Both the position numbers and the translations under genes were made by a program. From an uncultured beta proteobacterium (GTDB lineage Bacteria > Pseudomonadota > Gammaproteobacteria > Burkholderiales > Burkholderiaceae_C): DNA of 64,000 bases. The stretch spans positions 58,612-122,611 of the forward strand of contig CAIJOK010000016.1 of assembly GCA_903822205.1 (NCBI GenBank), written 5' to 3'. Shown one piece after another: positions 1 to 64,000 of this stretch. Each line of letters starts with the position of its first letter. The first letter of the stretch is position 1. The notes beneath the pieces were generated by a model. That model saw only the letters and a list, made by a program, of their open reading frames with translations. It did no database searches and was not told the DNA's origin.

Positions 1-61
1 GTTTTAGCGGTATCAAGCCAGATACCGGCTCTGCTGCGGTTTCGTTCACGACATCGCTCAT
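1..61 (-). CDS. Start of an unidentified protein, cut by the window edge
   Basis: An ATG on the minus strand at 61 opens a frame of 20 codons that runs off the window without a stop; it begins MSDVVNETAAEP. A GGTGA-like ribosome site lies about 10 bases upstream, inside the last codons of the diguanylate cyclase gene, so the two genes would be almost contiguous and probably co-transcribed. Too little is visible to assign a family. Confidence 0.45.
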   Translation of the reverse strand, partial: MSDVVNETAAEPVSGLIPLK

Positions 62-62
62 T

Positions 63-869
63 TCAGTTCACCCCACTCAATGTGCTGCCAGATGAACCAA
101 CTGAACCGACAGAACCACCCTTTGGCAAACTCTCGGTCCAGGCTGCATCGTCCATGTCGAGCGAGGCAAACAAGAGACTTTTTTCTTCGGGGCTGACCGA
201 CATAACCGGTTGGGCTTCAATGCAGACGCGATTGCGGCCTTCTTTTTTGGCCTGATAAAGCTCAATGTCTGCACGATCAAGCCATAGCTCAGGGGTAGAA
301 CGCACCCACCTAGGGGCGTAGGCTCCCCCAACGCTGACCGTGACACTGAGCGTCTGCTTGGGGGCAATGGGGACGGCCAATACACTGATCGACTGGCGCA
401 GGCGCTCAGCCACTTGCAGTCCATAACAGCCTTGGCAGTTAGGCAAAATGATGACAAACTCTTCGCCGCCAAAGCGGGCCAGCGTGTCGATCGGACGGAT
501 GCAGCTGGCCAAAGTATGGGCCACTGCCTGTAGCACAAGATCACCCACAGGATGCCCGTGGGTGTCGTTGACGATTTTGAAATGGTCGATGTCCAGCATC
601 AACAGCAGCGCGGGTTCGCCAGATCGGGTGACGACCTCGATCTCGCGTGCAAGCACGTTGTTGAAGTAGCGCCGGTTGGCCAGACCCGTCAAGGGGTCTT
701 GCAAAGACAGTTCGCACAGCTTGTCGATGACGGCCTGTAGGTACAGGCGCACACCACCCTTCACATCGGGAAGTACCTGTTCGCTGTGGCCCAGCAAGGC
801 ACGAGCATCCTCCAGACGCAGATCGCGCAAATCAACCGTTTTGGATGCCGTTTTGGATGTCACAAGCAA
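63..869 (-). CDS. Diguanylate cyclase (GGDEF domain)
   Basis: Predicted to make cyclic di-GMP from two GTP. The GGDEF domain starts near residue 57 (DPLTGLANRR) and carries the active-site motif RFGGEEF near residue 136. An RxxD product-inhibition site (RPID) lies exactly five residues before GGEEF, so feedback inhibition is likely intact. There is no membrane segment or recognisable sensor domain; the first 55 residues may form a helical dimerisation region. The tail is Gly/Ser-rich (near-repeats of GSVGS) and encoded by short DNA repeats. The frame has no ATG near its beginning; TTG at 869 or GTG at 863 must serve as start. It begins 21 bases after the gapA stop on the same strand, which suggests read-through from the tkt-gapA region. 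Family is certain; input signal is unknown. Confidence 0.9.
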   Translation of the reverse strand: MLVTSKTASKTVDLRDLRLEDARALLGHSEQVLPDVKGGVRLYLQAVIDKLCELSLQDPLTGLANRRYFNNVLAREIEVVTRSGEPALLLMLDIDHFKIVNDTHGHPVGDLVLQAVAHTLASCIRPIDTLARFGGEEFVIILPNCQGCYGLQVAERLRQSISVLAVPIAPKQTLSVTVSVGGAYAPRWVRSTPELWLDRADIELYQAKKEGRNRVCIEAQPVMSVSPEEKSLLFASLDMDDAAWTESLPKGGSVGSVGSSGSTLSGVN

Positions 870-890
870 GCCGTGCAGGGGTTAAGCCAT

Positions 891-1937
<1,047 letters not shown>

Positions 1938-2090
1938 CTAATAAACACCAAGCGATCAAGCGACCGAGGACCATTGCAACAGCCCCAGACGCACCTGAAA
2001 GCGCGTGGATTATCCCCATAATCACCAAGCCGTCCCATCAGGCAGCACTGCGGGGGTGGTACACGGCCACACGCTGGCCTGCTCACAGCC

Positions 2091-4151
2091 TTAGCGTGTG
2101 GTCTGCAAAACCTGGCATACCGTGTCTGCGACGCACTCCGGCGTAAAACCAAAATGGGCAAACAGCACCGATGCCGGTGCAGACTCGCCAAAACTGTCGA
2201 TACCCACCACGGCGGCGCAGCCGTATTTCCACCAGCCATCCTTCACGCCCATTTCGACCGCGATGCGCGGCACACCGGACGGCAACACCTGCGACTTGTA
2301 CACATCATCCTGCCGGTCAAACGTGGTGGTACTGGGCATGGACACCACGCACACGGCGATGTGTTTGGATGCCAGCAGCGACTGCGCCTGAAGGGCCAGT
2401 TGCACTTCAGACCCCGTGGCGATGAGGATCGCTCTGGCAGGCCCCGAAAGCCCCACACGGTCCGGACCGGCCAGAACATAGCCGCCCTTGCCAATGTTGT
2501 CCAAAGCATCTTTGGGGCAATAGCTGAGGGCCTGGCGCGACAACAACAAGGCGGTAGGCCTGTTTCTGTTTTGCTGCAGGGCGACCGTCCAGGCCACCGT
2601 GGTCTCTGCTGCGTCACAGGGCCGCCAGACATCCAGATGGGGGATCAAACGCAAACTGGCCGCATGCTCGATGGGCTGGTGGGTGGGGCCGTCCTCACCC
2701 ACGCCAATGCTGTCGTGGGTAAAGACGTGCACCACGCGCAACTGCATCAGGGCCGCCATGCGAAGGGCATTGCGGCTGTAGTCGCAAAAAGTTAAAAAAG
2801 TGCCCCCATAGGGGACAAAACCGCCGTGCAGTGCGATGCCATTCATGATGGCGGCCATGCCAAACTCTCGCACGCCGTAATTGATGTGCCGGCCACCATT
2901 GCTGGCACCCTCAGGGCTAAAGCGCAAGGCGGGTGTGCTGGGTGTTTGGGTCAAATTAGACCCCGACAGGTCTGCCGATCCACCCAAAAGCTCAGGCAGT
3001 TCGGCGGTCAATTGCTCAAGCGCCATCTGACTGGCGCGGCGGCTGGCAACGGACTCTGCCCGTGCGTGGGCGGCGAACAAAGCCTTTGCGGCCAACGGGT
3101 CAAAGTGACTGGGCAAGTCGCCCCTGTACCTTCGCGACAGTTCTTGCGCCAGTGCGGGGTAGGCCTTTTGGTAGTCCGCCAAGCGGTTGACCCAAGACTG
3201 CTCGGCCTGACGGCCTGCGTCTTTGGCGTTCCACGCGGCGTAGAGGGCATCCGAGATGACAAAAGGCGGGTCAGTCCACCCCAGCTTTTGACGGGTCAGG
3301 GCAACCTCATCGGCCCCTAAAGGCTCGCCGTGGGATTTGGCTGTGCCTGCGCGGTTGGGGCTGCCGTATCCGATGGTGGTCTTGCAGATGATCAGCGTAG
3401 GCCGGTCGGCAGATTGTTGGGCTGTGGCAATGGCGCTGGCCACCTGCAGGGCATCGTGCCCATCGACAGGCCCCAGCACGTGCCAGCCGGATGCCACAAA
3501 ACGCTGCGCGGTGTTGTCGGCAAACCAGGGGGCAAGCTGCCCGTCGATCGAAATGTCGTTGGCATCGTACAAGGCGATCAGCTTGTTCAGCTTCCAGACA
3601 CCGGCCAGCGAGATGGCCTCTTGGCTGATGCCCTCCATCAGGCAGCCATCACCCACAAAGGTATAGGTACGATGATCGACCACCTCACAGCCTTCTCGGT
3701 TGAACTCTGCGGCCAATAGCTTTTCAGCCAGGGCCATCCCCACGGCGTTGGCCAGGCCCTGACCCAGGGGGCCGGTCGTGGTCTCAATGCCAAGGGCCTC
3801 AATATGCCGCTCAGGGTGGCCCGGGGTTTGGCTGCCCAACTGACGAAAGTTTTTGATCTCGTCCATCGGCAGGTCGTAGCCCGTCACGTGCAGCACGGCA
3901 TACAGCAGCATCGAGGCATGACCATTGCTGAGCACAAAACGGTCGCGGTCAGGCCACATGGGGTTGTCCGGATTGTGTTTGAAGTGCTGACCCCAAAGCG
4001 CCACAGCCATGTCAGCCATGCCCATCGGCGCACCCGGGTGGCCCGAGGCTGCGGCTTGTACTGCGTCCATGGACAAAACGCGTAGGGCATTGGCCATGTC
4101 GGTCAGACTGACGGTGACGCTGTTGGGTTGGGCTGTGGGTTGGATTGCCAT
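2091..4151 (-). CDS. tkt: Transketolase
   Basis: Thiamine-diphosphate enzyme that moves two-carbon units between ketoses and aldoses in the non-oxidative pentose phosphate pathway (or Calvin cycle). At 686 residues it is full length. Visible motifs are SGHPGAPMGMA near the N-terminus, the TPP/Mg-binding stretch VGDGCLMEGISQEA, and the pyrimidine-domain region with FTHDSIGVGEDGPTHQP, typical of the family. It is the first gene of a minus-strand run tkt, gapA, diguanylate cyclase. A triple 9-bp repeat lies just upstream of the start. rpiA, another pentose phosphate gene, lies 27 kb away and is not linked. No ribulose-bisphosphate carboxylase genes are present to support a Calvin-cycle role. Confidence 0.97.
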   Translation of the reverse strand: MAIQPTAQPNSVTVSLTDMANALRVLSMDAVQAAASGHPGAPMGMADMAVALWGQHFKHNPDNPMWPDRDRFVLSNGHASMLLYAVLHVTGYDLPMDEIKNFRQLGSQTPGHPERHIEALGIETTTGPLGQGLANAVGMALAEKLLAAEFNREGCEVVDHRTYTFVGDGCLMEGISQEAISLAGVWKLNKLIALYDANDISIDGQLAPWFADNTAQRFVASGWHVLGPVDGHDALQVASAIATAQQSADRPTLIICKTTIGYGSPNRAGTAKSHGEPLGADEVALTRQKLGWTDPPFVISDALYAAWNAKDAGRQAEQSWVNRLADYQKAYPALAQELSRRYRGDLPSHFDPLAAKALFAAHARAESVASRRASQMALEQLTAELPELLGGSADLSGSNLTQTPSTPALRFSPEGASNGGRHINYGVREFGMAAIMNGIALHGGFVPYGGTFLTFCDYSRNALRMAALMQLRVVHVFTHDSIGVGEDGPTHQPIEHAASLRLIPHLDVWRPCDAAETTVAWTVALQQNRNRPTALLLSRQALSYCPKDALDNIGKGGYVLAGPDRVGLSGPARAILIATGSEVQLALQAQSLLASKHIAVCVVSMPSTTTFDRQDDVYKSQVLPSGVPRIAVEMGVKDGWWKYGCAAVVGIDSFGESAPASVLFAHFGFTPECVADTVCQVLQTTR

Positions 4152-4170
4152 GTTGAACGATCTGCCAAAA

Positions 4171-4200
4171 GTGCGAAAAGTGCGAAAAGTGCGAAAAGTG
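4171..4200. repeat. Tandem 9-bp repeat upstream of tkt
   Basis: Three perfect tandem copies of gtgcgaaaa followed by a partial fourth, 20-49 bases upstream of the tkt start. The position fits the 5' untranslated region or promoter of tkt, so copy-number change could alter expression; no function is shown. Confidence 0.8.
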
Positions 4201-4239
4201 ATGAAGGGTAGTCAGTTTATCTGGTCGATAGCCACGTGG

Positions 4240-6696
4240 TCAGGGCTTTGGGGCAGATGTCACCGATGCCGCAGGTTGAATTTGCAGTGTGCTGCGGGTG
4301 TTGGCCGTGACATCGTCAAGGCTCAAGTGTTGGGGCATGTAGCCGCCTACCGCATAGGCCGCCGCCTGATCCTGGTAATGGACATCAAACAACACCCCGC
4401 TTTGGCCCACGGGGTTGATGCCGGTGGCCTGGTCAGGATTGGCAAAGTCGATCACACGCCGTGTGGACGGGCCATAGGTAACGGCCCAGGGCGCAGGGCC
4501 GATGGGCATGCCTTGGTTGTTGGGTACTTCACGCGTACCAGGCATCTCAAAAGGCCCGACGTTCAGCAACCAGTCCCAGGGTTTTTGGGCAGCCAGCGGG
4601 TGAACGTGGGTTAAGGTATGGGCATGGCCCCAGCCCCAGTCGCTGGGGCTGTTGCCCAAGGTTTGGCGCAGATGGCTCATGGTGGCACGCCAGGCGATGC
4701 GAACGATGTCCTGCCTTGATTCTTCGCGTTTGGTTTTGACGTTGTTCCACCACGGCGAATCTTCGTTGGCCGCCAGTCGCGGCAGTGCCAAGTCAAGCGC
4801 CCGTGTGCTTAACAAGTTGTTGAACTGTTCGTCACCCAATTCATCGGCCATTGCGGCGTGGGCCAGCTCATACAAAAACTGGGTAAATACCGTGGGCGGA
4901 ATGTTGAATGTGGTGTATTGCCCGTCCCATAGCACCAGGCTGTCAAACAGCGAGCGCTCAAGGGGGTCTCTCACCACCTCGCTCAGGTCCGGGACGAGCG
5001 GCTGTAGCACCCGCCAAAAATAGGCGGTCTGGGTGCTGAGTTGTAGCGCCTGGGTGTTTTGGGTGTGCCACAAAATCTCGTCGTTGCCCAGACGATCTTC
5101 CAAAGCCTGACCGCGGTCAAACGGGTTGTAGTAGCCCGGGATAGGCAGTCCGCTGGTGGATGTGGGCTGAAAGTTGGCCGACACAATGTAGCCCCGCTCA
5201 GGGTCTTCGGTCTGGGGGTTGTCCTCAAATCGGTAAAACCCCTGTTTGTCAGACTCTGGTGTGCTGCCGTCCAGAATAAACGCGGGGTTAACCCCCAGGG
5301 GGCGGATGGGCAATTTGGCCGCAGCCCACCAGCCGATGTGGCCAGACTGGCTGGCCCACACCACATTCAGCCCTGGCGCGTGAATGTTCCTGGCCGCAGC
5401 GCGTGCTTTTGGCAGGGTATCGGCCCGATTCAGTTGGTAAAAGGCTTCAAGCAGGGGGTTGTCGGTCTCCAAAAAAGCCCACCACATGGCGATTGGCGCG
5501 GACTCAGCCGGCTCTGAACGGATGGCATCGGTGATGATGGGGCCGTGCGGCGAGCGGCGCAGGGTGAGCGTGACAGGCTTGGCACCTTTGACTTGAATGG
5601 TCTCGGTGCGCACTTGCATGTCCGTCCACTGTCCTTGGTACCACACCTGATCGGGGTTGTCGGGGTTTTGCTTTTCGGCGATCAAATCCATGTCGTCGTT
5701 TTGAAACAAGGTCAAAGTCCAGCCAAATTGCGCGTTGTGCCCCAGCAGCGCCTGTGCATTGAGCGTCTGAAAATAGCCATACAGATCAAACCCCGGCGTA
5801 CTCAAATGGGCCTCGTACCACACCTGCGGTACGGCAAACCCAATGTGGGGGTCACCGGCCAAGAGCGGCAGTCCTCTGGACGTTCGCTGCCCCGACACGG
5901 CCCAGGCATTGCTGCCCTCAAACAGCGGCACACCGGCCACCGACTGGGCCTCTGCACTGATCTGCGCAATCTGGGCCAGTGCTGGCCACGCCCTGTGACC
6001 GGGTGGGTGGCCCGATTGCAGGGCCGTTGTTTCAACGGGGTCGATCACCCCGGAGGGCTCCCAATCCAGGTCAAAGATCGCCAGGTAGTCCGGCCCCAGC
6101 TCGTCGCGCACAAAGGTCATCAGGGGGTCGGTTTTGAGCGCTGCGGCAAAGCTGTAAGCCAGATAGCCCGACACGGCCAAGGTGTCTTGCAGGGTAAACG
6201 GGCGTTTTTGGATGCCCATCAGGTCAAACTCAAGCGGCGCGGGGTGGGTGGACTGAAACTGGTTGACACCATCCAGATAGGCCAACTGAGCTACCAAGGC
6301 GGGGCTGCGGGGGGCTGCTTGCAATCGGGCGGCCGTTTGAATGGCGTGGTCTCTGATCCCCAGGGTGCGAAACAAACGGTCGATCCGCAGCATTTTGGTG
6401 CCAAACACCTCGGCCAGTTCGCCCATGGCCAGCCGACGCACCATTTCCATCTGAAACAAACGGTCCTGGGCGTGAACATAGCCCAAAGCGCGGTAAAGGT
6501 CGGCCTCGTTGCCAGCACTGATGTGCGGCACACCGCGCTCGTCGTAACGCACCGTGACGGGAGCCTTGAGCTGCGTCAGGGTGATCTCGCCCGATCGCTT
6601 TGGCAGCTTGGACCAAAAATACCACACCCCAGCCCCCAAGCTGAGAACCAGGGCGGCAAGCAATATACCCAGAACAATTTTAAGAACAAGTTTCAT
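4240..6696 (-). CDS. Penicillin acylase family protein (Ntn hydrolase)
   Basis: Member of the penicillin amidase / acyl-homoserine-lactone acylase family, which cleaves amide bonds after autocatalytic processing in the periplasm. A hydrophobic segment at the N-terminus (LVLKIVLGILLAALVLSLGA) anchors or exports the protein. The alpha-chain region contains GYVHAQDRLFQMEMVRR, a family hallmark. The predicted nucleophile is the Ser of LFEGSNAWAVSG, which would become the first residue of the beta chain. The Asn of VSANFQP is another candidate catalytic residue. I chose ATG 6696, directly before the membrane segment; an ATG at 6771 would add 25 hydrophilic residues and neither start has a clear ribosome site. 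The substrate cannot be read from sequence: AHL acylase, penicillin or aculeacin acylase activity are all possible. Confidence 0.9.
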   Translation of the reverse strand: MKLVLKIVLGILLAALVLSLGAGVWYFWSKLPKRSGEITLTQLKAPVTVRYDERGVPHISAGNEADLYRALGYVHAQDRLFQMEMVRRLAMGELAEVFGTKMLRIDRLFRTLGIRDHAIQTAARLQAAPRSPALVAQLAYLDGVNQFQSTHPAPLEFDLMGIQKRPFTLQDTLAVSGYLAYSFAAALKTDPLMTFVRDELGPDYLAIFDLDWEPSGVIDPVETTALQSGHPPGHRAWPALAQIAQISAEAQSVAGVPLFEGSNAWAVSGQRTSRGLPLLAGDPHIGFAVPQVWYEAHLSTPGFDLYGYFQTLNAQALLGHNAQFGWTLTLFQNDDMDLIAEKQNPDNPDQVWYQGQWTDMQVRTETIQVKGAKPVTLTLRRSPHGPIITDAIRSEPAESAPIAMWWAFLETDNPLLEAFYQLNRADTLPKARAAARNIHAPGLNVVWASQSGHIGWWAAAKLPIRPLGVNPAFILDGSTPESDKQGFYRFEDNPQTEDPERGYIVSANFQPTSTSGLPIPGYYNPFDRGQALEDRLGNDEILWHTQNTQALQLSTQTAYFWRVLQPLVPDLSEVVRDPLERSLFDSLVLWDGQYTTFNIPPTVFTQFLYELAHAAMADELGDEQFNNLLSTRALDLALPRLAANEDSPWWNNVKTKREESRQDIVRIAWRATMSHLRQTLGNSPSDWGWGHAHTLTHVHPLAAQKPWDWLLNVGPFEMPGTREVPNNQGMPIGPAPWAVTYGPSTRRVIDFANPDQATGINPVGQSGVLFDVHYQDQAAAYAVGGYMPQHLSLDDVTANTRSTLQIQPAASVTSAPKP

Positions 6697-6885
6697 TGGC
6701 ACCGTTTGGCTCACAGTATCACCATTCCCGACATCGCAATCATGACGATCTTGTTTTGCATTCGCAGTCATAACTGCATTGGGTCAAAAATTAAAACAGT
6801 GACACAGCAATACATCCATGTACTGCCATGCACATTCATTCGCAGTATGGACAACTGCATGAAATGGCTTGCACGGAATTATTTG

Positions 6886-9069
6886 TCACAAAGACATGTT
6901 TACTGAGATACCGGAAGAATTCACACCATAAAATATTATTCTGCCTAATGCCAGACCATTTGAAAACTGGGCAGCACCCGCAGGATCGCTGTACTGCATT
7001 TGATCACCTGGAAGCAAATACTTTACCTTGGCCACTCCGGAAGACAGAGCTTTTTGCGCCGTGTCGTAAGATGGACAGGATTTGGCCAGATTGAAATTTT
7101 TGAGTAACAAACGAAGCTGTGTTACAGGAACACTCCAAACATTCACATCATGGCTTAATTCAGTGGCACAACCGTTTACTGTGGGGCCAATCAGAATGAC
7201 CCTGAAAATTTTGGAGGTTCTGATGAGTTCAAGATTGGTACCAAGCTCAATACCAATTTCCGAGTACTCGGAAATATCCACAGTGTTATTACCGGGTGCG
7301 CCAACAGTACCATTCATCGAACCTGGCTTTGCAGAAGGACTGAGACCATAACCCCATGACAAAGTAGGTGAAATGAAATTGTTGTCAGATGTGAACACAG
7401 CGCCAGAGCCTTCGCCGGGCACATCTGGCCACCACACATCGGTTACGCCGCGACTCAATACACCGTCCATGCTGACGCTGAAGCTGCCACCCTCTATCGA
7501 CTGCACGTTGACGGAATTATTGGCTATATCATTTTTGGTGAATGTCTTGGAGGGTGATGTACCTTTGTAGCCACTTGCAAACGGTAACATTTTATAAACA
7601 ACTGATAGTCTATCTTTGTTAACGTTTCCGTATTCATCCTTATAGCTGCCTTCTTTTAGAGTAATTGTAACCTGGTTACTGGTTGGATACGGGACTACTG
7701 TAAATGCAACAGAAGCGCTACCCATGGCATCAAATCTAATTTCTGGCTTCGCCATGGATGCACCCACAATGTCCAAACCATTGAGAAACAAACTTGCATC
7801 TGATTGAATCAACTTATTGAACCACAAAGAGTAAGTTATATTACCAAACAGAACATTACTCAACCAAACATTGGAGACAGAAGGTGGTGTCACCCTATCT
7901 GTTGTGTCAACACTGTATTCTGAGGGTACCATATTCAAGGAGCCGGCCACATTCCTGTAAGCGCCTGCATCCATACGAATAACAACAGGGCTATCCATCA
8001 AGGGTGTCCACGTCGATAGTTTCCAAACATTGTCACTTGTTTTTGTCAGATCGGATGATGCAACTGCATTGGATGCTATAGAAGCACCTACAAAAAAATC
8101 AACGTGTATTTTGTCATAATTAATATCAACGATATGATCATCAAAGGTCAAAGCAATTTCCATCTGCCTGGTTGACGTAACATAACCAGTACGAGCGACA
8201 CTGATTAACTTGGGGCCAGTCGCATGGATGGATACTGTACCACTCATTGTTGCCAAATTTGTATATCCAGCCAAATTTGCAAATGTGCCAGAATCCATCG
8301 TGGCTGTCACCATCATGACATGACTGTCGGTCACACCACTGACGGCAAGCGTGTAATGGGTGGCATCCAATTTTGTCCACGCATCTTTATTGCCACAACC
8401 AACATTCACAATACCCTCAGAGGGTATCGTGCTTGTCTTGCCGCATGTTATGTTCACGTCATCCTTGGTAAATGACGCGCCAACATCTTCGCTGAAAACA
8501 AACGTGAAAAGAACAGATTTTCCGTCCCCGGTCAACACCCCGCCGACCGATTTCAAATAAGGTAGCTGCAATATTCCACTGATGCTGGTGCTTGTGGTCG
8601 TCATGGTGCTGGTACTGGTACTGGTACTGGTACTGGTACTGGTACTGGTACTGGTGCTGGTGCTGGTACTAATACTAATACTTGTACTTGTACTATGGAT
8701 ACAGGTGGCCAGAACAAGATTGGGATTGCCTGCCAGATCAAAGAACTGGTTGGCGTTCACGGTGGCGCTGAGGGGGCCTGTTGTGGGTGTCACGGTCAGC
8801 GTGTAAATGGTGGGACTGATTTGAGTGACCGTTGGCGATTGGTTGCCGCCCGTCACCCGGACGTTTTCTGATTTGAACCCTGCGACGGGTTCACTGAATA
8901 CAAACGTGAATGTGACCATGCCCGCCGGGGGGGTATCGGACGACGAGATGGATACTGTTGGATTGGTGTTATCGGTCGATGTGCCGCCGCCGCAAGCCGT
9001 GATGGCCAGGCATATAGCCAAAGTGCAGACTGTGAGGATGTGAGTGAAGGTTGTTGTAAAGCGGTTCAT
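6886..9069 (-). CDS. Large lipoprotein with Ig-like repeats and a Ser-Thr linker
   Basis: A 727-residue exported protein with signal peptide and lipobox ITAC followed by GGG, so lipid attachment near residue 26 is expected. Two homologous Ig-like modules are visible: one around residues 38-120 (FTFVFSEPVAGF, FFDLAGNPN) and one around 190-290 (FTFVFSEDVGAS, FANLAGYTN). They resemble the bacterial Ig-like domains of surface adhesins. Between them lies a Ser-Thr dipeptide linker of about 35 residues encoded by a hexanucleotide tandem repeat. The C-terminal 250 residues contain GEGSGAVFTSDNN and late cysteines but match no domain I recognise. The gene stands alone and is more AT-rich in its centre than its neighbours, suggesting fast evolution or acquisition. 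Surface adhesion is an inference. Confidence 0.8.
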   Translation of the reverse strand: MNRFTTTFTHILTVCTLAICLAITACGGGTSTDNTNPTVSISSSDTPPAGMVTFTFVFSEPVAGFKSENVRVTGGNQSPTVTQISPTIYTLTVTPTTGPLSATVNANQFFDLAGNPNLVLATCIHSTSTSISISTSTSTSTSTSTSTSTSTSTSTMTTTSTSISGILQLPYLKSVGGVLTGDGKSVLFTFVFSEDVGASFTKDDVNITCGKTSTIPSEGIVNVGCGNKDAWTKLDATHYTLAVSGVTDSHVMMVTATMDSGTFANLAGYTNLATMSGTVSIHATGPKLISVARTGYVTSTRQMEIALTFDDHIVDINYDKIHVDFFVGASIASNAVASSDLTKTSDNVWKLSTWTPLMDSPVVIRMDAGAYRNVAGSLNMVPSEYSVDTTDRVTPPSVSNVWLSNVLFGNITYSLWFNKLIQSDASLFLNGLDIVGASMAKPEIRFDAMGSASVAFTVVPYPTSNQVTITLKEGSYKDEYGNVNKDRLSVVYKMLPFASGYKGTSPSKTFTKNDIANNSVNVQSIEGGSFSVSMDGVLSRGVTDVWWPDVPGEGSGAVFTSDNNFISPTLSWGYGLSPSAKPGSMNGTVGAPGNNTVDISEYSEIGIELGTNLELIRTSKIFRVILIGPTVNGCATELSHDVNVWSVPVTQLRLLLKNFNLAKSCPSYDTAQKALSSGVAKVKYLLPGDQMQYSDPAGAAQFSNGLALGRIIFYGVNSSGISVNMSL
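8605..8694. repeat. In-frame hexanucleotide tandem repeat coding for Ser-Thr
   Basis: Fifteen 6-bp units on the plus strand: seven consecutive perfect copies of ggtact (8611-8652) flanked by variants ggtgct, aatact and tgtact. On the coding (minus) strand they encode alternating Ser and Thr (or Ser-Ile). Because the unit is two codons, gain or loss of copies would change linker length without a frameshift. Confidence 0.95.
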
Positions 9070-9220
9070 ATGTACTCCAAAGTGACGGCGCGTAAGCCGT
9101 GAGAAACGTCATTTGCCAGCGTAATTATCACGTATCCAGAACGACACCCTTGTGTCAGTCATGAAGCAACTCAATTGATAAAAAACACGGTTCAAGCATG
9201 GGTGAACACTCACCTATCGT

Positions 9221-9258
9221 AATCGTTTAGACCCAGTCACCATCATTCCCGCGAAGGC
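9221..9258. repeat. Left copy of an inverted repeat, half of a REP-like element
   Basis: The stretch 9221-9253 matches the reverse complement of 10108-10140 at about 30 of 34 positions with one single-base indel (shared core CGTTTAGACCC, then GTCACC and TCATTCCCGC). It ends in CATTCCCGCGAAGGC, the left half of a palindromic repeat common in proteobacteria; the right half is absent here. With the right copy it brackets the two genes at 9339-10039. Confidence 0.75.
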
Positions 9259-9338
9259 TCCAACCAGTATGTCAAGAGATTGTTTTTGTGGTTGTCGCAG
9301 TGATAGGCGATTGGCGACTTCAGTTTGAAGGGGGTTAT

Positions 9339-9524
9339 TCATGTTAATTTCTCCTGGCGCAACTGTTGTGCTGATATTCGCACCAGCTTTTGATCCTGCA
9401 CGATAACGATGCAGGTGTCGGTTTGTATGGCGATCTTGCGTGCCATAGCCGCCGCACGTTGAATGGCCTGCACCGATGCCCGCAGATCAGGGTCTTTGGC
9501 TTTTGATAAATCTTGGTACATCAT
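9339..9524 (-). CDS. Small protein paired with the zeta-like kinase
   Basis: A 61-residue protein beginning MMYQDLSKAKDPDLRAS and containing IQTDTCIVIVQDQKLVRIS. Its start overlaps the stop of the kinase gene by four bases (ATGA), so the two are translationally coupled. Short proteins of this type occur beside predicted kinases of this group (COG4185), which is why I treat it as a real gene and possible antitoxin partner. It has no DNA-binding fold that I can recognise. The order is kinase first, small protein second, the reverse of many toxin-antitoxin pairs. Confidence 0.7.
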   Translation of the reverse strand: MMYQDLSKAKDPDLRASVQAIQRAAAMARKIAIQTDTCIVIVQDQKLVRISAQQLRQEKLT

Positions 9525-10039
9525 TTATTTTCTCCCCATGCAAGCATCAAGGGAATCGCCCCTGCATTGTCAAACAGTGCCCAGGCATCTACCAAATTTT
9601 GGTAATACTGCTCAAAATTATGCCGACCGGCAGTAAAGCGTCGCCGAATCACTTCATCAGGAATATCGTTCCCACCATGCCTCACACGTTCAGCCACGCG
9701 CTCAATGGCGGCTTCAACCGATGGCAAAGTCAAAAAAAACAGGCTGATGTGGTAGCCACTGCGCTTCCATTCTCGGACATAACGCAGATACATCAAGCCG
9801 GACAAAGTGGTTTCGATAGCAAAACTTTCACCACGCTTGGTGCATTCAGCAATTTCTTTCAACATCAAGCGTCCTGCTTTGATGGCAGCAGTTTCTGGCG
9901 CAAAAGGTGCAAGACCTGCTGCAATGAGATCAGCGTTGATAAAACGCGGGCACTGCGCCTCAGACGGCAAAAACGAGCGGGCAAAAGTTGTCTTTCCGGC
10001 ACCGTTGGGTCCCGCAATGATGATAATTTTTTTATTCAC
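9521..10039 (-). CDS. Zeta-toxin-like P-loop kinase/ATPase
   Basis: A 172-residue protein with a Walker A motif at the N-terminus (IIIIAGPNGAGKTTFA), then FINADLIAAG and an acidic/aromatic stretch ESFAIETTLSG, the layout of the zeta-toxin and COG4185 'predicted ABC-type ATPase' group. Zeta toxins phosphorylate UDP-N-acetylglucosamine; whether this protein does so is unknown. The start is GTG at 10039, preceded at about nine bases by GGGG. It forms a two-gene operon with the small downstream protein, and both lie between inverted copies of a REP-like sequence, which suggests a transferable module. An alternative is a housekeeping small-molecule kinase. Confidence 0.82.
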   Translation of the reverse strand: MNKKIIIIAGPNGAGKTTFARSFLPSEAQCPRFINADLIAAGLAPFAPETAAIKAGRLMLKEIAECTKRGESFAIETTLSGLMYLRYVREWKRSGYHISLFFLTLPSVEAAIERVAERVRHGGNDIPDEVIRRRFTAGRHNFEQYYQNLVDAWALFDNAGAIPLMLAWGENK

Positions 10040-10082
10040 ATCACATCCCCAAAAAGTTGAAGACTCATGGTCACCATTGACA

Positions 10083-10128
10083 CCCCGTCACCGTCATTCC
10101 CTCGAAGGCGGGAATGACGGTGACGGGG
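10083..10128. repeat. REP-like palindrome with a 19-bp perfect stem
   Basis: Arms 10083-10101 and 10110-10128 are exact reverse complements, separated by the 8-base loop tcgaaggc. The core CGTCATTCC(C/-)...AAGGCGGGAATGACG is a well-known class of dispersed palindrome in proteobacterial genomes. It lies 44 bases upstream of the zeta-like kinase start, in its probable leader or promoter region. Confidence 0.9.
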
Positions 10129-10140
10129 GTCTAAACGGTT
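10108..10140. repeat. Right copy of the inverted repeat flanking the kinase module
   Basis: Reverse complement of the repeat at 9221-9253, including GGGTCTAAACGGTT at the outer end. It overlaps the right arm of the REP-like hairpin. The two copies define a unit of about 920 bp holding only the kinase and its small partner gene. Confidence 0.75.
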
Positions 10141-10305
10141 ACCTTGACGCTGTGTATTTTGTATTTGCGATCCCACGCCTTGGCATGGAAGCGATGAAGT
10201 GTCATTGTTGTAAATAAGTTACATGCTCAATAAGTATGATTAACGTAGCGCCTTATGCAGTATCGACGTGCATTGTTTGAAAAATTTAACAAAATATATT
10301 GTATG

Positions 10306-11658
10306 TTATTTATTGTTGTTCACATGGTGTGCCGCTTGCAGGGCACTGATGACAGCCCCTTCAAGCGTAGCGGGGTAAGGGCCGGCCACATAGTCGCCGC
10401 AGGCATACAGCCCGTCAGCAATGCGCCCGGGCGGGCGTACCAGGTTGGGTGTGCAGGCAAAGGTGGCGCGCTTTTCAACCACGGTTTGCACGGCTTGCAA
10501 GCAGATGCCCAACTGTGACCGTGCCTGGGCCAGCACCTGTTGCGTCACAGTGTGGTGATCACCCTCGCAGGCACTGGCCACCAACGCCAATAGCCCGGGC
10601 TGACCACCCATCTGGCCGCGATCAAAAACAAACTGAGCTGGCGCATCAGCTTGGCTGTGCAGCGCCAGCATGGGCTGGGGCAGGCGGGCATCAGCGCTGT
10701 AGGCGTAGACCGTGGCGATGGCCAAAAACCGCAGGGACTGCGCGATGCTGGCCCAATCGTGCATGGCGCTGGCGCTTGTTTTTGCGGCAAAAGGGGCTGA
10801 CCGGACAAGCACCTCAGCCGCATCTGAGGCTGAGGTGGCCATCACAACGGCATCAAAGCATTCGCCCTGAACTTGCCATTGCCCCGCATTGCCGGCATCT
10901 TGAGTGGTCTGTATGGGTTGAAAGGGCTGAGGGGGCTGAATTTGCTGCACTCTTTGCCCCAGACGCACCAGGCCGCCGCGCTGCTGTAGCCATTGCACAG
11001 CCGCCGCCGGAAAGAGTGCCGTCAAGTCCACCCGTGGCAGCAGCAAATGAGAGCCTTTCGATACACCGGGTGCGCCCAGCAAGGCATCGTGCATCACCCG
11101 CAAAAATGTCCGTCCGCAGGCCATATCAGGGGGTGTGTTGAGCGCCGACACACACAGCGGAGCGATCAAACCCGCCATGATGGCAGGGGGCAGGCTGCGG
11201 CACAGGTCCGTCACCGACAGACGTGCGTCGCACACAAACCCTTTGACCGCCCAGCCCGCCGATACGCGCAAAAGCGAGCATTTGTCGGCCAGTGACCAGC
11301 CTGTCGCCCCAAGAATGCCGCCCAGTGCATCCAGCGGTGCGGGCAGCTTGGCAAACTGTAGGCCGCGTCCATCGGGCCATCGCAGGGTCATGGGCAGATC
11401 AAGCAAGCAATCGCGGGGGTCCATGCCCACCTGGCGCATCACAGCCAGGGTGTGGGTATAGGCCCCGATCAGGATGTGCTGACCGTTGTCCAGACAGGCC
11501 TGTGTGCCATCAGGCAGACAGTAAGGTGCAGGCAAGGTTCTGGCTCTGCCGCCCACGTGGTGCGAGGCCTCAAAAACCACCACGGTGTGACCGGCATCGG
11601 TCAGGTAAACGGCTGCGGCCAGGCCCGCCCAGCCGGCCCCGATGATGGCGACCTTCAT
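10306..11658 (-). CDS. hpnE: Hydroxysqualene dehydroxylase, FAD-dependent
   Basis: Removes the hydroxyl group from hydroxysqualene to give squalene in the HpnC-HpnD-HpnE route to hopanoids. The protein opens with the FAD-binding motif AIIGAGWAGLAAA and contains VFEASHHVGGRART, both typical of phytoene-desaturase-like flavoproteins of this group. Near the C-terminus GLYACGDYVAGPYPATLEGAV is the second FAD-binding signature. ATG 11658 is chosen over a TTG five codons upstream because it has TGGGTGA about eight bases before it. hpnD lies upstream on the same strand; hpnC is not in the window. The spacer between hpnD and hpnE is about 140 bases, so they may have separate promoters. Confidence 0.92.
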   Translation of the reverse strand: MKVAIIGAGWAGLAAAVYLTDAGHTVVVFEASHHVGGRARTLPAPYCLPDGTQACLDNGQHILIGAYTHTLAVMRQVGMDPRDCLLDLPMTLRWPDGRGLQFAKLPAPLDALGGILGATGWSLADKCSLLRVSAGWAVKGFVCDARLSVTDLCRSLPPAIMAGLIAPLCVSALNTPPDMACGRTFLRVMHDALLGAPGVSKGSHLLLPRVDLTALFPAAAVQWLQQRGGLVRLGQRVQQIQPPQPFQPIQTTQDAGNAGQWQVQGECFDAVVMATSASDAAEVLVRSAPFAAKTSASAMHDWASIAQSLRFLAIATVYAYSADARLPQPMLALHSQADAPAQFVFDRGQMGGQPGLLALVASACEGDHHTVTQQVLAQARSQLGICLQAVQTVVEKRATFACTPNLVRPPGRIADGLYACGDYVAGPYPATLEGAVISALQAAHHVNNNK

Positions 11659-11800
11659 CGGTGGGTCACCCAAAAGCTACTAAAAAAAAAGTAATTTACC
11701 TTATTTATTGTGCGTGACGAGGCAGAATAGCGCGTCAATACTGCACAGTTGACTTGTTGGTACATTGATTTCAATGTAAAAACTTGTTGTTGATCGATCA

Positions 11801-12643
11801 TCACAAACGTCCCAGGGCCTGAACCTTCCAGGCCAGCCACAGTTTGCGCAAAGGAGTCAGGCTGATGCGCTGGTGCAAGACTTGAAACTGGTCGCGTTCC
11901 ATCTCGCCAAGCAGGGCACGGTAAATACTGGCCATCATCAGGCCGGGCTTTTGGGCACGGCGGTCTGCGGCGGGCAAAAGCGCCAGCGCCTGGTCATAAA
12001 CATCTTGGGCGCGACGCGCCTGAAAACGCATCAGCGCCGTAAAACGGTCTGAATAGACCCCGTTCAAAATCTCTGGAACGGTCACGCCAAACTGTTTCAA
12101 CTCGTCCATTGGCAGGTAGATGCGCCCACGCCTGGCATCTTCGCCCACGTCGCGAATGATGTTGGTCAGTTGCAGTGCCTGTCCCAGCAGGTGGGCATAG
12201 TCTGTGGTTTGGGGGGCGGCCTGGCCAAAAATCTGCGCGGCAACCTCACCCACCACGCCCGCCACCAGATGGCAATAGCGCTGCAAACTGGCGTAGTCCA
12301 GATAGCGGTTTTGCTGCAAGTCCATCTGGCAGCCCGAGATGATCGCCAGCAGGTGGCGCGCCTCTATGCCATAGTCCTTGCACAAAGGCATGATCGCCTG
12401 CATCACCTTGTGCGACGGTGCCCCACCGGCAAATGAGCGCGTGACCTCGGTACGCCACCAGTCCAGTTTGCCAGCAGCCGTACCGTGGTCTGATGTGTTA
12501 TCGACCACATCATCCACCTCACGGCAAAACGCATAAAACGCTGTGATGGCGGCACGCCTTGGGGCGGGCAAAAACAAAAATGCGTAATAAAAACTGCTGC
12601 CTGATGCGGCGGCTTTTTGCGATACGTAGTCTTGAGGTGTCAT
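11801..12643 (-). CDS. hpnD: Presqualene diphosphate synthase
   Basis: Condenses two farnesyl diphosphates to presqualene diphosphate, the first step of hopanoid squalene synthesis. The two Asp-rich Mg-diphosphate sites of squalene/phytoene synthases are visible: REVDDVVDN near residue 41 and NIIRDVGEDARRGRIYLP near residue 160. Length (280 residues) fits HpnD. The N-terminal SSFYYAFLFLPAPRR is characteristic. It is followed by hpnE on the same strand, which supports HpnD over a carotenoid phytoene synthase. Hopanoids would stabilise the membranes. HpnC and the squalene cyclase Shc must lie elsewhere if the route is complete. Confidence 0.92.
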   Translation of the reverse strand: MTPQDYVSQKAAASGSSFYYAFLFLPAPRRAAITAFYAFCREVDDVVDNTSDHGTAAGKLDWWRTEVTRSFAGGAPSHKVMQAIMPLCKDYGIEARHLLAIISGCQMDLQQNRYLDYASLQRYCHLVAGVVGEVAAQIFGQAAPQTTDYAHLLGQALQLTNIIRDVGEDARRGRIYLPMDELKQFGVTVPEILNGVYSDRFTALMRFQARRAQDVYDQALALLPAADRRAQKPGLMMASIYRALLGEMERDQFQVLHQRISLTPLRKLWLAWKVQALGRL

Positions 12644-12716
12644 GGCGGGGCGGTAGATCAGTGCAACGGTTCAACGGGATGTCGCTGTAGGTGCGTACCG
12701 GCCCGCGCAAGAAAAC

Positions 12717-15050
<2,334 letters not shown>

Positions 15051-15057
15051 CAGACAG

Positions 15058-16128
15058 ATGATTTTTAATATTATTGAGCCTACCCTGAATGATTACACGG
15101 GGCATTGTTATAGTTTGGTAAAAACGATTGTACAGGCCGCACCGACTTCAGACATCTGCATTTGGGCGGGCCGTCACAGTGGCGCATTCTGGAAAAACAA
15201 GGGGCAGATAAAGCCCTATTTTTTTCGCCCATTGCGCAAAATGCAAAGTTATATTTTGTATCATCGGTTACTGAAATCACATGGCAAAATATTAGTATCA
15301 ACGGCTGGCACTTTCGATTTGGTGATGATCAACTGGGCTGCCCATGGCCTGATCCCTCCCAATAAAGTGTATTTTTATATTCACTGGCTGGGTTGCAAAA
15401 CATCAAAATCTGATATCTTGGCACAAATGGCCAAAAAGCAGCCTCATGTGGAGATTTTGTGTACGACAGAATCTGTCACCGCGTTTTTTAGAGGGCTGGG
15501 GTTTAGGGCAAGCACTGTGGCTTATCCATGCACCCTGGGTGATACCGCCATTCAGCCGTCGCGAACCTTCAAACACTTGCTGGTCGCAGGTGCGGCGCGG
15601 ATGGACAAGGGCATCGACCGCATCGCAGATTTGGTCGAACACTTGGCGCTGACCCATGCGCAGTGGCCATTGTTGGTTCAAACCTCGGCGGGGCACCAGG
15701 CACAGCACGGGGCCAACGTAGGGTTTGAATTGAACCGCATCACACAATCCGGCTACGGCCCTTTGACCTTGCTCAGCCAAACATTGGCACCACCGGACTA
15801 CCGTGCATTGTTTGCAGGTGGCATCAGCCTTCAACCCTACTCTCTGCTTGACTTTGAAGACAGGGTCAGTGGCGTGACACTGGACGCACTCACAGCGGGG
15901 TGTCCCGTCATCGTCACCGCCAACACGTGGTCTGGCCGTGCGGTCATGCAACACGATGCGGGTGTCGTCTGCGATGATGTATCGCCCTCCGTCCTGCAAC
16001 AAGCGATCAGCCACATCTTAAGTGATTACGAGGGGTATGCCGCACGGGCTGCACTGGCGGGTCGTGCGATCCTTCACACGCACTCTGCTGCCTCCATGAT
16101 GGACGTGATTTTTGAACGTAAGACTTAG
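15058..16128 (+). CDS. Glycosyltransferase, GT4-like
   Basis: A 356-residue protein with two-domain GT-B layout. The C-terminal half shows LLVAGAARMDKGIDRIADL, then LQPYSLLDFEDRVSGVTLDALTAGCPVIVT, the donor-binding pattern of group 1 (GT4) transferases with a conserved acidic residue. The N-terminal half has no clear family motif and is AT-richer. ATG 15058 follows the upstream glycosyltransferase stop by 7 bases, with GACAG upstream as a weak ribosome site. The pair probably builds LPS core or O-antigen sugars; donor and acceptor are unknown. Its stop codon TAG lies inside the 9-bp target duplication of the MITE-like element, so the insertion left the protein end intact. Confidence 0.82.
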   Translation: MIFNIIEPTLNDYTGHCYSLVKTIVQAAPTSDICIWAGRHSGAFWKNKGQIKPYFFRPLRKMQSYILYHRLLKSHGKILVSTAGTFDLVMINWAAHGLIPPNKVYFYIHWLGCKTSKSDILAQMAKKQPHVEILCTTESVTAFFRGLGFRASTVAYPCTLGDTAIQPSRTFKHLLVAGAARMDKGIDRIADLVEHLALTHAQWPLLVQTSAGHQAQHGANVGFELNRITQSGYGPLTLLSQTLAPPDYRALFAGGISLQPYSLLDFEDRVSGVTLDALTAGCPVIVTANTWSGRAVMQHDAGVVCDDVSPSVLQQAISHILSDYEGYAARAALAGRAILHTHSAASMMDVIFERKT

Positions 16129-16269
16129 AAAACTCCACTTTAGACTCTCGAAGATTTATTGAACAAAATCAATGACTTGACGGAATCAGAACTTTTTCTA
16201 CATTGTTATTAGAAATCAACAAGTTAGCTCTTCATGATGTGCTGAATGTCTAAAGTGGAGCTTAGAAAA
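16124..16269. mobile_element. MITE-like element, 128 bp, with 9-bp target duplication
   Basis: The element spans 16133-16260. Its ends, ctccactttagac (16133-16145) and gtctaaagtggag (16248-16260), are perfect 13-bp inverted repeats. Immediately outside, cttagaaaa occurs on both sides (16124-16132 and 16261-16269) as a perfect 9-bp direct repeat, the signature of transposition. The interior is AT-rich with no open frame of useful length, so the element is non-autonomous and must be moved by a transposase encoded elsewhere. A 9-bp duplication is known for several insertion sequence families; I cannot name the parent. It sits exactly at the glycosyltransferase stop codon and upstream of the phytochrome gene. 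Confidence 0.88.
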
Positions 16270-16346
16270 CAGATCGGCATGTTTCATGCGTGGCATGTCC
16301 CTCAAACATTTTGTCGTCTATTTTCAATCAGATTCAAGGTATAGAA

Positions 16347-16850
16347 ATGATAAATACTTCGCCTCAACCAACCAATGCCACCGCATTATTATTAAACGAT
16401 GAAATTGACCTGACCCAATGTGATCGTGAACCCGTACAGTTTATGGGTGCCATTAAAAATCACGGGGTTCTGCTCGTGCTTTCAAGTGAAGAGGGCCTGG
16501 TGCTGGGTGCCAGTGCCAACATCGAATCCAATTTTGAGATACCCATCGCTTCATTGCGTCAGCAGCAACCCATCCACCTCTTTGGACAAGAAGTTTGGGC
16601 GGCCATGTGGGCCAAGCTGCTACTTCTTGAAAATAACCAACCGCCGGTGTATTTTGGACAGAAGAAAATCCAAACCAAACCAAAACAACAACAACAACAA
16701 CAACAACAACCCATTTGGCATGGTACGAAGTGTTCGCCCATCGCTCTGATTCTTATTATCTGCTTGAATTTGAAGCCACGCCTGTACAAGCGGTTGATCG
16801 CAAAACCAGCGAGATTTTTATTCAGATCAATCAGTGCCTCGCCACCTTGA
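16347..16850 (+). pseudogene. Bacteriophytochrome N-terminal fragment (PAS domain), frameshifted
   Basis: Encodes the N-terminal extension and PAS domain of a bacteriophytochrome. LTQCDREPVQFMGAIKNHG matches the family start, where this cysteine binds biliverdin. The ATG at 16347 has AAGGT seven bases upstream. The frame runs through eight consecutive CAA (Gln) codons at 16686-16709; beyond about 16710 it loses family resemblance and ends at 16850. The rest of the protein continues in the -1 frame from about 16661-16715, so one indel in this stretch splits the gene. I see no canonical slippery heptamer, so mutation or a base error is likelier than programmed frameshifting. A whole-unit change of the CAA repeat cannot by itself explain it. 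Confidence 0.8.
16686..16709. repeat. CAA trinucleotide repeat, eight copies
   Basis: Eight perfect CAA units within the phytochrome gene, encoding Gln in the upstream frame (Thr in the downstream frame). It lies at or beside the point where the reading frame is lost. Confidence 0.95.
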
Positions 16851-19800
16851 AATCTGCTGATTCCTGGATTCAAGGAATGACTTTGGCGACGCAGGAATTA
16901 AGACGCTTGACTGGTTTTGATACGGTTCTCGGTATGCATATACTGGATGATGGATCTTTTCAAGCCGTTGCCGAAGCCAAAAATTCGATATTTTCATCCT
17001 TTTTGAACAAACGTTTTCCACGTTCAGACATTCCAGAACCCGGGCGACGAAAAATGGTTTTGATGCCATCCCAATACGACCCTGAGCTTGATGAATACCC
17101 CGTCCCCATCAAGATGTTGGTTGACGAATTGGATGCCACACAGATCAATATGGAACGTGCATCGTTGCGCAGTTTATCGCGGGTGTGCGTTCAGTATTAT
17201 AAAAATTTGGGGGTTCGTACAAGATTTTTGCTGTCACTGGTACAAGATGGGCATTTGTGGGGTTTTTTTTCTTTTTGGAACGCTACGCCACTTGATTTGA
17301 GTTATACCGAACGGGTGGCTTACCAAACATTTGCAGAAGCGGCTGGATTGTTACTGGCGGAGAAAAGAAAAAGCACCCAACAAAAGAAATTGCTTGATGC
17401 AAAACGAAAAATCAGCCATTTCAGTGTCGCAAATGCGTGGGGTGGCGGATTGTTGAGTTATGGTGATTTTTTGGCGGCTCAGGCTTTGGATATGCTTGAT
17501 GCGGGTGGCATCGCCATTTTTACTGTCGAAAAGATTTTTTCTGTGGGTACTGTCCCTTCAGAGTCTTATATTCACTCTCTGGTTCCATGGCTTGAACTAG
17601 GCAATGGGATTTACCACACGGACAGCCTTCCAGCCCTGATGCCCACAAATATCCATGCAAACGATACTGGGTGTGCAACCGGTCTGCTGGCCGCTAAACT
17701 ATTAGGACCCAAACAGTATTTAATGGCGTTTCGACCTGAGTGGATACAGGAAGTGCGCTGGGCCGGAGACCCCAAAAAACCGGTGGAATTTGATACACAG
17801 AACGGAACCCTTCGATTGACACCACGGGGTTCATTTGAGGAGTGGAAAGAAGTCGTGCGAGGTCGGTCACGTCCATGGGAAGACGCGGATATCGAGACCA
17901 TGGAAGATTTGCGCACGGCAGTCGTTATGGCCGATGCCAAGTGCTTGGCCGAATCGGCCAATCAGGCAAAAAGTGCATTTTTAGCCAACATGAGCCACGA
18001 GATACGCACCCCCATGAATGCCATTTTGGGACTGGCCCAGGTACTGGAGAATGGGATGGTTCATGGTGAGGCGCAGAATTTGATCAAAAAAATCAGATCT
18101 GCTGGACATAGCCTGCTGAGTCTCATCAACGACATTCTCGATTTTTCAAGAATTGAAGCCAGTCGATTGGATATTGAGCATATACCCTTTTATTTGGGTG
18201 ATATCCTTAATCGTTTGTCAACCGTGATGTCCACCAACCTCGGCAGCAAAGATATTGACCTGAGTATTGTGCCGCCACTTGGCGCTGATGCGCTGATGGG
18301 TGACCCTCTGCGGCTTGAGCAGGTGTTACTGAATTTGACCGGCAATGCCATCAAATTTACCGAACGTGGCCATATTTGCGTTGCCATTGACATCACCGAA
18401 CAGGATGTGCGCAGCATCACCTTGCGCTTCACTGTCAAAGACACCGGCATGGGCATTCCAGTGGAACGTCAAAGCGAACTGTTTGAACCTTTTACTCAAT
18501 CTGACGTATCGACCACACGACGTTTTGGTGGCACTGGACTCGGATTGGCCATATGTCATCGTTTGGTGACGTTGATGGGGGGCGAACTCAGCGTTTGCAG
18601 TGCGCCGGAAAAAGGGAGCGCGTTTGGGTTCACGTTGAACTTTGATCGGCTTGCGGACACTGAAGGCTCGATTCCATCATTGGTTGGGCTGGATGTGCTG
18701 ATCGCAGACGACAGTCCTGTGGCCTTGGATGCCCTGCGAGCAACGGTAGCGTCCTTGGGCTGGCAAGCAAGCACTGTCGTTAGCGGCGAAGCTGCCATCA
18801 ACTTGGTCTTGACCCGGGATAGAACGCAGCGTACCCACGAGGTGTTGCTACTGGACTGGCAAATGCCCGGAATGGACGGCCTGGCTGTGGCCAAAGCCAT
18901 CCGCGATGCCCTGCCGGACAGTTTTATCCCTATCCTGATCACGGCCACGGCGCTTTCCCGAGAGCGGATATTGGCCAGGCCCGAGAGCCGCTATGTGGAC
19001 GGCATATTGACCAAGCCGGTGACCCCTTCCAGTTTGCACGATGCCGTCGCCGATGCCATTCGTTCAAAACGGGGGGGGAAAGTCCCGGGTCTGTTGCCTG
19101 AAATTTTGCACAACAAACGGCTGTCCGGTTTGCATATCCTGGTGGTGGATGACAGCGACATCAATCGCGAAGTGACGTGGTACATCCTGAGCGGTGAGGG
19201 TGCCATGGTGACTTTGTCCAGCGATGGACAGCAGGCACTCGACTGGTTGCAGGCTCACCCTGGCGATGTGCATGTCGTTTTGATGGATGTCCAAATGCCT
19301 GTCATGGATGGTTATGAGGCTACCCGTGCGATTCGCCGTGCCGCACCAGAACTGGCCAAAATACCGGTGATTGCCCTGACTGCGTGTGCCTTCAAATCAG
19401 ACCAAGACGCAGCCAAAGACGCTGGAATGACCGATTTCATCGCAAAACCCTTCGAAGCCGATGCCCTGGTCAAACTGATTCAAAAAGTCACCTCCTGGCG
19501 CAGTGATACCAAGGAAACTGAGGAAGAATCTTCGCAAGTGACGATTGAAGCTTCTCAAAATCACGATCTGCCAGGTCTCAATTTGGAACGTGGATTAAGT
19601 ATCTGGAGAGATGCTGCGGTATACCAAGATTACCTGCGAAAGTTCGCAATTAAGTACGGAGATTGTCATCAACAGTTCATGATACTTGCACCTGAAGAAA
19701 GTGTGGCACTGGCGCATAAACTTAAAGGAGTCGCCGTCACAATGGGGTTGGACGACGTGGTTGCTGTTGTTCATGACATCGAGCAGAAATTACGAGAAGG

Positions 19801-19900
19801 CACATCAATTGTCACAGATTGTGATCGCTTACAAGAAAATATCGGTATTGCTTTAAGAAGTATTGATCTCTACGCACGCACCCACCCTGCGTGTGAATGA
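16715..19900 (+). CDS. Bacteriophytochrome hybrid histidine kinase, main part
   Basis: Contains, in order: the end of the PAS domain ([15 protein letters not shown]), a GAF domain with the RFPRSDIP motif, a PHY domain with tongue motif PRGSFEEW and RGRSRPW, a histidine kinase with H-box [15 protein letters not shown] and ATPase domain ([12 protein letters not shown]), two receiver domains ([25 protein letters not shown]) and a C-terminal HPt domain (LAHKLKGVA). It is therefore a complete internal phosphorelay. Two conserved chromophore-pocket histidines appear replaced: [10 protein letters not shown] in place of HMQYLRNMGV, and SFWNATP where family members have ACHHxTP. The first possible start in this frame is TTG 16715, a poor start, so the protein depends on repair of the upstream frameshift. 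A hairpin terminator follows immediately. No heme oxygenase gene is nearby. Confidence 0.88.
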
Positions 19901-19901
19901 A

Positions 19902-19935
19902 AAAGGCCTACAAGAATCGCTCCTTGTAGGCCTTT
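19902..19935. terminator. Bidirectional hairpin terminator
   Basis: A perfect 13-bp stem, aaaggcctacaag (19902-19914) and cttgtaggccttt (19923-19935), with an 8-base loop. It has A-rich sequence on its left and ends in CTTT on its right, just after the phytochrome stop and just downstream of the converging tRNA-Pro gene, so it can serve both. Confidence 0.85.
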
Positions 19936-19946
19936 GTACTGTTTCT

Positions 19947-20023
<77 letters not shown>

Positions 20024-20192
20024 ACTTGACGCATTGTAGCGGCTCACATTTTTCGCCAATTGCACACAAAAGACTGACCCGTGTGCAGTGTATCGGTGTG
20101 GGCCGAATTGATAATCAGCGACTTTGCCGCCGCTTTAGCCCTCCCCTGTGGGGCTTTGCATCCTTTTTGCCTACCTAAAACCTACCTTTGAC

Positions 20193-21347
20193 ATGATGGC
20201 TCTGACACATCGATCGCGCTTTAGCATTGTCACCTTGGTGCTTACCTTGGCCGCATCTTTCGTCGGCTGCGGCAAAGAGCCTGGCAGCCGCCCTGTAATT
20301 TCCCCTCAACCTATGGTCTTGACGCCGACCCAGCCTGCGCCTCTCAGGGTAGCGTTTGCCTATGTGGGGCCTGTGGGTGATGGTGGCTGGACCTTTGCCC
20401 ATGACAATGGCCGAAAAGCCCTTGAGAAAGAATTTGGCGACAAAGTGGTCACCTCGTTTGTTGAAAACATGCCCGAGTCTGCCGATGTTGAACAAGAGTT
20501 TCGCAAGATGGTGGCACAAAAGAACCAGTTGATTTTTGGAACCACCTTTGGCTACATGCAGCCCATGCTTAAAGTGGCGATCGACAACCCATCGGTGCGG
20601 TTTGAGCACGCCACTGGCAACACGCAAACTTCCAACCTGCGCACCTACGCCAGCCGCACTTACGAAAGCGCCTACATGGCCGGCGTGATCGCAGGCCAGA
20701 TGACAAAACGCAACATGCTGGGGGTCGTTGCCTCCATCCCGATCCCTGAGGTTTTTCGCAATATCAACAGCTTTGCCCTGGGTGCCAAGAGCAGCAACCC
20801 CACCATCAAAATCAGGGTGGTCTGGACCAACGGCTGGTTTAACCCTCCCAAGGAAGCCCTGGCGGCCGCACAACTGATCGATGCGGGGGCCGACGTTTTG
20901 TTTCAGAACACCGACTCTCCAGCAGTACTGAAAACTGCTGAGACACGGGGCATTCGCGCCTTTGGTTGGGACTCTGACATGACGACCTATGCCCCCAAGG
21001 CCCATTTGGCATCGTGTGTGATCAACTGGGGACCGTATTACATCTGGACTGTTCGTCAAGCGCTGGACGGCAAATGGTTTGGCAATGCCAATGCCTGGTG
21101 GGGTGTCAAAGAAGGCGCGATCGACTTGGTGTCGGTCGCCAACGATGTTCCTGCGGATACGGTGGCACGGGTGCAGCATGTCAAAAAGGGACTGATCGAC
21201 GGCAGCTTTGAGATATGGAAAGGCCCTCTCACGGACAACACCGGCAAAGTGGTTCTGGCCGCAGGCATGGTGGCTGACGACCCCTTTTTGAACAACATGC
21301 GTTTTTGGGTACAAGGCATTGAAGGCAGCTTGCCGGCCCTAAAATAA
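20193..21347 (+). CDS. BMP/PnrA-family substrate-binding lipoprotein
   Basis: Predicted periplasmic binding protein of the basic membrane protein (BMP, PnrA, Med) family, which binds purine nucleosides or related ligands for ABC import. After an N-terminal signal with a lipobox-like FVGC, the mature part begins RVAFAYVGPVGDGGWTFAHDNGRK, the family signature, and continues with FGTTFGYMQPMLKVA and AYMAGVIAGQMTKRN. ATG 20193 or 20196 is chosen since the upstream frame is not signal-like. The ABC permease and ATPase genes that usually accompany the protein are not adjacent, so it may work with a transporter encoded elsewhere. Confidence 0.88.
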   Translation: MMALTHRSRFSIVTLVLTLAASFVGCGKEPGSRPVISPQPMVLTPTQPAPLRVAFAYVGPVGDGGWTFAHDNGRKALEKEFGDKVVTSFVENMPESADVEQEFRKMVAQKNQLIFGTTFGYMQPMLKVAIDNPSVRFEHATGNTQTSNLRTYASRTYESAYMAGVIAGQMTKRNMLGVVASIPIPEVFRNINSFALGAKSSNPTIKIRVVWTNGWFNPPKEALAAAQLIDAGADVLFQNTDSPAVLKTAETRGIRAFGWDSDMTTYAPKAHLASCVINWGPYYIWTVRQALDGKWFGNANAWWGVKEGAIDLVSVANDVPADTVARVQHVKKGLIDGSFEIWKGPLTDNTGKVVLAAGMVADDPFLNNMRFWVQGIEGSLPALK

Positions 21348-21456
21348 ATTTTAATTAAATTATCTACATCATAAATATGATAACTATAGCGCACAATGCA
21401 CTACAGACGTGCGTTATCGTCGATAAACCAAACTTTTTGATGTTGTTAATTTATTG

Positions 21457-22182
21457 ATGATAAACACATTGGATACGAATTACAGCGACAGACTTCAACA
21501 AGTCCACAACAGAATTCACGCGGCGTGTCAGGGCTGTGGTCGTCCTGATTCATCGGTCACGCTTCTGGCGGTGTCCAAAACCTTGGGTATCGACGCAATT
21601 CAAGCGGCCCATGCTGCGGGGCAAACCGCCTTTGGCGAAAACTACATCCTTGAGGCCATCGCCAAAATCACCGCACTCAGCAGTCTGGCCGTGTCACCGC
21701 CCCTGCTGTGGCACTGCATTGGCCCCATTCAGAGCAACAAAACCCGCCTGGTGGCCGAGCACTTTGATTGGGTTCATACGCTGGATCGCCTCAAAATTGC
21801 AGAGCGTTTGAGTGCCCAGCGCCCACCGCACTTGGGGCCGCTGCAAGTGTGCATTCAGGTCAATGCCGATGGCAGCCTCAGCAAGGCCGGCGTGCCGCCG
21901 TCTGAGGCCCTGGCACTGGCACAGGCCGTCGCAAAGTTGCCTCGTCTGCGACTGCGCGGGGTGATGAGCATCCCGGATGCGTCGGAAGATTTTGAAGCCA
22001 ACTGTGCTGTGTTTGCGCACGTTCATGCCATTTTTGATGCCTTAAATAACGTTGGCATGGGATTGGACACGCTGTCCATGGGCATGAGCGCAGACCTGGA
22101 GGCAGCCATCACTGCGGGCAGTACCTTGGTGCGGGTGGGCAGCGCCATTTTTGGCCAGCGCCCGCCGCACGCCAAGGGATGA
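21457..22182 (+). CDS. PLP homeostasis protein YggS (PROSC family)
   Basis: A 241-residue TIM-barrel protein binding pyridoxal phosphate, involved in vitamin B6 and amino-acid homeostasis. The PLP lysine is in LLAVSKT near residue 40, followed by FGENYILEA, WHCIGPIQSNK and, at the C-terminus, GMSADLEAAITAGSTLVRVGSAIFG, all diagnostic. The frame could begin at TTG 21454; ATG 21457 is more likely. It is usually beside pilT or proC; here it stands alone, convergent with coaX (51-base gap). Confidence 0.94.
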   Translation: MINTLDTNYSDRLQQVHNRIHAACQGCGRPDSSVTLLAVSKTLGIDAIQAAHAAGQTAFGENYILEAIAKITALSSLAVSPPLLWHCIGPIQSNKTRLVAEHFDWVHTLDRLKIAERLSAQRPPHLGPLQVCIQVNADGSLSKAGVPPSEALALAQAVAKLPRLRLRGVMSIPDASEDFEANCAVFAHVHAIFDALNNVGMGLDTLSMGMSADLEAAITAGSTLVRVGSAIFGQRPPHAKG

Positions 22183-22233
22183 TGCGCGGTCTCTGGTTTA
22201 AGTCTGGCTTGATTGGTTTGCCGCCGCGCACGC

Positions 22234-23022
22234 TCAGTTTGAGTTCGCCAAGCGATGCGATGCCATCTCCAGCAGGCCTTCAAAGATCAGGTTGTCGGTC
22301 AGTTCAAAAGGCTCTGACAAGCTGGGGGCCATTTTCCAGCCGGCACCGCCCGTCAAGAGGCACAGAGGATCTGCGTTGCAGTGGCTGCGCAGGTGAGCGG
22401 TCATGCGCGCAATGGCACCCGCGATGGCGTAGGTACCGCCGCTGGTCAGTGCGTCGCTGGTGTTGGTTGGAAACTGGCACACCTGTCCGGTGGGCACGCG
22501 CAGTCCGGCGGTGCCAGACTCAAGAGCACGCAGCATCATGCCGTGCCCGGGCAAGATCAACCCACCCAAAAACCTGCCGTTGGTGTCGATGGCATCGACG
22601 GTCACGGCTGTTCCTATCATCACCACCAGCAGTGGGCGAATGACCTGGCTGCGCTGCATGCGATGCCACGCACCGATCATCGCCACCCAGCGGTCAGACC
22701 CCAGGCGGGTGGGATGGTCATAGCCGTTGGACAGACCGGCCTCAAAAGCACTGGCCACCACCCATTGGGGGGCCACGTCCCAGATTTCCATTTGCTCTTC
22801 TACCCTGCGCCTGACGGCATCACCGGCCACCACACAGCCCAGCATCTGGTCAGGCGATGGCACTTGTGCCCAATCACCTTCGGCCAAATGGTCGATGTTT
22901 TCAAGAAACGAGATGCCGTGTGCCAAAACGGGCGACTGCGGACGAGGTGCAGCGTACAAGGCCCATTTCAGGCGGGTATTGCCGATATCGATCGCTAAAA
23001 ATGTCATAACGGGGAGGGTCAT
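22234..23022 (-). CDS. coaX: Type III pantothenate kinase
   Basis: Phosphorylates pantothenate in the first step of coenzyme A synthesis. The ASKHA-fold motifs are clear: [15 protein letters not shown] (phosphate 1), [14 protein letters not shown], and [10 protein letters not shown], followed by [15 protein letters not shown]. Length 262 matches CoaX of betaproteobacteria. ATG 23007 ([11 protein letters not shown]) is an alternative start five codons in. In Burkholderiales coaX commonly follows birA; that gene is not seen here. Confidence 0.94.
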
Positions 23023-23061
23023 CGGTCACGGCCTGTGGATCAAGCTGGACAGGTCAGCCGG

Positions 23062-23113
23062 GGCAATGGTGGCAAGGGGGGCAATGGTGGCAAGGGGGGT
23101 CAATGGGGGGCAA
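23062..23113. repeat. 18-bp tandem repeat at the end of the DUF192 gene
   Basis: Two perfect copies of ggcaatggtggcaagggg (23062-23079 and 23080-23097) and a degenerate third that runs over the stop codon of the DUF192 gene. Located in the spacer between DUF192 and coaX. Confidence 0.85.
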
Positions 23114-23564
23114 AAGGTGCACCGCCCAGCCGTGTGCCCACCCTGATGCCTTTTTGGGCAAACCACCCTTGGTTCATCTCAAGCACGTAGCGCACAGGAC
23201 GGCCAGAGCAGTGGGCATCGGTGCTCTGGGGCTTCATGTCTGCGATGTGGACGATCCGGCCATCGTCCGCGACAAAGGCCGCAGACAAAGGCAGTACGGT
23301 GTTTTTCATCCAGAAACATTGCTCTTTGGCTTGGTCAAAGACAAACAACATGCCCTCAGAGGCGGGCATGTCGGTGCGCCACATCAGCCCGATGCTGCGC
23401 TGCAAGTCGGTGGCGGCAACCTGAACGTTGACCACGTACATGCCGGCGGTCAGTTGCAGTCTGGGCAGGTCTTGTTGTGGGATGCCGGGTGGTGAAGAGT
23501 CTTGCGCCAAGCAGGCCACGGCGCAGAGCATGGACAAAAGTGCGATGACAAAACGGTGTTTCAT
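23100..23564 (-). CDS. DUF192 family exported protein
   Basis: A 154-residue protein with an N-terminal signal peptide (HRFVIALLSMLCAVACLAQ). The DUF192 domain is shown by SIGLMWRTDMPASEGMLFVF, CFWMKNTVLPLSAAFV and VRYVLEMNQGW, with the family's WMKNT and E-x-N-x-G motifs. DUF192 proteins are small periplasmic beta-barrels of unknown function. ATG 23564 is selected because it begins the signal peptide; the longer frame upstream is encoded by the 14-bp tandem repeat. It lies between era and coaX, all on the minus strand. Confidence 0.88.
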   Translation of the reverse strand: MKHRFVIALLSMLCAVACLAQDSSPPGIPQQDLPRLQLTAGMYVVNVQVAATDLQRSIGLMWRTDMPASEGMLFVFDQAKEQCFWMKNTVLPLSAAFVADDGRIVHIADMKPQSTDAHCSGRPVRYVLEMNQGWFAQKGIRVGTRLGGAPFAPH

Positions 23565-23577
23565 AGCCAAGATTGAG

Positions 23578-23605
23578 GACTGAGGACTTAGGACTGAGGA
23601 CTTAG
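23578..23605. repeat. 14-bp tandem repeat overlapping the era stop codon
   Basis: Two perfect copies of gactgaggacttag at 23578-23591 and 23592-23605. The second contains the era stop codon (23602-23604), so the unit borders coding DNA. It forms most of the spacer between era and the DUF192 gene. Confidence 0.92.
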
Positions 23606-24543
23606 GCGTAACCAAAGCTGCGGACACGGGCCTCGTCGTCAGCCCAACCGGATCGCACTTTGACCCAAAGCTCTATGAACACTTTGCAGTCCAGTGTTTT
23701 CTCAAGCGACATGCGGGCCTCGGTGCCGATGCGCTTGATGCGGTCGCCCTTGTCGCCGATGATCATGGCTTTGTGACTGTCTTTTTCGACCACGATGGTG
23801 GCGGCAATTTTGAGCATTCGCTTGTTTTTGCCGCGACCGGGTTCTTCAATAAAACGGTCGATCACCACAGTGGAGGTGTAGGGCAATTCGTCACCGGTCA
23901 GGCGAAACAGTTTTTCGCGAAGGGTTTCGCTGGCCAAAAAGCTCTCGCTGCGGTCGGTCAATTCATCAGCACCATACCACCAGGCTTGCTGTGGCAAGTA
24001 GGGCATACAAATGCCCCGCAGGCGTTCAATGTCTTTGGTGTTGCGGGCCGACAGGGGCACCAGTTCGGCAAAATTGTGGCGTGTCTGCATCTCTTGCAGC
24101 CAGTGGATCAAGTCGGTACGACGGACGATTTGGTCCAGTTTGTTGGCTACCAGCAAGGTGGGAATTTTGGGACTTAACAACGATAGCACCTGGGCATCGG
24201 CCTGGGTAAACCGGCCGGCCTCAAGCACCAGCAAGATCAGATCGACATCAGCCACCGCGCCCAGAACAGTTTTGTTTAGCGAACGGTTGAGCGCGTTGTT
24301 GTGGCGAGTTTGAAAGCCCGGCGTATCGACAAACACAAACTGGGTATCACCCTCTGTGTGAACTCCGGTAATCCGGTGGCGCGTGGTTTGGGCCTTGCGA
24401 GAGGTGATGCTGATTTTTTGGCCAACCAGGGCATTAAGCAGCGTGGACTTGCCCACATTGGGCCGGCCCACAATGGCGATCAAGCCACATCGCTGGCTGG
24501 GTGTGTCACCCGCATGAGCAGCCCTCGTGATGTCAGTATTCAT
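23602..24543 (-). CDS. era: Ribosome-assembly GTPase Era
   Basis: Essential GTPase that binds 16S rRNA and checks 30S maturation. G-motifs are intact: G1 [13 protein letters not shown]3 DTPGFQT, G4 NKLD, G5 SARN. The C-terminal KH domain contains [19 protein letters not shown]. Length 313 is normal. It follows rnc by 3 bases in the conserved order lepA-lepB-DUF4845-rnc-era. In most relatives recO and pdxJ come next; here DUF192 and coaX follow, showing a rearrangement after era. Confidence 0.97.
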
Positions 24544-24546
24544 ATT

Positions 24547-25266
24547 TCATGTCAGATGGCGTGTGCGTAAATTTTGCAGCATCGCAGCAGCAGCGGACTG
24601 CTCACTGGCGCGGCGCGAGCTGCCGATGCCGCGCTCGCTTAAACGAAGGTCTTTGACCATGCACTCCACATCAAAAGTCTGGTTGTGGGCTGCACCCTCG
24701 GTACACACCACGTGGTAGTTGGGTAACTGCATTTTGCGTTTTTGAAGCCACTCTTGAAGCTCCGTCTTGGGGTCTTTGCCGAGAGCGTCCATGGTGGGGT
24801 TGATGGCCACCGACTGGTACAGCCGCTTGACCAAAGCCAGCGCCGCTGCAAAGCCCGCATCCAGATAGACCGCGCCGATGATGGCTTCGAGCGTGTCAGC
24901 CAGGATGGACGGGCGCTTAGGGCCACCTGAACGAATTTCGCCATCGCCCAGACGGATGAGACCCGGCAAAGCCAGCTTAAGCGCCAGTTGGTGCAAGGTA
25001 TCTTGTTTGACCAGATTGGCCCTGATGCGCGACAGATCGCCCTCTAGCAGGGTTTGGAGTTGCAGATACAGAATGTCAGATACGGCCAGGTCCAAAACAG
25101 CATCGCCTAAAAACTCAAGGCGCTCATTGTGGTCAGCCGAATAACTGCGGTGTGTCAGTGCGCACACCAATAGGTTTTGATCTGCAAAAACATGCTGCAA
25201 TCGGGTTTGTAGCAAGCTTAATTCAGAGTTGAACAGGGTCTCACACACGCGAAGCGCTGGGGTCAT
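24547..25266 (-). CDS. rnc: Ribonuclease III
   Basis: Cleaves double-stranded RNA in rRNA and mRNA processing. The signature ERLEFLGDAVLDL carries the metal-binding acidic residues, and a second catalytic region DTLEAIIGAVYLDAG is present. The double-stranded RNA-binding domain begins near residue 165 (DPKTELQEWLQKR) and ends with SEQSAAAAMLQNL. 239 residues. Its ATG overlaps the DUF4845 stop by four bases, so the genes are translationally coupled. Confidence 0.97.
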   Translation of the reverse strand: MTPALRVCETLFNSELSLLQTRLQHVFADQNLLVCALTHRSYSADHNERLEFLGDAVLDLAVSDILYLQLQTLLEGDLSRIRANLVKQDTLHQLALKLALPGLIRLGDGEIRSGGPKRPSILADTLEAIIGAVYLDAGFAAALALVKRLYQSVAINPTMDALGKDPKTELQEWLQKRKMQLPNYHVVCTEGAAHNQTFDVECMVKDLRLSERGIGSSRRASEQSAAAAMLQNLRTRHLT

Positions 25267-25661
25267 TTGGACACGCCGCTGTATTTGAGCGTCAAAAAGG
25301 CAGGGCCAAACAGATGAATCTCACGCTGGTACGCAAATTTGACGACAATGGTGTCGCCCTCTTTGGCTATTTCAAGGTCTTGACCCCTGATAGATTTAAT
25401 ATCTTCCACGCTGGTGGCCTTGTCAAAGATATCGCGCACTTCGGCCACCGTGCTGCCTAGTTTGGCCTTATTGATGGCTTTATCGACGGCTGCATACTCG
25501 ATGATGGTGGGTATCACCTGTGCCAGCACCACACCGGTGGCCGCCAACACACCGCCCACAAACAACAAGCTAATAAAAGACAGGCCGTGCTGTTTTGAAT
25601 GTATGGATCGATTTAATTTATTTAATTTATTTAACCGGTTTGATTTGAAATGGGTTTTCAT
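25263..25661 (-). CDS. DUF4845 membrane protein
   Basis: A small conserved betaproteobacterial protein with one N-terminal membrane segment (GLSFISLLFVGGVLAATGVV) and an outward domain ending FGPAFLTLKYSG. It occurs between lepB and rnc throughout Burkholderiales; the function is unknown. ATG 25661 is supported by AAGGTC eight bases upstream; an earlier ATG at 25691 would overlap lepB. The positively charged start encodes RLNKLNKLN from a 9-bp DNA repeat (ttaatttat). Confidence 0.88.
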   Translation of the reverse strand: MKTHFKSNRLNKLNKLNRSIHSKQHGLSFISLLFVGGVLAATGVVLAQVIPTIIEYAAVDKAINKAKLGSTVAEVRDIFDKATSVEDIKSIRGQDLEIAKEGDTIVVKFAYQREIHLFGPAFLTLKYSGVSK

Positions 25662-25674
25662 ACAGACCTTTTGA

Positions 25675-26643
25675 TCAATGGAAAGAACCAATACGTTTGG
25701 GGCTGCTAAAATTCATCCAGATAAAAAAAGCCTTGCCAACAATATTGGCATCCGGCACAAATCCCCAATAACGGGAGTCGAGCGAGTTATCTCGGTTATC
25801 GCCCATCATAAAGTAATGACCTGCCGGCACTTTGCAGATGACACCCTCTATGCTGTAGATGCAATTGTTTCTGAAAGCAAAATCATCAGCACCCGGAACA
25901 TAGGCGGGCCGGTTATCGTCATTTAACACACTGTGTGGGTTGCCAGACAGGTTTTCTCGGTATTGCTTGAAGTAGCGCATGGCATCTTCGTCAAAAAAGT
26001 CTGGAACAGCATGGGTGTCTTGCACCACGCCGTTGATGGTCAGGCGTTTGTTTAGGTAGGCAACCTCATCGCCTGGCACTCCCACGATGCGTTTGATGTA
26101 ATCCAGATGGGGTTTGGGCGGATACCGAAAAACCATGACATCGCCACGCTGTGGGGCCGTGCCTGCGGTGATCTTGGTATTGAAAACCGGCAGGCGCAGA
26201 CCATAGTGAAACTTATTGACCAAAATCAGGTCGCCCACCAGCAGGGTAGGGATCATCGAACCTGACGGAATCTTGAAGGGCTCGACCAAAAACGACCGCA
26301 ACAGAAACACGCCGATGATGACGGGGAACAAACCTGCCGTCCAGTCCAGCCACCAAGGTTGCGCCAGAATGTGCTGGGTTGCAGCCGTGATGTCGCAATC
26401 ACTGGGGGGCATACCCAGCTTTTGTTGCTCTTGTTGACGACGCAAGGTTTCAGCCGCCAACAGCGCTGCGGCTTTTTGACGCTCTGGCAAAAAATAAAAG
26501 CGATCGCCCAGCCAATAAATGCCGGTGATGACGGTGGCCAGCAGCAGCAGCAGCGGAAAGTTACCTTCAACCGCCCCAAAATACCAAGCCCCGCCGTAAG
26601 CCACAAAGGCGGCCAGTACCAGAGATGTGAGGGTTTGCATCAT
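25675..26643 (-). CDS. lepB: Signal peptidase I
   Basis: Membrane serine protease that removes signal peptides from exported proteins. Catalytic Ser lies in [15 protein letters not shown] and catalytic Lys in [11 protein letters not shown]; the box [16 protein letters not shown] is also intact. Hydrophobic segments near residues 5-20, 28-44 and 103-118 anchor it. 322 residues, normal for the order. Its start overlaps the lepA stop by four bases. Two consecutive ATG codons are possible starts. Confidence 0.96.
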
Positions 26644-28451
26644 GCGTCCACCTTCAGTATGGCTAAAAAGGCCTCTTGGGGAACTTCAACCGAGCCAATT
26701 TGCTTCATGCGTTTTTTGCCTTCTTTTTGTTTGTCCAGGAGCTTGCGTTTGCGCGAAATATCGCCGCCATAGCACTTGGCGATCACGTTTTTGCGCATCG
26801 CTTTAATTGTCTCACGGGCAATCACGTTGGCTCCGATAGCGGCCTGAATGGCCACATCGTACATCTGCCTTGGGATAACCTCGCGCATTTTGGACACCAC
26901 CGCTCGGCCCCGGTATTGCGACTGCGAGCGATGAACGATGATGGACAGGGCATCGACCTTCTCGCCATTCAACAAAATATCGACCTTAACCACATCGGCT
27001 GCGCGGTACTCTTTGAAGGCGTAGTCCATCGACGCATAACCGCGCGACACACTTTTCAGTTTGTCAAAAAAATCCATCACGATCTCGGCCAACGGTATCT
27101 CGTAAGTCAGCAACACCTGGCGACCATGGTAAGCCATGTTGATCTGGGAACCGCGCTTTTGGTTGGCCAGCGTCATCACAGCGCCCACACAGTCCTGTGG
27201 CATGTACAGATGCACGGTGACGATAGGCTCACGTATCTCGTCCAGCCGTCCCTGGTCGGGCATTTTGGATGGGTTTTCAACCATTTTGGTTTGACCATCG
27301 GCTTGCACCACCTGATAGACCACGCTGGGTGCGGTGGTGATCAGGTTTTGATCAAACTCGCGTTCCAGTCGCTCTTGCACGATCTCCATGTGCAAAAGCC
27401 CCAAAAACCCGCACCTAAACCCAAAACCCAGGGCCTGCGAGACCTCAGGCTCATAGTGCAAAGAGGCATCGTTTAATTTAAGTTTTTCAAGGCTGTCGCG
27501 CAGTCCTTCGTATTGATTGGCCTCGGTGGGGTACAGGCCTGCAAACACTTGGGGTTGAATCTCTTTAAAGCCTGGCAGTGCCTGCGTCGCGGTCAGGGCC
27601 GCGCCGCCACTGCCGGACTTGACTTGCGTCAGGGTGTCGCCCACTTTGGCGGCCTGCAATTCACGGATGCCTGCGATGACATAGCCCACTTCACCGGCGT
27701 GCAATGCTTCGCACGGGACGTTGGCCGGCGTGAAAATACCCAGACCGTCGGCGTTGTAGATGGACTCGGTCGCCATCATTTTGATGCGGTCCCCCTTGGT
27801 CAGAAGACCATCCACCACCCGCACCAGCATCACCACACCCACATAGCTGTCAAACCAACTGTCGATGATCATGGCGCGCAACGGGCCAGCGGGGTTGCCC
27901 CTGGGGGGTGGAATGCGGGTGACGATGGCCTCAAGAATGTCATCGATGCCCATACCGGTTTTGGCTGAGCAGGCAATGGCGTTGGAGGCATCGATGCCGA
28001 TCACGTCTTCGATCTCGGATCGGGCGTTGTCGGGGTTGGCACCCGGTAGGTCCATCTTGTTCAAGACAGGCACAACCTCAACCCCCAAGTCAAGAGCGGT
28101 ATAGCAATTGGCCACGGTTTGGGCCTCCACCCCCTGGCTGGCATCGACCACCAAGAGGGCACCTTCACAGGCCGATAACGATCGGCTGACCTCGTAAGAA
28201 AAATCCACGTGGCCCGGGGTATCGATCAGGTTGAGCAAATAGACCTGCCCGTTCTGTGCGGTGTAATGCAGGGCGGCTGTTTGGGCTTTGATGGTGATGC
28301 CGCGTTCTTTTTCGATGTCCATCGAGTCGAGCACCTGGGCCTGCATCTCGCGTTCTTGCAGCCCACCGCAGCGCTGTATCAGGCGGTCAGCCAGGGTGGA
28401 CTTGCCGTGGTCGATGTGGGCGATGATTGAAAAATTACGGATAGCTTGCAT
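26640..28451 (-). CDS. lepA: Elongation factor 4 (LepA)
   Basis: Ribosome-bound translational GTPase. It begins [24 protein letters not shown], where HIDHGKST is the P-loop, followed by [16 protein letters not shown] (G3) and NKMDLPGA (G4). The LepA-specific C-terminal part includes [22 protein letters not shown]. 603 residues. The frame opens at TTG 28461-28463, but ATG 28451 aligns with the family start. First gene of the lepA-lepB-DUF4845-rnc-era group. Confidence 0.97.
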
Positions 28452-28823
28452 CAATGAAGTCAAAATAAAAGTTGCCGGAGCACCTATAGCGCGTACCCTG
28501 TAGTTAAATTAAGTAACATACGATAAAAAAGAGCTATAACAGCCATGAATGCCCGTCAATACTGCATACAGAGCGACATATGTTGCTATTATAAAGAATG
28601 TAATTTATTGTAAGACATACGTGGCGACCGGTCAGGATACCCGGTCCATCAGGCCCGTGCCAGTGGGATGCCTTCACGGATCCGTTAGCATTGTAGGCAG
28701 GCATTCATACAGCCTGGGTGGTGTCTGGCTGGTACGATTTTGTGTAAGTCTCCTAATTTTTGCCTTTGTCGATCGCGGCACAATCCGCATGTTTTGTTCC
28801 ACCAACCCTCTCAGGAGAAATTC
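28452..28823. other. Gene-free spacer of 372 bp between divergent lepA and DUF2934
   Basis: No coding frame is credible here. The left half is AT-rich and holds one copy of the recurrent motif TGCAGTATTGACG (28553-28565, minus strand), whose TTGACG could be a -35 box for lepA although no good -10 is at the right spacing. The right half precedes the DUF2934 gene and holds its promoter and the ribosome site AGGAG at 28813. Confidence 0.6.
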
Positions 28824-29264
28824 ATGGCTACATCCAAAAAGAAATCTGTTGCAAGCGTCGAAGCCCCCCAAAAGGCTGCTGCGCCGGCGAGTAGTACCAA
28901 ACCCGCTGCGGTGGTTCAATCTGCTCCACAACCTGTCACAAAATCATCACCAGCGCCTGCGGTTTCATCCTTGTCGTCCTTGGCATCTGTGCCAACCGCA
29001 CAACTCGCTGCGCCTTCCCCCCTTGTTTCTGCTGACTCTGCCCCTGAATTGCCTGTGACTGCGGCGTTTGCGTCTCAAAAGACATCCATTAGCGCTGCAC
29101 ACCGTCACCACTATGTTGAGGTTGCTGCGTATTACATCGCAGAGCGTCGTGGTTTTACCCCTGGCAATCCTGTCGAAGACTGGCGTGCTGCCGAGGCTGA
29201 GATCGACCGTCTGATGGCATCAGGGCACTTTAGCACTTTAGCGCTTGAGACCCTGAGACCCTGA
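28824..29264 (+). CDS. DUF2934 protein with Ala/Pro/Ser-rich N-terminus
   Basis: A 146-residue protein. The first 95 residues are low-complexity, rich in Ala, Ser, Pro and Lys (starting MATSKKKSVASVEAPQ), and are likely disordered. The C-terminal 40 residues (VEVAAYYIAERRGFTPGNPVEDWRAAEAEI) match the DUF2934 pattern of A-x-x-I-x-x-RG...DW..AE, a small domain of unknown function. ATG 28824 has the strong ribosome site AGGAG nine bases upstream. The chemoreceptor gene begins 59 bases downstream on the same strand, so they may share a transcript. Confidence 0.88.
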   Translation: MATSKKKSVASVEAPQKAAAPASSTKPAAVVQSAPQPVTKSSPAPAVSSLSSLASVPTAQLAAPSPLVSADSAPELPVTAAFASQKTSISAAHRHHYVEVAAYYIAERRGFTPGNPVEDWRAAEAEIDRLMASGHFSTLALETLRP

Positions 29265-29323
29265 CACCTTGGTGGATTGCCCACTCTCTTTTTCTCTGTC
29301 TGTCCTTTTTTTAGTTCACCAAG

Positions 29324-30937
29324 ATGAATAGTTTGTCAAAATTTTGGGATCGGCTAGGTTTACAGCTTCGCCTTCAGTTATTGATCCAGGGGCTGGTGCT
29401 GGTATTGTTGCTGGCTGCGCAGCAATGGCTGGCTAACCAGATGGCGCAACGCGAACTTTTGTCAGCACGAGAGCGCACCATAGCGGTGGTGGATGGTGTC
29501 TTCAATGGGTTGAACACCCTGATGGACGTGGAGTCAGGGGGCAAGGCTGTCATCGGCGACAAGACCGCCCGCGCCCTTTTTGTGAAACGTTTGGGCGTGT
29601 CTGACAAGCTGATGGAGCTGCGGGTGGTACGTGCCAAGGGCGTTAATGACGAGTTTGGTGACGGTCTGCCTGAGGAAAAACCGATCGACGATCTGGATCG
29701 CAGCGTGTTGAATAGCGGCCAGCCCCTATTCAAAATGAATCTTGATCGCAACGGTACACCCACACTTCGGGCCATTTTGCCGTCAATTGCGCTGAAGGTT
29801 TTTCGTGAATCCAAATGTTTGGAATGTCACGGTGTTAACGAGGGCACGGTCTTGGGCTTGGTCAGTGTCACGGTTGATATTCGTGATGACATGGCCGACA
29901 TTCAGCGCATGAACTTGTGGATGTGGGTGGGTCAGGGTGTCCTTCAGGTAGTTTTGTTTTTTGTGATCAGCGCGGTGGTGCGACTGTCTTTACGCCAACT
30001 GGGTGCTGAGCCTGTTCATGCGGCCCGACTGGCGCAAAGCGTTGCGCACGGCGATCTGTGCCAGCCGGTGGTTCTGCGCCTGGGCGACAGTCACAGCATG
30101 ATGGCGCATTTTAAAAAGATGCAGGATGGTTTGGCCAAGGTGGTGGGCCATGTGAGGGAGTGCGCTGACGGCGTGGCGACTGCCAGCGTTCAGATCGCCC
30201 AGGGCAACGCCGACTTGTCTGTTCGCACTGAACGTCAGTCAAATTCTCTTCAACAGACGGCATCTTCGATGCAACAGTTTGATTCTGCGGTCCGTAAAAA
30301 CGTTGACAGCGCTGACATGGCCAACCAACTGGTCAAAAGTGCGTCAGGGGTGGCTGTACGGGGGGGACAGGTTGTCGCCCGTGTGGTGGAGACCATGAAA
30401 GGGATCAATGCTTCATCGCACAAAATATCCGAGATCATCGGCGTGATCGACGGCATTGCCTTTCAAACCAATATTTTGGCGCTGAATGCCGCTGTGGAGG
30501 CTGCACGGGCAGGTGAGCAAGGGCGCGGCTTTGCGGTGGTGGCCACCGAAGTTCGCTCCCTAGCGGGCAGGTCGGCTGAGGCCGCAAGGGAGATTAAGTC
30601 GCTGATCAGCACCAGTGTTGCCCGGGTGGAAGAAGGCACGGCGTTGGTCGATCAGGCCGGCAGTACCATGCAAGAGCTTGTCACCAGCATCCACAGTGTG
30701 ACCGATGTCATGAGCGAGATCACCAACGCCAGCATTGAGCAGAGCACCCACTTATCCATGGTGGTTCAGGCCATGAACCAGATGGATCACGTCACGCAAC
30801 AAAATGCCGCACTGGTTGAGGAAATGTCCGCAGCAGCCCAAAACCTGAAGACTCAGGCTCAGGAACTGGTGCATGCCGTGTCCGTGTTCAGACTGCCCAC
30901 TGAAGAACCCCGTCTTGCCCCTCTCGTGTCAGACTGA
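29324..30937 (+). CDS. Methyl-accepting chemotaxis protein with a c-type heme motif
   Basis: A 537-residue membrane chemoreceptor. A first membrane segment ([20 protein letters not shown]) is followed by a periplasmic domain of about 150 residues, a second segment near residue 205 ([17 protein letters not shown]), a HAMP-like linker and a cytoplasmic signalling domain. The signalling hairpin motif [30 protein letters not shown] is intact. The periplasmic domain contains CLECH (CxxCH), the covalent heme c site, in the DUF3365/Tll0287-like context [16 protein letters not shown]. It may therefore sense redox state, oxygen, NO or CO. No C-terminal methyltransferase-docking pentapeptide is seen. 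CheA, CheW and flagellar genes are not in the window. Confidence 0.93.
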
Positions 30938-30953
30938 ACGGGATGGCCGTTGG

Positions 30954-31655
30954 CTAATAATGGAGCGTCCTGACACCCGTCGCTGTGCCTAACAGACACA
31001 CGTGGGCTTTTTGGTGGGCAAATACCCCTACGGTGACCACACCGGGCCACTGGCTGATGCAGGTTTCAAAGTCGAGGGGGTCTGTGATTTGTAGCCCGCT
31101 GACATCCAGCAGGTGCAGGCCGTTGTCGGTCACCAGGGGCACTCCATTTTTAAGCCGTAGCATCGATCGAGCGCCCATCTGGGCAAACTGGCTGATGATG
31201 CGACGTGTGGCCATCGGGATGATCTCAACCGGCAGTGGATGGATGCCCAGGGTGGTCACCAACTTGGACTCATCGGCGATACACACAAACTGCCGTGATT
31301 GTGCGGCGACAATTTTTTCGCGGGTGAGTGCTGCACCACCGCCTTTGATCATGTAGCCACACGGGTCGATTTCATCTGCACCATCGATGTAAACCGACAG
31401 CTCGGCAACATCATTCAAGTCAAACACTTGGATGCCCACGTCGTGCAGATGACGTGTGCTGGCGGATGAACTTGATACGGCCCCCTTGATCTGACCGCGC
31501 ATACCGGCTAGGGCATCGATAAACCGATTGACCGTTGTACCGGTTCCTACACCGATGATGCTGTCAGTGATCACGTACTGAAGAGCAGCCTGGCCCACTT
31601 GGACCTTGAGGGTGTCTTGTAAACTGTGGGATGGTGTGGCGATGATGTACTCCAA
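30954..31655 (-). CDS. rpiA: Ribose-5-phosphate isomerase A
   Basis: Interconverts ribose-5-phosphate and ribulose-5-phosphate. The phosphate-binding loop GVGTGTTVNRFI, the catalytic DGADEID and KGGGAALTREKIVA are present. The family start aligns near SLQDTLKVQVGQAALQYV, but no ATG is in place; TTG 31655, with AGGT about ten bases upstream, is the best start. A GTG at 31703 or a TTG at 31733 would add unrelated residues. The gene converges with the chemoreceptor gene (16-base gap). Confidence 0.92.
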   Translation of the reverse strand: MEYIIATPSHSLQDTLKVQVGQAALQYVITDSIIGVGTGTTVNRFIDALAGMRGQIKGAVSSSSASTRHLHDVGIQVFDLNDVAELSVYIDGADEIDPCGYMIKGGGAALTREKIVAAQSRQFVCIADESKLVTTLGIHPLPVEIIPMATRRIISQFAQMGARSMLRLKNGVPLVTDNGLHLLDVSGLQITDPLDFETCISQWPGVVTVGVFAHQKAHVCLLGTATGVRTLHY

Positions 31656-31755
31656 AAATAAATTACCTGCATAATCTGTACACGATACTGGCTTGGCATG
31701 CACGAATAGCAAGCATGTCTTATAGTTTATCAAATATAATAATGTATAAAACTTA

Positions 31756-32580
31756 TTATAACAAATAGGTCATTTTTGGAAATGCTGTCTTTGCATTGTG
31801 AGCAGTCGCCTGCGCCAGGCCAGACACGCTCATGGATCTCAAAGTAGCCAGCTCTTGTCCGATGCGCGGTAGCTCTTCAGAGGTGTTGATGCCACGATTT
31901 TGCCCTGCTGCCGATTGTTCTGTTGGGCGGATAAGCCAGCGTGGTGGCATGTCGGGTGCATCGGTTTCAAGCACGATAGCATCCAGCGGCAAGGCCACCA
32001 CCAGTCGCCGCTGGTGCAGCGCCCTTGCATGGGTGAATGCTCCGCCAAACCCCAGTTTGAACCCCAGCCCTATGAGTGCATTGGCTTGTTGCAAACTGCC
32101 GTTAAACGCATGAGCCACGCCGCACCAGGCGGGGTGATGCCCTGCGCTGCGCAGTCCAGCCAACACCTGATCGACCGATCCACGTGAATGCAAGACCACA
32201 GGCAGGTGGTAGCGCTGTGCCAGCTTGAGTTGTTTCACGTACACATCATTTTGGCGATCTCGCCATGCGCGTGACACCGTCGATGATGCCACCCTGTCCA
32301 GCCCGATCTCGCCCACGGCCACCAGACGTGGGTCATCCTGTTGAAGGGCCAATTCAAGACAATCCAGATCGTCAGCACATGCCTGTTCAGCAAACCAAGG
32401 GTGAATGCCCAAGGCATAGCTGTTGCCACTGGCGTGGGCCGATTGCCGAACGAACTCAAAGTCAGCCGCCTTGGTAGCGGCGAGAACACAATGCACCACG
32501 TGCGCAAGCACGTTTGTCGGTGGATTCAATGGCGTTGGGTTGATGACATGGCAATGGCTGTCGATCCACAAAGTGGCCAT
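31756..32580 (-). CDS. TatD-family metal-dependent nuclease
   Basis: A 274-residue amidohydrolase-fold protein of the TatD type, with DNase activity in characterised relatives. Metal ligands appear in DSHCH (H-x-H), GEIGLD, LHSRG, AHAFNG and ETDAPD; several deviate from the E. coli pattern (FNGS in place of FSG). The N-terminal extension to 32670 is not family-like, so ATG 32580 (MATLWIDSHCH) is used. It starts 10 bases after lolD on the same strand, which suggests co-transcription. Confidence 0.9.
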   Translation of the reverse strand: MATLWIDSHCHVINPTPLNPPTNVLAHVVHCVLAATKAADFEFVRQSAHASGNSYALGIHPWFAEQACADDLDCLELALQQDDPRLVAVGEIGLDRVASSTVSRAWRDRQNDVYVKQLKLAQRYHLPVVLHSRGSVDQVLAGLRSAGHHPAWCGVAHAFNGSLQQANALIGLGFKLGFGGAFTHARALHQRRLVVALPLDAIVLETDAPDMPPRWLIRPTEQSAAGQNRGINTSEELPRIGQELATLRSMSVSGLAQATAHNAKTAFPKMTYLL

Positions 32581-32590
32581 GGTCAGAACG

Positions 32591-33280
32591 TCAGGACAAA
32601 CTGCCCTGCACCAGGCGCATTTGCCGGCTACAGCGTGATGCCAAAGCCTCGTCATGGGTAACCACCACAAAGGCTGTGCCCTGTGTGCGGGCCAGGCCTA
32701 TCATCAGGTCAAACACCGCTGTGGCGGTATGGCGGTCCAGGTTGCCAGTTGGCTCATCGGCCAACACACAGGCTGGCTGCGTGACCAGCGCTCGGGCAAT
32801 GGCCACGCGCTGACGTTCACCACCGGACAGCTCAGACGGACGGTGCTGTAGACGGTCTTGCAGTCCGACCTGGGTCAGCATGTCTTTCGCAAGGTTTGCA
32901 GACTTTGCAGGTGACCAGCGTCTGATCCACAGCGGCATGGCCACATTGTCCTGGGCGCAGAATTCTGGTAATAAATGGTGAAACTGATAGACAAACCCCA
33001 AGTGCTGGTTGCGAAGATCGCCTTGCCTGGATGGACTTTGCTGCGTCATGTCCTGCCCCATCAAACTGACCGTGCCGCCAGTGGGGGTGTCCAGTCCGCC
33101 CATCAAGTGCAACAGCGTGCTCTTGCCAGAGCCTGATGCGCCCACGATGGCCAAGGTGTCGCCACGCTGCACGTCCAGATCAACCCCTTGCAAAACGGTC
33201 ACATCCAAAGGGCCTTCGGTAAAACGTTGGCATAGGGCGCGAACGCTGATCACAGGCTGAGTGGGCATGGGGTTATTCAT
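32591..33280 (-). CDS. lolD: Lipoprotein-releasing ABC transporter ATPase
   Basis: ATPase of the LolCDE complex that releases lipoproteins from the inner membrane for transport to the outer membrane. Walker [10 protein letters not shown], the Q-loop [10 protein letters not shown] typical of LolD, the ABC signature [15 protein letters not shown], Walker [13 protein letters not shown] and the switch histidine in VVVTHD are all intact. 229 residues. Its ATG overlaps the end of lolC by eight bases. The many predicted lipoproteins in this window would be substrates. Confidence 0.96.
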
Positions 33281-34523
33281 AGCGCAGGGCGATCGCGGGC
33301 TGAACCCTGGATGCAGACCAAGCGGGGTAAAGTGTGGCTAAAAAAGCCAATCCCAGAGAGATCAGCGTGATAGGAACGATGTCACTGGAGTGAGGATCAC
33401 TGGGCATATTGCTGATCAAATAGATGTCACGCGGCAAAAAGCTTGCCCCCAGCACGTGCTCCAGTGCTGGAACGATCACGTCGATGTTGATGGCTACCGA
33501 AAGACCCAGCGTCAGTCCAGCCAAAGTGCCCACCACGCCCACCATGGCACCTTGCACCACAAAGATGCCCATGATGCTGGCTGGACTGGCTCCAAGGGTT
33601 CGCAATATGGCAATGTCAGCACGCTTGTCTGTCACCGTCATCACCAGGGTGCTGACAAGATTGAAGGCCGCCACAGCGACGATCAGCGTCAAAATGATGA
33701 ACATCATGCGCTTTTCAATCTGCACTGCAGCAAACCACGTGCGATTTTGGCGGGTCCAGTCGCGTACCAACACCTGTTCTGGCAGGATGGCCCTGAGTGA
33801 TGCTGCAACCTCTCGGGCCTGGTGCAGATCACGCAAACGAATGCGAACACCGGTGGGACCTTCCAGTCTGAAAATTTTGGCGGCATCCTCTAAGTGCAGC
33901 AGCACCAAATTGGCATCGTACTCAAAATGACCTGAATTAAACGTTGCGGCCACCGTCATTTGTTTTAAGCGAGGCACTACGCCGGCAGGAGTCACCTGCC
34001 CCCCCGGGGCCACCAAAGTTACCCTGTCGCCCGGCTTAACCCCTAGACTGTTTGCCAAATCGGCCCCTGGCATGATGCTGAATTGACCTGCGACCAGACA
34101 CGTCAATGCTGCGCTATGGACCGATGCAGTCAGGTCTGTGACGCCAGGCTCCAGAACGGGGTCTATGCCGCGCACCATCGTACCCCGCATCTCGTCGCCA
34201 CGCGCCAACAGGGCCTGTGCGGCGATAAACGGGGCTGCGGCCACCACCTGAGGATGGGTTTTGACACGGGCCAAAATGCTGGTCACATCAGGCAGCGATG
34301 CACCGTCTGATGACAAAACTTCAATGTGCGACACCACACCCAGCATTCGGTCGCGCACTTCTTTTTGAAAGCCGTTCATCACGCTGAGCACGATGATCAG
34401 CGCTGCAACACCCAGGGCAATGCCCAGCATGGAAATGCCCGAGATGAACGAGATAAAACCGTTGCGACGGCTAGATCGACCCGCACGGGTGTAGCGCCAG
34501 CCCAGAATCAGTTCATAAGGCAT
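33273..34523 (-). CDS. lolC: Lipoprotein-releasing ABC transporter permease (LolC/LolE)
   Basis: Inner-membrane permease of LolCDE. It starts [20 protein letters not shown], the standard start, with a first membrane segment at [24 protein letters not shown], a large periplasmic domain, and three C-terminal membrane segments within FtsX-type sequence ([24 protein letters not shown]). The last residues ALRYE are typical. Many betaproteobacteria have a single LolC/E permease (LolF type), so no second gene is expected here. Confidence 0.94.
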
Positions 34524-34623
34524 GGAAATCAGCAGAATCGTGGTCAAACCCGATGTGACACCTCTCAAACAGAGGGGATAGATCACCTTGAGCGTGCGTC
34601 ATGGTGGCTTGTTTCATGTGAAT

Positions 34624-36669
34624 TCAAATGGGGTTTGAACCTTGGTCTGTATTGATGGCTGGGTATTTTTTAAGGTACACACGCAAGACAGAGATACTGG
34701 CCGGCGTAATACCTGCAAGTCGTGATGCTTGCCCTAAAGTCACGGGCCGAAATTGATTCAGTTTTTGACGTGCTTCGATACTTAATACAGAAATTTGCAT
34801 GTAATCTAGGTTTTGTGGCAGCTTAAGATGTTCGTAATGGGCCATGCGTTCAATATCGTTCTTTTGTTTCTTTACATAGCCTGAATACTTGGCATTGGTT
34901 TCAACTTGTACACTTACAGATAGGCTCAATGGGTTTAATGGGTTTAATGCACACGGGAGTGAATGATCCACCAAGTTTGCACCATCGTCATTCGTCTCTG
35001 TTGCTGCAAACTGGCCATTGCACAGGGTCATCAAGGTTGAATAATTAACGCCAGGACGACGTAGCAAGTCCAGTAAGTTGTACTCACGTTCTATGGCTGT
35101 GCCAAGTACGCGCTCAGACTCTGATGCATCCAGGTTTTTAGGGTTCACCCAAATCGAACGCAGCCGTTCGGTTTCACGTGAAACCGCATCTCGCTTGCGA
35201 CAAAACGCATTCCACCGGGCATCATCGATCAAACCCAGCAAACGACCCATTTCAGTCAGACGGGCATCAGCATTGTCTTCGCGCAATTGAAGGCGAAACT
35301 CTGCACGACTTGTAAACATGCGGTAAGGCTCCGTAACGCCCTGGGTAATCAAGTCATCAACCAAAACCCCCAGATAAGCCTCGTCACGGCCCGGAACCCA
35401 AGTGTCCGTCATCCAATCGGTTTTAACACCCGATTGCAGCGCAGCATTGACACCCGCAAACAAACCCTGTGCTGCAGCTTCTTCATAACCTGTCGTGCCG
35501 TTGATTTGGCCTGCAAAAAACAACCCCCCGATCAAGCGAGTTTCAAAACTAGGCTTAAGATATTGTGGGTCAAAATAATCGTACTCAATACCATAACCAG
35601 GCCGAACAATATGGGCATTTTCAAGCCCTGCCATGCTACGTATCAACTGGTATTGAATATCAAAAGGCAAACTGGTGCTCAGTCCACTGGGATAATACTC
35701 ATGCGTGGTCAAACCCTCTGGCTCTAAAAATATCTGATGGCCAGTCTTGTCAGCAAAACGGTGAATTTTGTCCTCTATACTGGGGCAATAACGCGGGCCT
35801 GTGCTCTTGATCTTGCCAGCAAACAAAGGGCTTCTGTCCAAGCCACCGCGAATGATGTCATGGGTACGCTCATTGGTTTGCGTGATCCAGCATGGCATTT
35901 GCATGGGATGTTGTAACGTGTTTCCCATGAAACCAAAAACAGGCACATCGGGTCCACAGGGCTGTCCAACAGGCATCAAGCTGCCTGAGCCTTGACAGAC
36001 CATCCCATCACCAGGCTGCTCCACACAACGGCAAAAGTCGATGGTTCGGCCATCAATGCGTGGCGGCGTACCGGTTTTGAGGCGGCTTTGAGGCAGTTGC
36101 AATTCTTTAAGCCGTGTGCTCAAAAGCAGCGAAGGGGGGTCACCGGCACGGCCAGCCGGGTAGCTGGTCATGCCGATGTGAATCAAGCCATCCAAAAAAG
36201 TGCCTGCTGTCAGCACCACAGTGCTTGAACCAAACTGAATGCCGGACTCGGTGACCACCCCTGTCACGCGATCACCCTGAAGCATCAAGTCACCCACAGC
36301 CTGCTGAAAAAGACAAAGATGGGGTTGGGACTCAAGACGACGGCGAACCGCAGCGGTGTACAAAATTCGATCGGCCTGGGAACGGGTGGCGCGCACAGCA
36401 GGCCCTTTGCTGGAATTCAAAATGCGAAATTGAATGCCACTCTCATCAATAGCCTGCGCCATCAAGCCGCCCAAAGCATCGATCTCTTTGACCAGATGAC
36501 CTTTGCCTATGCCGCCAATCGAGGGGTTGCAACTCATCTGACCCAGGGTCTCAATTTTGTGAGTCAGCAATAAAGTTTGGCAGCCCATGCGTGCAGCCGC
36601 CAAGGCGGCCTCAGTACCGGCGTGGCCACCACCCACCACGATCACATCAAAATGTTGGGGATACAACAT
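34624..36669 (-). CDS. mnmG: tRNA uridine-5-carboxymethylaminomethyl modification enzyme MnmG
   Basis: With MnmE, installs the cmnm5 group on wobble uridine of tRNAs. FAD-binding start [23 protein letters not shown], then [22 protein letters not shown] and [13 protein letters not shown] are diagnostic; the C-terminal helical domain ([28 protein letters not shown]) binds tRNA. 681 residues, slightly longer than usual because of a variable insertion near residue 590 with NPLNPL, encoded by a 9-bp repeat. ATG 36669 is used; GTG 36678 is possible. rsmG and parA, often next to mnmG, are absent. Confidence 0.97.
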
Positions 36670-36712
36670 GATCAACACGAACGTCCGTGGATGTGAGCAT
36701 TTTTACACCCCA

Positions 36713-37357
36713 TCATGGTGTGGCAGACGCAGGAGCTTGAGCGGCTTGGGGCAACATACTGCGCAATTCGCTGTCGCTGATGATTTCAAAAACACGAACC
36801 ACTTTTTTGACACCGCTGATGCTGCGTGCGATCTCCGTGGCGCGGTCAGCCTCCCGCGATGTGACGCGCCCCATCAGATAGATGATGCCACGCTCGGTGA
36901 TAACCTTAAAGGCGTTGGCGTACAGGTCTTTGGCATCCACCAGGGCTGCCTTGACTTTGCCCGTCAAGAGGGTATCTGACGAACGCTGCATCAAGGTGGT
37001 CTTGTTCATGACGGTAAGTTCGTTGACCACGGACAGCACATTCTCAACGCGTCCCATCACTTGCTCAACAAGCTGCTTGTCAGCCATAGAGGGAACCTCA
37101 CCTGTCAGTAACACGCGTCGGTTATAGCTGGTGATATTGACATGCGCCCTGTCACCCAACTGATCGGCCATGCGGTTGATGCCACGAAGTTCAATGCCCT
37201 CATCTTCAAGCTGCGATCCTGAGGTGCGACGGTCGGTGGCCACCAGGGTGCCCATGACCGTGCTACCGATAACCATCGGCACACAGGCCGTCAAGGCCAT
37301 ACTTAAACAGACGGCCAGCGCAGGGGTTCGGCAGTAAATTTGATGTAAAACAATCAT
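36713..37357 (-). CDS. dolP: Outer-membrane lipoprotein with two BON domains (DolP-like)
   Basis: Lipoprotein involved in envelope integrity in E. coli (formerly YraP). The signal peptide ends in the lipobox LTAC. Two BON domains follow: one around residues 70-115 (VNITSYNRRVLLTGEVPSM) and one around 135-200 (AFKVITERGIIYLMGRVTS), the second ending SGVKKVVRVFEII. It overlaps the upstream SIS gene by four bases, and yraN precedes that, reproducing the E. coli order yraN-diaA-dolP. Confidence 0.92.
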   Translation of the reverse strand: MIVLHQIYCRTPALAVCLSMALTACVPMVIGSTVMGTLVATDRRTSGSQLEDEGIELRGINRMADQLGDRAHVNITSYNRRVLLTGEVPSMADKQLVEQVMGRVENVLSVVNELTVMNKTTLMQRSSDTLLTGKVKAALVDAKDLYANAFKVITERGIIYLMGRVTSREADRATEIARSISGVKKVVRVFEIISDSELRSMLPQAAQAPASATP

Positions 37358-37965
37358 GACAAGGACTCCTGATACCCCAGCAACTGCCTATCCAATGTGT
37401 CGCACAAACAGTGCAAAACGAGCAGGTGAACCTCCTGAATGCGGGCCGTGCGATCATGTGGAACACAAATGTGAACATCGCCTCCGTACAAGGCCTGTGC
37501 CATTTTGCCGCCGCCGCGACCGCTCAGACCGATCACCACCATGTCACGCTCATGCGCGGCATCGATGGCGGCCAGAACATTGGCAGAATTGCCACTGGTA
37601 GAGATCGCCAGCAACACATCGCCAATCTGCCCCAAGGCGCGCACCTGGCGTGAAAACACAAGGTCAAAACCATAGTCGTTTGCCAGTGCCGTGATGACCG
37701 ACGTGTCGGTGCTCAGGGACAGTGCAGCAAGCTCGGGTCGTTCGCGCTCAAAGCGGCCAACAAACTCGGCCGCAAAGTGCTGGGCATCGGCCGCTGACCC
37801 CCCATTGCCACAAGCTAAAACCTTGCCGCCTGCTGTCAAACAAGTCAATAATGCCTGCACAGCTTGTTCAATCGGCTGACACAGCAGAGGCGCTGCGTGG
37901 TACTTCAGGTCAGCGCTGTCTGTAAATTGTTGCTGAATGTGCTGTTGAATGTTTTGATCTGGCAT
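37354..37965 (-). CDS. diaA: SIS-domain protein, DiaA/GmhA-like
   Basis: A 203-residue sugar-isomerase-fold protein. Motifs ACGNGGSAADAQHFAAEFVGRF, STDTSVITALANDYGFD and AISTSGNSANVLAAI place it in the GmhA/DiaA group. Its neighbours yraN and dolP favour DiaA, which binds DnaA and helps initiation of replication, over GmhA, phosphoheptose isomerase; sequence alone does not decide. ATG 37965 is used since the upstream extension is not family-like. Confidence 0.88.
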   Translation of the reverse strand: MPDQNIQQHIQQQFTDSADLKYHAAPLLCQPIEQAVQALLTCLTAGGKVLACGNGGSAADAQHFAAEFVGRFERERPELAALSLSTDTSVITALANDYGFDLVFSRQVRALGQIGDVLLAISTSGNSANVLAAIDAAHERDMVVIGLSGRGGGKMAQALYGGDVHICVPHDRTARIQEVHLLVLHCLCDTLDRQLLGYQESLS

Positions 37966-38164
37966 GGTGCGTGTGAATAATGATGAACTAAAACTCTGTC
38001 GAAACAAGATTGTGCAAATTATTGTAAATAAATTATTTACCAAATAAATCCTAAAAACATAGCAGCCTATGCTCTATATAAAAGCATATACTCAAAATTA
38101 TAATCAATAATTGCGTTGATAACTTTTTGTAAGTTGCAATTTGTCTTGCAGACAAGGTGCATAC

Positions 38165-38548
38165 CTAGGTCGCGTCAAAAGCGGCCTGTAGCCAATCGAT
38201 CGCCCAGGCATCAACCGCCACCACATCAAACCTGCAAGGTGGCACCTGGCGCAAACGGGCCAGGTAGTGTCGGGCAGCCAGGATGATGTGTTGTTGTTTG
38301 ACATACCCCACGCTGGCCGCAGCGCCACCATAACCCGCCTTGCGACGACGGCGAACCTCAACAAACACACACGTGCCATCAGGCGTGGCCATGATCAGGT
38401 CGATCTCACAACCGCCGCGCCCAGGCATTCGATAATTGCGCGCCAACAGACGCAAGCCAGCCCCCTGCAAATGGGCCAAGGCCAAGTCCTCAGCACGGTC
38501 ACCCAGTTGTTTGGTTGTCGTGACAGGATGACGAACAGCTTGCACCAT
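38165..38548 (-). CDS. YraN family (UPF0102) endonuclease-like protein
   Basis: A 127-residue protein with the restriction-endonuclease-like core of UPF0102: GDRAEDLALAHLQ, LARNYR, GCEIDLIM and FVEVRRRR (E-x-K-like site, here EVR) followed by GYGGAAASV. The biological role is unclear. It is divergent from rsmI, and the two starts overlap by about 20 bases, so expression of the pair may be linked. A 199-base AT-rich spacer separates it from diaA. Confidence 0.92.
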   Translation of the reverse strand: MVQAVRHPVTTTKQLGDRAEDLALAHLQGAGLRLLARNYRMPGRGGCEIDLIMATPDGTCVFVEVRRRRKAGYGGAAASVGYVKQQHIILAARHYLARLRQVPPCRFDVVAVDAWAIDWLQAAFDAT

Positions 38549-39514
38549 GATGGCCTTTATTTTGGAACAAACCCATTGAACCTACCCTCTTCACACCGCC
38601 ACACCTGTGTCGATACCTACGACCTGGCTTTGCAGGCAGCGCAAATCGCCTGTGCGGGCCATGATTATCCGCGTGGCGCACTCTACGTGGCGGCGACACC
38701 CATCGGCAACCTGGCTGATATCACGCTGCGCGCCCTGCACCTTTTACAAATCGCCGACGTGATCTGCTGCGAGGACACTCGCCACACGCAATCGTTGCTA
38801 CAAGCCTATGGCATCACGCAGCCAAGGCATTTGGCCGTACACCAGCACAATGAGGCTGAATCAGCCACGACGGTGTGCGGATTGTTGCGCCAAAACCAGC
38901 GCGTGGTCTATGTCTGCGATGCCGGCACCCCCGCCATCAGTGACCCTGGCGCACGGCTGGTGGCCCATGTGCGCCAGGCAGGCTGTCCGGTCGTTCCTCT
39001 GCCCGGGGTTTGCAGCATCACGGCGGCCTTGTCGGTCGCGGGCATCAGCCATGACGACCAGGGCGACTTTGTGTTCATGGGTTTTTTGCCTACCAGAGCG
39101 GGGGCGCGCGCCGCCGCCATCAAAGCCATTCAAAACGAACTGCGTACTGTGGTGCTGCTGGAGGCCCCGCACCGGATAGAGGCCCTGGCACAGACACTGC
39201 AAGCACTGGGTGAGCGCATGCTGACCATAGGACGCGAGCTGACCAAGCAGTTTGAAAACATCGTGACCGTCAAGGCGCACGATTTTGTGGCTTGGCTGTC
39301 ACACGACAGCAACCGTCTGCGCGGTGAATTTGTCCTGGTGCTGCACCCTGCACCCTGCCCAGTCACCCTTGAACTTGACCTGCATACCCTTAAGCTGCTG
39401 ATGGCAGAGCTGCCCCTGAAAACCGCCGTCAAACTGGCAGCGGACATCACCGGTGCACCACGCAATGCCTTGTATGACGCAGCGTTGCGTTTGGCACATA
39501 GTGCGACATCGTGA
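38528..39514 (+). CDS. rsmI: 16S rRNA 2'-O-ribose methyltransferase (C1402)
   Basis: SAM-dependent enzyme methylating C1402 of 16S rRNA. GALYVAATPIGNLADITLRAL is the family start; CEDTRHTQSLL, YVCDAGTPAISDPGARLV, PLPGVCSITAALSVAG and APHRI are the remaining tetrapyrrole-methylase-fold motifs. 328 residues, with about 50 N-terminal residues before the conserved core, more than usual. ATG 38528 lies within yraN on the other strand; TTG 38576 nearer the core could also be used. Confidence 0.94.
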   Translation: MTNSLHHDGLYFGTNPLNLPSSHRHTCVDTYDLALQAAQIACAGHDYPRGALYVAATPIGNLADITLRALHLLQIADVICCEDTRHTQSLLQAYGITQPRHLAVHQHNEAESATTVCGLLRQNQRVVYVCDAGTPAISDPGARLVAHVRQAGCPVVPLPGVCSITAALSVAGISHDDQGDFVFMGFLPTRAGARAAAIKAIQNELRTVVLLEAPHRIEALAQTLQALGERMLTIGRELTKQFENIVTVKAHDFVAWLSHDSNRLRGEFVLVLHPAPCPVTLELDLHTLKLLMAELPLKTAVKLAADITGAPRNALYDAALRLAHSATS

Positions 39515-39539
39515 TTGCCTGACCGCGCCCTTTCAAGCA

Positions 39540-40283
39540 TCACGCCGTTAACAGGTCGCGCACAGCGGCCAGTTGGCGACGCGAGACCAGCAGCCGCTCA
39601 TCGGCCCCTCGCAGACGAACAGCCCAACAATCGCCATCACATGGGTCATGGTGTTTTTCAAGCGCCAAGACGCAGTGCCTGGCCACCAGCGCATTTCGAT
39701 GGACGCGTATGAACCGCTCAGCGTATTTGGCCTCCAGATCAGCCAATGCGCCCTCAAGCACATAGCTTTTGGATGCAGTGCGTACGGTGATGTATTTCAG
39801 CTCGGCCTTGAGGTAAACCACCAACGCCAGCGGCACCCGCTGCAACTGACCCCGATCATGAATCACCAGAACATCCTCAGGCACCACGAGCATTTGTGTT
39901 TGAAGGCTCTGCTGCAATCGCTCTACTTTTTGCAATGCCACTTGTAGCCGTTCCAGGCGCACGGGCTTGGTCAAATAGTCGATGGCCTCGAGATCAAAAG
40001 CCCTGACAGCATACTCAGCATGAGCCGTGACAAACACGAGCGCAGGTGGATGCAGCATGGTGCGCAAGACCTGCGCCATGGCCAGACCATCTGTCCCCGG
40101 CATGTGAATATCGGCCAGCACGACATCAACAGCGTGGTGCTGCAAAAAATCAACCGCCTGCACTGCATCAGCGGCCATACCGACCACATGAGCTTGCGGT
40201 GCTGTGCAGTCGGTCAGTAGCGTTTGAAGACGTGCCCTGGCCAGGGCCTCGTCGTCCACAATCAAAACCTGCAAAGTCGTCAT
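39540..40283 (-). CDS. LytTR response regulator (AlgR-like)
   Basis: A 247-residue two-component regulator. The receiver domain has acidic residues VDDE, phospho-acceptor Asp in VLADIHMPGTDG, and Lys in YLTKPVR. The C-terminal LytTR DNA-binding domain is seen in YLKAELKYITVRTASKSY, EGALADLEAKY and FIRVHRNALVA. Homologues such as AlgR control exopolysaccharide, twitching and virulence. The partner LytS/AlgZ-type kinase is not adjacent; instead glycosyltransferase and GtrA genes precede it on the same strand. Confidence 0.93.
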   Translation of the reverse strand: MTTLQVLIVDDEALARARLQTLLTDCTAPQAHVVGMAADAVQAVDFLQHHAVDVVLADIHMPGTDGLAMAQVLRTMLHPPALVFVTAHAEYAVRAFDLEAIDYLTKPVRLERLQVALQKVERLQQSLQTQMLVVPEDVLVIHDRGQLQRVPLALVVYLKAELKYITVRTASKSYVLEGALADLEAKYAERFIRVHRNALVARHCVLALEKHHDPCDGDCWAVRLRGADERLLVSRRQLAAVRDLLTA

Positions 40284-40300
40284 TTTTCGTTGCGGACATC

Positions 40301-40340
40301 CACGGGTATCTACGGGTATCTACGGGTATCTACGGGTATT
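40301..40340. repeat. 10-bp tandem repeat across the end of the ArnT-like gene
   Basis: Four tandem copies of (c/t)acgggtatc, the last ending in t, spanning 40301-40340. The repeat begins in the spacer before the LytTR gene and covers the stop codon and last codons (TRRYP) of the ArnT-like gene. As 10 is not a multiple of three, slippage would change the C-terminal residues. Confidence 0.93.
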
Positions 40341-42122
40341 AGGGGGTAAGGCCGTGATCAGCCATTCACGTCTAAACAACCATCGCTGCGGATACCACAG
40401 ATTGGACAGTGTGATCTCACCGCTGCGGTGACGGCCTTTGACCTCCCAGCGTCCGTCCAACACACGGCACTGCGGGGCACACAGGGGGGCTGTCGTCTCA
40501 GCCGGGGTTTGTAGCCAAACAATGGCATCAAAGTTGGCCAACAGGCGATATTGCTCCACGGCGTTGTCAGTTGCCGACATCGTGGCACGGGCCTCTCCGT
40601 CATAGGCCACCAGGACAGAGCGGGGCAACAAAAACCAAAAACGTTCAAACTGACCATTAAAGCTGCTGGGCACGGCAATGCGCGGCTGACCAGGCAGGTG
40701 TCGCTCAGAGAGGTGGTATTGGCCCGCTGGTCCATTCAAAGGGGCCACGGTCATAGAGAACGTGGCAAAGACTGCCAGCACTGCGGCCACCGTACAGGTG
40801 CGCGTCCAGCAAGGCTTTTGAAGCCCCAGCCCCACCAGCGCCAGCCCGATACCCATCACCAGCAGGGTCATGGTCAGTTGCCACGTGCTGCCGATGCCTA
40901 TGTCATGCGCTGCCCAGGCGATACGCCCCAAAAAAGCAAGCAACACGCCGCACAAGGCTAAAGACGGCACAAACCAGCCCCGTGCAATACGCGACCAGTA
41001 CAAGGCCATCAGCATAGCCAGTGCAGGCATGGCAGGTATCAGGTAGCGTGCCGATCGCTGGCTGGGCAAGATGAAAACCAGCAGCCAAACACCCAACCAC
41101 ACCAGCAAAATGCGCGTGACAGGGGGCAAGTTCAACATCCATCCCAGCCCAGCATGCCGCACCCGCCAAATTTGCCCCACGCCCCACGCCATCAGGCCCA
41201 ATACCACAAAAGCCAGCAGACCGGCATTTTGCACGTAGGCCAGCAGTTGCGCCCAGATGCTAAAGCCTCCGCCCATCAGGGCCGTTTGCCAATAGCCTGC
41301 GTTGTTGCTCAGTTTGCCAGCGTTTTCAGCCAGAACAAATTCTTGCCAGACCGCGTTGGGGTCGGGGTCAAGCACAAACCACAGGCCAAACACAGCCAAG
41401 GCCACCATGGCGCTCACACTAACCCCCAGGGTGATTCGCCATACCTCACGCCAGGTCAAGGCAGACCTGACACAAAGCTCGGCGCACCACCAGGCGGCTG
41501 CAGCAGGGGCTAGCAGGGCAAACGATTTGTAGGCCAGCCCCAAACCCAATGCCAGCCCCAAGATCAGGTGAACCAACCAGCCCTGTGGCACGGTCAGGCC
41601 AGCACCGCTATCGTTGCAATCATTGGCACGGGCCGCCCGCCACAGCCCGTAAAACATAGGCACGTTTAACCAAAATGTTTCGGGCGCACTGGTCAGGTAC
41701 GCACGCCCATACCGAAAGGTGCAAAAAAAAGCCAGGTAAATGCACGCCGTCATCAGGGCCAGCCCCCACTGCTGCGTGATCTGTCGCACGGCCAGGATGA
41801 TGGCGACAGCGACCAGCAAGGAATAGACGACGCTAGGGGTACGCAGCGCCACCATGTGCCAGTTGCAGCCCCAGTTGCCCGCCACCATGGCCTGCCAAAA
41901 CAACAAAGGGGGCTTGGTGTTGCGCATGTGGTCAAGGTCAGACACCAGCGGCAGCCAGTGCCCCGATGCCGCCGTCAGACGGGCAATGTGGGCATAAACC
42001 AGCTCGTCGCCATTGCTAGGGATGTACTGGCCGCCCAGGCCACCCACATAGACCAGCACAGCCAGCAGCAGCAGGCCCATCCAAACCAGCGTACCCGGCA
42101 CTATCGACAAGCGAAGTTTCAT
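40320..42122 (-). CDS. ArnT/PMT-like membrane glycosyltransferase
   Basis: A 600-residue polytopic membrane protein of the GT-C fold that transfers sugars from polyprenyl phosphates to lipid A, proteins or glycans. The first external loop contains SNGDELVYAHIARL with the catalytic-type acidic pair DE, and later RNTKPPLLFWQ, typical of ArnT relatives. About ten to twelve hydrophobic segments can be counted. The C-terminal soluble domain starts near residue 480. ATG 42122 begins MKLRLSIVPG. It follows the GtrA gene by four bases, which suggests joint work on a polyprenyl-linked sugar. The sugar and acceptor are unknown. Confidence 0.88.
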   Translation of the reverse strand: MKLRLSIVPGTLVWMGLLLLAVLVYVGGLGGQYIPSNGDELVYAHIARLTAASGHWLPLVSDLDHMRNTKPPLLFWQAMVAGNWGCNWHMVALRTPSVVYSLLVAVAIILAVRQITQQWGLALMTACIYLAFFCTFRYGRAYLTSAPETFWLNVPMFYGLWRAARANDCNDSGAGLTVPQGWLVHLILGLALGLGLAYKSFALLAPAAAAWWCAELCVRSALTWREVWRITLGVSVSAMVALAVFGLWFVLDPDPNAVWQEFVLAENAGKLSNNAGYWQTALMGGGFSIWAQLLAYVQNAGLLAFVVLGLMAWGVGQIWRVRHAGLGWMLNLPPVTRILLVWLGVWLLVFILPSQRSARYLIPAMPALAMLMALYWSRIARGWFVPSLALCGVLLAFLGRIAWAAHDIGIGSTWQLTMTLLVMGIGLALVGLGLQKPCWTRTCTVAAVLAVFATFSMTVAPLNGPAGQYHLSERHLPGQPRIAVPSSFNGQFERFWFLLPRSVLVAYDGEARATMSATDNAVEQYRLLANFDAIVWLQTPAETTAPLCAPQCRVLDGRWEVKGRHRSGEITLSNLWYPQRWLFRREWLITALPPNTRRYP

Positions 42123-42126
42123 GGTG

Positions 42127-42615
42127 TTACAGCGATGGACGTTTGGCAAAAGTCCAGCGGTCGTTGGCCAAAAAGTTGCTCAGACTGGCTGCCACAATGG
42201 CGATCACATTGGCCAGCAGGTAGTGCAGATGAAGCGACAACCACAAGGTTAAACCGTATTGCAAGGCAATGCCCAACCATGAGGCAACAGCGTAACGGCC
42301 AAATTGCATGGCCAGTACCGATAGGGTCGCCTGAGAAGTGACCTGCATGGCCTGCACACGGTCAGCCCAAGTCCAGCGGCGGTTCCAGTTAAAGTTATGA
42401 ACGGTGGCTATCAAAATGGCCAAAGCCAGCGAGGCATACAGACGCAAACGCACGTCAGCAATCGCTGCAAACCAGTGCTCTTGAGCCATGTACAGCACCA
42501 GCATATTGACCCCCGTACCGCTGGCACCCACGATGCCAAATTTAAGGTATCTAAAGCCCTTAAGCCACGTCAAAATAGCCTGAAAACGCAGCGCTAGGTC
42601 GTCACCTGAAATCAT
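42127..42615 (-). CDS. GtrA-family membrane protein
   Basis: A 162-residue protein with four hydrophobic segments. The start FRYLKFGIVGASGTGVNMLVLY and the later NFNWNRRWTWADR and LSNFLANDRWTF are hallmark GtrA motifs. GtrA proteins are thought to move polyprenyl-linked sugars across the inner membrane. Coupling to the adjacent ArnT-like transferase supports this. The start is ATG 42615; a TTG lies one codon before. Confidence 0.92.
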   Translation of the reverse strand: MISGDDLALRFQAILTWLKGFRYLKFGIVGASGTGVNMLVLYMAQEHWFAAIADVRLRLYASLALAILIATVHNFNWNRRWTWADRVQAMQVTSQATLSVLAMQFGRYAVASWLGIALQYGLTLWLSLHLHYLLANVIAIVAASLSNFLANDRWTFAKRPSL

Positions 42616-42666
42616 CAATCACGTCCTTAAATCCTTACATCCTCATACCCTCACACCTTGTCCGCG

Positions 42667-43404
42667 ATGAAGAATCCCCATTATTTCATGACCCCGCCCA
42701 TCGGCAGAATCAGTGCGTGGATGTCAGCCTTGTTGCTGTCGGCCTGCGCCAGTGCGCCCCCCCCCGACTGGCAGGCCAACGCTTTTGAGGCGCTGAACGC
42801 CTATGCCTCAGCCTATTTGGATGGAAATGTAGGTGAAAAGAGGAGTGACAGTGGCCGTGTGGCCGATGCTGAATGGGCGCGGGCCAAAGCGGCGCTGGCC
42901 AGCACGGGCCGGCCAGACCTGATGGCCCGTGCAGAACTGCGGAGATGCGCCGTACACACAGCCAGCCTGGCGTTTGAACCCTGCACCGGCTATTTGACAA
43001 TGGCAGCAGATGCGATGCCCGCAGACCGCACCTATGCGGCCTTTATCCGTGGCGACTGGGTGGGACTGAATAAAGAACATTTACCCCAGCACTACCGTGC
43101 ATTGCTGGATGCCACCACGATACCAACAGACACCAACCGCCTAAGCAGCATTGCTGACCCCTTGGCACGCTTGATTGCTGCCGCAGTGTTGCTTCAAAAA
43201 AAGCAAATCACCCCTATCGAAAGGGCCGTGGCGGTGGACACCGCATCAGCCCAGGGGTGGCGCAGACCGCTCTTGGGGTGGCTTTTGGTTCAAGGCCAAC
43301 AAGCAGAACAAACCGGCGACGCAGGGACATCGGCATCCCTTCAGCGACGCATCGATCTGGTGATGCAGACCCGGTCTGAGGGGCTAAAAACCACCCCGGA
43401 CTGA
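42667..43404 (+). CDS. Uncharacterised lipoprotein
   Basis: A 245-residue exported protein with a lipobox LSAC followed by ASAPPPDW. The mature part is helix-rich (NAFEALNAYASAYLDGN, ADAEWARAKAALASTGRPDLMARAELRRCA) and contains two later cysteines (RRCA and EPCTGY). I do not recognise the family. It is divergent from GtrA and convergent with the hybrid kinase gene. A diverged copy of its last 32 codons occurs 2.4 kb downstream at 45786-45881. Confidence 0.8.
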   Translation: MKNPHYFMTPPIGRISAWMSALLLSACASAPPPDWQANAFEALNAYASAYLDGNVGEKRSDSGRVADAEWARAKAALASTGRPDLMARAELRRCAVHTASLAFEPCTGYLTMAADAMPADRTYAAFIRGDWVGLNKEHLPQHYRALLDATTIPTDTNRLSSIADPLARLIAAAVLLQKKQITPIERAVAVDTASAQGWRRPLLGWLLVQGQQAEQTGDAGTSASLQRRIDLVMQTRSEGLKTTPD

Positions 43405-43459
43405 TCAACCTGGACTCCTCCGTTATCTCAGTTATTAATGGCTTGACACGTTGAGTGTT

Positions 43460-45688
43460 TTAAGCTGAGTTAATGGATATCACAGGTATTTTTAATCCAA
43501 GCCAGCGCACCAGCGTGGCTTGCAGATTCGCAAGGTTAAGGGGTTTCGTCAAAAAATCGTCCATACCACTGTCCAGACACTGCTTCCTGTCTTCCTCAAA
43601 GGCGTTGGCGGTCAATGCAACGATCCTGACGCGTGGAAGTCCTTGACCTGCCTCCCATAAACGGATTTTTTCAGTCGATTCCAGTCCACCCATCACAGGC
43701 ATTTGAACATCCATCAACACCAGATCGGGGACACCCCCCTGTGTCACGAAATCAAGCGCCTGTTGGCCGTCTTCAACGACCGTGACTTTCAAGCCCGAAC
43801 AACCCAGATCGTCGAGCATCGCCAGGATGACCATCCGGTTCACAGCATTGTCCTCGGCAATCAGCACTTTTCCTGTCAAATCCTTGACTGGCACTGCTTC
43901 TGATGTGGCGATCACCGGCAACTCCTGCACGTCGGGCAGGATCTCAACGCGGACTCGAAACCAGAAACGCGATCCCTGGCCGAGTTGGCTATCAATGCCA
44001 ACTTCCCCCCCCATCATCTGAGCCAACTGCAAAACGATGCACAGCCCCAAACCGGTTCCGCCAAATTTGCGGGTGATCGAATTGTCGGCCTGGCTAAAAG
44101 GCTTAAATAGACGGATCTGCTGTTCAGGCGTGAGCCCAACGCCACTGTCTGAGACAGAAAATAAAAGCACAGCGTGTTCCGATTGGCGTTCAATTTCGCT
44201 TACCACAATTCGCACAAAGCCTCTGGCGGTGAATTTGATGGCATTGCTGACTAGGTTCGAGAGCATCTGACGCAGCCGGTGAGGGTCACTCAGATAGCAT
44301 GGCCCGGCCGGCCCCTGCCAAGTTGAGTCGAGTTGCAGCCCTTTGGCGCTGGCACTTTGGGCAAACAGTGCATGAATGTCACCAACAATCGAATCAACCG
44401 CACAGACAATCGACTCCAAATTGAGTTTGCCAGCCTCTACTTTTGACATGTCCAGGATGTCGTTGAGCAGCAACAGCAGCGTGTTGCCAGTATTCACAAT
44501 GGTTTGCGCGTATTGCAAGCGCTTGTCATTCTGAAGTTGGGGACTAACGAGCAACTGTGCCATGCCAATGACCCCGTTCAACGGAGTACGTATTTCATGG
44601 CTCATGTTGGAAATGAACTCACTCTTAGCTCGGTTGGCTGCATCAGCAGCAGTATTGGCTACTTCAAGCTCATCAACGCGACCCACCAGCTCTTTTTTTA
44701 GATGTTCCAACTGCTGATTTTTGTGTGACATCAGGGACACCAGCTCGTGCAGAGTTGTCTCGGCACGTTTGCGTCTCCGAATTTGCCAGGCCAGCAAAAA
44801 AACAGCCACCATTGCCACGATCAGTGCTGACGATACGACCGCAATCAATAATATCTGTTGGCGTAATTGTTCTTGCGTCTTGAATACGACTTCCGTGGGC
44901 TGCCAGGACTTGATAATCCTGTCAAATGTGCCATCTCGCCGTATGTCAGCCAATCCAGAGTTGATCTCTTTGAGCAGAAGCGTATTGCCTTTTTTGACGG
45001 CAATCGCCGAGTAACTACGGATGATGGGTTCCTTGATTAATTTGACGTTATGGATATTATTTGTCGCCAGCACAAAGCTCCCAACCCACCGGTCCGCAAT
45101 GATTGCGTCCACGGTTCCCATTTTCAGCATCCTGTAGCCTTGAACAAAGTCCGGGATGATTTCCACAATGATCTGAGGGTTCTTTCGCAGTAAGTTGATT
45201 GGCAGTCCCTTTTTTTCGACACCAACTTTCATACCACGTAAATCGTCCAAGCTAGCTATATCAACACGTTCGGAGGAAATGAATATCGTGAATTCAGAAG
45301 TCAGCAGGGGTTCTGAAAAGTCATAGATTTTCAAACGTTCCGTATCGGAATTGATTTGCAGCAGAGCGTCTGCCTGATCCTCCAGAACAAGTCGTTGAGC
45401 TTGTGCCCAGTCCATGAGACGAATCTCCACGGGGTTGTGCAGGCGCTTTGCTAGGGCTTCGGCAAGGTCAACCACTAAGCCTGCCGGTTTGCCGTTCTTC
45501 ATAAAGTTAAACGGCGGTAGTGTTTCGTTGCCAAGGAATAGAACTGTCCGCTCATCGGACTTCCTGCCAACAGCTTGTGTACTGGCACAGTCCATCGGCC
45601 ACCAGACTAACATTGCGCCGAAAATCACCATCATTGCCACCACACAGACCCTCCGCCTTGTTTGTTTCTTTGTTTGTCTATCGTTCAT
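43460..45688 (-). CDS. BvgS-like hybrid histidine kinase
   Basis: A 742-residue sensor kinase. After an N-terminal membrane segment ([15 protein letters not shown]) comes a periplasmic solute-binding domain of the SBP_bac_3 (Venus flytrap) type: [41 protein letters not shown] and [14 protein letters not shown] second segment lies near residue 285. Cytoplasmic domains are HisKA with [17 protein letters not shown], HATPase ([19 protein letters not shown]) and one receiver ([12 protein letters not shown]). No HPt domain is present, so the last transfer needs a separate protein. It responds to a small ligand in the periplasm. No DNA-binding partner lies beside it. Flanks carry copies of a lipoprotein gene end. 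Confidence 0.93.
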
Positions 45689-45785
45689 AAGGTCAAAAAT
45701 TTCTGTATTTTTAATCGATTTAAATACTTTCTACTAAATCAGTGCAGCTAAAACGTTTCATCGTGTGGCCACGAATTGCAGTAAT

Positions 45786-45881
45786 CAAACCGGCGACGTG
45801 GGGGCCTTGACTTCTATTCAGCGACGCATTGATCTGGTGATGCAGATCAGGGCAGAGGGATTAAAAACGATGCCGGACTGA
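45786..45881 (+). pseudogene. Remnant of a second lipoprotein gene (last 32 codons)
   Basis: This 96-base stretch can be read as 31 codons and TGA in the plus direction and aligns without gaps with 43309-43404, the end of the lipoprotein gene. I count 76 of 96 identical bases. Shared peptide pieces are QTGD, QRRIDLVMQ, EGLKT and PD. No start or upstream part of the gene remains. It lies just behind the start of the divergent-strand hybrid kinase gene. Confidence 0.75.
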
Positions 45882-45911
45882 TCATCCGCATCATCATCCG
45901 CACCGGCCGCG

Positions 45912-47016
45912 TCAAACCCCTTGCTTTAATGAGGCCTCGATGAAGGCATCCAAGTCACCGTCCAGTACCTTCTGGGTAGCAGATGTCTCGTAGTTGGTGC
46001 GCAGGTCTTTGATGCGGCTGTTGTCCAACACATAGCTGCGAATCTGATGACCCCAGCCCACATCGGTTTTGGAGTCTTCCAGCTTTTGCTGCTCGGCCTG
46101 ACGCAAACGCATCTCGTGGTCGTACAAACGGCTTCGCAGACGTTTCCAGGCGACATCACGGTTGCTGTGCTGACTGCGACCATCTTGACATTGCACCACG
46201 ATGCCTGTGGGGATGTGCGTCATGCGAACTGCAGAGTCGGTCTTGTTGATGTGCTGGCCACCGGCCCCACTGGCCCTGAAGGTGTCGATACGCACATCTG
46301 CCGGGTTGATGTCGATCTCAATCGAGTCGTCGATCTCAGGATAGACAAAAACGGAAGCAAACGAGGTGTGACGGCCACCCGCTGAGTCAAACGGACTTTT
46401 GCGAACCAGCCGGTGAACACCGGTTTCGGTACGCAGCAGCCCAAAGGCGTATTCGCCCTCGATTTTGATCGTGGCCCCTTTGATACCGGCGGTGTCGCCC
46501 GGGGTTTCGTCCTCGAGCGCGGTGCTAAAACCTTTGCGCTCGGCGTAGCGCAGGTACTGGCGCAGCAACATGCTGGCCCAGTCACAGGCCTCTGTTCCAC
46601 CGGCACCTGCTTGAATGTCCAAAAAGCAGTTCAAGGGGTCAGCGGGGTTGTTGAACATGCGGCGAAACTCAAGGTCTTTGACGATGGCATTCAGCCGTGC
46701 CACATCTGCCTGGATGGTGTGCAATCCCGCCACGTCGCCGTCATCACGGCTCATCTCAAAGAGTTCAGCGTTGTCAGACAGATCACGCGCCAGATCAGTC
46801 AATGTGTCAACGATGCCGCCCAGCAATTTTTTTTCTCGGCCCAAGTCCAGGGCACGTTTTGAATCCCCCCAGACATCGGGGTCTTCCAGTGCGGCATTGA
46901 CTGTTCTTAGACGTTCGAATTTGGCATCAAAGTCAAAGATACCCCCGTAAATGTTGGGTGCGCATCGTTAAATCTGCAATCTGGGTGCCAATGGCATTGC
47001 ATTGTTCGGCTTCCAT
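45912..47016 (-). CDS. prfB: Peptide chain release factor 2, programmed +1 frameshift
   Basis: Recognises UGA and UAA stop codons. The zero frame runs from ATG 47016 to the in-frame TGA at 46935-46933 and ends LRGYL; reading continues after a +1 shift with DFDAKFERL to the stop at 45912 (join 47016-46936 and 46934-45912). The shift site is the classical one (see separate entry). Downstream the stop-codon motif SPF ([12 protein letters not shown]) and the catalytic GGQ in [16 protein letters not shown] are present. RF2 autoregulates its own synthesis through the internal UGA. 367 residues, normal. lysS, often next to prfB, is absent. Confidence 0.96.
46932..46949 (-). promoter_or_regulatory. 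RF2 programmed frameshift site
   Basis: Minus strand reads GGGGGTATCTTTGAC: a Shine-Dalgarno-like G-run, the slippery CTT codon and the UGA followed by C (weak termination context). This is the conserved autoregulatory signal of prfB: low RF2 favours a +1 shift and more RF2. Confidence 0.95.
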
Positions 47017-47038
47017 GGGGGGGGTATCCTGTGATTGT

Positions 47039-47085
47039 GAAAAAACTAAAACGGCCCATGCGACCAAAATGAGGGCGAATGGGCC
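47039..47085 (-). terminator. Probable rho-independent terminator after the M20 amidohydrolase
   Basis: On the minus strand GGCCCAT and ATGGGCC (47079-47085 and 47053-47059) form a 7-bp stem with a 19-base loop, followed by GTTTTAGTTTTTTC. It lies 33 bases after the amidohydrolase stop and before the prfB start. Confidence 0.5.
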
Positions 47086-47117
47086 AAGTTTGCGATTTTC
47101 ACATACAGGGCATCTCA

Positions 47118-48290
47118 CTATGGTTGCAAGTACCGCTCGGCCAGTCGCACCCAATACGTGGCCCCCAGTGGCAACAACGCATCGTTAAAGTCATAGCAGG
47201 CGTTGTGCAACATGCACGATCCACCGCCGTGGTCGTCGTCTCCATTGCCAATAAAAACGTAGCAGCCGGGCCTGGCTTGCAACATGTACGCAAAGTCTTC
47301 GGCGGCCATCGTTGGCTCTTGCGCAAGAACCTTGGACTGGCCCACGATGTCCGTCAGCACCTGACGCGCAAGATCAGACTCTGCCGCATGGTTGACGGTA
47401 GCGGGGTAGTTGCGCGTAAATTCAAAGTCATGCGCCATCTCAAACGCCTCGCACACACCACGGGTGATGCCTTGCATGCGATGTTCGATCAAGTCCAGCA
47501 CCTCGGGCAACAGGCTTCGTACCGTTCCGGCCAGTACACAACGACCCAGGATCACGTTGTTGGTCTGGCCGGTGTGGATCGAAGACACCGAGATGACACC
47601 GGCATCGATGGGCCGGAGGTTGCGGCTGATGATGGTTTGAAATGCCTGCACCAGTTGGCAGGCCACCGGAACGGGGTCTTGGGTCTTGTGGGGCATGGCG
47701 GCATGTCCGCCTTTGCCGTGCAGGGTAATTTTGAACTCATTGCTTGAGGCCATCACCGGCCCTTCACTGACAGCAAACTGACCCTCCGGCAGGCCGGGCC
47801 AGTTGTGCATTCCAAATACCGCGTCCATCGGGAACAAATCGAACAAACCGTCCTTGATCATCTCGTGCGCTCCACCACCGCCCTCTTCAGCAGGCTGAAA
47901 GACAAGGTAAACCGTACCGTCAAAGTGCGGTTGCGTCACCAGATAGTGGGCTGCTGACAGCAACATGGCCATGTGACCGTCATGGCCACAGGCATGCATC
48001 AAGCCAGGATGTGCGCTGGCGTGGGCAAATGTATTGGCCTCCTGAATGGGCAAGGCATCCATGTCGGCCCGCAAGCCAATGGCCCGGGCTGATGTACCGT
48101 GGCGAATGATCCCGACCACCCCCGTGCGGCCCAGACCGCGATGAACGGGTATGTCCCACTGCGTCAGTTGGCTAGCGACAAGGTCAGACGTGCGTTGCAA
48201 GGCAAAGCCAAGTTCAGGATGGGCGTGCAGGTCGCGGCGCAGCGCGACCATGGAAGCGGATTGTTTGACAATCAGATCGATCAATTTCAT
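47118..48290 (-). CDS. M20 family amidohydrolase (hippurate hydrolase-like)
   Basis: A 390-residue zinc metallohydrolase of the M20D type that cleaves N-acyl amino acids such as hippurate or acetylated amino acids. Metal-binding sites are HACGHDGHMAMLL, the Glu pair in FQPAEEGGGG and the late H of SCMLHNACYDF. The start RRDLHAHPELGF is the family signature. The exact substrate (hippurate, N-acetyl-diaminopimelate, indole-acetyl conjugates) cannot be read out. It stands alone, followed by a probable terminator. Confidence 0.92.
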   Translation of the reverse strand: MKLIDLIVKQSASMVALRRDLHAHPELGFALQRTSDLVASQLTQWDIPVHRGLGRTGVVGIIRHGTSARAIGLRADMDALPIQEANTFAHASAHPGLMHACGHDGHMAMLLSAAHYLVTQPHFDGTVYLVFQPAEEGGGGAHEMIKDGLFDLFPMDAVFGMHNWPGLPEGQFAVSEGPVMASSNEFKITLHGKGGHAAMPHKTQDPVPVACQLVQAFQTIISRNLRPIDAGVISVSSIHTGQTNNVILGRCVLAGTVRSLLPEVLDLIEHRMQGITRGVCEAFEMAHDFEFTRNYPATVNHAAESDLARQVLTDIVGQSKVLAQEPTMAAEDFAYMLQARPGCYVFIGNGDDDHGGGSCMLHNACYDFNDALLPLGATYWVRLAERYLQP

Positions 48291-48438
48291 ACCTGCTCCG
48301 TTGACTGTGCGTGATACATTGGATCATAAACACTATGATCCTAAACGAATTTTATGACTTGATAAACTCGTAACGGCGTTTCGTCTGCCACGATAGTCTC
48401 AAGCGGCCCGTCACCGCCATTTCACCTTTTGGTCGTTT

Positions 48439-51400
48439 ATGTCCTTACAACCTTCTGCCGCTGCCCTTTGGCTTGACATGGCATCCCTGGTCAGGCTGTG
48501 CGACAGCACCACCTACTCCCGTGCGCTTTTGCTGTACCGCAACCAACGGGTTCTCGATCTGTCCATTGAACCCGTTCACGACAACTGGCAGTTGTCAGGT
48601 GACGTGCAGGGCACTCAACGTTATCCCTACTCCGTGACGGTCGAGATCAAACGCAGTAGTCTGGGTGTCGTCGTCGAGTGGGACAGCGACTGCACTTGCC
48701 CCGTGGGTTACCAGTGCAAGCACGGTGTTGCGCTGATGATCAAGGCTGCCTACCAGGGTTACCACGTGCTGGCAATGGGTGGATCGCCCAAGGCTGACCG
48801 CAGCAAGACCCCTCCTGTCACTGCGGCCCAACGGGGTGACCGTGCGGCCATCGCCGCAGAGATAGCCCGTCTGGAGGCTGAGGCGCACGTCCTGCGGTGG
48901 CTGAAAGACCTTGAAAAAATTAACGCTGAGAACGATCAGCCTGCGTCTTTCGCCCCGGCCCCTGAGGCCCGTTCTGAACAGTTGTTGTACCTGTTGTCGG
49001 TCACGACAGCACAAAGCCAAAGTCCGCAGCTTACCCTGTCTGTGGCGCTGTCCTACCGCAAGGTTGCAGGTGGCTGGGCCAAAACAAAACCGCTCAAGAG
49101 TTACCCCGAAAAAGGCGACGCTGTATTTGACATGACCAGTGAGGCCGACCGCGATGTGCTACAGCTCTTGCGCACACTGCCTCGCACCGGTGCCTACGCC
49201 GCCTACTACCACGGCAGCAGCTACAGCGTTGTTTCTGCGGTTGTGATCGATGGCAAATTTGGCTTTATCACACTCGAAAAGGCCGCCAGCACAGGGCGGC
49301 TGTATGCCTGCGACACCAACAATCAGCCGACAAAATCGATCCAATTGACACCACCCCAGACCCTGGTCTGGGAATGGCGAGAGGTCACAGTACCTCAGTC
49401 AAGCGAAGCGCACTGGACTTTGCACGTCAAAATGCAAAACAGCGATACGCGTTTGTGCCTGAATACACCACCCCTGTACCTGGATGTCAAGCAGGGTCAA
49501 TGCGGATTGGTCGATTTGCAGGGCTTGAGCATGGCTCAGATCAGCGCTCTGCTCAGAGCACCCCCCATGAACGCTTTGACCCTGCAAAACCATCAGCATG
49601 ACCTGATACGGATGCTTGGCCCTGTCCCGCTGCCGCCCGTGCTTGAGCAATTGCCCAAACTGACCGGTCTGACCCCCAAGCCCTGTTTGTTGCTGCGCCC
49701 GTTTCAGGCCACACCAGCTCACTCTGATGGGGTGATCGAGGCCCACTTGAGCTTTGACTACGGCGGTCACCGCAATTGGTGGACCGGCCAGGGCAGCGTG
49801 GTGGTGCTGAACTTGGCGGAGGGTCGCGTGATGCTGCAACGTGACCCCGAGGCTGAGCTGGATGCCATATCCCGATTGCTCGAACTGGGACTCCAGTCTT
49901 TGCGCAGCGGTGTGTTTGGTATGCCAAGCGATGACTTATCGCAAACCTGGATGCAATGGGCCGAAGACGACTATGCACCCTTGCGCGAGGCCGGTTTTGA
50001 GCTCACGGTCGATGACAGCCTAAAGGGCTGGATACGCCACGCCGATGCCTTCAGTGTCAGTCTGGAGCATCAGGGTGATGATGAGGCCACATCACCCTGG
50101 TTTGATCTGTCGCTGGGCGTAGAGATCGAGGGTGTTCGCCACAACATCCTGCCCTGGCTGCCTCGTTTGATCGCCGCCGCCGCACGCCACCCCCGCGATG
50201 CTGCGACGGGGTTACCCGATTTGCCCCCCTTTTTGTACCTGGCAGCCCCTGAGGGCGGCTTTGTTCGCCTGCCAACCGAGGGTCTTAAACCTTGGCTGGG
50301 CGCTCTGCTTGAACTGGTGGGTGATCGTGACCGAGATTTTTCGTCTGACAGCCTGAAACTCTCGCGCATGGATGCCATGCGCACCACCGCCGCGTTGGGC
50401 GCGGGTGCCGTGTGGGAAGGTGCCAAACACCTGCGCGAAATGGTCCAGCGCCTGAGCGGTCGCGCAGAGCTGCCGGACATCCCGCTGCCTGCGGGCATTC
50501 ATGCCGACCTGCGCCACTACCAAAAACAAGGCGTGAACTGGCTACAGTTTTTGCGCGAATTTGGCCTGGCGGGCATTTTGGCCGACGACATGGGGCTGGG
50601 CAAAACGCTGCAAACCCTGGCCCACATTCAGATCGAAAAAGACGCTGGCCGCCTTGATTTGCCTGCGCTCATCATCGCGCCGGTCAGCCTGATGGGCAAC
50701 TGGAAGCGTGAGGCTGAGCGTTTTTGCCCCGATCTGCAAAGTCTGGTGCTGCACGGCAAAGACCGCCATGAAATGGCCGAAAACATGACGGACAACGACA
50801 TCGTGATCGCCCCCTATTCGCTGCTGCACCGCGACCGTGAGCGCTGGCTTAAAGCCAAATGGCATATGGTGGTGCTCGACGAAGCGCAAAACATCAAAAA
50901 TGCCAACACCAATGCCGCGCAAGTGGTCAGTGAACTTCACAGCCGCCATCGTCTGTGCCTGTCTGGCACCCCCATGGAAAACCACCTGGGCGAAATCTGG
51001 AGCCTGTTTCACTTTTTGATGCCCGGCTTTTTGGGCAGTCAAAAGCGTTTTGGCGAACTGTTTCGCGGCCCGATCGAAAAACAAGGCGACCCCGAGGCCC
51101 TTTACCAACTGCGTGCCCGTGTCACGCCTTTTATGCTGCGCCGCACCAAAAATCTGGTGGCCAACGAGTTGCCACCCAAGGTTGAGACCATCATGCGGGT
51201 GGAACTATCGGGCAAACAGGCTGACCTGTACGAAACCATCCGTCTGGGCATGGAAAAAACCGTTCGCGAGGCTTTGAACAGCAAAGGTTTGGCCAAATCC
51301 CAAATCACCATTTTGGATGCCCTGCTCAAACTGCGCCAAGTGTGCTGTGACCCCCATTTGCTCAAGCTCGAAGCCGCCCGAAAGGTCAAAGAATCTGCCA

Positions 51401-51912
51401 AGCTGGAGCAATTGATGGAGATGCTGCCTGAAATGCTCAGCGAGGGCCGGCGCGTTTTGCTGTTTTCACAGTTCACCAGCATGCTCAGCCTGATCGAAGA
51501 CGAACTGCTCAAACGCAAAATCAATTGGGTCAAATTGACGGGCCAAAGCCAAAAGCGCGACGAGATCATCACCCGATTTACCAGCGGCGAGGTTCCTTTG
51601 TTTTTGATCAGCCTCAAGGCCGGCGGCGTAGGGTTAAACCTGCCGCAGGCCGATACCGTCATCCACTACGACCCCTGGTGGAACCCTGCCGTCGAAAACC
51701 AGGCCACCGACCGCGCCCACCGCATCGGTCAAACGCAAAGCGTATGGGTGGTCAAACTGGTGGCGCAGGGTACGATCGAAGAGCGTATCCTGGCCCTGCA
51801 AGAGCGCAAGGCCGCACTGGCTGAGAGCATGTACAGCGGATCGGTCGGTCGCAAACAGCCGCTCTTTAGTGAGAGTGATCTGCAAGAGCTGCTGAAACCC
51901 TTGTCGCGCTGA
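48439..51912 (+). CDS. SNF2-family helicase with SWIM zinc finger
   Basis: A 1157-residue DNA-dependent ATPase of the SNF2/RapA-HepA group. Near residue 85 DCTCPVGYQCKHGVAL forms a SWIM zinc finger (CxCxnCxH). After a long central region, the helicase core runs from about residue 690 to the end: motif I ILADDMGLGKTLQTL, motif II VVLDEAQ (DEAQ), motif III LCLSGTPMEN, motif V GGVGLNLPQAD and motif VI ATDRAHRIGQTQ. Such proteins act in transcription recycling, chromosome remodelling or DNA repair; which one is unknown. It is preceded by a 148-base spacer and followed by the BrnA-like gene. Confidence 0.95.
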   Translation: MSLQPSAAALWLDMASLVRLCDSTTYSRALLLYRNQRVLDLSIEPVHDNWQLSGDVQGTQRYPYSVTVEIKRSSLGVVVEWDSDCTCPVGYQCKHGVALMIKAAYQGYHVLAMGGSPKADRSKTPPVTAAQRGDRAAIAAEIARLEAEAHVLRWLKDLEKINAENDQPASFAPAPEARSEQLLYLLSVTTAQSQSPQLTLSVALSYRKVAGGWAKTKPLKSYPEKGDAVFDMTSEADRDVLQLLRTLPRTGAYAAYYHGSSYSVVSAVVIDGKFGFITLEKAASTGRLYACDTNNQPTKSIQLTPPQTLVWEWREVTVPQSSEAHWTLHVKMQNSDTRLCLNTPPLYLDVKQGQCGLVDLQGLSMAQISALLRAPPMNALTLQNHQHDLIRMLGPVPLPPVLEQLPKLTGLTPKPCLLLRPFQATPAHSDGVIEAHLSFDYGGHRNWWTGQGSVVVLNLAEGRVMLQRDPEAELDAISRLLELGLQSLRSGVFGMPSDDLSQTWMQWAEDDYAPLREAGFELTVDDSLKGWIRHADAFSVSLEHQGDDEATSPWFDLSLGVEIEGVRHNILPWLPRLIAAAARHPRDAATGLPDLPPFLYLAAPEGGFVRLPTEGLKPWLGALLELVGDRDRDFSSDSLKLSRMDAMRTTAALGAGAVWEGAKHLREMVQRLSGRAELPDIPLPAGIHADLRHYQKQGVNWLQFLREFGLAGILADDMGLGKTLQTLAHIQIEKDAGRLDLPALIIAPVSLMGNWKREAERFCPDLQSLVLHGKDRHEMAENMTDNDIVIAPYSLLHRDRERWLKAKWHMVVLDEAQNIKNANTNAAQVVSELHSRHRLCLSGTPMENHLGEIWSLFHFLMPGFLGSQKRFGELFRGPIEKQGDPEALYQLRARVTPFMLRRTKNLVANELPPKVETIMRVELSGKQADLYETIRLGMEKTVREALNSKGLAKSQITILDALLKLRQVCCDPHLLKLEAARKVKESAKLEQLMEMLPEMLSEGRRVLLFSQFTSMLSLIEDELLKRKINWVKLTGQSQKRDEIITRFTSGEVPLFLISLKAGGVGLNLPQADTVIHYDPWWNPAVENQATDRAHRIGQTQSVWVVKLVAQGTIEERILALQERKAALAESMYSGSVGRKQPLFSESDLQELLKPLSR

Positions 51913-51973
51913 TCTCAATCGGGTTGGCGCATAGGTCGTCAGCTTGTACAGTATGTTCCGGTGATTGATTGCT

Positions 51974-52180
51974 ATGGATGCTAAGTTGAATGGCTTGGTA
52001 TCCATTCATACTGTGCGTGACCGCCCCAAGTCCGAGAATAAAAAACGCTTGCTTTCGGTTCGATACAGTGTCGAGGTCGTGGAGTATTTTCGTGCTACCG
52101 GCGAAGGTTGGCAGGCGCGTATGGACAACGTACTCCGTCAATATGTCAATCAACACGTGGATCGCAATAATGCGACATAA
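51974..52180 (+). CDS. BrnA-like antitoxin, without a visible BrnT partner
   Basis: A 68-residue protein whose centre, RYSVEVVEYFRATGEGWQARMDNVLRQYV (quoted in parts: YSVEVVEYFRATGEGW, MDNVLRQYV), matches the C-terminal ribbon-helix-helix part of BrnA antitoxins. BrnA normally forms an operon with the ribonuclease toxin BrnT, but no such gene is found on either side. It lies between the SNF2 helicase and a sensor kinase (31 bases to the latter), all on the plus strand. It may be an orphan antitoxin or a small DNA-binding regulator of the downstream kinase. Confidence 0.78.
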   Translation: MDAKLNGLVSIHTVRDRPKSENKKRLLSVRYSVEVVEYFRATGEGWQARMDNVLRQYVNQHVDRNNAT

Positions 52181-52211
52181 CTTGTAAATATTTTCAACTT
52201 AAAAAATACAT

Positions 52212-54245
52212 ATGAACCGTTTCTTTCTTTTTCGAACCTGGTTGATCGCTGTTTTGGTTGTCGCCAATGTTGCCGTCATAACGATCTCTGGAATAATGCT
52301 TTATGAAAGCCGACTGCACTACGAAAATCGCGCAAGAACGCTGACACAAAACATCAGTACAGCCCTGGACAGCAATCTGTTTGGCAGTATTACAAAAATC
52401 GACTTTGCTGTGAGCACAGTGGTTGACGAATTGGAGCGCCAACTGTCGGCGAGTCATGCTCTGGACAAAAGCACAGCGACTCAATTTTTGGTACGACAAG
52501 GACAACGCCTATCCGAAGTTGATGCTATTCGTGTATCCGACAACAACGGCGTGGTCATTCTCGGAAAAGGTGTTGAAAAAGTTGGCAGCTCAAATTGGGC
52601 TGACAGGGACTTCTTTCAACACTTTCGATATCACGATGACAACACACTGTGGGTTTCAAAACCAATTTTAGGGAGGGTTAATCCGCAATACATCATCTCG
52701 TTCTCAAAACGTTACAAGCATTCGGATGGAACCTTTGCAGGCATCGTATCAGCCTCAGTTCCGATTTCCCACTTCAGCTCACTCATCTCGCAATTTGACC
52801 TTGGCCCCAAAGGTACTCTCATTCTCAGGGATTCTGACAATGGATTAATTACCCGCGTTCCGGCTATTCCCGACCAAAAAGCCGGCCAGCTTGGAGATGC
52901 CGGAGTCTCTAAGGCGTTTCGCGACTTGGTTGCGTCGGGTGTGCAAAGGTCCACCTACCACATTACGAATTCCCCAGACGGCTTTGAACGCATTCTGACG
53001 TTTAGCCGCCTTAGAAGTGCAAGAATGACGGCCATTGTTGGCACGGCGAGAGAAGACTATCTGGCCGGTTGGGACAGGGAGTTGCTTAATTCTGGCATCC
53101 TGGCAGGCAGCTTTATGCTGTTCACCGGCGTGATGGGGTTCTTCCTTCTTCGCCTCCTCAATCGTCAAAGCGGATACGTCGAGCAACTCAATACCATTTT
53201 TGAATTAAGCCCAGACGGATTCGTGTCGTTCGATGAAAAGCATAAAGTCAAGTATTGCAGTCCTGCATTTAACCGAATGACGAGATTGGATCGGGCAAGC
53301 GTGCTTGGGCTAGATGAAGATGCCTTCACTAAAATACTGGGGGAGCAGTGCATACCGTCAGCACGTTTTCAAGGTATCCATTCGCTGATGCCTGAGGATG
53401 TGGTCGATTCAGATACAAAGCCCAAGCGGAAGTTGATCGAACTGCAACCGCCCCACTGCGGTGTCATAGAGGTGGGTTTGAGAATCGGAAATGGTGATGC
53501 TGTTTCAAAAATTCTCTATTTCCGGGATGTGACACGTGACAAGGAGTTGGAGCGGATGAAGAGTGAATTTCTGTCCACCGCTGCGCACGAGTTGCGTACT
53601 CCGATGGCCAGTATTTATGGATTTTCGGAGCTTTTATTGTCTCAAGAATTTGATGTCAAGACCCAACACGAGTTTCTCACAACCATCTACCGTCAATCCG
53701 AGCTGATGTCCTCGGTTCTGAATGAGCTACTCGACCTTGCACGCATTGAAGCGCGACGTGGAAAGGACTTTGTGTTTGAGAACATTCACCTTACCGAAGT
53801 CATGGCATCAACAGTTGCAGGATTCAAGATACCTGGTCAAAGAATACCGCCCCAATCTGTAGAACCAGACGAGGCCCTCATTGTTAGCGCTGACCGATCA
53901 AAGCTCCAACAGGTCTTGACGAATCTCATTTCTAATGCCTACAAGTACTCGCCCAATGGGGGTAATGTCTATATCCGCTATCACAAGGCAGGTCAGCCCA
54001 ATTCGCCGATGATAGGAATCGAAGTGCAGGATGAAGGTATTGGCATGACACCTGAGCAAATTGCACGTGTGTTTGAACGCTTCTACCGCGCCGATACCTC
54101 AGGAAAAATACCTGGCACGGGGTTAGGCATGAGTATCGTTAAAGAGATTATCGACTTTCACCAGGGCCGCGTGGATGTCAACAGTGCGATAGGTCAAGGA
54201 ACCACCGTGACAGTTTGGTTACCTCAGTCTCAGATCCGATCGTAG
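52212..54245 (+). CDS. Sensor histidine kinase with PDC and PAS domains
   Basis: A 677-residue membrane kinase. Segment LIAVLVVANVAVITISGIML (residues 11-30) is followed by a periplasmic dCache/PDC sensor domain, with the typical WADRDFFQHFRYHDDNTLWVSKP and GIVSASVPI stretches. A second segment near 300 (GILAGSFMLFTGVMGFFLL) leads to a PAS domain (LSPDGFVSFDEKHKV), then HisKA with FLSTAAHELRTPMASI and an ATPase domain (NAYKYSPNG, GTGLGMSIVKEII). There is no receiver and no HAMP domain. No response regulator gene is adjacent, so the partner is unknown. PDC domains commonly sense organic acids or amino acids. Confidence 0.92.
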   Translation: MNRFFLFRTWLIAVLVVANVAVITISGIMLYESRLHYENRARTLTQNISTALDSNLFGSITKIDFAVSTVVDELERQLSASHALDKSTATQFLVRQGQRLSEVDAIRVSDNNGVVILGKGVEKVGSSNWADRDFFQHFRYHDDNTLWVSKPILGRVNPQYIISFSKRYKHSDGTFAGIVSASVPISHFSSLISQFDLGPKGTLILRDSDNGLITRVPAIPDQKAGQLGDAGVSKAFRDLVASGVQRSTYHITNSPDGFERILTFSRLRSARMTAIVGTAREDYLAGWDRELLNSGILAGSFMLFTGVMGFFLLRLLNRQSGYVEQLNTIFELSPDGFVSFDEKHKVKYCSPAFNRMTRLDRASVLGLDEDAFTKILGEQCIPSARFQGIHSLMPEDVVDSDTKPKRKLIELQPPHCGVIEVGLRIGNGDAVSKILYFRDVTRDKELERMKSEFLSTAAHELRTPMASIYGFSELLLSQEFDVKTQHEFLTTIYRQSELMSSVLNELLDLARIEARRGKDFVFENIHLTEVMASTVAGFKIPGQRIPPQSVEPDEALIVSADRSKLQQVLTNLISNAYKYSPNGGNVYIRYHKAGQPNSPMIGIEVQDEGIGMTPEQIARVFERFYRADTSGKIPGTGLGMSIVKEIIDFHQGRVDVNSAIGQGTTVTVWLPQSQIRS

Positions 54246-54431
54246 CGGACCAACGTAGAGAAGATGGGTTGAAGCACAGAATGCGAGCAATGGACACGAA
54301 CCACTGAATTTGAGTTGTCTCGATTTTGTTGAAATCCATTCAAGCGACAAGCCGCAGAGCCGGCTTCATCATCTGCGGTGTTGCCCTGTATTCATGGCAT
54401 TTGGACAAATGTTGACGACGATCCCGGCAGA

Positions 54432-56609
54432 TTACCAGCCACCCGATCGCCAATTGCCATTTTGATAGTAATGCACCTGGTTATTCCACAGCAGGGCGCG
54501 ATCGGCACTGATATCACGCCAGCCCGACTGTCCTGATGACAGTGCGATGCTTGTTGTTATCGTCTTGGCTGATACATCGATTTCAAACTTTTGCAATTCG
54601 GTGCGCGTGAACTGAAAATAATCGCTGGCGGCTCCGGTACTGCTGGTGCTACTGGATGGCGCTGTGTCATACAAACTGACCGGCAGGCCTATGCGCACTT
54701 TGTTGCCCACGATTTGCAGCGCAATGCCGTGGTGGTCATGCAGCACCGTGGCATCCGTGCCACGCCGTCCAATGATGCGACGGGCAGCCTCTTTGGGGTT
54801 GGCCGGGTCGGTCAAGTCAATCACCGACAGCTTAACCCCTTGGTACCACGCAAAACGGCCATCACCCGCTGAGCCATCGCTGCTGGCATCCTTGCCCACC
54901 CCTAGCAGCAGGGTGTCGGTCAAAGGAAAGAGATAGTCCGAGTAGCCATCCACCTGCAACTCACCAACCACCTTGGGGTCAGAAGGCAAGCTTAAATCAA
55001 GGACATACAGCGGGTCTGTCAACCGGTAAGTCACCAGATAGCCCCGGCTGCCAACAAAGCGCGAAGCATAAAGCTGTTCTCCGGCCTTGCCCAATGGGGC
55101 GGGCCGAGCGGCGTTGGGTAACTCCCCCACCAAAGCCAGGTTGCTACCACTTTCTTGAAGAATGGACAAATGCGCAGGGGATTCGACCGATGCCGTTGTT
55201 GTTACCGAGGGTGTCGTGCTGACGGGTGTCGTGCTGACGGTTGTCGCCACGGGCATCACCCATCCCCGCCAAGTTGAGGCCGTCTGCGTGATCACGCGAA
55301 GCGCCCCTAAATGTTCGCCCATTCGAAATGACTTGCGGTTTTGGTCAAAGCCCAAATGCCCCAGCACATTGCCAGAGCCACGGTAGCTGATGGTTTGGCC
55401 ATTGAGTGAAAACTTGTGTATATCGGTGCTGGTTTGAGCAGCATAGACCGGTGTGGTGCCACTGTAGGTGTAGGCAGTGTGGGTGGTGGCCAAGTACAGG
55501 CTTTGCTCGGACATGTAAAAGGCTTCGGTGCCACCGGTAAAGCAACGCGCAGAATGACTGTGGCTGGCTGCAGTCAAGTCAATGGCCATCAGCGTCACAA
55601 TGTCGGCGCTCTTGATGGCATTGTTGTCTTGCGTGTAGCATGAAGCGGCATCCACCAGTGGCATCGCTGTGCCACCGTCCACAGCCAGCGTGGGCAACAC
55701 CTGGGTGGTTGTCAGCGAATCAACCAGGGCCTGATTGGAAGATACTTTGGCGACAGGCCATGCCGGATCAAGACCGGGTATCTGCGGATAGCTTCGCATC
55801 ACCAGGTACAGCGTACCGCCCACTCGGCGCGATCCAATCAACTGCGCTGAAATTCGCAAAATGCGGCGCAATTGCATCTGTGTGGTGTTGCTGGCATTGA
55901 TCAGGGCCACCTCAGTCACGCCCTGACTCCAAGTCGTTGGCGAGAACCAGGTGTCATAAACACCCGACACGCCAGACCCTTCAGCCACAGCGACCAATTG
56001 CTGGCGGTCGGCATCCAGATAGAGGCCACTGCCGCGAACATCGACTGAGAAGGGAATGCTCAGGCTATCAACTGGCAACATGGCGGCATCTGCGGCATTG
56101 GCGATCAGGCGCTGACGACGCAGCACAGTACGCGATATGGTGTTGCTGCTGGGTGCATCCAGACTAAAAACACTCGTACCGTCGCTTTTGATCACATCTG
56201 CCTCATCCACCCCAATCTCTTGCACCGTGGTGGCAGAAAACACCGCTGCCCCTGTGCCTGTGGATGTCGGAGCCGCAGCCGTCGTGCTTGAACCCACTAG
56301 CACGTCAACAGTCGAGGCTCTGTTGGTGTAATTGACAGACTGCGGGCCAAGTGCTTCGCGCAGATAGGTGCTCAAACTGGCTGCGGTGGCACTTTTCAGG
56401 CCCCACGCCATGAGGGATGGGTTTGTTGTGCTGGTTGTTGTTGTTGATGATGTGGTGGTAGTGCTGATGGCGTTGGTTGCTGTGGTTGATGTGGTTGATG
56501 TGACTGACTGAATCCCAGAGCTTGAGCTGCCACCACCGCAACCGGACAAGAGTGATGCAACTGTCAGCACCCAGATAAACCAAGCCACATGTTTGAAATT
56601 AAACATCAT
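54432..56609 (-). CDS. Lipoprotein with a beta-propeller domain
   Basis: A 725-residue exported protein. The signal ends with lipobox LSGC followed by GGGSSSSG, then a Ser/Thr/Asn-rich linker of about 40 residues (TTTTSSTTTTST). The main part matches the bacterial beta-propeller family marked by VQEIGVDEADVIKSDG; repeated blade-like elements such as YLFPLTDTLLLGVGKDASSDGSAGDGRF are seen. A second low-complexity stretch (VSTTPVSTTPSVTTT) sits in the middle. Function is unknown; surface or periplasmic scaffolding is plausible. A 186-base gap with no T-run hairpin separates it from the converging kinase gene. Confidence 0.85.
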   Translation of the reverse strand: MMFNFKHVAWFIWVLTVASLLSGCGGGSSSSGIQSVTSTTSTTATNAISTTTTSSTTTTSTTNPSLMAWGLKSATAASLSTYLREALGPQSVNYTNRASTVDVLVGSSTTAAAPTSTGTGAAVFSATTVQEIGVDEADVIKSDGTSVFSLDAPSSNTISRTVLRRQRLIANAADAAMLPVDSLSIPFSVDVRGSGLYLDADRQQLVAVAEGSGVSGVYDTWFSPTTWSQGVTEVALINASNTTQMQLRRILRISAQLIGSRRVGGTLYLVMRSYPQIPGLDPAWPVAKVSSNQALVDSLTTTQVLPTLAVDGGTAMPLVDAASCYTQDNNAIKSADIVTLMAIDLTAASHSHSARCFTGGTEAFYMSEQSLYLATTHTAYTYSGTTPVYAAQTSTDIHKFSLNGQTISYRGSGNVLGHLGFDQNRKSFRMGEHLGALRVITQTASTWRGWVMPVATTVSTTPVSTTPSVTTTASVESPAHLSILQESGSNLALVGELPNAARPAPLGKAGEQLYASRFVGSRGYLVTYRLTDPLYVLDLSLPSDPKVVGELQVDGYSDYLFPLTDTLLLGVGKDASSDGSAGDGRFAWYQGVKLSVIDLTDPANPKEAARRIIGRRGTDATVLHDHHGIALQIVGNKVRIGLPVSLYDTAPSSSTSSTGAASDYFQFTRTELQKFEIDVSAKTITTSIALSSGQSGWRDISADRALLWNNQVHYYQNGNWRSGGW

Positions 56610-56753
56610 TGCACCTTACAAAAATGACATGACCTTACCGACCCGTCGTACAACCTGCCATCACATCATAGCCAATTTTGACAACACAAGGTGATCCAGC
56701 GCCTTGTCCACTGAGGCCATCCAGTTTGTCATGCCGATCAAAAAAGCCTGCCC

Positions 56754-57473
56754 TTACAGCCCGCAGTGCCCCAACAAATGGGCATCCGTCAGAATAGCAC
56801 CAGGCGGGCCGTCTGCCGCCAGGATGCCCTGGCGCAATACCAGCACGCGGGTACACAGGTTTTGCACCATGTCCAGATCGTGGGTGGCGATGATTTGAGT
56901 TTGACCCAAGCCGTGCAACAAGACGATCAAGCGGCGACGCGCAGCAGGGTCAAGACCCGCGCTGGGCTCATCCAGTACCAACACCTGCGGTGACATGGCC
57001 AACACACCGGCTATCGCCACCATGCGTTTTTGACCACCGGACAACCGGTAGGGCGGGCGACTGGCCAAGTGATCCGCCCCCACCGTGGTCAGTGCCTGCA
57101 GAGCGCAAGCTGTTGCCGCCGTAGCGCTGTAGCCCATGTTCATCGGCCCAAAAGCCACATCTTCAAGCACTGTGGGCATGAACAACTGGTCATCAGGGTC
57201 CTGAAAAACCAGGCCCACCCTACGCCGGATGGCTTGCAGACTGGCCCTGGGCATCGCCTGGGTGATGGAAACACCATCGACCTCCACGTGGCCCGCTGAG
57301 GGCATCAGCACACCGTTGAGGTGCAATAGCAACGTGGACTTGCCCGCACCGTTGCCGCCGATGACCGCAACGCATTCGCCGCTGTCCACACAAAAGTCCA
57401 GGCCATGCAGGGCTTGCTGGCCGTCAGGGTAGCGGTAGGACAGCGCACAAACTTGGATCAAGGGGAGACTCAC
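56754..57473 (-). CDS. cbiO: Cobalt/nickel ECF transporter ATPase
   Basis: ATPase of an energy-coupling-factor importer. Walker A GGNGAGKSTLLLHLNG, Q-loop FQDPDDQLF, ABC signature LSGGQKRMVAIAG, Walker B VLVLDEPSAGLDP and switch H in IATHD are intact. 239 residues. The start is GTG 57473, overlapping the cbiQ stop as GTGA; the ORF extending to 57590 is not part of the gene. Last gene of cbiM-cbiQ-cbiO. Confidence 0.94.
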   Translation of the reverse strand: MSLPLIQVCALSYRYPDGQQALHGLDFCVDSGECVAVIGGNGAGKSTLLLHLNGVLMPSAGHVEVDGVSITQAMPRASLQAIRRRVGLVFQDPDDQLFMPTVLEDVAFGPMNMGYSATAATACALQALTTVGADHLASRPPYRLSGGQKRMVAIAGVLAMSPQVLVLDEPSAGLDPAARRRLIVLLHGLGQTQIIATHDLDMVQNLCTRVLVLRQGILAADGPPGAILTDAHLLGHCGL

Positions 57474-58285
57474 AAACCGGCCTTGAGGGCGATCTGTCCC
57501 AAAACCTGCGCCACGTTCAGGCTTCGAGCCAATCCAAAACCGCACAAGGACAGCAGCACAAACCACGAATCGACACCCCGCCAGTGCCAAGCCGTCACGC
57601 CACGCAGTGTGCCATCAAAGCCTCTTGAGACCATGGCCTGGTAGATACGCTCGGACTTTTGCATCGTGCGCAACAGCAAATGCCCCAGCAATGAACCATA
57701 AACTGCCAGCGGCATGGCCGTTCTACCGTGGGAACAGCGCAATTCACGCGCCAGGTTCATTTGTGCTGCTTGCTCCACTAGCACCACGGCATAACGGTGC
57801 AACAGCAGCAGTTGGGTGGTCAAAACCGTCGGCAAGCCCAGCCGCCAAAGCCCTGCACAGACTGCATCAAACCCCGTACCGGCCACCAAAATCAACGCGG
57901 CAGAGACCGTCAGGCCAAAGCGAATCAACAAAGATGCATAAGACACCCAGCCGCCGGACACGGAACAGCCCGCTACCGTCAACAGGGGCAAAGGGTCTAG
58001 CCAGGGGTTAAACAGCCCCAGCATCACGGCAAACGGACAGGACAGCCACAGCCCGCGCCCCACCATGCGCCACGGCACTTGCGCCATGGCTGCAGTAACC
58101 ACCAAAAACAAAGCCATGGGCAGCAAGGCCGCCACGGCATAGCGGTCAAACGACACGACCGTCACGACGAAGCCCAGGGTGACCAACACCCTGGCCCGGG
58201 GGTCAAGCCTGGCATAGGGCGTAGCGCGGTCAGACAGTGCGTCGATCAGCCGCAGCTCAGTCAATGCGCGGTGGATGGGGTTCAC
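57470..58285 (-). CDS. cbiQ: Cobalt/nickel ECF transporter T component
   Basis: Membrane coupling protein of the ECF importer. It has about five hydrophobic segments and the coupling motifs AQMNLARELRCSH and YQAMVSRGFDG, where ARG/SRG contacts the ATPase. GTG 58285 (VNPIHRALTELRLID) is the likely start and overlaps the end of cbiM by 29 bases; a TTG at 58264 is the alternative. Neither has a clear ribosome site, which fits translational coupling. Confidence 0.9.
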   Translation of the reverse strand: MNPIHRALTELRLIDALSDRATPYARLDPRARVLVTLGFVVTVVSFDRYAVAALLPMALFLVVTAAMAQVPWRMVGRGLWLSCPFAVMLGLFNPWLDPLPLLTVAGCSVSGGWVSYASLLIRFGLTVSAALILVAGTGFDAVCAGLWRLGLPTVLTTQLLLLHRYAVVLVEQAAQMNLARELRCSHGRTAMPLAVYGSLLGHLLLRTMQKSERIYQAMVSRGFDGTLRGVTAWHWRGVDSWFVLLSLCGFGLARSLNVAQVLGQIALKAGL

Positions 58286-59261
58286 GGTTAAAACGGAGAA
58301 TCCGCCAGCGACGGCCCAAACGCAGGGCCATGCCGATCGCCAGCACCAGCACACACGTGAGGATGCCGCCCACAACCCCTGCCAGCGACGTGGCGGGGTC
58401 AGGCGGCGGGGTGATGGTGTCCTGCCGATGATCCGACACAACAGGCAGATCGGCCTGGCCGGTGGTGTGGGCGATGGCCCATTCCAGACCGTCAGGCAAG
58501 CCCGATGCAAACCTGGATAAAACGCCGGCGGTCAGCAAGGCAGCAAGGCTCATACCGATGACAAACACTTTTGGAAAGGCTGCGCGTTTGGCCGTCACTG
58601 CGGGTGACAGGGCGACACCAGTCAGCAAGTCAGGGCGGGCCTGCCGAACAAACAAGACCACTGCGGCGGTGGCCAGCCCCTCAGCCAGCCCAATGGCCAA
58701 ATGAATGGGCTGCATCATCAGAAGAAAAGTGCCCAGGGGCAGGCTGCTGATACCCGATAACCAGGTTTGCAGCACCACGCCCAAAGCACCCAACTGCAAA
58801 CCAACCACGCACGCCAACACCGTGGCCATGCCCACACGGCGCTGCGACGCTTGGGGGCCAGCCCCCGCCAGCAAAGGGCGATAGACCAGCGGGTAAGCGA
58901 CCCAACAGCTACAAACCCCCAAGTTAAACACGTTGGCCCCCAGCGCCAACAGCCCGCCATCCGCAAAAAACAAGGCCTGCACCGCCAGCACCGAGGCCAG
59001 AACAACCAAGGCTGCGGACGGCCCCAGCAGAATGGACAGCAGCAGTCCGCCACCGATATGCCCACTTGCCCCCGTGCCGGGGAGGGTGAAATTGATCATC
59101 TGCGCAGCAAAAACAAAAGCCCCCAGCACCCCCATGAGGGGCACGATGTGATCGCGACCGTCAGCCTGAACGCGACGTGAAGCCACAGCCAAAGCGGCTC
59201 CACTGGCGACCATCAGGGCCATACCTACGAACGGCGAAAGAAGGGCATCTGCCATGTGCAT
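58257..59261 (-). CDS. cbiM: Cobalt/nickel ECF transporter S component, CbiM-CbiN type fusion
   Basis: Substrate-specific component of a Co2+ or Ni2+ importer. It starts MHMADALLSPFVG, where the His and the following residues of MHxxD bind the metal, and has at least six membrane segments. The C-terminal part has a separate PDGLE-type domain (GLPDGLEWAIA) plus a final membrane segment (SLAGVVGGILTCVLVLAIGMAL), so the CbiN/NikN-like subunit is fused to CbiM. ATG 59261 is taken; the frame upstream lacks similarity. No cobalamin riboswitch is seen in the 62 bases between it and the TonB-like gene. Metal choice is unresolved. Confidence 0.92.
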   Translation of the reverse strand: MHMADALLSPFVGMALMVASGAALAVASRRVQADGRDHIVPLMGVLGAFVFAAQMINFTLPGTGASGHIGGGLLLSILLGPSAALVVLASVLAVQALFFADGGLLALGANVFNLGVCSCWVAYPLVYRPLLAGAGPQASQRRVGMATVLACVVGLQLGALGVVLQTWLSGISSLPLGTFLLMMQPIHLAIGLAEGLATAAVVLFVRQARPDLLTGVALSPAVTAKRAAFPKVFVIGMSLAALLTAGVLSRFASGLPDGLEWAIAHTTGQADLPVVSDHRQDTITPPPDPATSLAGVVGGILTCVLVLAIGMALRLGRRWRILRFNREPHPPRID

Positions 59262-59323
59262 AACAAACCTCGTCAATGTTGTGAATTTATGCAAAATCTG
59301 CGCGGTTTTTCATCACGAGGCAT

Positions 59324-60181
59324 TCACTTTGTACTGACACTGGCATCCAGCGTTTGGTCGCGGGTGAATGTGAAGCGCGAGATCACCTCAATCTGGTCAA
59401 ACTGTCGGCGCATGTCCTTGCTGAACTTGCCAAAAGGGCCAGCGCTGCGAGCAATGGCGACAGCCCGTCTGTCCAGCGCCGGTATGCCTGAGCTTTGCAG
59501 TACCTCGACTGCGAGTACCCGACCATCGTGATTGACAGACACGCTTACCGTCAGTGCGCCATAAAGCTTTTGGCCCATGGACTGCGGAAAGTTTTCTGTA
59601 CCCTTGTCTTCGATGGCACGGCGCATGTGGTCGTAATACACGGCATAGACGGCCTCTTTGGTGGACGGGCTGATGTAACGTTTACGGGGTCGAGCGTTGG
59701 CGATGTTGATGCGTCGTTCGATCTCGGCCAATAAATTGACCAACTGACGGCGCTTTTGTTCCCGTTGCATTTGCTCCGCGCTGGATGCCCCCTGACGGGG
59801 GGGGACAGGTGGCATGGAGGCCAGCAGGTTTTTAACCTGGGCCAGCATCAGGTTTTGCTGCTCTTGCAACTCTCGCAGTTGTTGCTGTTGGTTCTGTTCG
59901 CTGTCTTCGCCGGTGATCGAGACCATGGACGGTGGCAGCGGACTGCTGGCGCGGCCCAAATCGGCATCACCGCCACCCGCCAGACTGGCCTGGGCAATGG
60001 CCTGCGCCTTGTCCGGGATGTCTGTGCTGCGTGCGTTGACCAAGATCACCTCAAGAGGGGTGTCCTGAAACACGCGATCAAAGGCCTCGGGGGCTGCCAG
60101 ACGAACGGCCAGCAATGCAGCGTGCAGGGCTACCGACACGCAAAGAGCCAGGGGCAGTGTGCCCATTGACTGAATTTTCAC
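59324..60181 (-). CDS. TonB-like energy transducer
   Basis: A 285-residue protein with one N-terminal anchor (LPLALCVSVALHAALLAVRLA), a Gln/Glu-rich, likely coiled-coil middle (QQQQLRELQEQQNLMLAQ), and a C-terminal TonB domain with KLYGALTVSVSVNHDGRVLAVEVLQSSGIPALDRRAV. TonB proteins pass proton-motive force to outer-membrane receptors. GTG 60181 is the start and overlaps the ribonuclease stop as GTGA, a synteny common in Burkholderiales. The metal importer that follows makes joint metal/cobalamin uptake possible but not shown. ExbB/ExbD genes are not adjacent. Confidence 0.88.
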   Translation of the reverse strand: MKIQSMGTLPLALCVSVALHAALLAVRLAAPEAFDRVFQDTPLEVILVNARSTDIPDKAQAIAQASLAGGGDADLGRASSPLPPSMVSITGEDSEQNQQQQLRELQEQQNLMLAQVKNLLASMPPVPPRQGASSAEQMQREQKRRQLVNLLAEIERRINIANARPRKRYISPSTKEAVYAVYYDHMRRAIEDKGTENFPQSMGQKLYGALTVSVSVNHDGRVLAVEVLQSSGIPALDRRAVAIARSAGPFGKFSKDMRRQFDQIEVISRFTFTRDQTLDASVSTK

Positions 60182-62337
60182 GGTGTGTGGGATGCGATGG
60201 GTGTCGTGGGTGTCGTGGGTGTCATGGGTGCGATGAGGCTGTTGGCAGCATCGACAGGGACCGTCATGTTGGTGTTGGTGTTGGTGTCGATGTCGGTTTT
60301 GGCCCCGTCGGTTTCGCTGACATCCACGGCAATGGTGACAGGCCCGGTCCCGGCATCATCGTCTTCTTCTTCGACCTCACTCACCTCTGCGTCTGTATCC
60401 AGTCTGGCGATCAGTGTGCCGTTGATGTCGAGCGACACCAAGTCTGCGTCACCCAGGCGTACCAACAGCCGGCTGCCACGTGGCAAACCCTGCGCACCGG
60501 CTACCGGCAGCACCAAGGGCAGGTGGTCGGCACGCGCCAGATTGTCTTTGAACAAGGTGGCCTCAAGCTCGCTGATGCCCATTTGCTGAACATACTGGAG
60601 CACCCAATAGCGCTCCATCACATTTTGAAAGCTGCGATAGTCCGCATAGGCTGCGTCAAACCCTTGGATGATCGCAAACAATTCGGCATCTTTGGCCTTA
60701 AAAGGGGCTGCCAGTGCGGCCGTTTGCCCGTGCCGGGCGCAGGCAATGATTTGCCACTGATTGACCAGGTCGGTGTAGCGGCGCAACGGTGAGGTACTCC
60801 AGGCATAGTGCTTGACCCCGATGCCCGCATGGGGCAAGGCGCGGATGCCCATGCGAACCTTGACCCCCGGAGCCATGGCGGCCTGGCTGCGGTAGATGGC
60901 AGGCACACCCAGTGTGGCCATCTGGCCGCCCCAGGTGCTGTTGGCCAAGATCATGGCCTCTGCGACGATCAAATCCAGCGGTGCTCCTCTTGGACGCACG
61001 GTGATCTGCACGTGCTCGCTGCCGTCGGGCACTTTGCCATTCAGGGCGCTGCCGTCGGCTTGGGTGAGACGGTAGTCGTAATCGGGTCGGTTAAAGGTTT
61101 CAGGCTTGCCTCGCACCTGTTCGCGCTGGGCCTTGAGGCGCTGGGCCACGCGGTACAAAAATGAAAGCCGCTCACGCTGGTCGGACAAACGGTGCGGGTC
61201 AGGTGCATGCACAAAAGCGGGGTCTTGAAGCCACTCGGGGGTGACCACGTCGCCCAACTGGTCGTGGCGCAAATTGGCCTCTATCCACACCCGATCGAGC
61301 TGGGTGTCAAACGCTGTGATCTCCAGCGTGGCGGGGTCGATCGTCACATACAAAGACACCGCAGGGCAGTGCTGGCCCTCTGTCAGTGTGAAATTTTGGA
61401 TCACCGCGTCAGGCAGCATGGTCAGCTTGTGACCGGGCATATAGACCGTGGACAAGCGGCTGCGCCCCGCCTGATCGATGGCACTGCCAGGCACAATGGC
61501 CAGGCCTGGTGCGGCAATGTGAATGCCCAGAACCACAGCATCTGTGCCCAAACCCTGCACGGACAGCGCATCGTCGATCTCGGTCGTGCTCGAATCATCA
61601 ATGGAAAACGCCCGGGCGGCAGACACAGGCAGATCGCAGGTGATGGCGGGTACTTCCATCGGCGCAAAGCCGGTGCCGTGGTCACTGTATTCCAGCAAAA
61701 AATGCTTCCAGTGAAACTGGTAGGGCGAGTCGATCGCACCAGCGCGTTTCAGCAGATCAAGCGGCCCCAGATGGGTGGCTCGCGAGGCCGCCACCACGGC
61801 CTTGTACTCCGGCGCATTTTTGTCGGGCTTGAACAAAACCCTGTAAAGCTGGTCACGAACGGGCTGTGGGCACTGTCCTTGGCCCAGGGTTGCGGCCCAA
61901 TCGTCGATCTGTATGGCCACCTGCTTCTTCTTTTCGATGGCAGCCAAGGCCAGCGTCACAGTGTCTGCTGAAGCCCGGCGATACCGCCCCCGGCCTGCAC
62001 GCCTAAAGTAGTGCGGCGCACTGTGCAAAGCCAGCAACATGCCGGCTTGCTCAGGCAAAGTGGGCTGGGCGCTAAAGTATTCACGCGCAAGGTCGGCAAA
62101 GCCAAAGTCGTCTTCAGGTGCAAACTCCCAGGCCAAAGCCAGATCAACCCCCGCACTGACGGACTGCGCGGCGACCAGCAATTGATCAGGATCAGGCTGG
62201 TCAAATCTAAGCAGCACATAAGCGGACTTGATCTTGACGCGCTTGCCGCTGCCTTGCTCCACTTGGGCGGAGGTATCGGTCTCGGACAACAGCCTGCCGG
62301 TCAAAAATTTGGCGTTTTCTTCAAATAAAAGGTACAT
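60178..62337 (-). CDS. RNB-domain exoribonuclease (RNase II/R family)
   Basis: A 719-residue 3'-5' exoribonuclease. The RNB catalytic core has AFSIDDSSTTEIDDALSV with the metal-binding Asp residues, then STVYMPGHKLTMLPDAVI, RPDYDYRLTQ and WSTSPLRRYTDLVNQWQI. N-terminal cold-shock-like region is atypical and the S1 domain near the C-terminus is short. The tail is acidic (EVEEEDDD) and then Thr/Pro/Asn-rich (NTNTNM, TPTTPTTP), encoded by 6- and 9-bp DNA repeats at 60199-60290, probably disordered. The TonB-like gene overlaps its stop. Confidence 0.93.
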   Translation of the reverse strand: MYLLFEENAKFLTGRLLSETDTSAQVEQGSGKRVKIKSAYVLLRFDQPDPDQLLVAAQSVSAGVDLALAWEFAPEDDFGFADLAREYFSAQPTLPEQAGMLLALHSAPHYFRRAGRGRYRRASADTVTLALAAIEKKKQVAIQIDDWAATLGQGQCPQPVRDQLYRVLFKPDKNAPEYKAVVAASRATHLGPLDLLKRAGAIDSPYQFHWKHFLLEYSDHGTGFAPMEVPAITCDLPVSAARAFSIDDSSTTEIDDALSVQGLGTDAVVLGIHIAAPGLAIVPGSAIDQAGRSRLSTVYMPGHKLTMLPDAVIQNFTLTEGQHCPAVSLYVTIDPATLEITAFDTQLDRVWIEANLRHDQLGDVVTPEWLQDPAFVHAPDPHRLSDQRERLSFLYRVAQRLKAQREQVRGKPETFNRPDYDYRLTQADGSALNGKVPDGSEHVQITVRPRGAPLDLIVAEAMILANSTWGGQMATLGVPAIYRSQAAMAPGVKVRMGIRALPHAGIGVKHYAWSTSPLRRYTDLVNQWQIIACARHGQTAALAAPFKAKDAELFAIIQGFDAAYADYRSFQNVMERYWVLQYVQQMGISELEATLFKDNLARADHLPLVLPVAGAQGLPRGSRLLVRLGDADLVSLDINGTLIARLDTDAEVSEVEEEDDDAGTGPVTIAVDVSETDGAKTDIDTNTNTNMTVPVDAANSLIAPMTPTTPTTPIASHTP
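60199..60230. repeat. 9-bp in-frame tandem repeat in the ribonuclease tail
   Basis: Three tandem units of gggtgtcgt (third ends cat) plus a partial fourth. The unit equals three codons (Thr-Pro-Thr-like on the minus strand), so copy change would alter tail length only. Confidence 0.85.
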
Positions 62338-62354
62338 CGGGGCATTGTCCTACG

Positions 62355-62380
62355 AGGTGTTCAAGGTGTTCAAGGTTTCA
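62355..62380. repeat. 9-bp tandem repeat upstream of the ribonuclease gene
   Basis: Two perfect units of aggtgttca (62355-62363, 62364-62372) and a partial third, in the 79-base spacer before the ribonuclease start (62337). Confidence 0.85.
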
Positions 62381-62416
62381 AGTGGATGGGGATGACGGAT
62401 TTAAGAATTGAAGGAC

Positions 62417-63727
62417 TTAACCCAATAACCAATCGCTTGCCGTAGATACCTGTATTTCAGGCGGCCATTGGGTTTTGGGCTGATGCAAGGTAATGATCTG
62501 CAAGGAAGCATCAGGCCAATCAGTGGCAGCATCTTGCAGGGCACGCACTTCACGTTCTTGTGTTACGGCGCTGTCAGTGTCAGCGCAAACTTGAATCAGC
62601 GACACATCGCCTTGGAGGCTACGGGCGCAAAAATCTACTTCAAAACCCGCTGCAGTGCGCACATAGTTCACCTGCGATCCACGACGCTGCAACTCATGCA
62701 GCACCGCTGTCTCTAGGGCGTGTCCCACATTGGCCTTGCCTGATCGGTCAAACAAAGCCATCAATCCGGTATCTACCGGATAAACCTTGCGCAAATTGAC
62801 CTGTTTGCGACGCTCAGAGTCCGTTGCCAGACCCAGACTGCTCAACAAAAAGGCATCTTCCAGATGCGCCAGATAACTGTGCAGCGTGTCTTTGCCGACA
62901 GACACTCCGCGCGACTTGAGATCGGCAAAAAACTTATTGATGCTGAAAGACCCTGCTGCATTACCCAAAAGCTGTCGAACCATCCAGTGCAAAACCTGCG
63001 GATGGTTGAGGTTATGACGTTCAACCACATCGCGCAGCAACACGCCATCGACGTAACTGCGCAGCAGCTCAAAGCGATTGCGCATATCCAGTCCTTGCGC
63101 CTCCGGAAATCCGCCAATGGCCAAATAATCAAGCAAATCCTTGTCGATCTGCGAACGCTGCGCCTTGGTCAGCCGGTCTGTGGGTATCAGAGGCTCACGC
63201 CCTGCATGACGCAACATTTCCCTAAAGCTAAATGGCGAGACAACAGCCTCCATCGCTCGGCCCCGCATACAGGTCGCCACTTCACGCGACAAGAGACGAG
63301 CAGACGACCCAGACACAAAAAGTTCAATGTTTTCAGTGTCTAGCAGCCGACGGACAAACAACTCCCACCCTGACACCATCTGAATCTCGTCCAAAAAAAA
63401 GCTTGCTTGCCGGGAATCACGCCAGGCAGGATTGATCTGGTAAAACAATTCAAGCAACATGTCCAGGTCACCCACCTGCATATCTGCAAGACGTTCGTCT
63501 TCAAAACTAAAGTAAAGCAAGCCGTCGCGTGGTGTGCCTTTGGCAACTTTGTCGGTCAATATCTGCCACAGCAGACTGGTTTTTCCGGCACGCCGCATGC
63601 CAATGACCGCCGTTGCTTTTCCTTTGACAGCCGGCAGCCAAACGTCTCTGCGCGTCAGCACCGGCAGAGACGTGGCTTGTGAATCAATGATTTTCTGGCG
63701 GATGACGCTGCGAAATTGGCTTTCCAT
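62417..63727 (-). CDS. AAA ATPase with DUF4143 domain
   Basis: A 436-residue ATPase of the 'ATP-binding protein / DUF4143' family, often found in accessory DNA. Walker A GMRRAGKTSLLWQ, Walker B-like SFFLDEIQMVSGWE (DEIQ) and SGSSARLLSRE are clear. The C-terminal DUF4143 region contains KVYPVDTGLMALF and ETAVLHELQRRGSQVNYVRTAAGFEVDF, which resembles a nuclease-like fold (E...VDF). No function is known; some are proposed as toxin-antitoxin-like or defence-related. ATG 63727 is taken; a TTG at 63769 lies inside the palindrome. It stands apart from the ribonuclease gene. Confidence 0.9.
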   Translation of the reverse strand: MESQFRSVIRQKIIDSQATSLPVLTRRDVWLPAVKGKATAVIGMRRAGKTSLLWQILTDKVAKGTPRDGLLYFSFEDERLADMQVGDLDMLLELFYQINPAWRDSRQASFFLDEIQMVSGWELFVRRLLDTENIELFVSGSSARLLSREVATCMRGRAMEAVVSPFSFREMLRHAGREPLIPTDRLTKAQRSQIDKDLLDYLAIGGFPEAQGLDMRNRFELLRSYVDGVLLRDVVERHNLNHPQVLHWMVRQLLGNAAGSFSINKFFADLKSRGVSVGKDTLHSYLAHLEDAFLLSSLGLATDSERRKQVNLRKVYPVDTGLMALFDRSGKANVGHALETAVLHELQRRGSQVNYVRTAAGFEVDFCARSLQGDVSLIQVCADTDSAVTQEREVRALQDAATDWPDASLQIITLHQPKTQWPPEIQVSTASDWLLG

Positions 63728-63747
63728 AAAGGCCAATTTTAGGGCAT

Positions 63748-63770
63748 ATTGTCCTTGTATAAAGGACAAT
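63748..63770. promoter_or_regulatory. Palindromic operator-like site before the DUF4143 ATPase
   Basis: Perfect 9-bp arms attgtcctt (63748-63756) and aaggacaat (63762-63770) around gtata. It lies 21 bases before the ATG at 63727 and contains TATAC-like sequence between the arms, the arrangement of a repressor site over a promoter. A partial repeat taaaggacc follows. Confidence 0.65.
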
Positions 63771-63773
63771 TAA

Positions 63774-64000
63774 AGGACCATCAAGGACAACACAGCTTGC
63801 CATCGCGTTGGATCAACCGTTCCTTAAAACTTACTCATACTTAATCAAAGATGATCAAAGATGATCAAAGTTGATCAGGACGTGCCTGGTCAAAGAGGAA
63901 CATCTTCAAATTCCGTTTGAATACTTCGTCGGTCGAACAGTGTTACCGGCTCCCGTAACGAATCCGTAGACTCGTTAATCTGATGACTGTTCATAAGCGA
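63774..64000. other. Gene-free right end of the window
   Basis: No credible gene is seen in these 227 bases. They contain a 10-bp tandem repeat (atgatcaaag, two perfect copies at 63851-63870 with variant copies on each side), and otherwise nothing recognisable. A gene may begin beyond the window. Confidence 0.6.
63841..63876. repeat. 10-bp tandem repeat near the right end
   Basis: Variant ttaatcaaag, then atgatcaaag twice (63851-63860, 63861-63870) and ttgatc. Located about 70 bases upstream of the DUF4143 promoter region, on the side away from the gene. Confidence 0.85.

Follow-up and report, generated by a model that had tools for sequence, protein, structure and literature searches.

A 128-bp MITE family and its likely parent insertion sequence

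The 128-bp element at 16133-16260 of the window (the whole 64,000-nucleotide stretch of DNA analysed here) is, with high confidence, a MITE: a non-autonomous DNA transposon in which little is left beyond the ends that serve as recognition sites for the transposase of a resident insertion sequence (IS). We directly observed multiple copies, their inverted ends and target duplications, one empty site, and matching IS ends with a fragment of a transposase. The kind of element is known. The family is new, its end sequences being absent from the literature searched (a search with the two end sequences found neither), and its likely parent is identified. A clean MITE family with a likely parent IS is useful for annotating the genus and for testing mobilisation in trans.

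The features at this locus are collected in Table 1. A scan of the window found perfect 13-bp inverted ends at 128-bp spacing at this site only, and an exact flanking duplication of 8-14 bp at the same spacing at 4 of 63,820 window positions. The earlier note on this DNA had described the perfect ends and the 9-bp cttagaaaa repeats, and both the sequence and the coordinates are as it claimed. Its reading of a transposed, non-autonomous 128-bp element agrees with the multiple copies, the duplications and the empty site reported below. It had also held that the element lacks a transposase, and 128 bp is indeed too short to encode one; the size and the perfect 13-bp ends are those of a MITE.

Table 1. 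Features at and around the 128-bp element (positions in the window)
Feature	Position	Strand	Remark
Upstream gene, glycosyltransferase group 1-like (weak)	14953..16128	+	own TAG still ends it
Target duplication cttagaaaa, left copy, 9 bp	16124..16132	+	contains stop TAG (16126-16128) of upstream gene
Left terminal inverted repeat CTCCACTTTAGAC	16133..16145	+	
MITE	16133..16260	+	128 bp; 14 copies in source genome
Promoter-like pair TTGACG-16-TACATT in MITE	16177..16204	+	toward downstream gene; consensus match only
Right terminal inverted repeat, reverse complement of CTCCACTTTAGAC	16248..16260	-	
Target duplication cttagaaaa, right copy, 9 bp	16261..16269	+	
Downstream bacteriophytochrome-like histidine kinase, two frames	16347..19900	+	
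Kinase first ORF, PAS_2	16347-16850	+	
Kinase second ORF: PHY, HisKA, HATPase_c, receiver, Hpt	16715-19900	+	

This copy landed on the end of the upstream gene and left the gene intact. The earlier note had it landing on the TAG of a glycosyltransferase gene; the TAG does lie inside the duplicated 9 bp, but only weak matches support the glycosyltransferase label (Pfam Glycos_transf_1, E 1.7e-4, 21.6 bits, below the cut-off of 26.4). To say that the duplication regenerated the stop is fair wording, as the left copy still ends the gene, although the gene need never have been open. On the other side of the element, the kinase reading frame is split near a CAA microsatellite (~16684-16709); a pseudogene, an error in the assembly and a frameshift linked to the repeat are all possible causes of the split.

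A search of the whole source genome gave 15 matches, which correspond to 14 copies of the MITE, one of them split. Twelve of the 14 are full length and uninterrupted, each 128 bp long with pairwise identities of 97.7-100%, and six of these (on contigs C16, C82, C40, C9, C106 and C21) are mutually identical over 128 bp. The copy on C124 is broken by another small element, and the copy on C134 is older, with 92% identity over query bases 10-108 followed by other repeat sequence. The MITE was absent from a first sample of 60 relatives, 36 of them from the same genus. When 90 genomes of the genus were covered, the source included and the best three candidates per genome scored, it was present in at least two congeners, with five copies in G104 and one in G106, making 20 copies over three genomes. 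The MAG KTt_bin-1310 (uncultured beta proteobacterium) also holds five copies, at contig numbers and positions equal to those in G104, so we take the two to be one assembly. An end-pair scan of a collection of 84,980 species genomes, which required a left end without mismatch and an element length of about 116-146 bp and in which the source genome's own record was perhaps not included, returned only KTt_bin-1310 (three stretches). The relatives that had been expected elsewhere in the genome thus exist, as the 14 copies found there, with six more in two congeners. Nested inserts lie inside 3 of the 20 copies, so the MITEs are targets themselves.

An exact flanking duplication of 8-10 bp was found at 15 of the 17 copies with readable flanks over the three genomes (8 bp at four, 9 bp at eight and 10 bp at three). 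The count leaves out C21 and G104.C316, both of which start at a contig start, and C134, which is without its right end. The C82 copy has no flanking duplication and the C124 copy no exact one. Insertion flanks are AT-rich, at 70% for the 20-bp flanks of the 12 full-length copies of the source genome versus 45% for the window.

Empty-site probes were made for 13 copies, each by uniting its two flanks around a single duplication, and were compared with all sequences retrieved by then. The C105 copy is inserted in another repeat, empty versions of which lie on C138 and C82 (89-91% identity over 120-121 bp spanning the junction), and the same probe matched a G106 stretch at 87% over 86 bp. The C106 probe had an 88% match on C94, in a paralogous antitoxin locus, starting only 15 bp left of the junction (a partial empty site). 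A match of 73% over 84 bp for one G104 probe was excluded from the count. For 10 of the 13 probes the sequences compared contained no empty site. At the window locus, the element is missing from all eight congener loci compared at which the upstream gene has a homologue, and the downstream sequence there differs; a ninth locus, in G005, was left out of this comparison (34-bp match). The earlier note had proposed a comparison with an empty site in a related strain; an empty site was found for C105, in repeats of the same genome, and the window locus itself is without a close relative. None of the three observations that the note said would count against its reading was made: a single copy, no IS with such ends, or a locus conserved in relatives.

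With one mismatch allowed, the end pattern gave 41 matches in the source genome versus 8 for the reversed control; among the 41, two on C61 and one each on C78 and at C139:79772 were discounted as probable chance matches. Outside the MITEs there are ten IS ends of the form CTCAACTTTAGAC, seven of which lie no more than 182 bp from a contig end, a position expected of a high-identity multicopy IS because such an IS breaks the assembly inside itself. The ends are of two types, B (CTCAACTTTAGACATTC) and A (CTCAACTTTAGACACA). Four A ends (C27, C44, C67 and C138) have one common inward sequence and five B ends (C43, C90, C91, C93 and C94) another, and the tenth, on C44, resembles B over just 17 bases. 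Over the available 139-140 bp, the C93 end has 99% identity to its counterparts on C43, C90 and C91; the C138 and C94 ends are truncated or diverged. When the flanks of the four A ends were paired with those of the six B or B-like ends (n = 24), at least four common bases were found only for C27/C91, which have 9 bp, tccagatca, in common; A and B are thus the two ends of one element. MITE and IS ends combine as CTC[AC]ACTTTAGAC, where position 4 is C in the MITE and A in the IS, and the A form stands at the right end of 3 of the 12 full-length MITE copies. Among the best eight candidates per genome, weak IS-end matches occur in at least 3 of the 89 other congeners (G102, G104 and G106).

The A end on C44 encodes FLDGFDRKSQKFSFPVERGDPRLRF, in which 18 of 25 residues (72%) are identical to the C-terminus of the transposase of a complete G052 IS (E 8.9e-6 in a comparison with all loci collected by then); identity to the corresponding C-terminus in G176 is 71% over 24 residues. 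This similarity places the source-genome IS in the G052/G176 group. Both complete elements have CTCAACTTTAGAC at both ends. The G176 element is 1597 bp long with an 8-bp duplication and a transposase of 448 aa, and the G052 element is 1579 bp long with a 12-bp duplication and a transposase of 428 aa. Complete relatives in general measure ~1.55-1.6 kb and carry one DDE transposase each, with a YREK motif. G106 has a B-like end with the N-terminal portion of a transposase on its inner side; this fragment is a partial match to NCBIfam NF049999 at 77 bits (below the cut-off of 170) and has no Pfam match above cut-off. A search with this fragment through 399 genomes of the order gave matches in three: the source genome, G176 and G052. 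The match in the source genome (C117, 25 residues) was rejected, as it is confined to the query's tail, outside the stretch with transposase homology, and has no such ends nearby.

No complete transposase gene of the parent IS was found in the source assembly, where NF049999 gives only two matches of 22-25 bits (cut-off 170). The better of these lies on C138, ~1.2 kb from the truncated A end, on the strand opposite to that expected. The interior of the parent IS is missing from the assembly. The source genome gave no hit to PF14706, the IS50-type DNA-binding domain. DDE_Tnp_1 genes on C36 and C74 were considered as the parent and rejected, these ends being absent within the stretches examined; congener transposases in G013, G022 and G001 (NF049999, 156-164 bits) were likewise dropped, as the sequence examined around them showed no such pair of ends. 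A scan of viral contigs with the G052 transposase found no relative. The expectation of a parent IS with the same ends and a 9-bp duplication is therefore borne out in part: the ends are near-identical and C27/C91 supply the 9 bp, but the IS is seen as ends plus a C-terminal fragment, not whole.

DDE insertion sequences move by means of a transposase, which binds to the inverted ends, cleaves there and links the ends to target strands that are staggered; repair then creates the duplication. The MITE needs such an enzyme in trans because it encodes none, and we take the resident IS as the likely source since its ends match, its duplication lengths overlap and it sits in the same host. On this sequence evidence, the MITE is most likely mobilised in trans by the resident IS. 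The IS transposase probably binds the 13-bp MITE ends, and would then excise the MITE and insert it at AT-rich sites, with 8-10-bp target duplications as the result. Mobilisation in trans, a cut-and-paste route and current activity are inferences.

The placement of the parent depends on which feature is consulted. Transposases of the group score 465-475 bits against NF049999, transpos_IS701_3 (465 for G176 and 470 for G052; cut-off 170). The general IS701 model NF033540 gives 52 and 64 bits for G176 and G052, respectively, below its cut-off of 150, and the NCBIfam IS4 models listed all score below cut-off for these transposases. The YREK tyrosine is present in all three relatives' transposases (YARRWGIEPLFHNLK in G176 and G052, YSNRWQIEPIFHNLK in pACF1), as is the complete Y-(2)-R-(3)-E-(6)-K; the source-genome IS is not readable there. 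Duplications in the group are 9 bp (C27/C91), 8 bp (G176), 12 bp (G052) and 8 bp (pACF1 and pTF5), none of them the 4 bp by which IS701 is recognised. In the sections of De Palmenaer 2008 (PMC2266710) drawn on here, IS701 elements have 4-bp duplications and usually lack the Y of YREK (4 of 27 elements have it), and IS4 elements have the full YREK and duplications of ~10 bp. We do not file the parent as IS701 because its group combines a complete YREK with 8-12-bp duplications. By catalytic motif and duplication length, an IS4-like parent appears better supported than an IS701 one. The group thereby questions the boundary between IS701 and IS4, its profile name being that of IS701 and its motif and duplication length those of IS4.

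The IS4 subgroups with 5'-CT ends (ISPepr1, IS50 and IS10) resemble the parent group in YREK, duplications of ~8-10 bp, AT-rich targets and the 5'-CT ends themselves, as far as the same survey describes them (PMC2266710); they differ in that parent-group transposases score above the NCBIfam cut-off only for IS701_3. The group has the NCBIfam transposase name and a Pfam DDE_5 match in common with IS701, and differs from it in the 8-12-bp duplications and the YREK Y, set against the 4 bp and usually absent Y given there (PMC2266710). For the ISPepr1 subgroup the survey lists ends YT-AA-YTT---A and a 7-8-bp duplication (PMC2266710). At the listed positions the IS ends fit ISPepr1 at 7 of 8 and IS701 at 4 of 7, and the MITE ends at 6 of 8 and 5 of 7; judged by eye, the IS50 row of the De Palmenaer table fits the IS ends about equally well. 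The IS on the Acidithiobacillus plasmids pACF1 and pTF5 (WP_070807692.1 / WP_011117668.1) have a transposase of the same family (NF049999 for pACF1), 49-54% identical to those of G052 and G176, with ends CTGAAGTTTAGACAT versus CTCAACTTTAGACAT, an 8-bp duplication and lengths of 1549 and 1543 bp. They differ from the MITE in being autonomous and in having ends unlike at positions 3 and 6. Bacterial MITEs such as MITEAba12 and the Correia elements are, in the descriptions taken from PMC10969869, likewise short and non-coding, with inverted ends, a target duplication, near-identical copies, a host IS with matching ends and an internal promoter-like sequence; their ends and parent type are other than those of the 128-bp family.

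It is possible, though we regard it as unlikely, that the family is a relic, no longer mobile in this host and dating from an earlier burst of an IS now decayed. The absence of an intact transposase from the source contigs, the truncated or diverged IS ends on C138 and C94, and the older, 92% identical C134 copy would all fit this account. Set against them are the 6 of 12 full-length copies that are identical over 128 bp, and the C43, C90 and C91 IS ends at 99% identity to C93, on contigs that break inside the IS as a high-identity multicopy IS would make them do. It is hardly conceivable that the element is instead a conserved regulatory or RNA hairpin and not a transposon. Its ends do pair, and a single DNA strand folds better than shuffled sequence (z -2.72, with 0 of 200 shuffles as good), but that fold follows from the inverted ends, and the region 15900-16700 has no Rfam match at E 0.1. 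Copies at unrelated loci with their own duplications, together with an empty site, already contradict this explanation.

A promoter-like sequence inside the MITE is suggestive only, and such sequences inside MITEs are already on record (in the part of PMC10969869 used here). We think it improbable that the family is a mobile regulatory cassette, its copies persisting by driving downstream genes from an outward promoter TTGACG-N15/16-TAYATT. Copies from all three species retain the promoter-like core, with spacers of 15-16 (counted by eye), but it fits 9 of 12 consensus bases, and such matches arise by chance: 16000-16500 holds two promoter-like pairs against a shuffle mean of 0.9 in 501 bp. 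It points toward the right-hand neighbour in 12 of the 16 copies with a nameable neighbour (of 20; C40, C71, C124 and C134 were left out), a proportion that is not significant (two-sided p 0.077). Neighbours were chosen by ORF length and by hand, with C121 below the Pfam cut-off and the first gene at C106 and C21 taken by eye. The added part of this account, in which copies in relatives also bring a ribosome-binding site and an ATG lying in the right inverted end, is similarly doubtful. AAAGGAG or AAAGGAA (TAGGAG in G104.C413) does precede the ATG at normal spacing in the G104 and G106 copies, and 2 of 19 copies have a long ORF in frame with this ATG (a 505-aa CheB/CheR at C5 and a 703-aa kinase at G104.C413). 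However, copies in the source genome are without the ribosome-binding site (CATGATGTGCTGAATG), the ATG belongs to the IS end itself, and the target duplication at C413 holds an apparent native ribosome-binding site, so that no new start is needed there. Quite unlikely, too, is the wider proposal of a mobile promoter and start-codon cassette just upstream of genes together with a parent group that breaks the IS701/IS4 rule by joining an IS701-type transposase with the full IS4 signature and helix-turn-length duplications. Mobilisation in trans by the resident IS remains our preferred reading.

Several smaller observations were made along the way. Antitoxin-like genes are found 25 and 19 bp downstream of two MITE copies (C9 and C106; L004 and L005), with the element's promoter-like sequence pointing at them; one of these genes is MqsA-type by Pfam, and the other adjoins a YafQ-type gene (by eye). 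A second small-repeat family has 16-bp ends GTAACCGTTTAGACCC, and a 145-bp copy of it lies inside the G106 MITE (L125 1595-1739) with an 8-bp duplication, aaaacaat. Ends of this second family also occur in the window at 9219-9234 (+) and 10127-10142 (-), one with a mismatch and with no common duplication, where they lie on either side of a zeta-toxin-like gene (9521-10039, minus strand). One G104 MITE copy (C155) contains a nested 167-bp insert (L132 about 1385-1550) whose inverted ends (TGAATCCGTGA...) are imperfect. A third mini-element, 81 bp long and with AGACATTATTGGAAAC as its 16-bp ends, is found at L015 1560-1640 (C124) and L005 817-897 (C106), flanked by a 3-bp repeat at C124 and one of up to 7 bp at C106. 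At C124 it is nested in the MITE, and the word AAATCAACAAGTTAGC is common to both.
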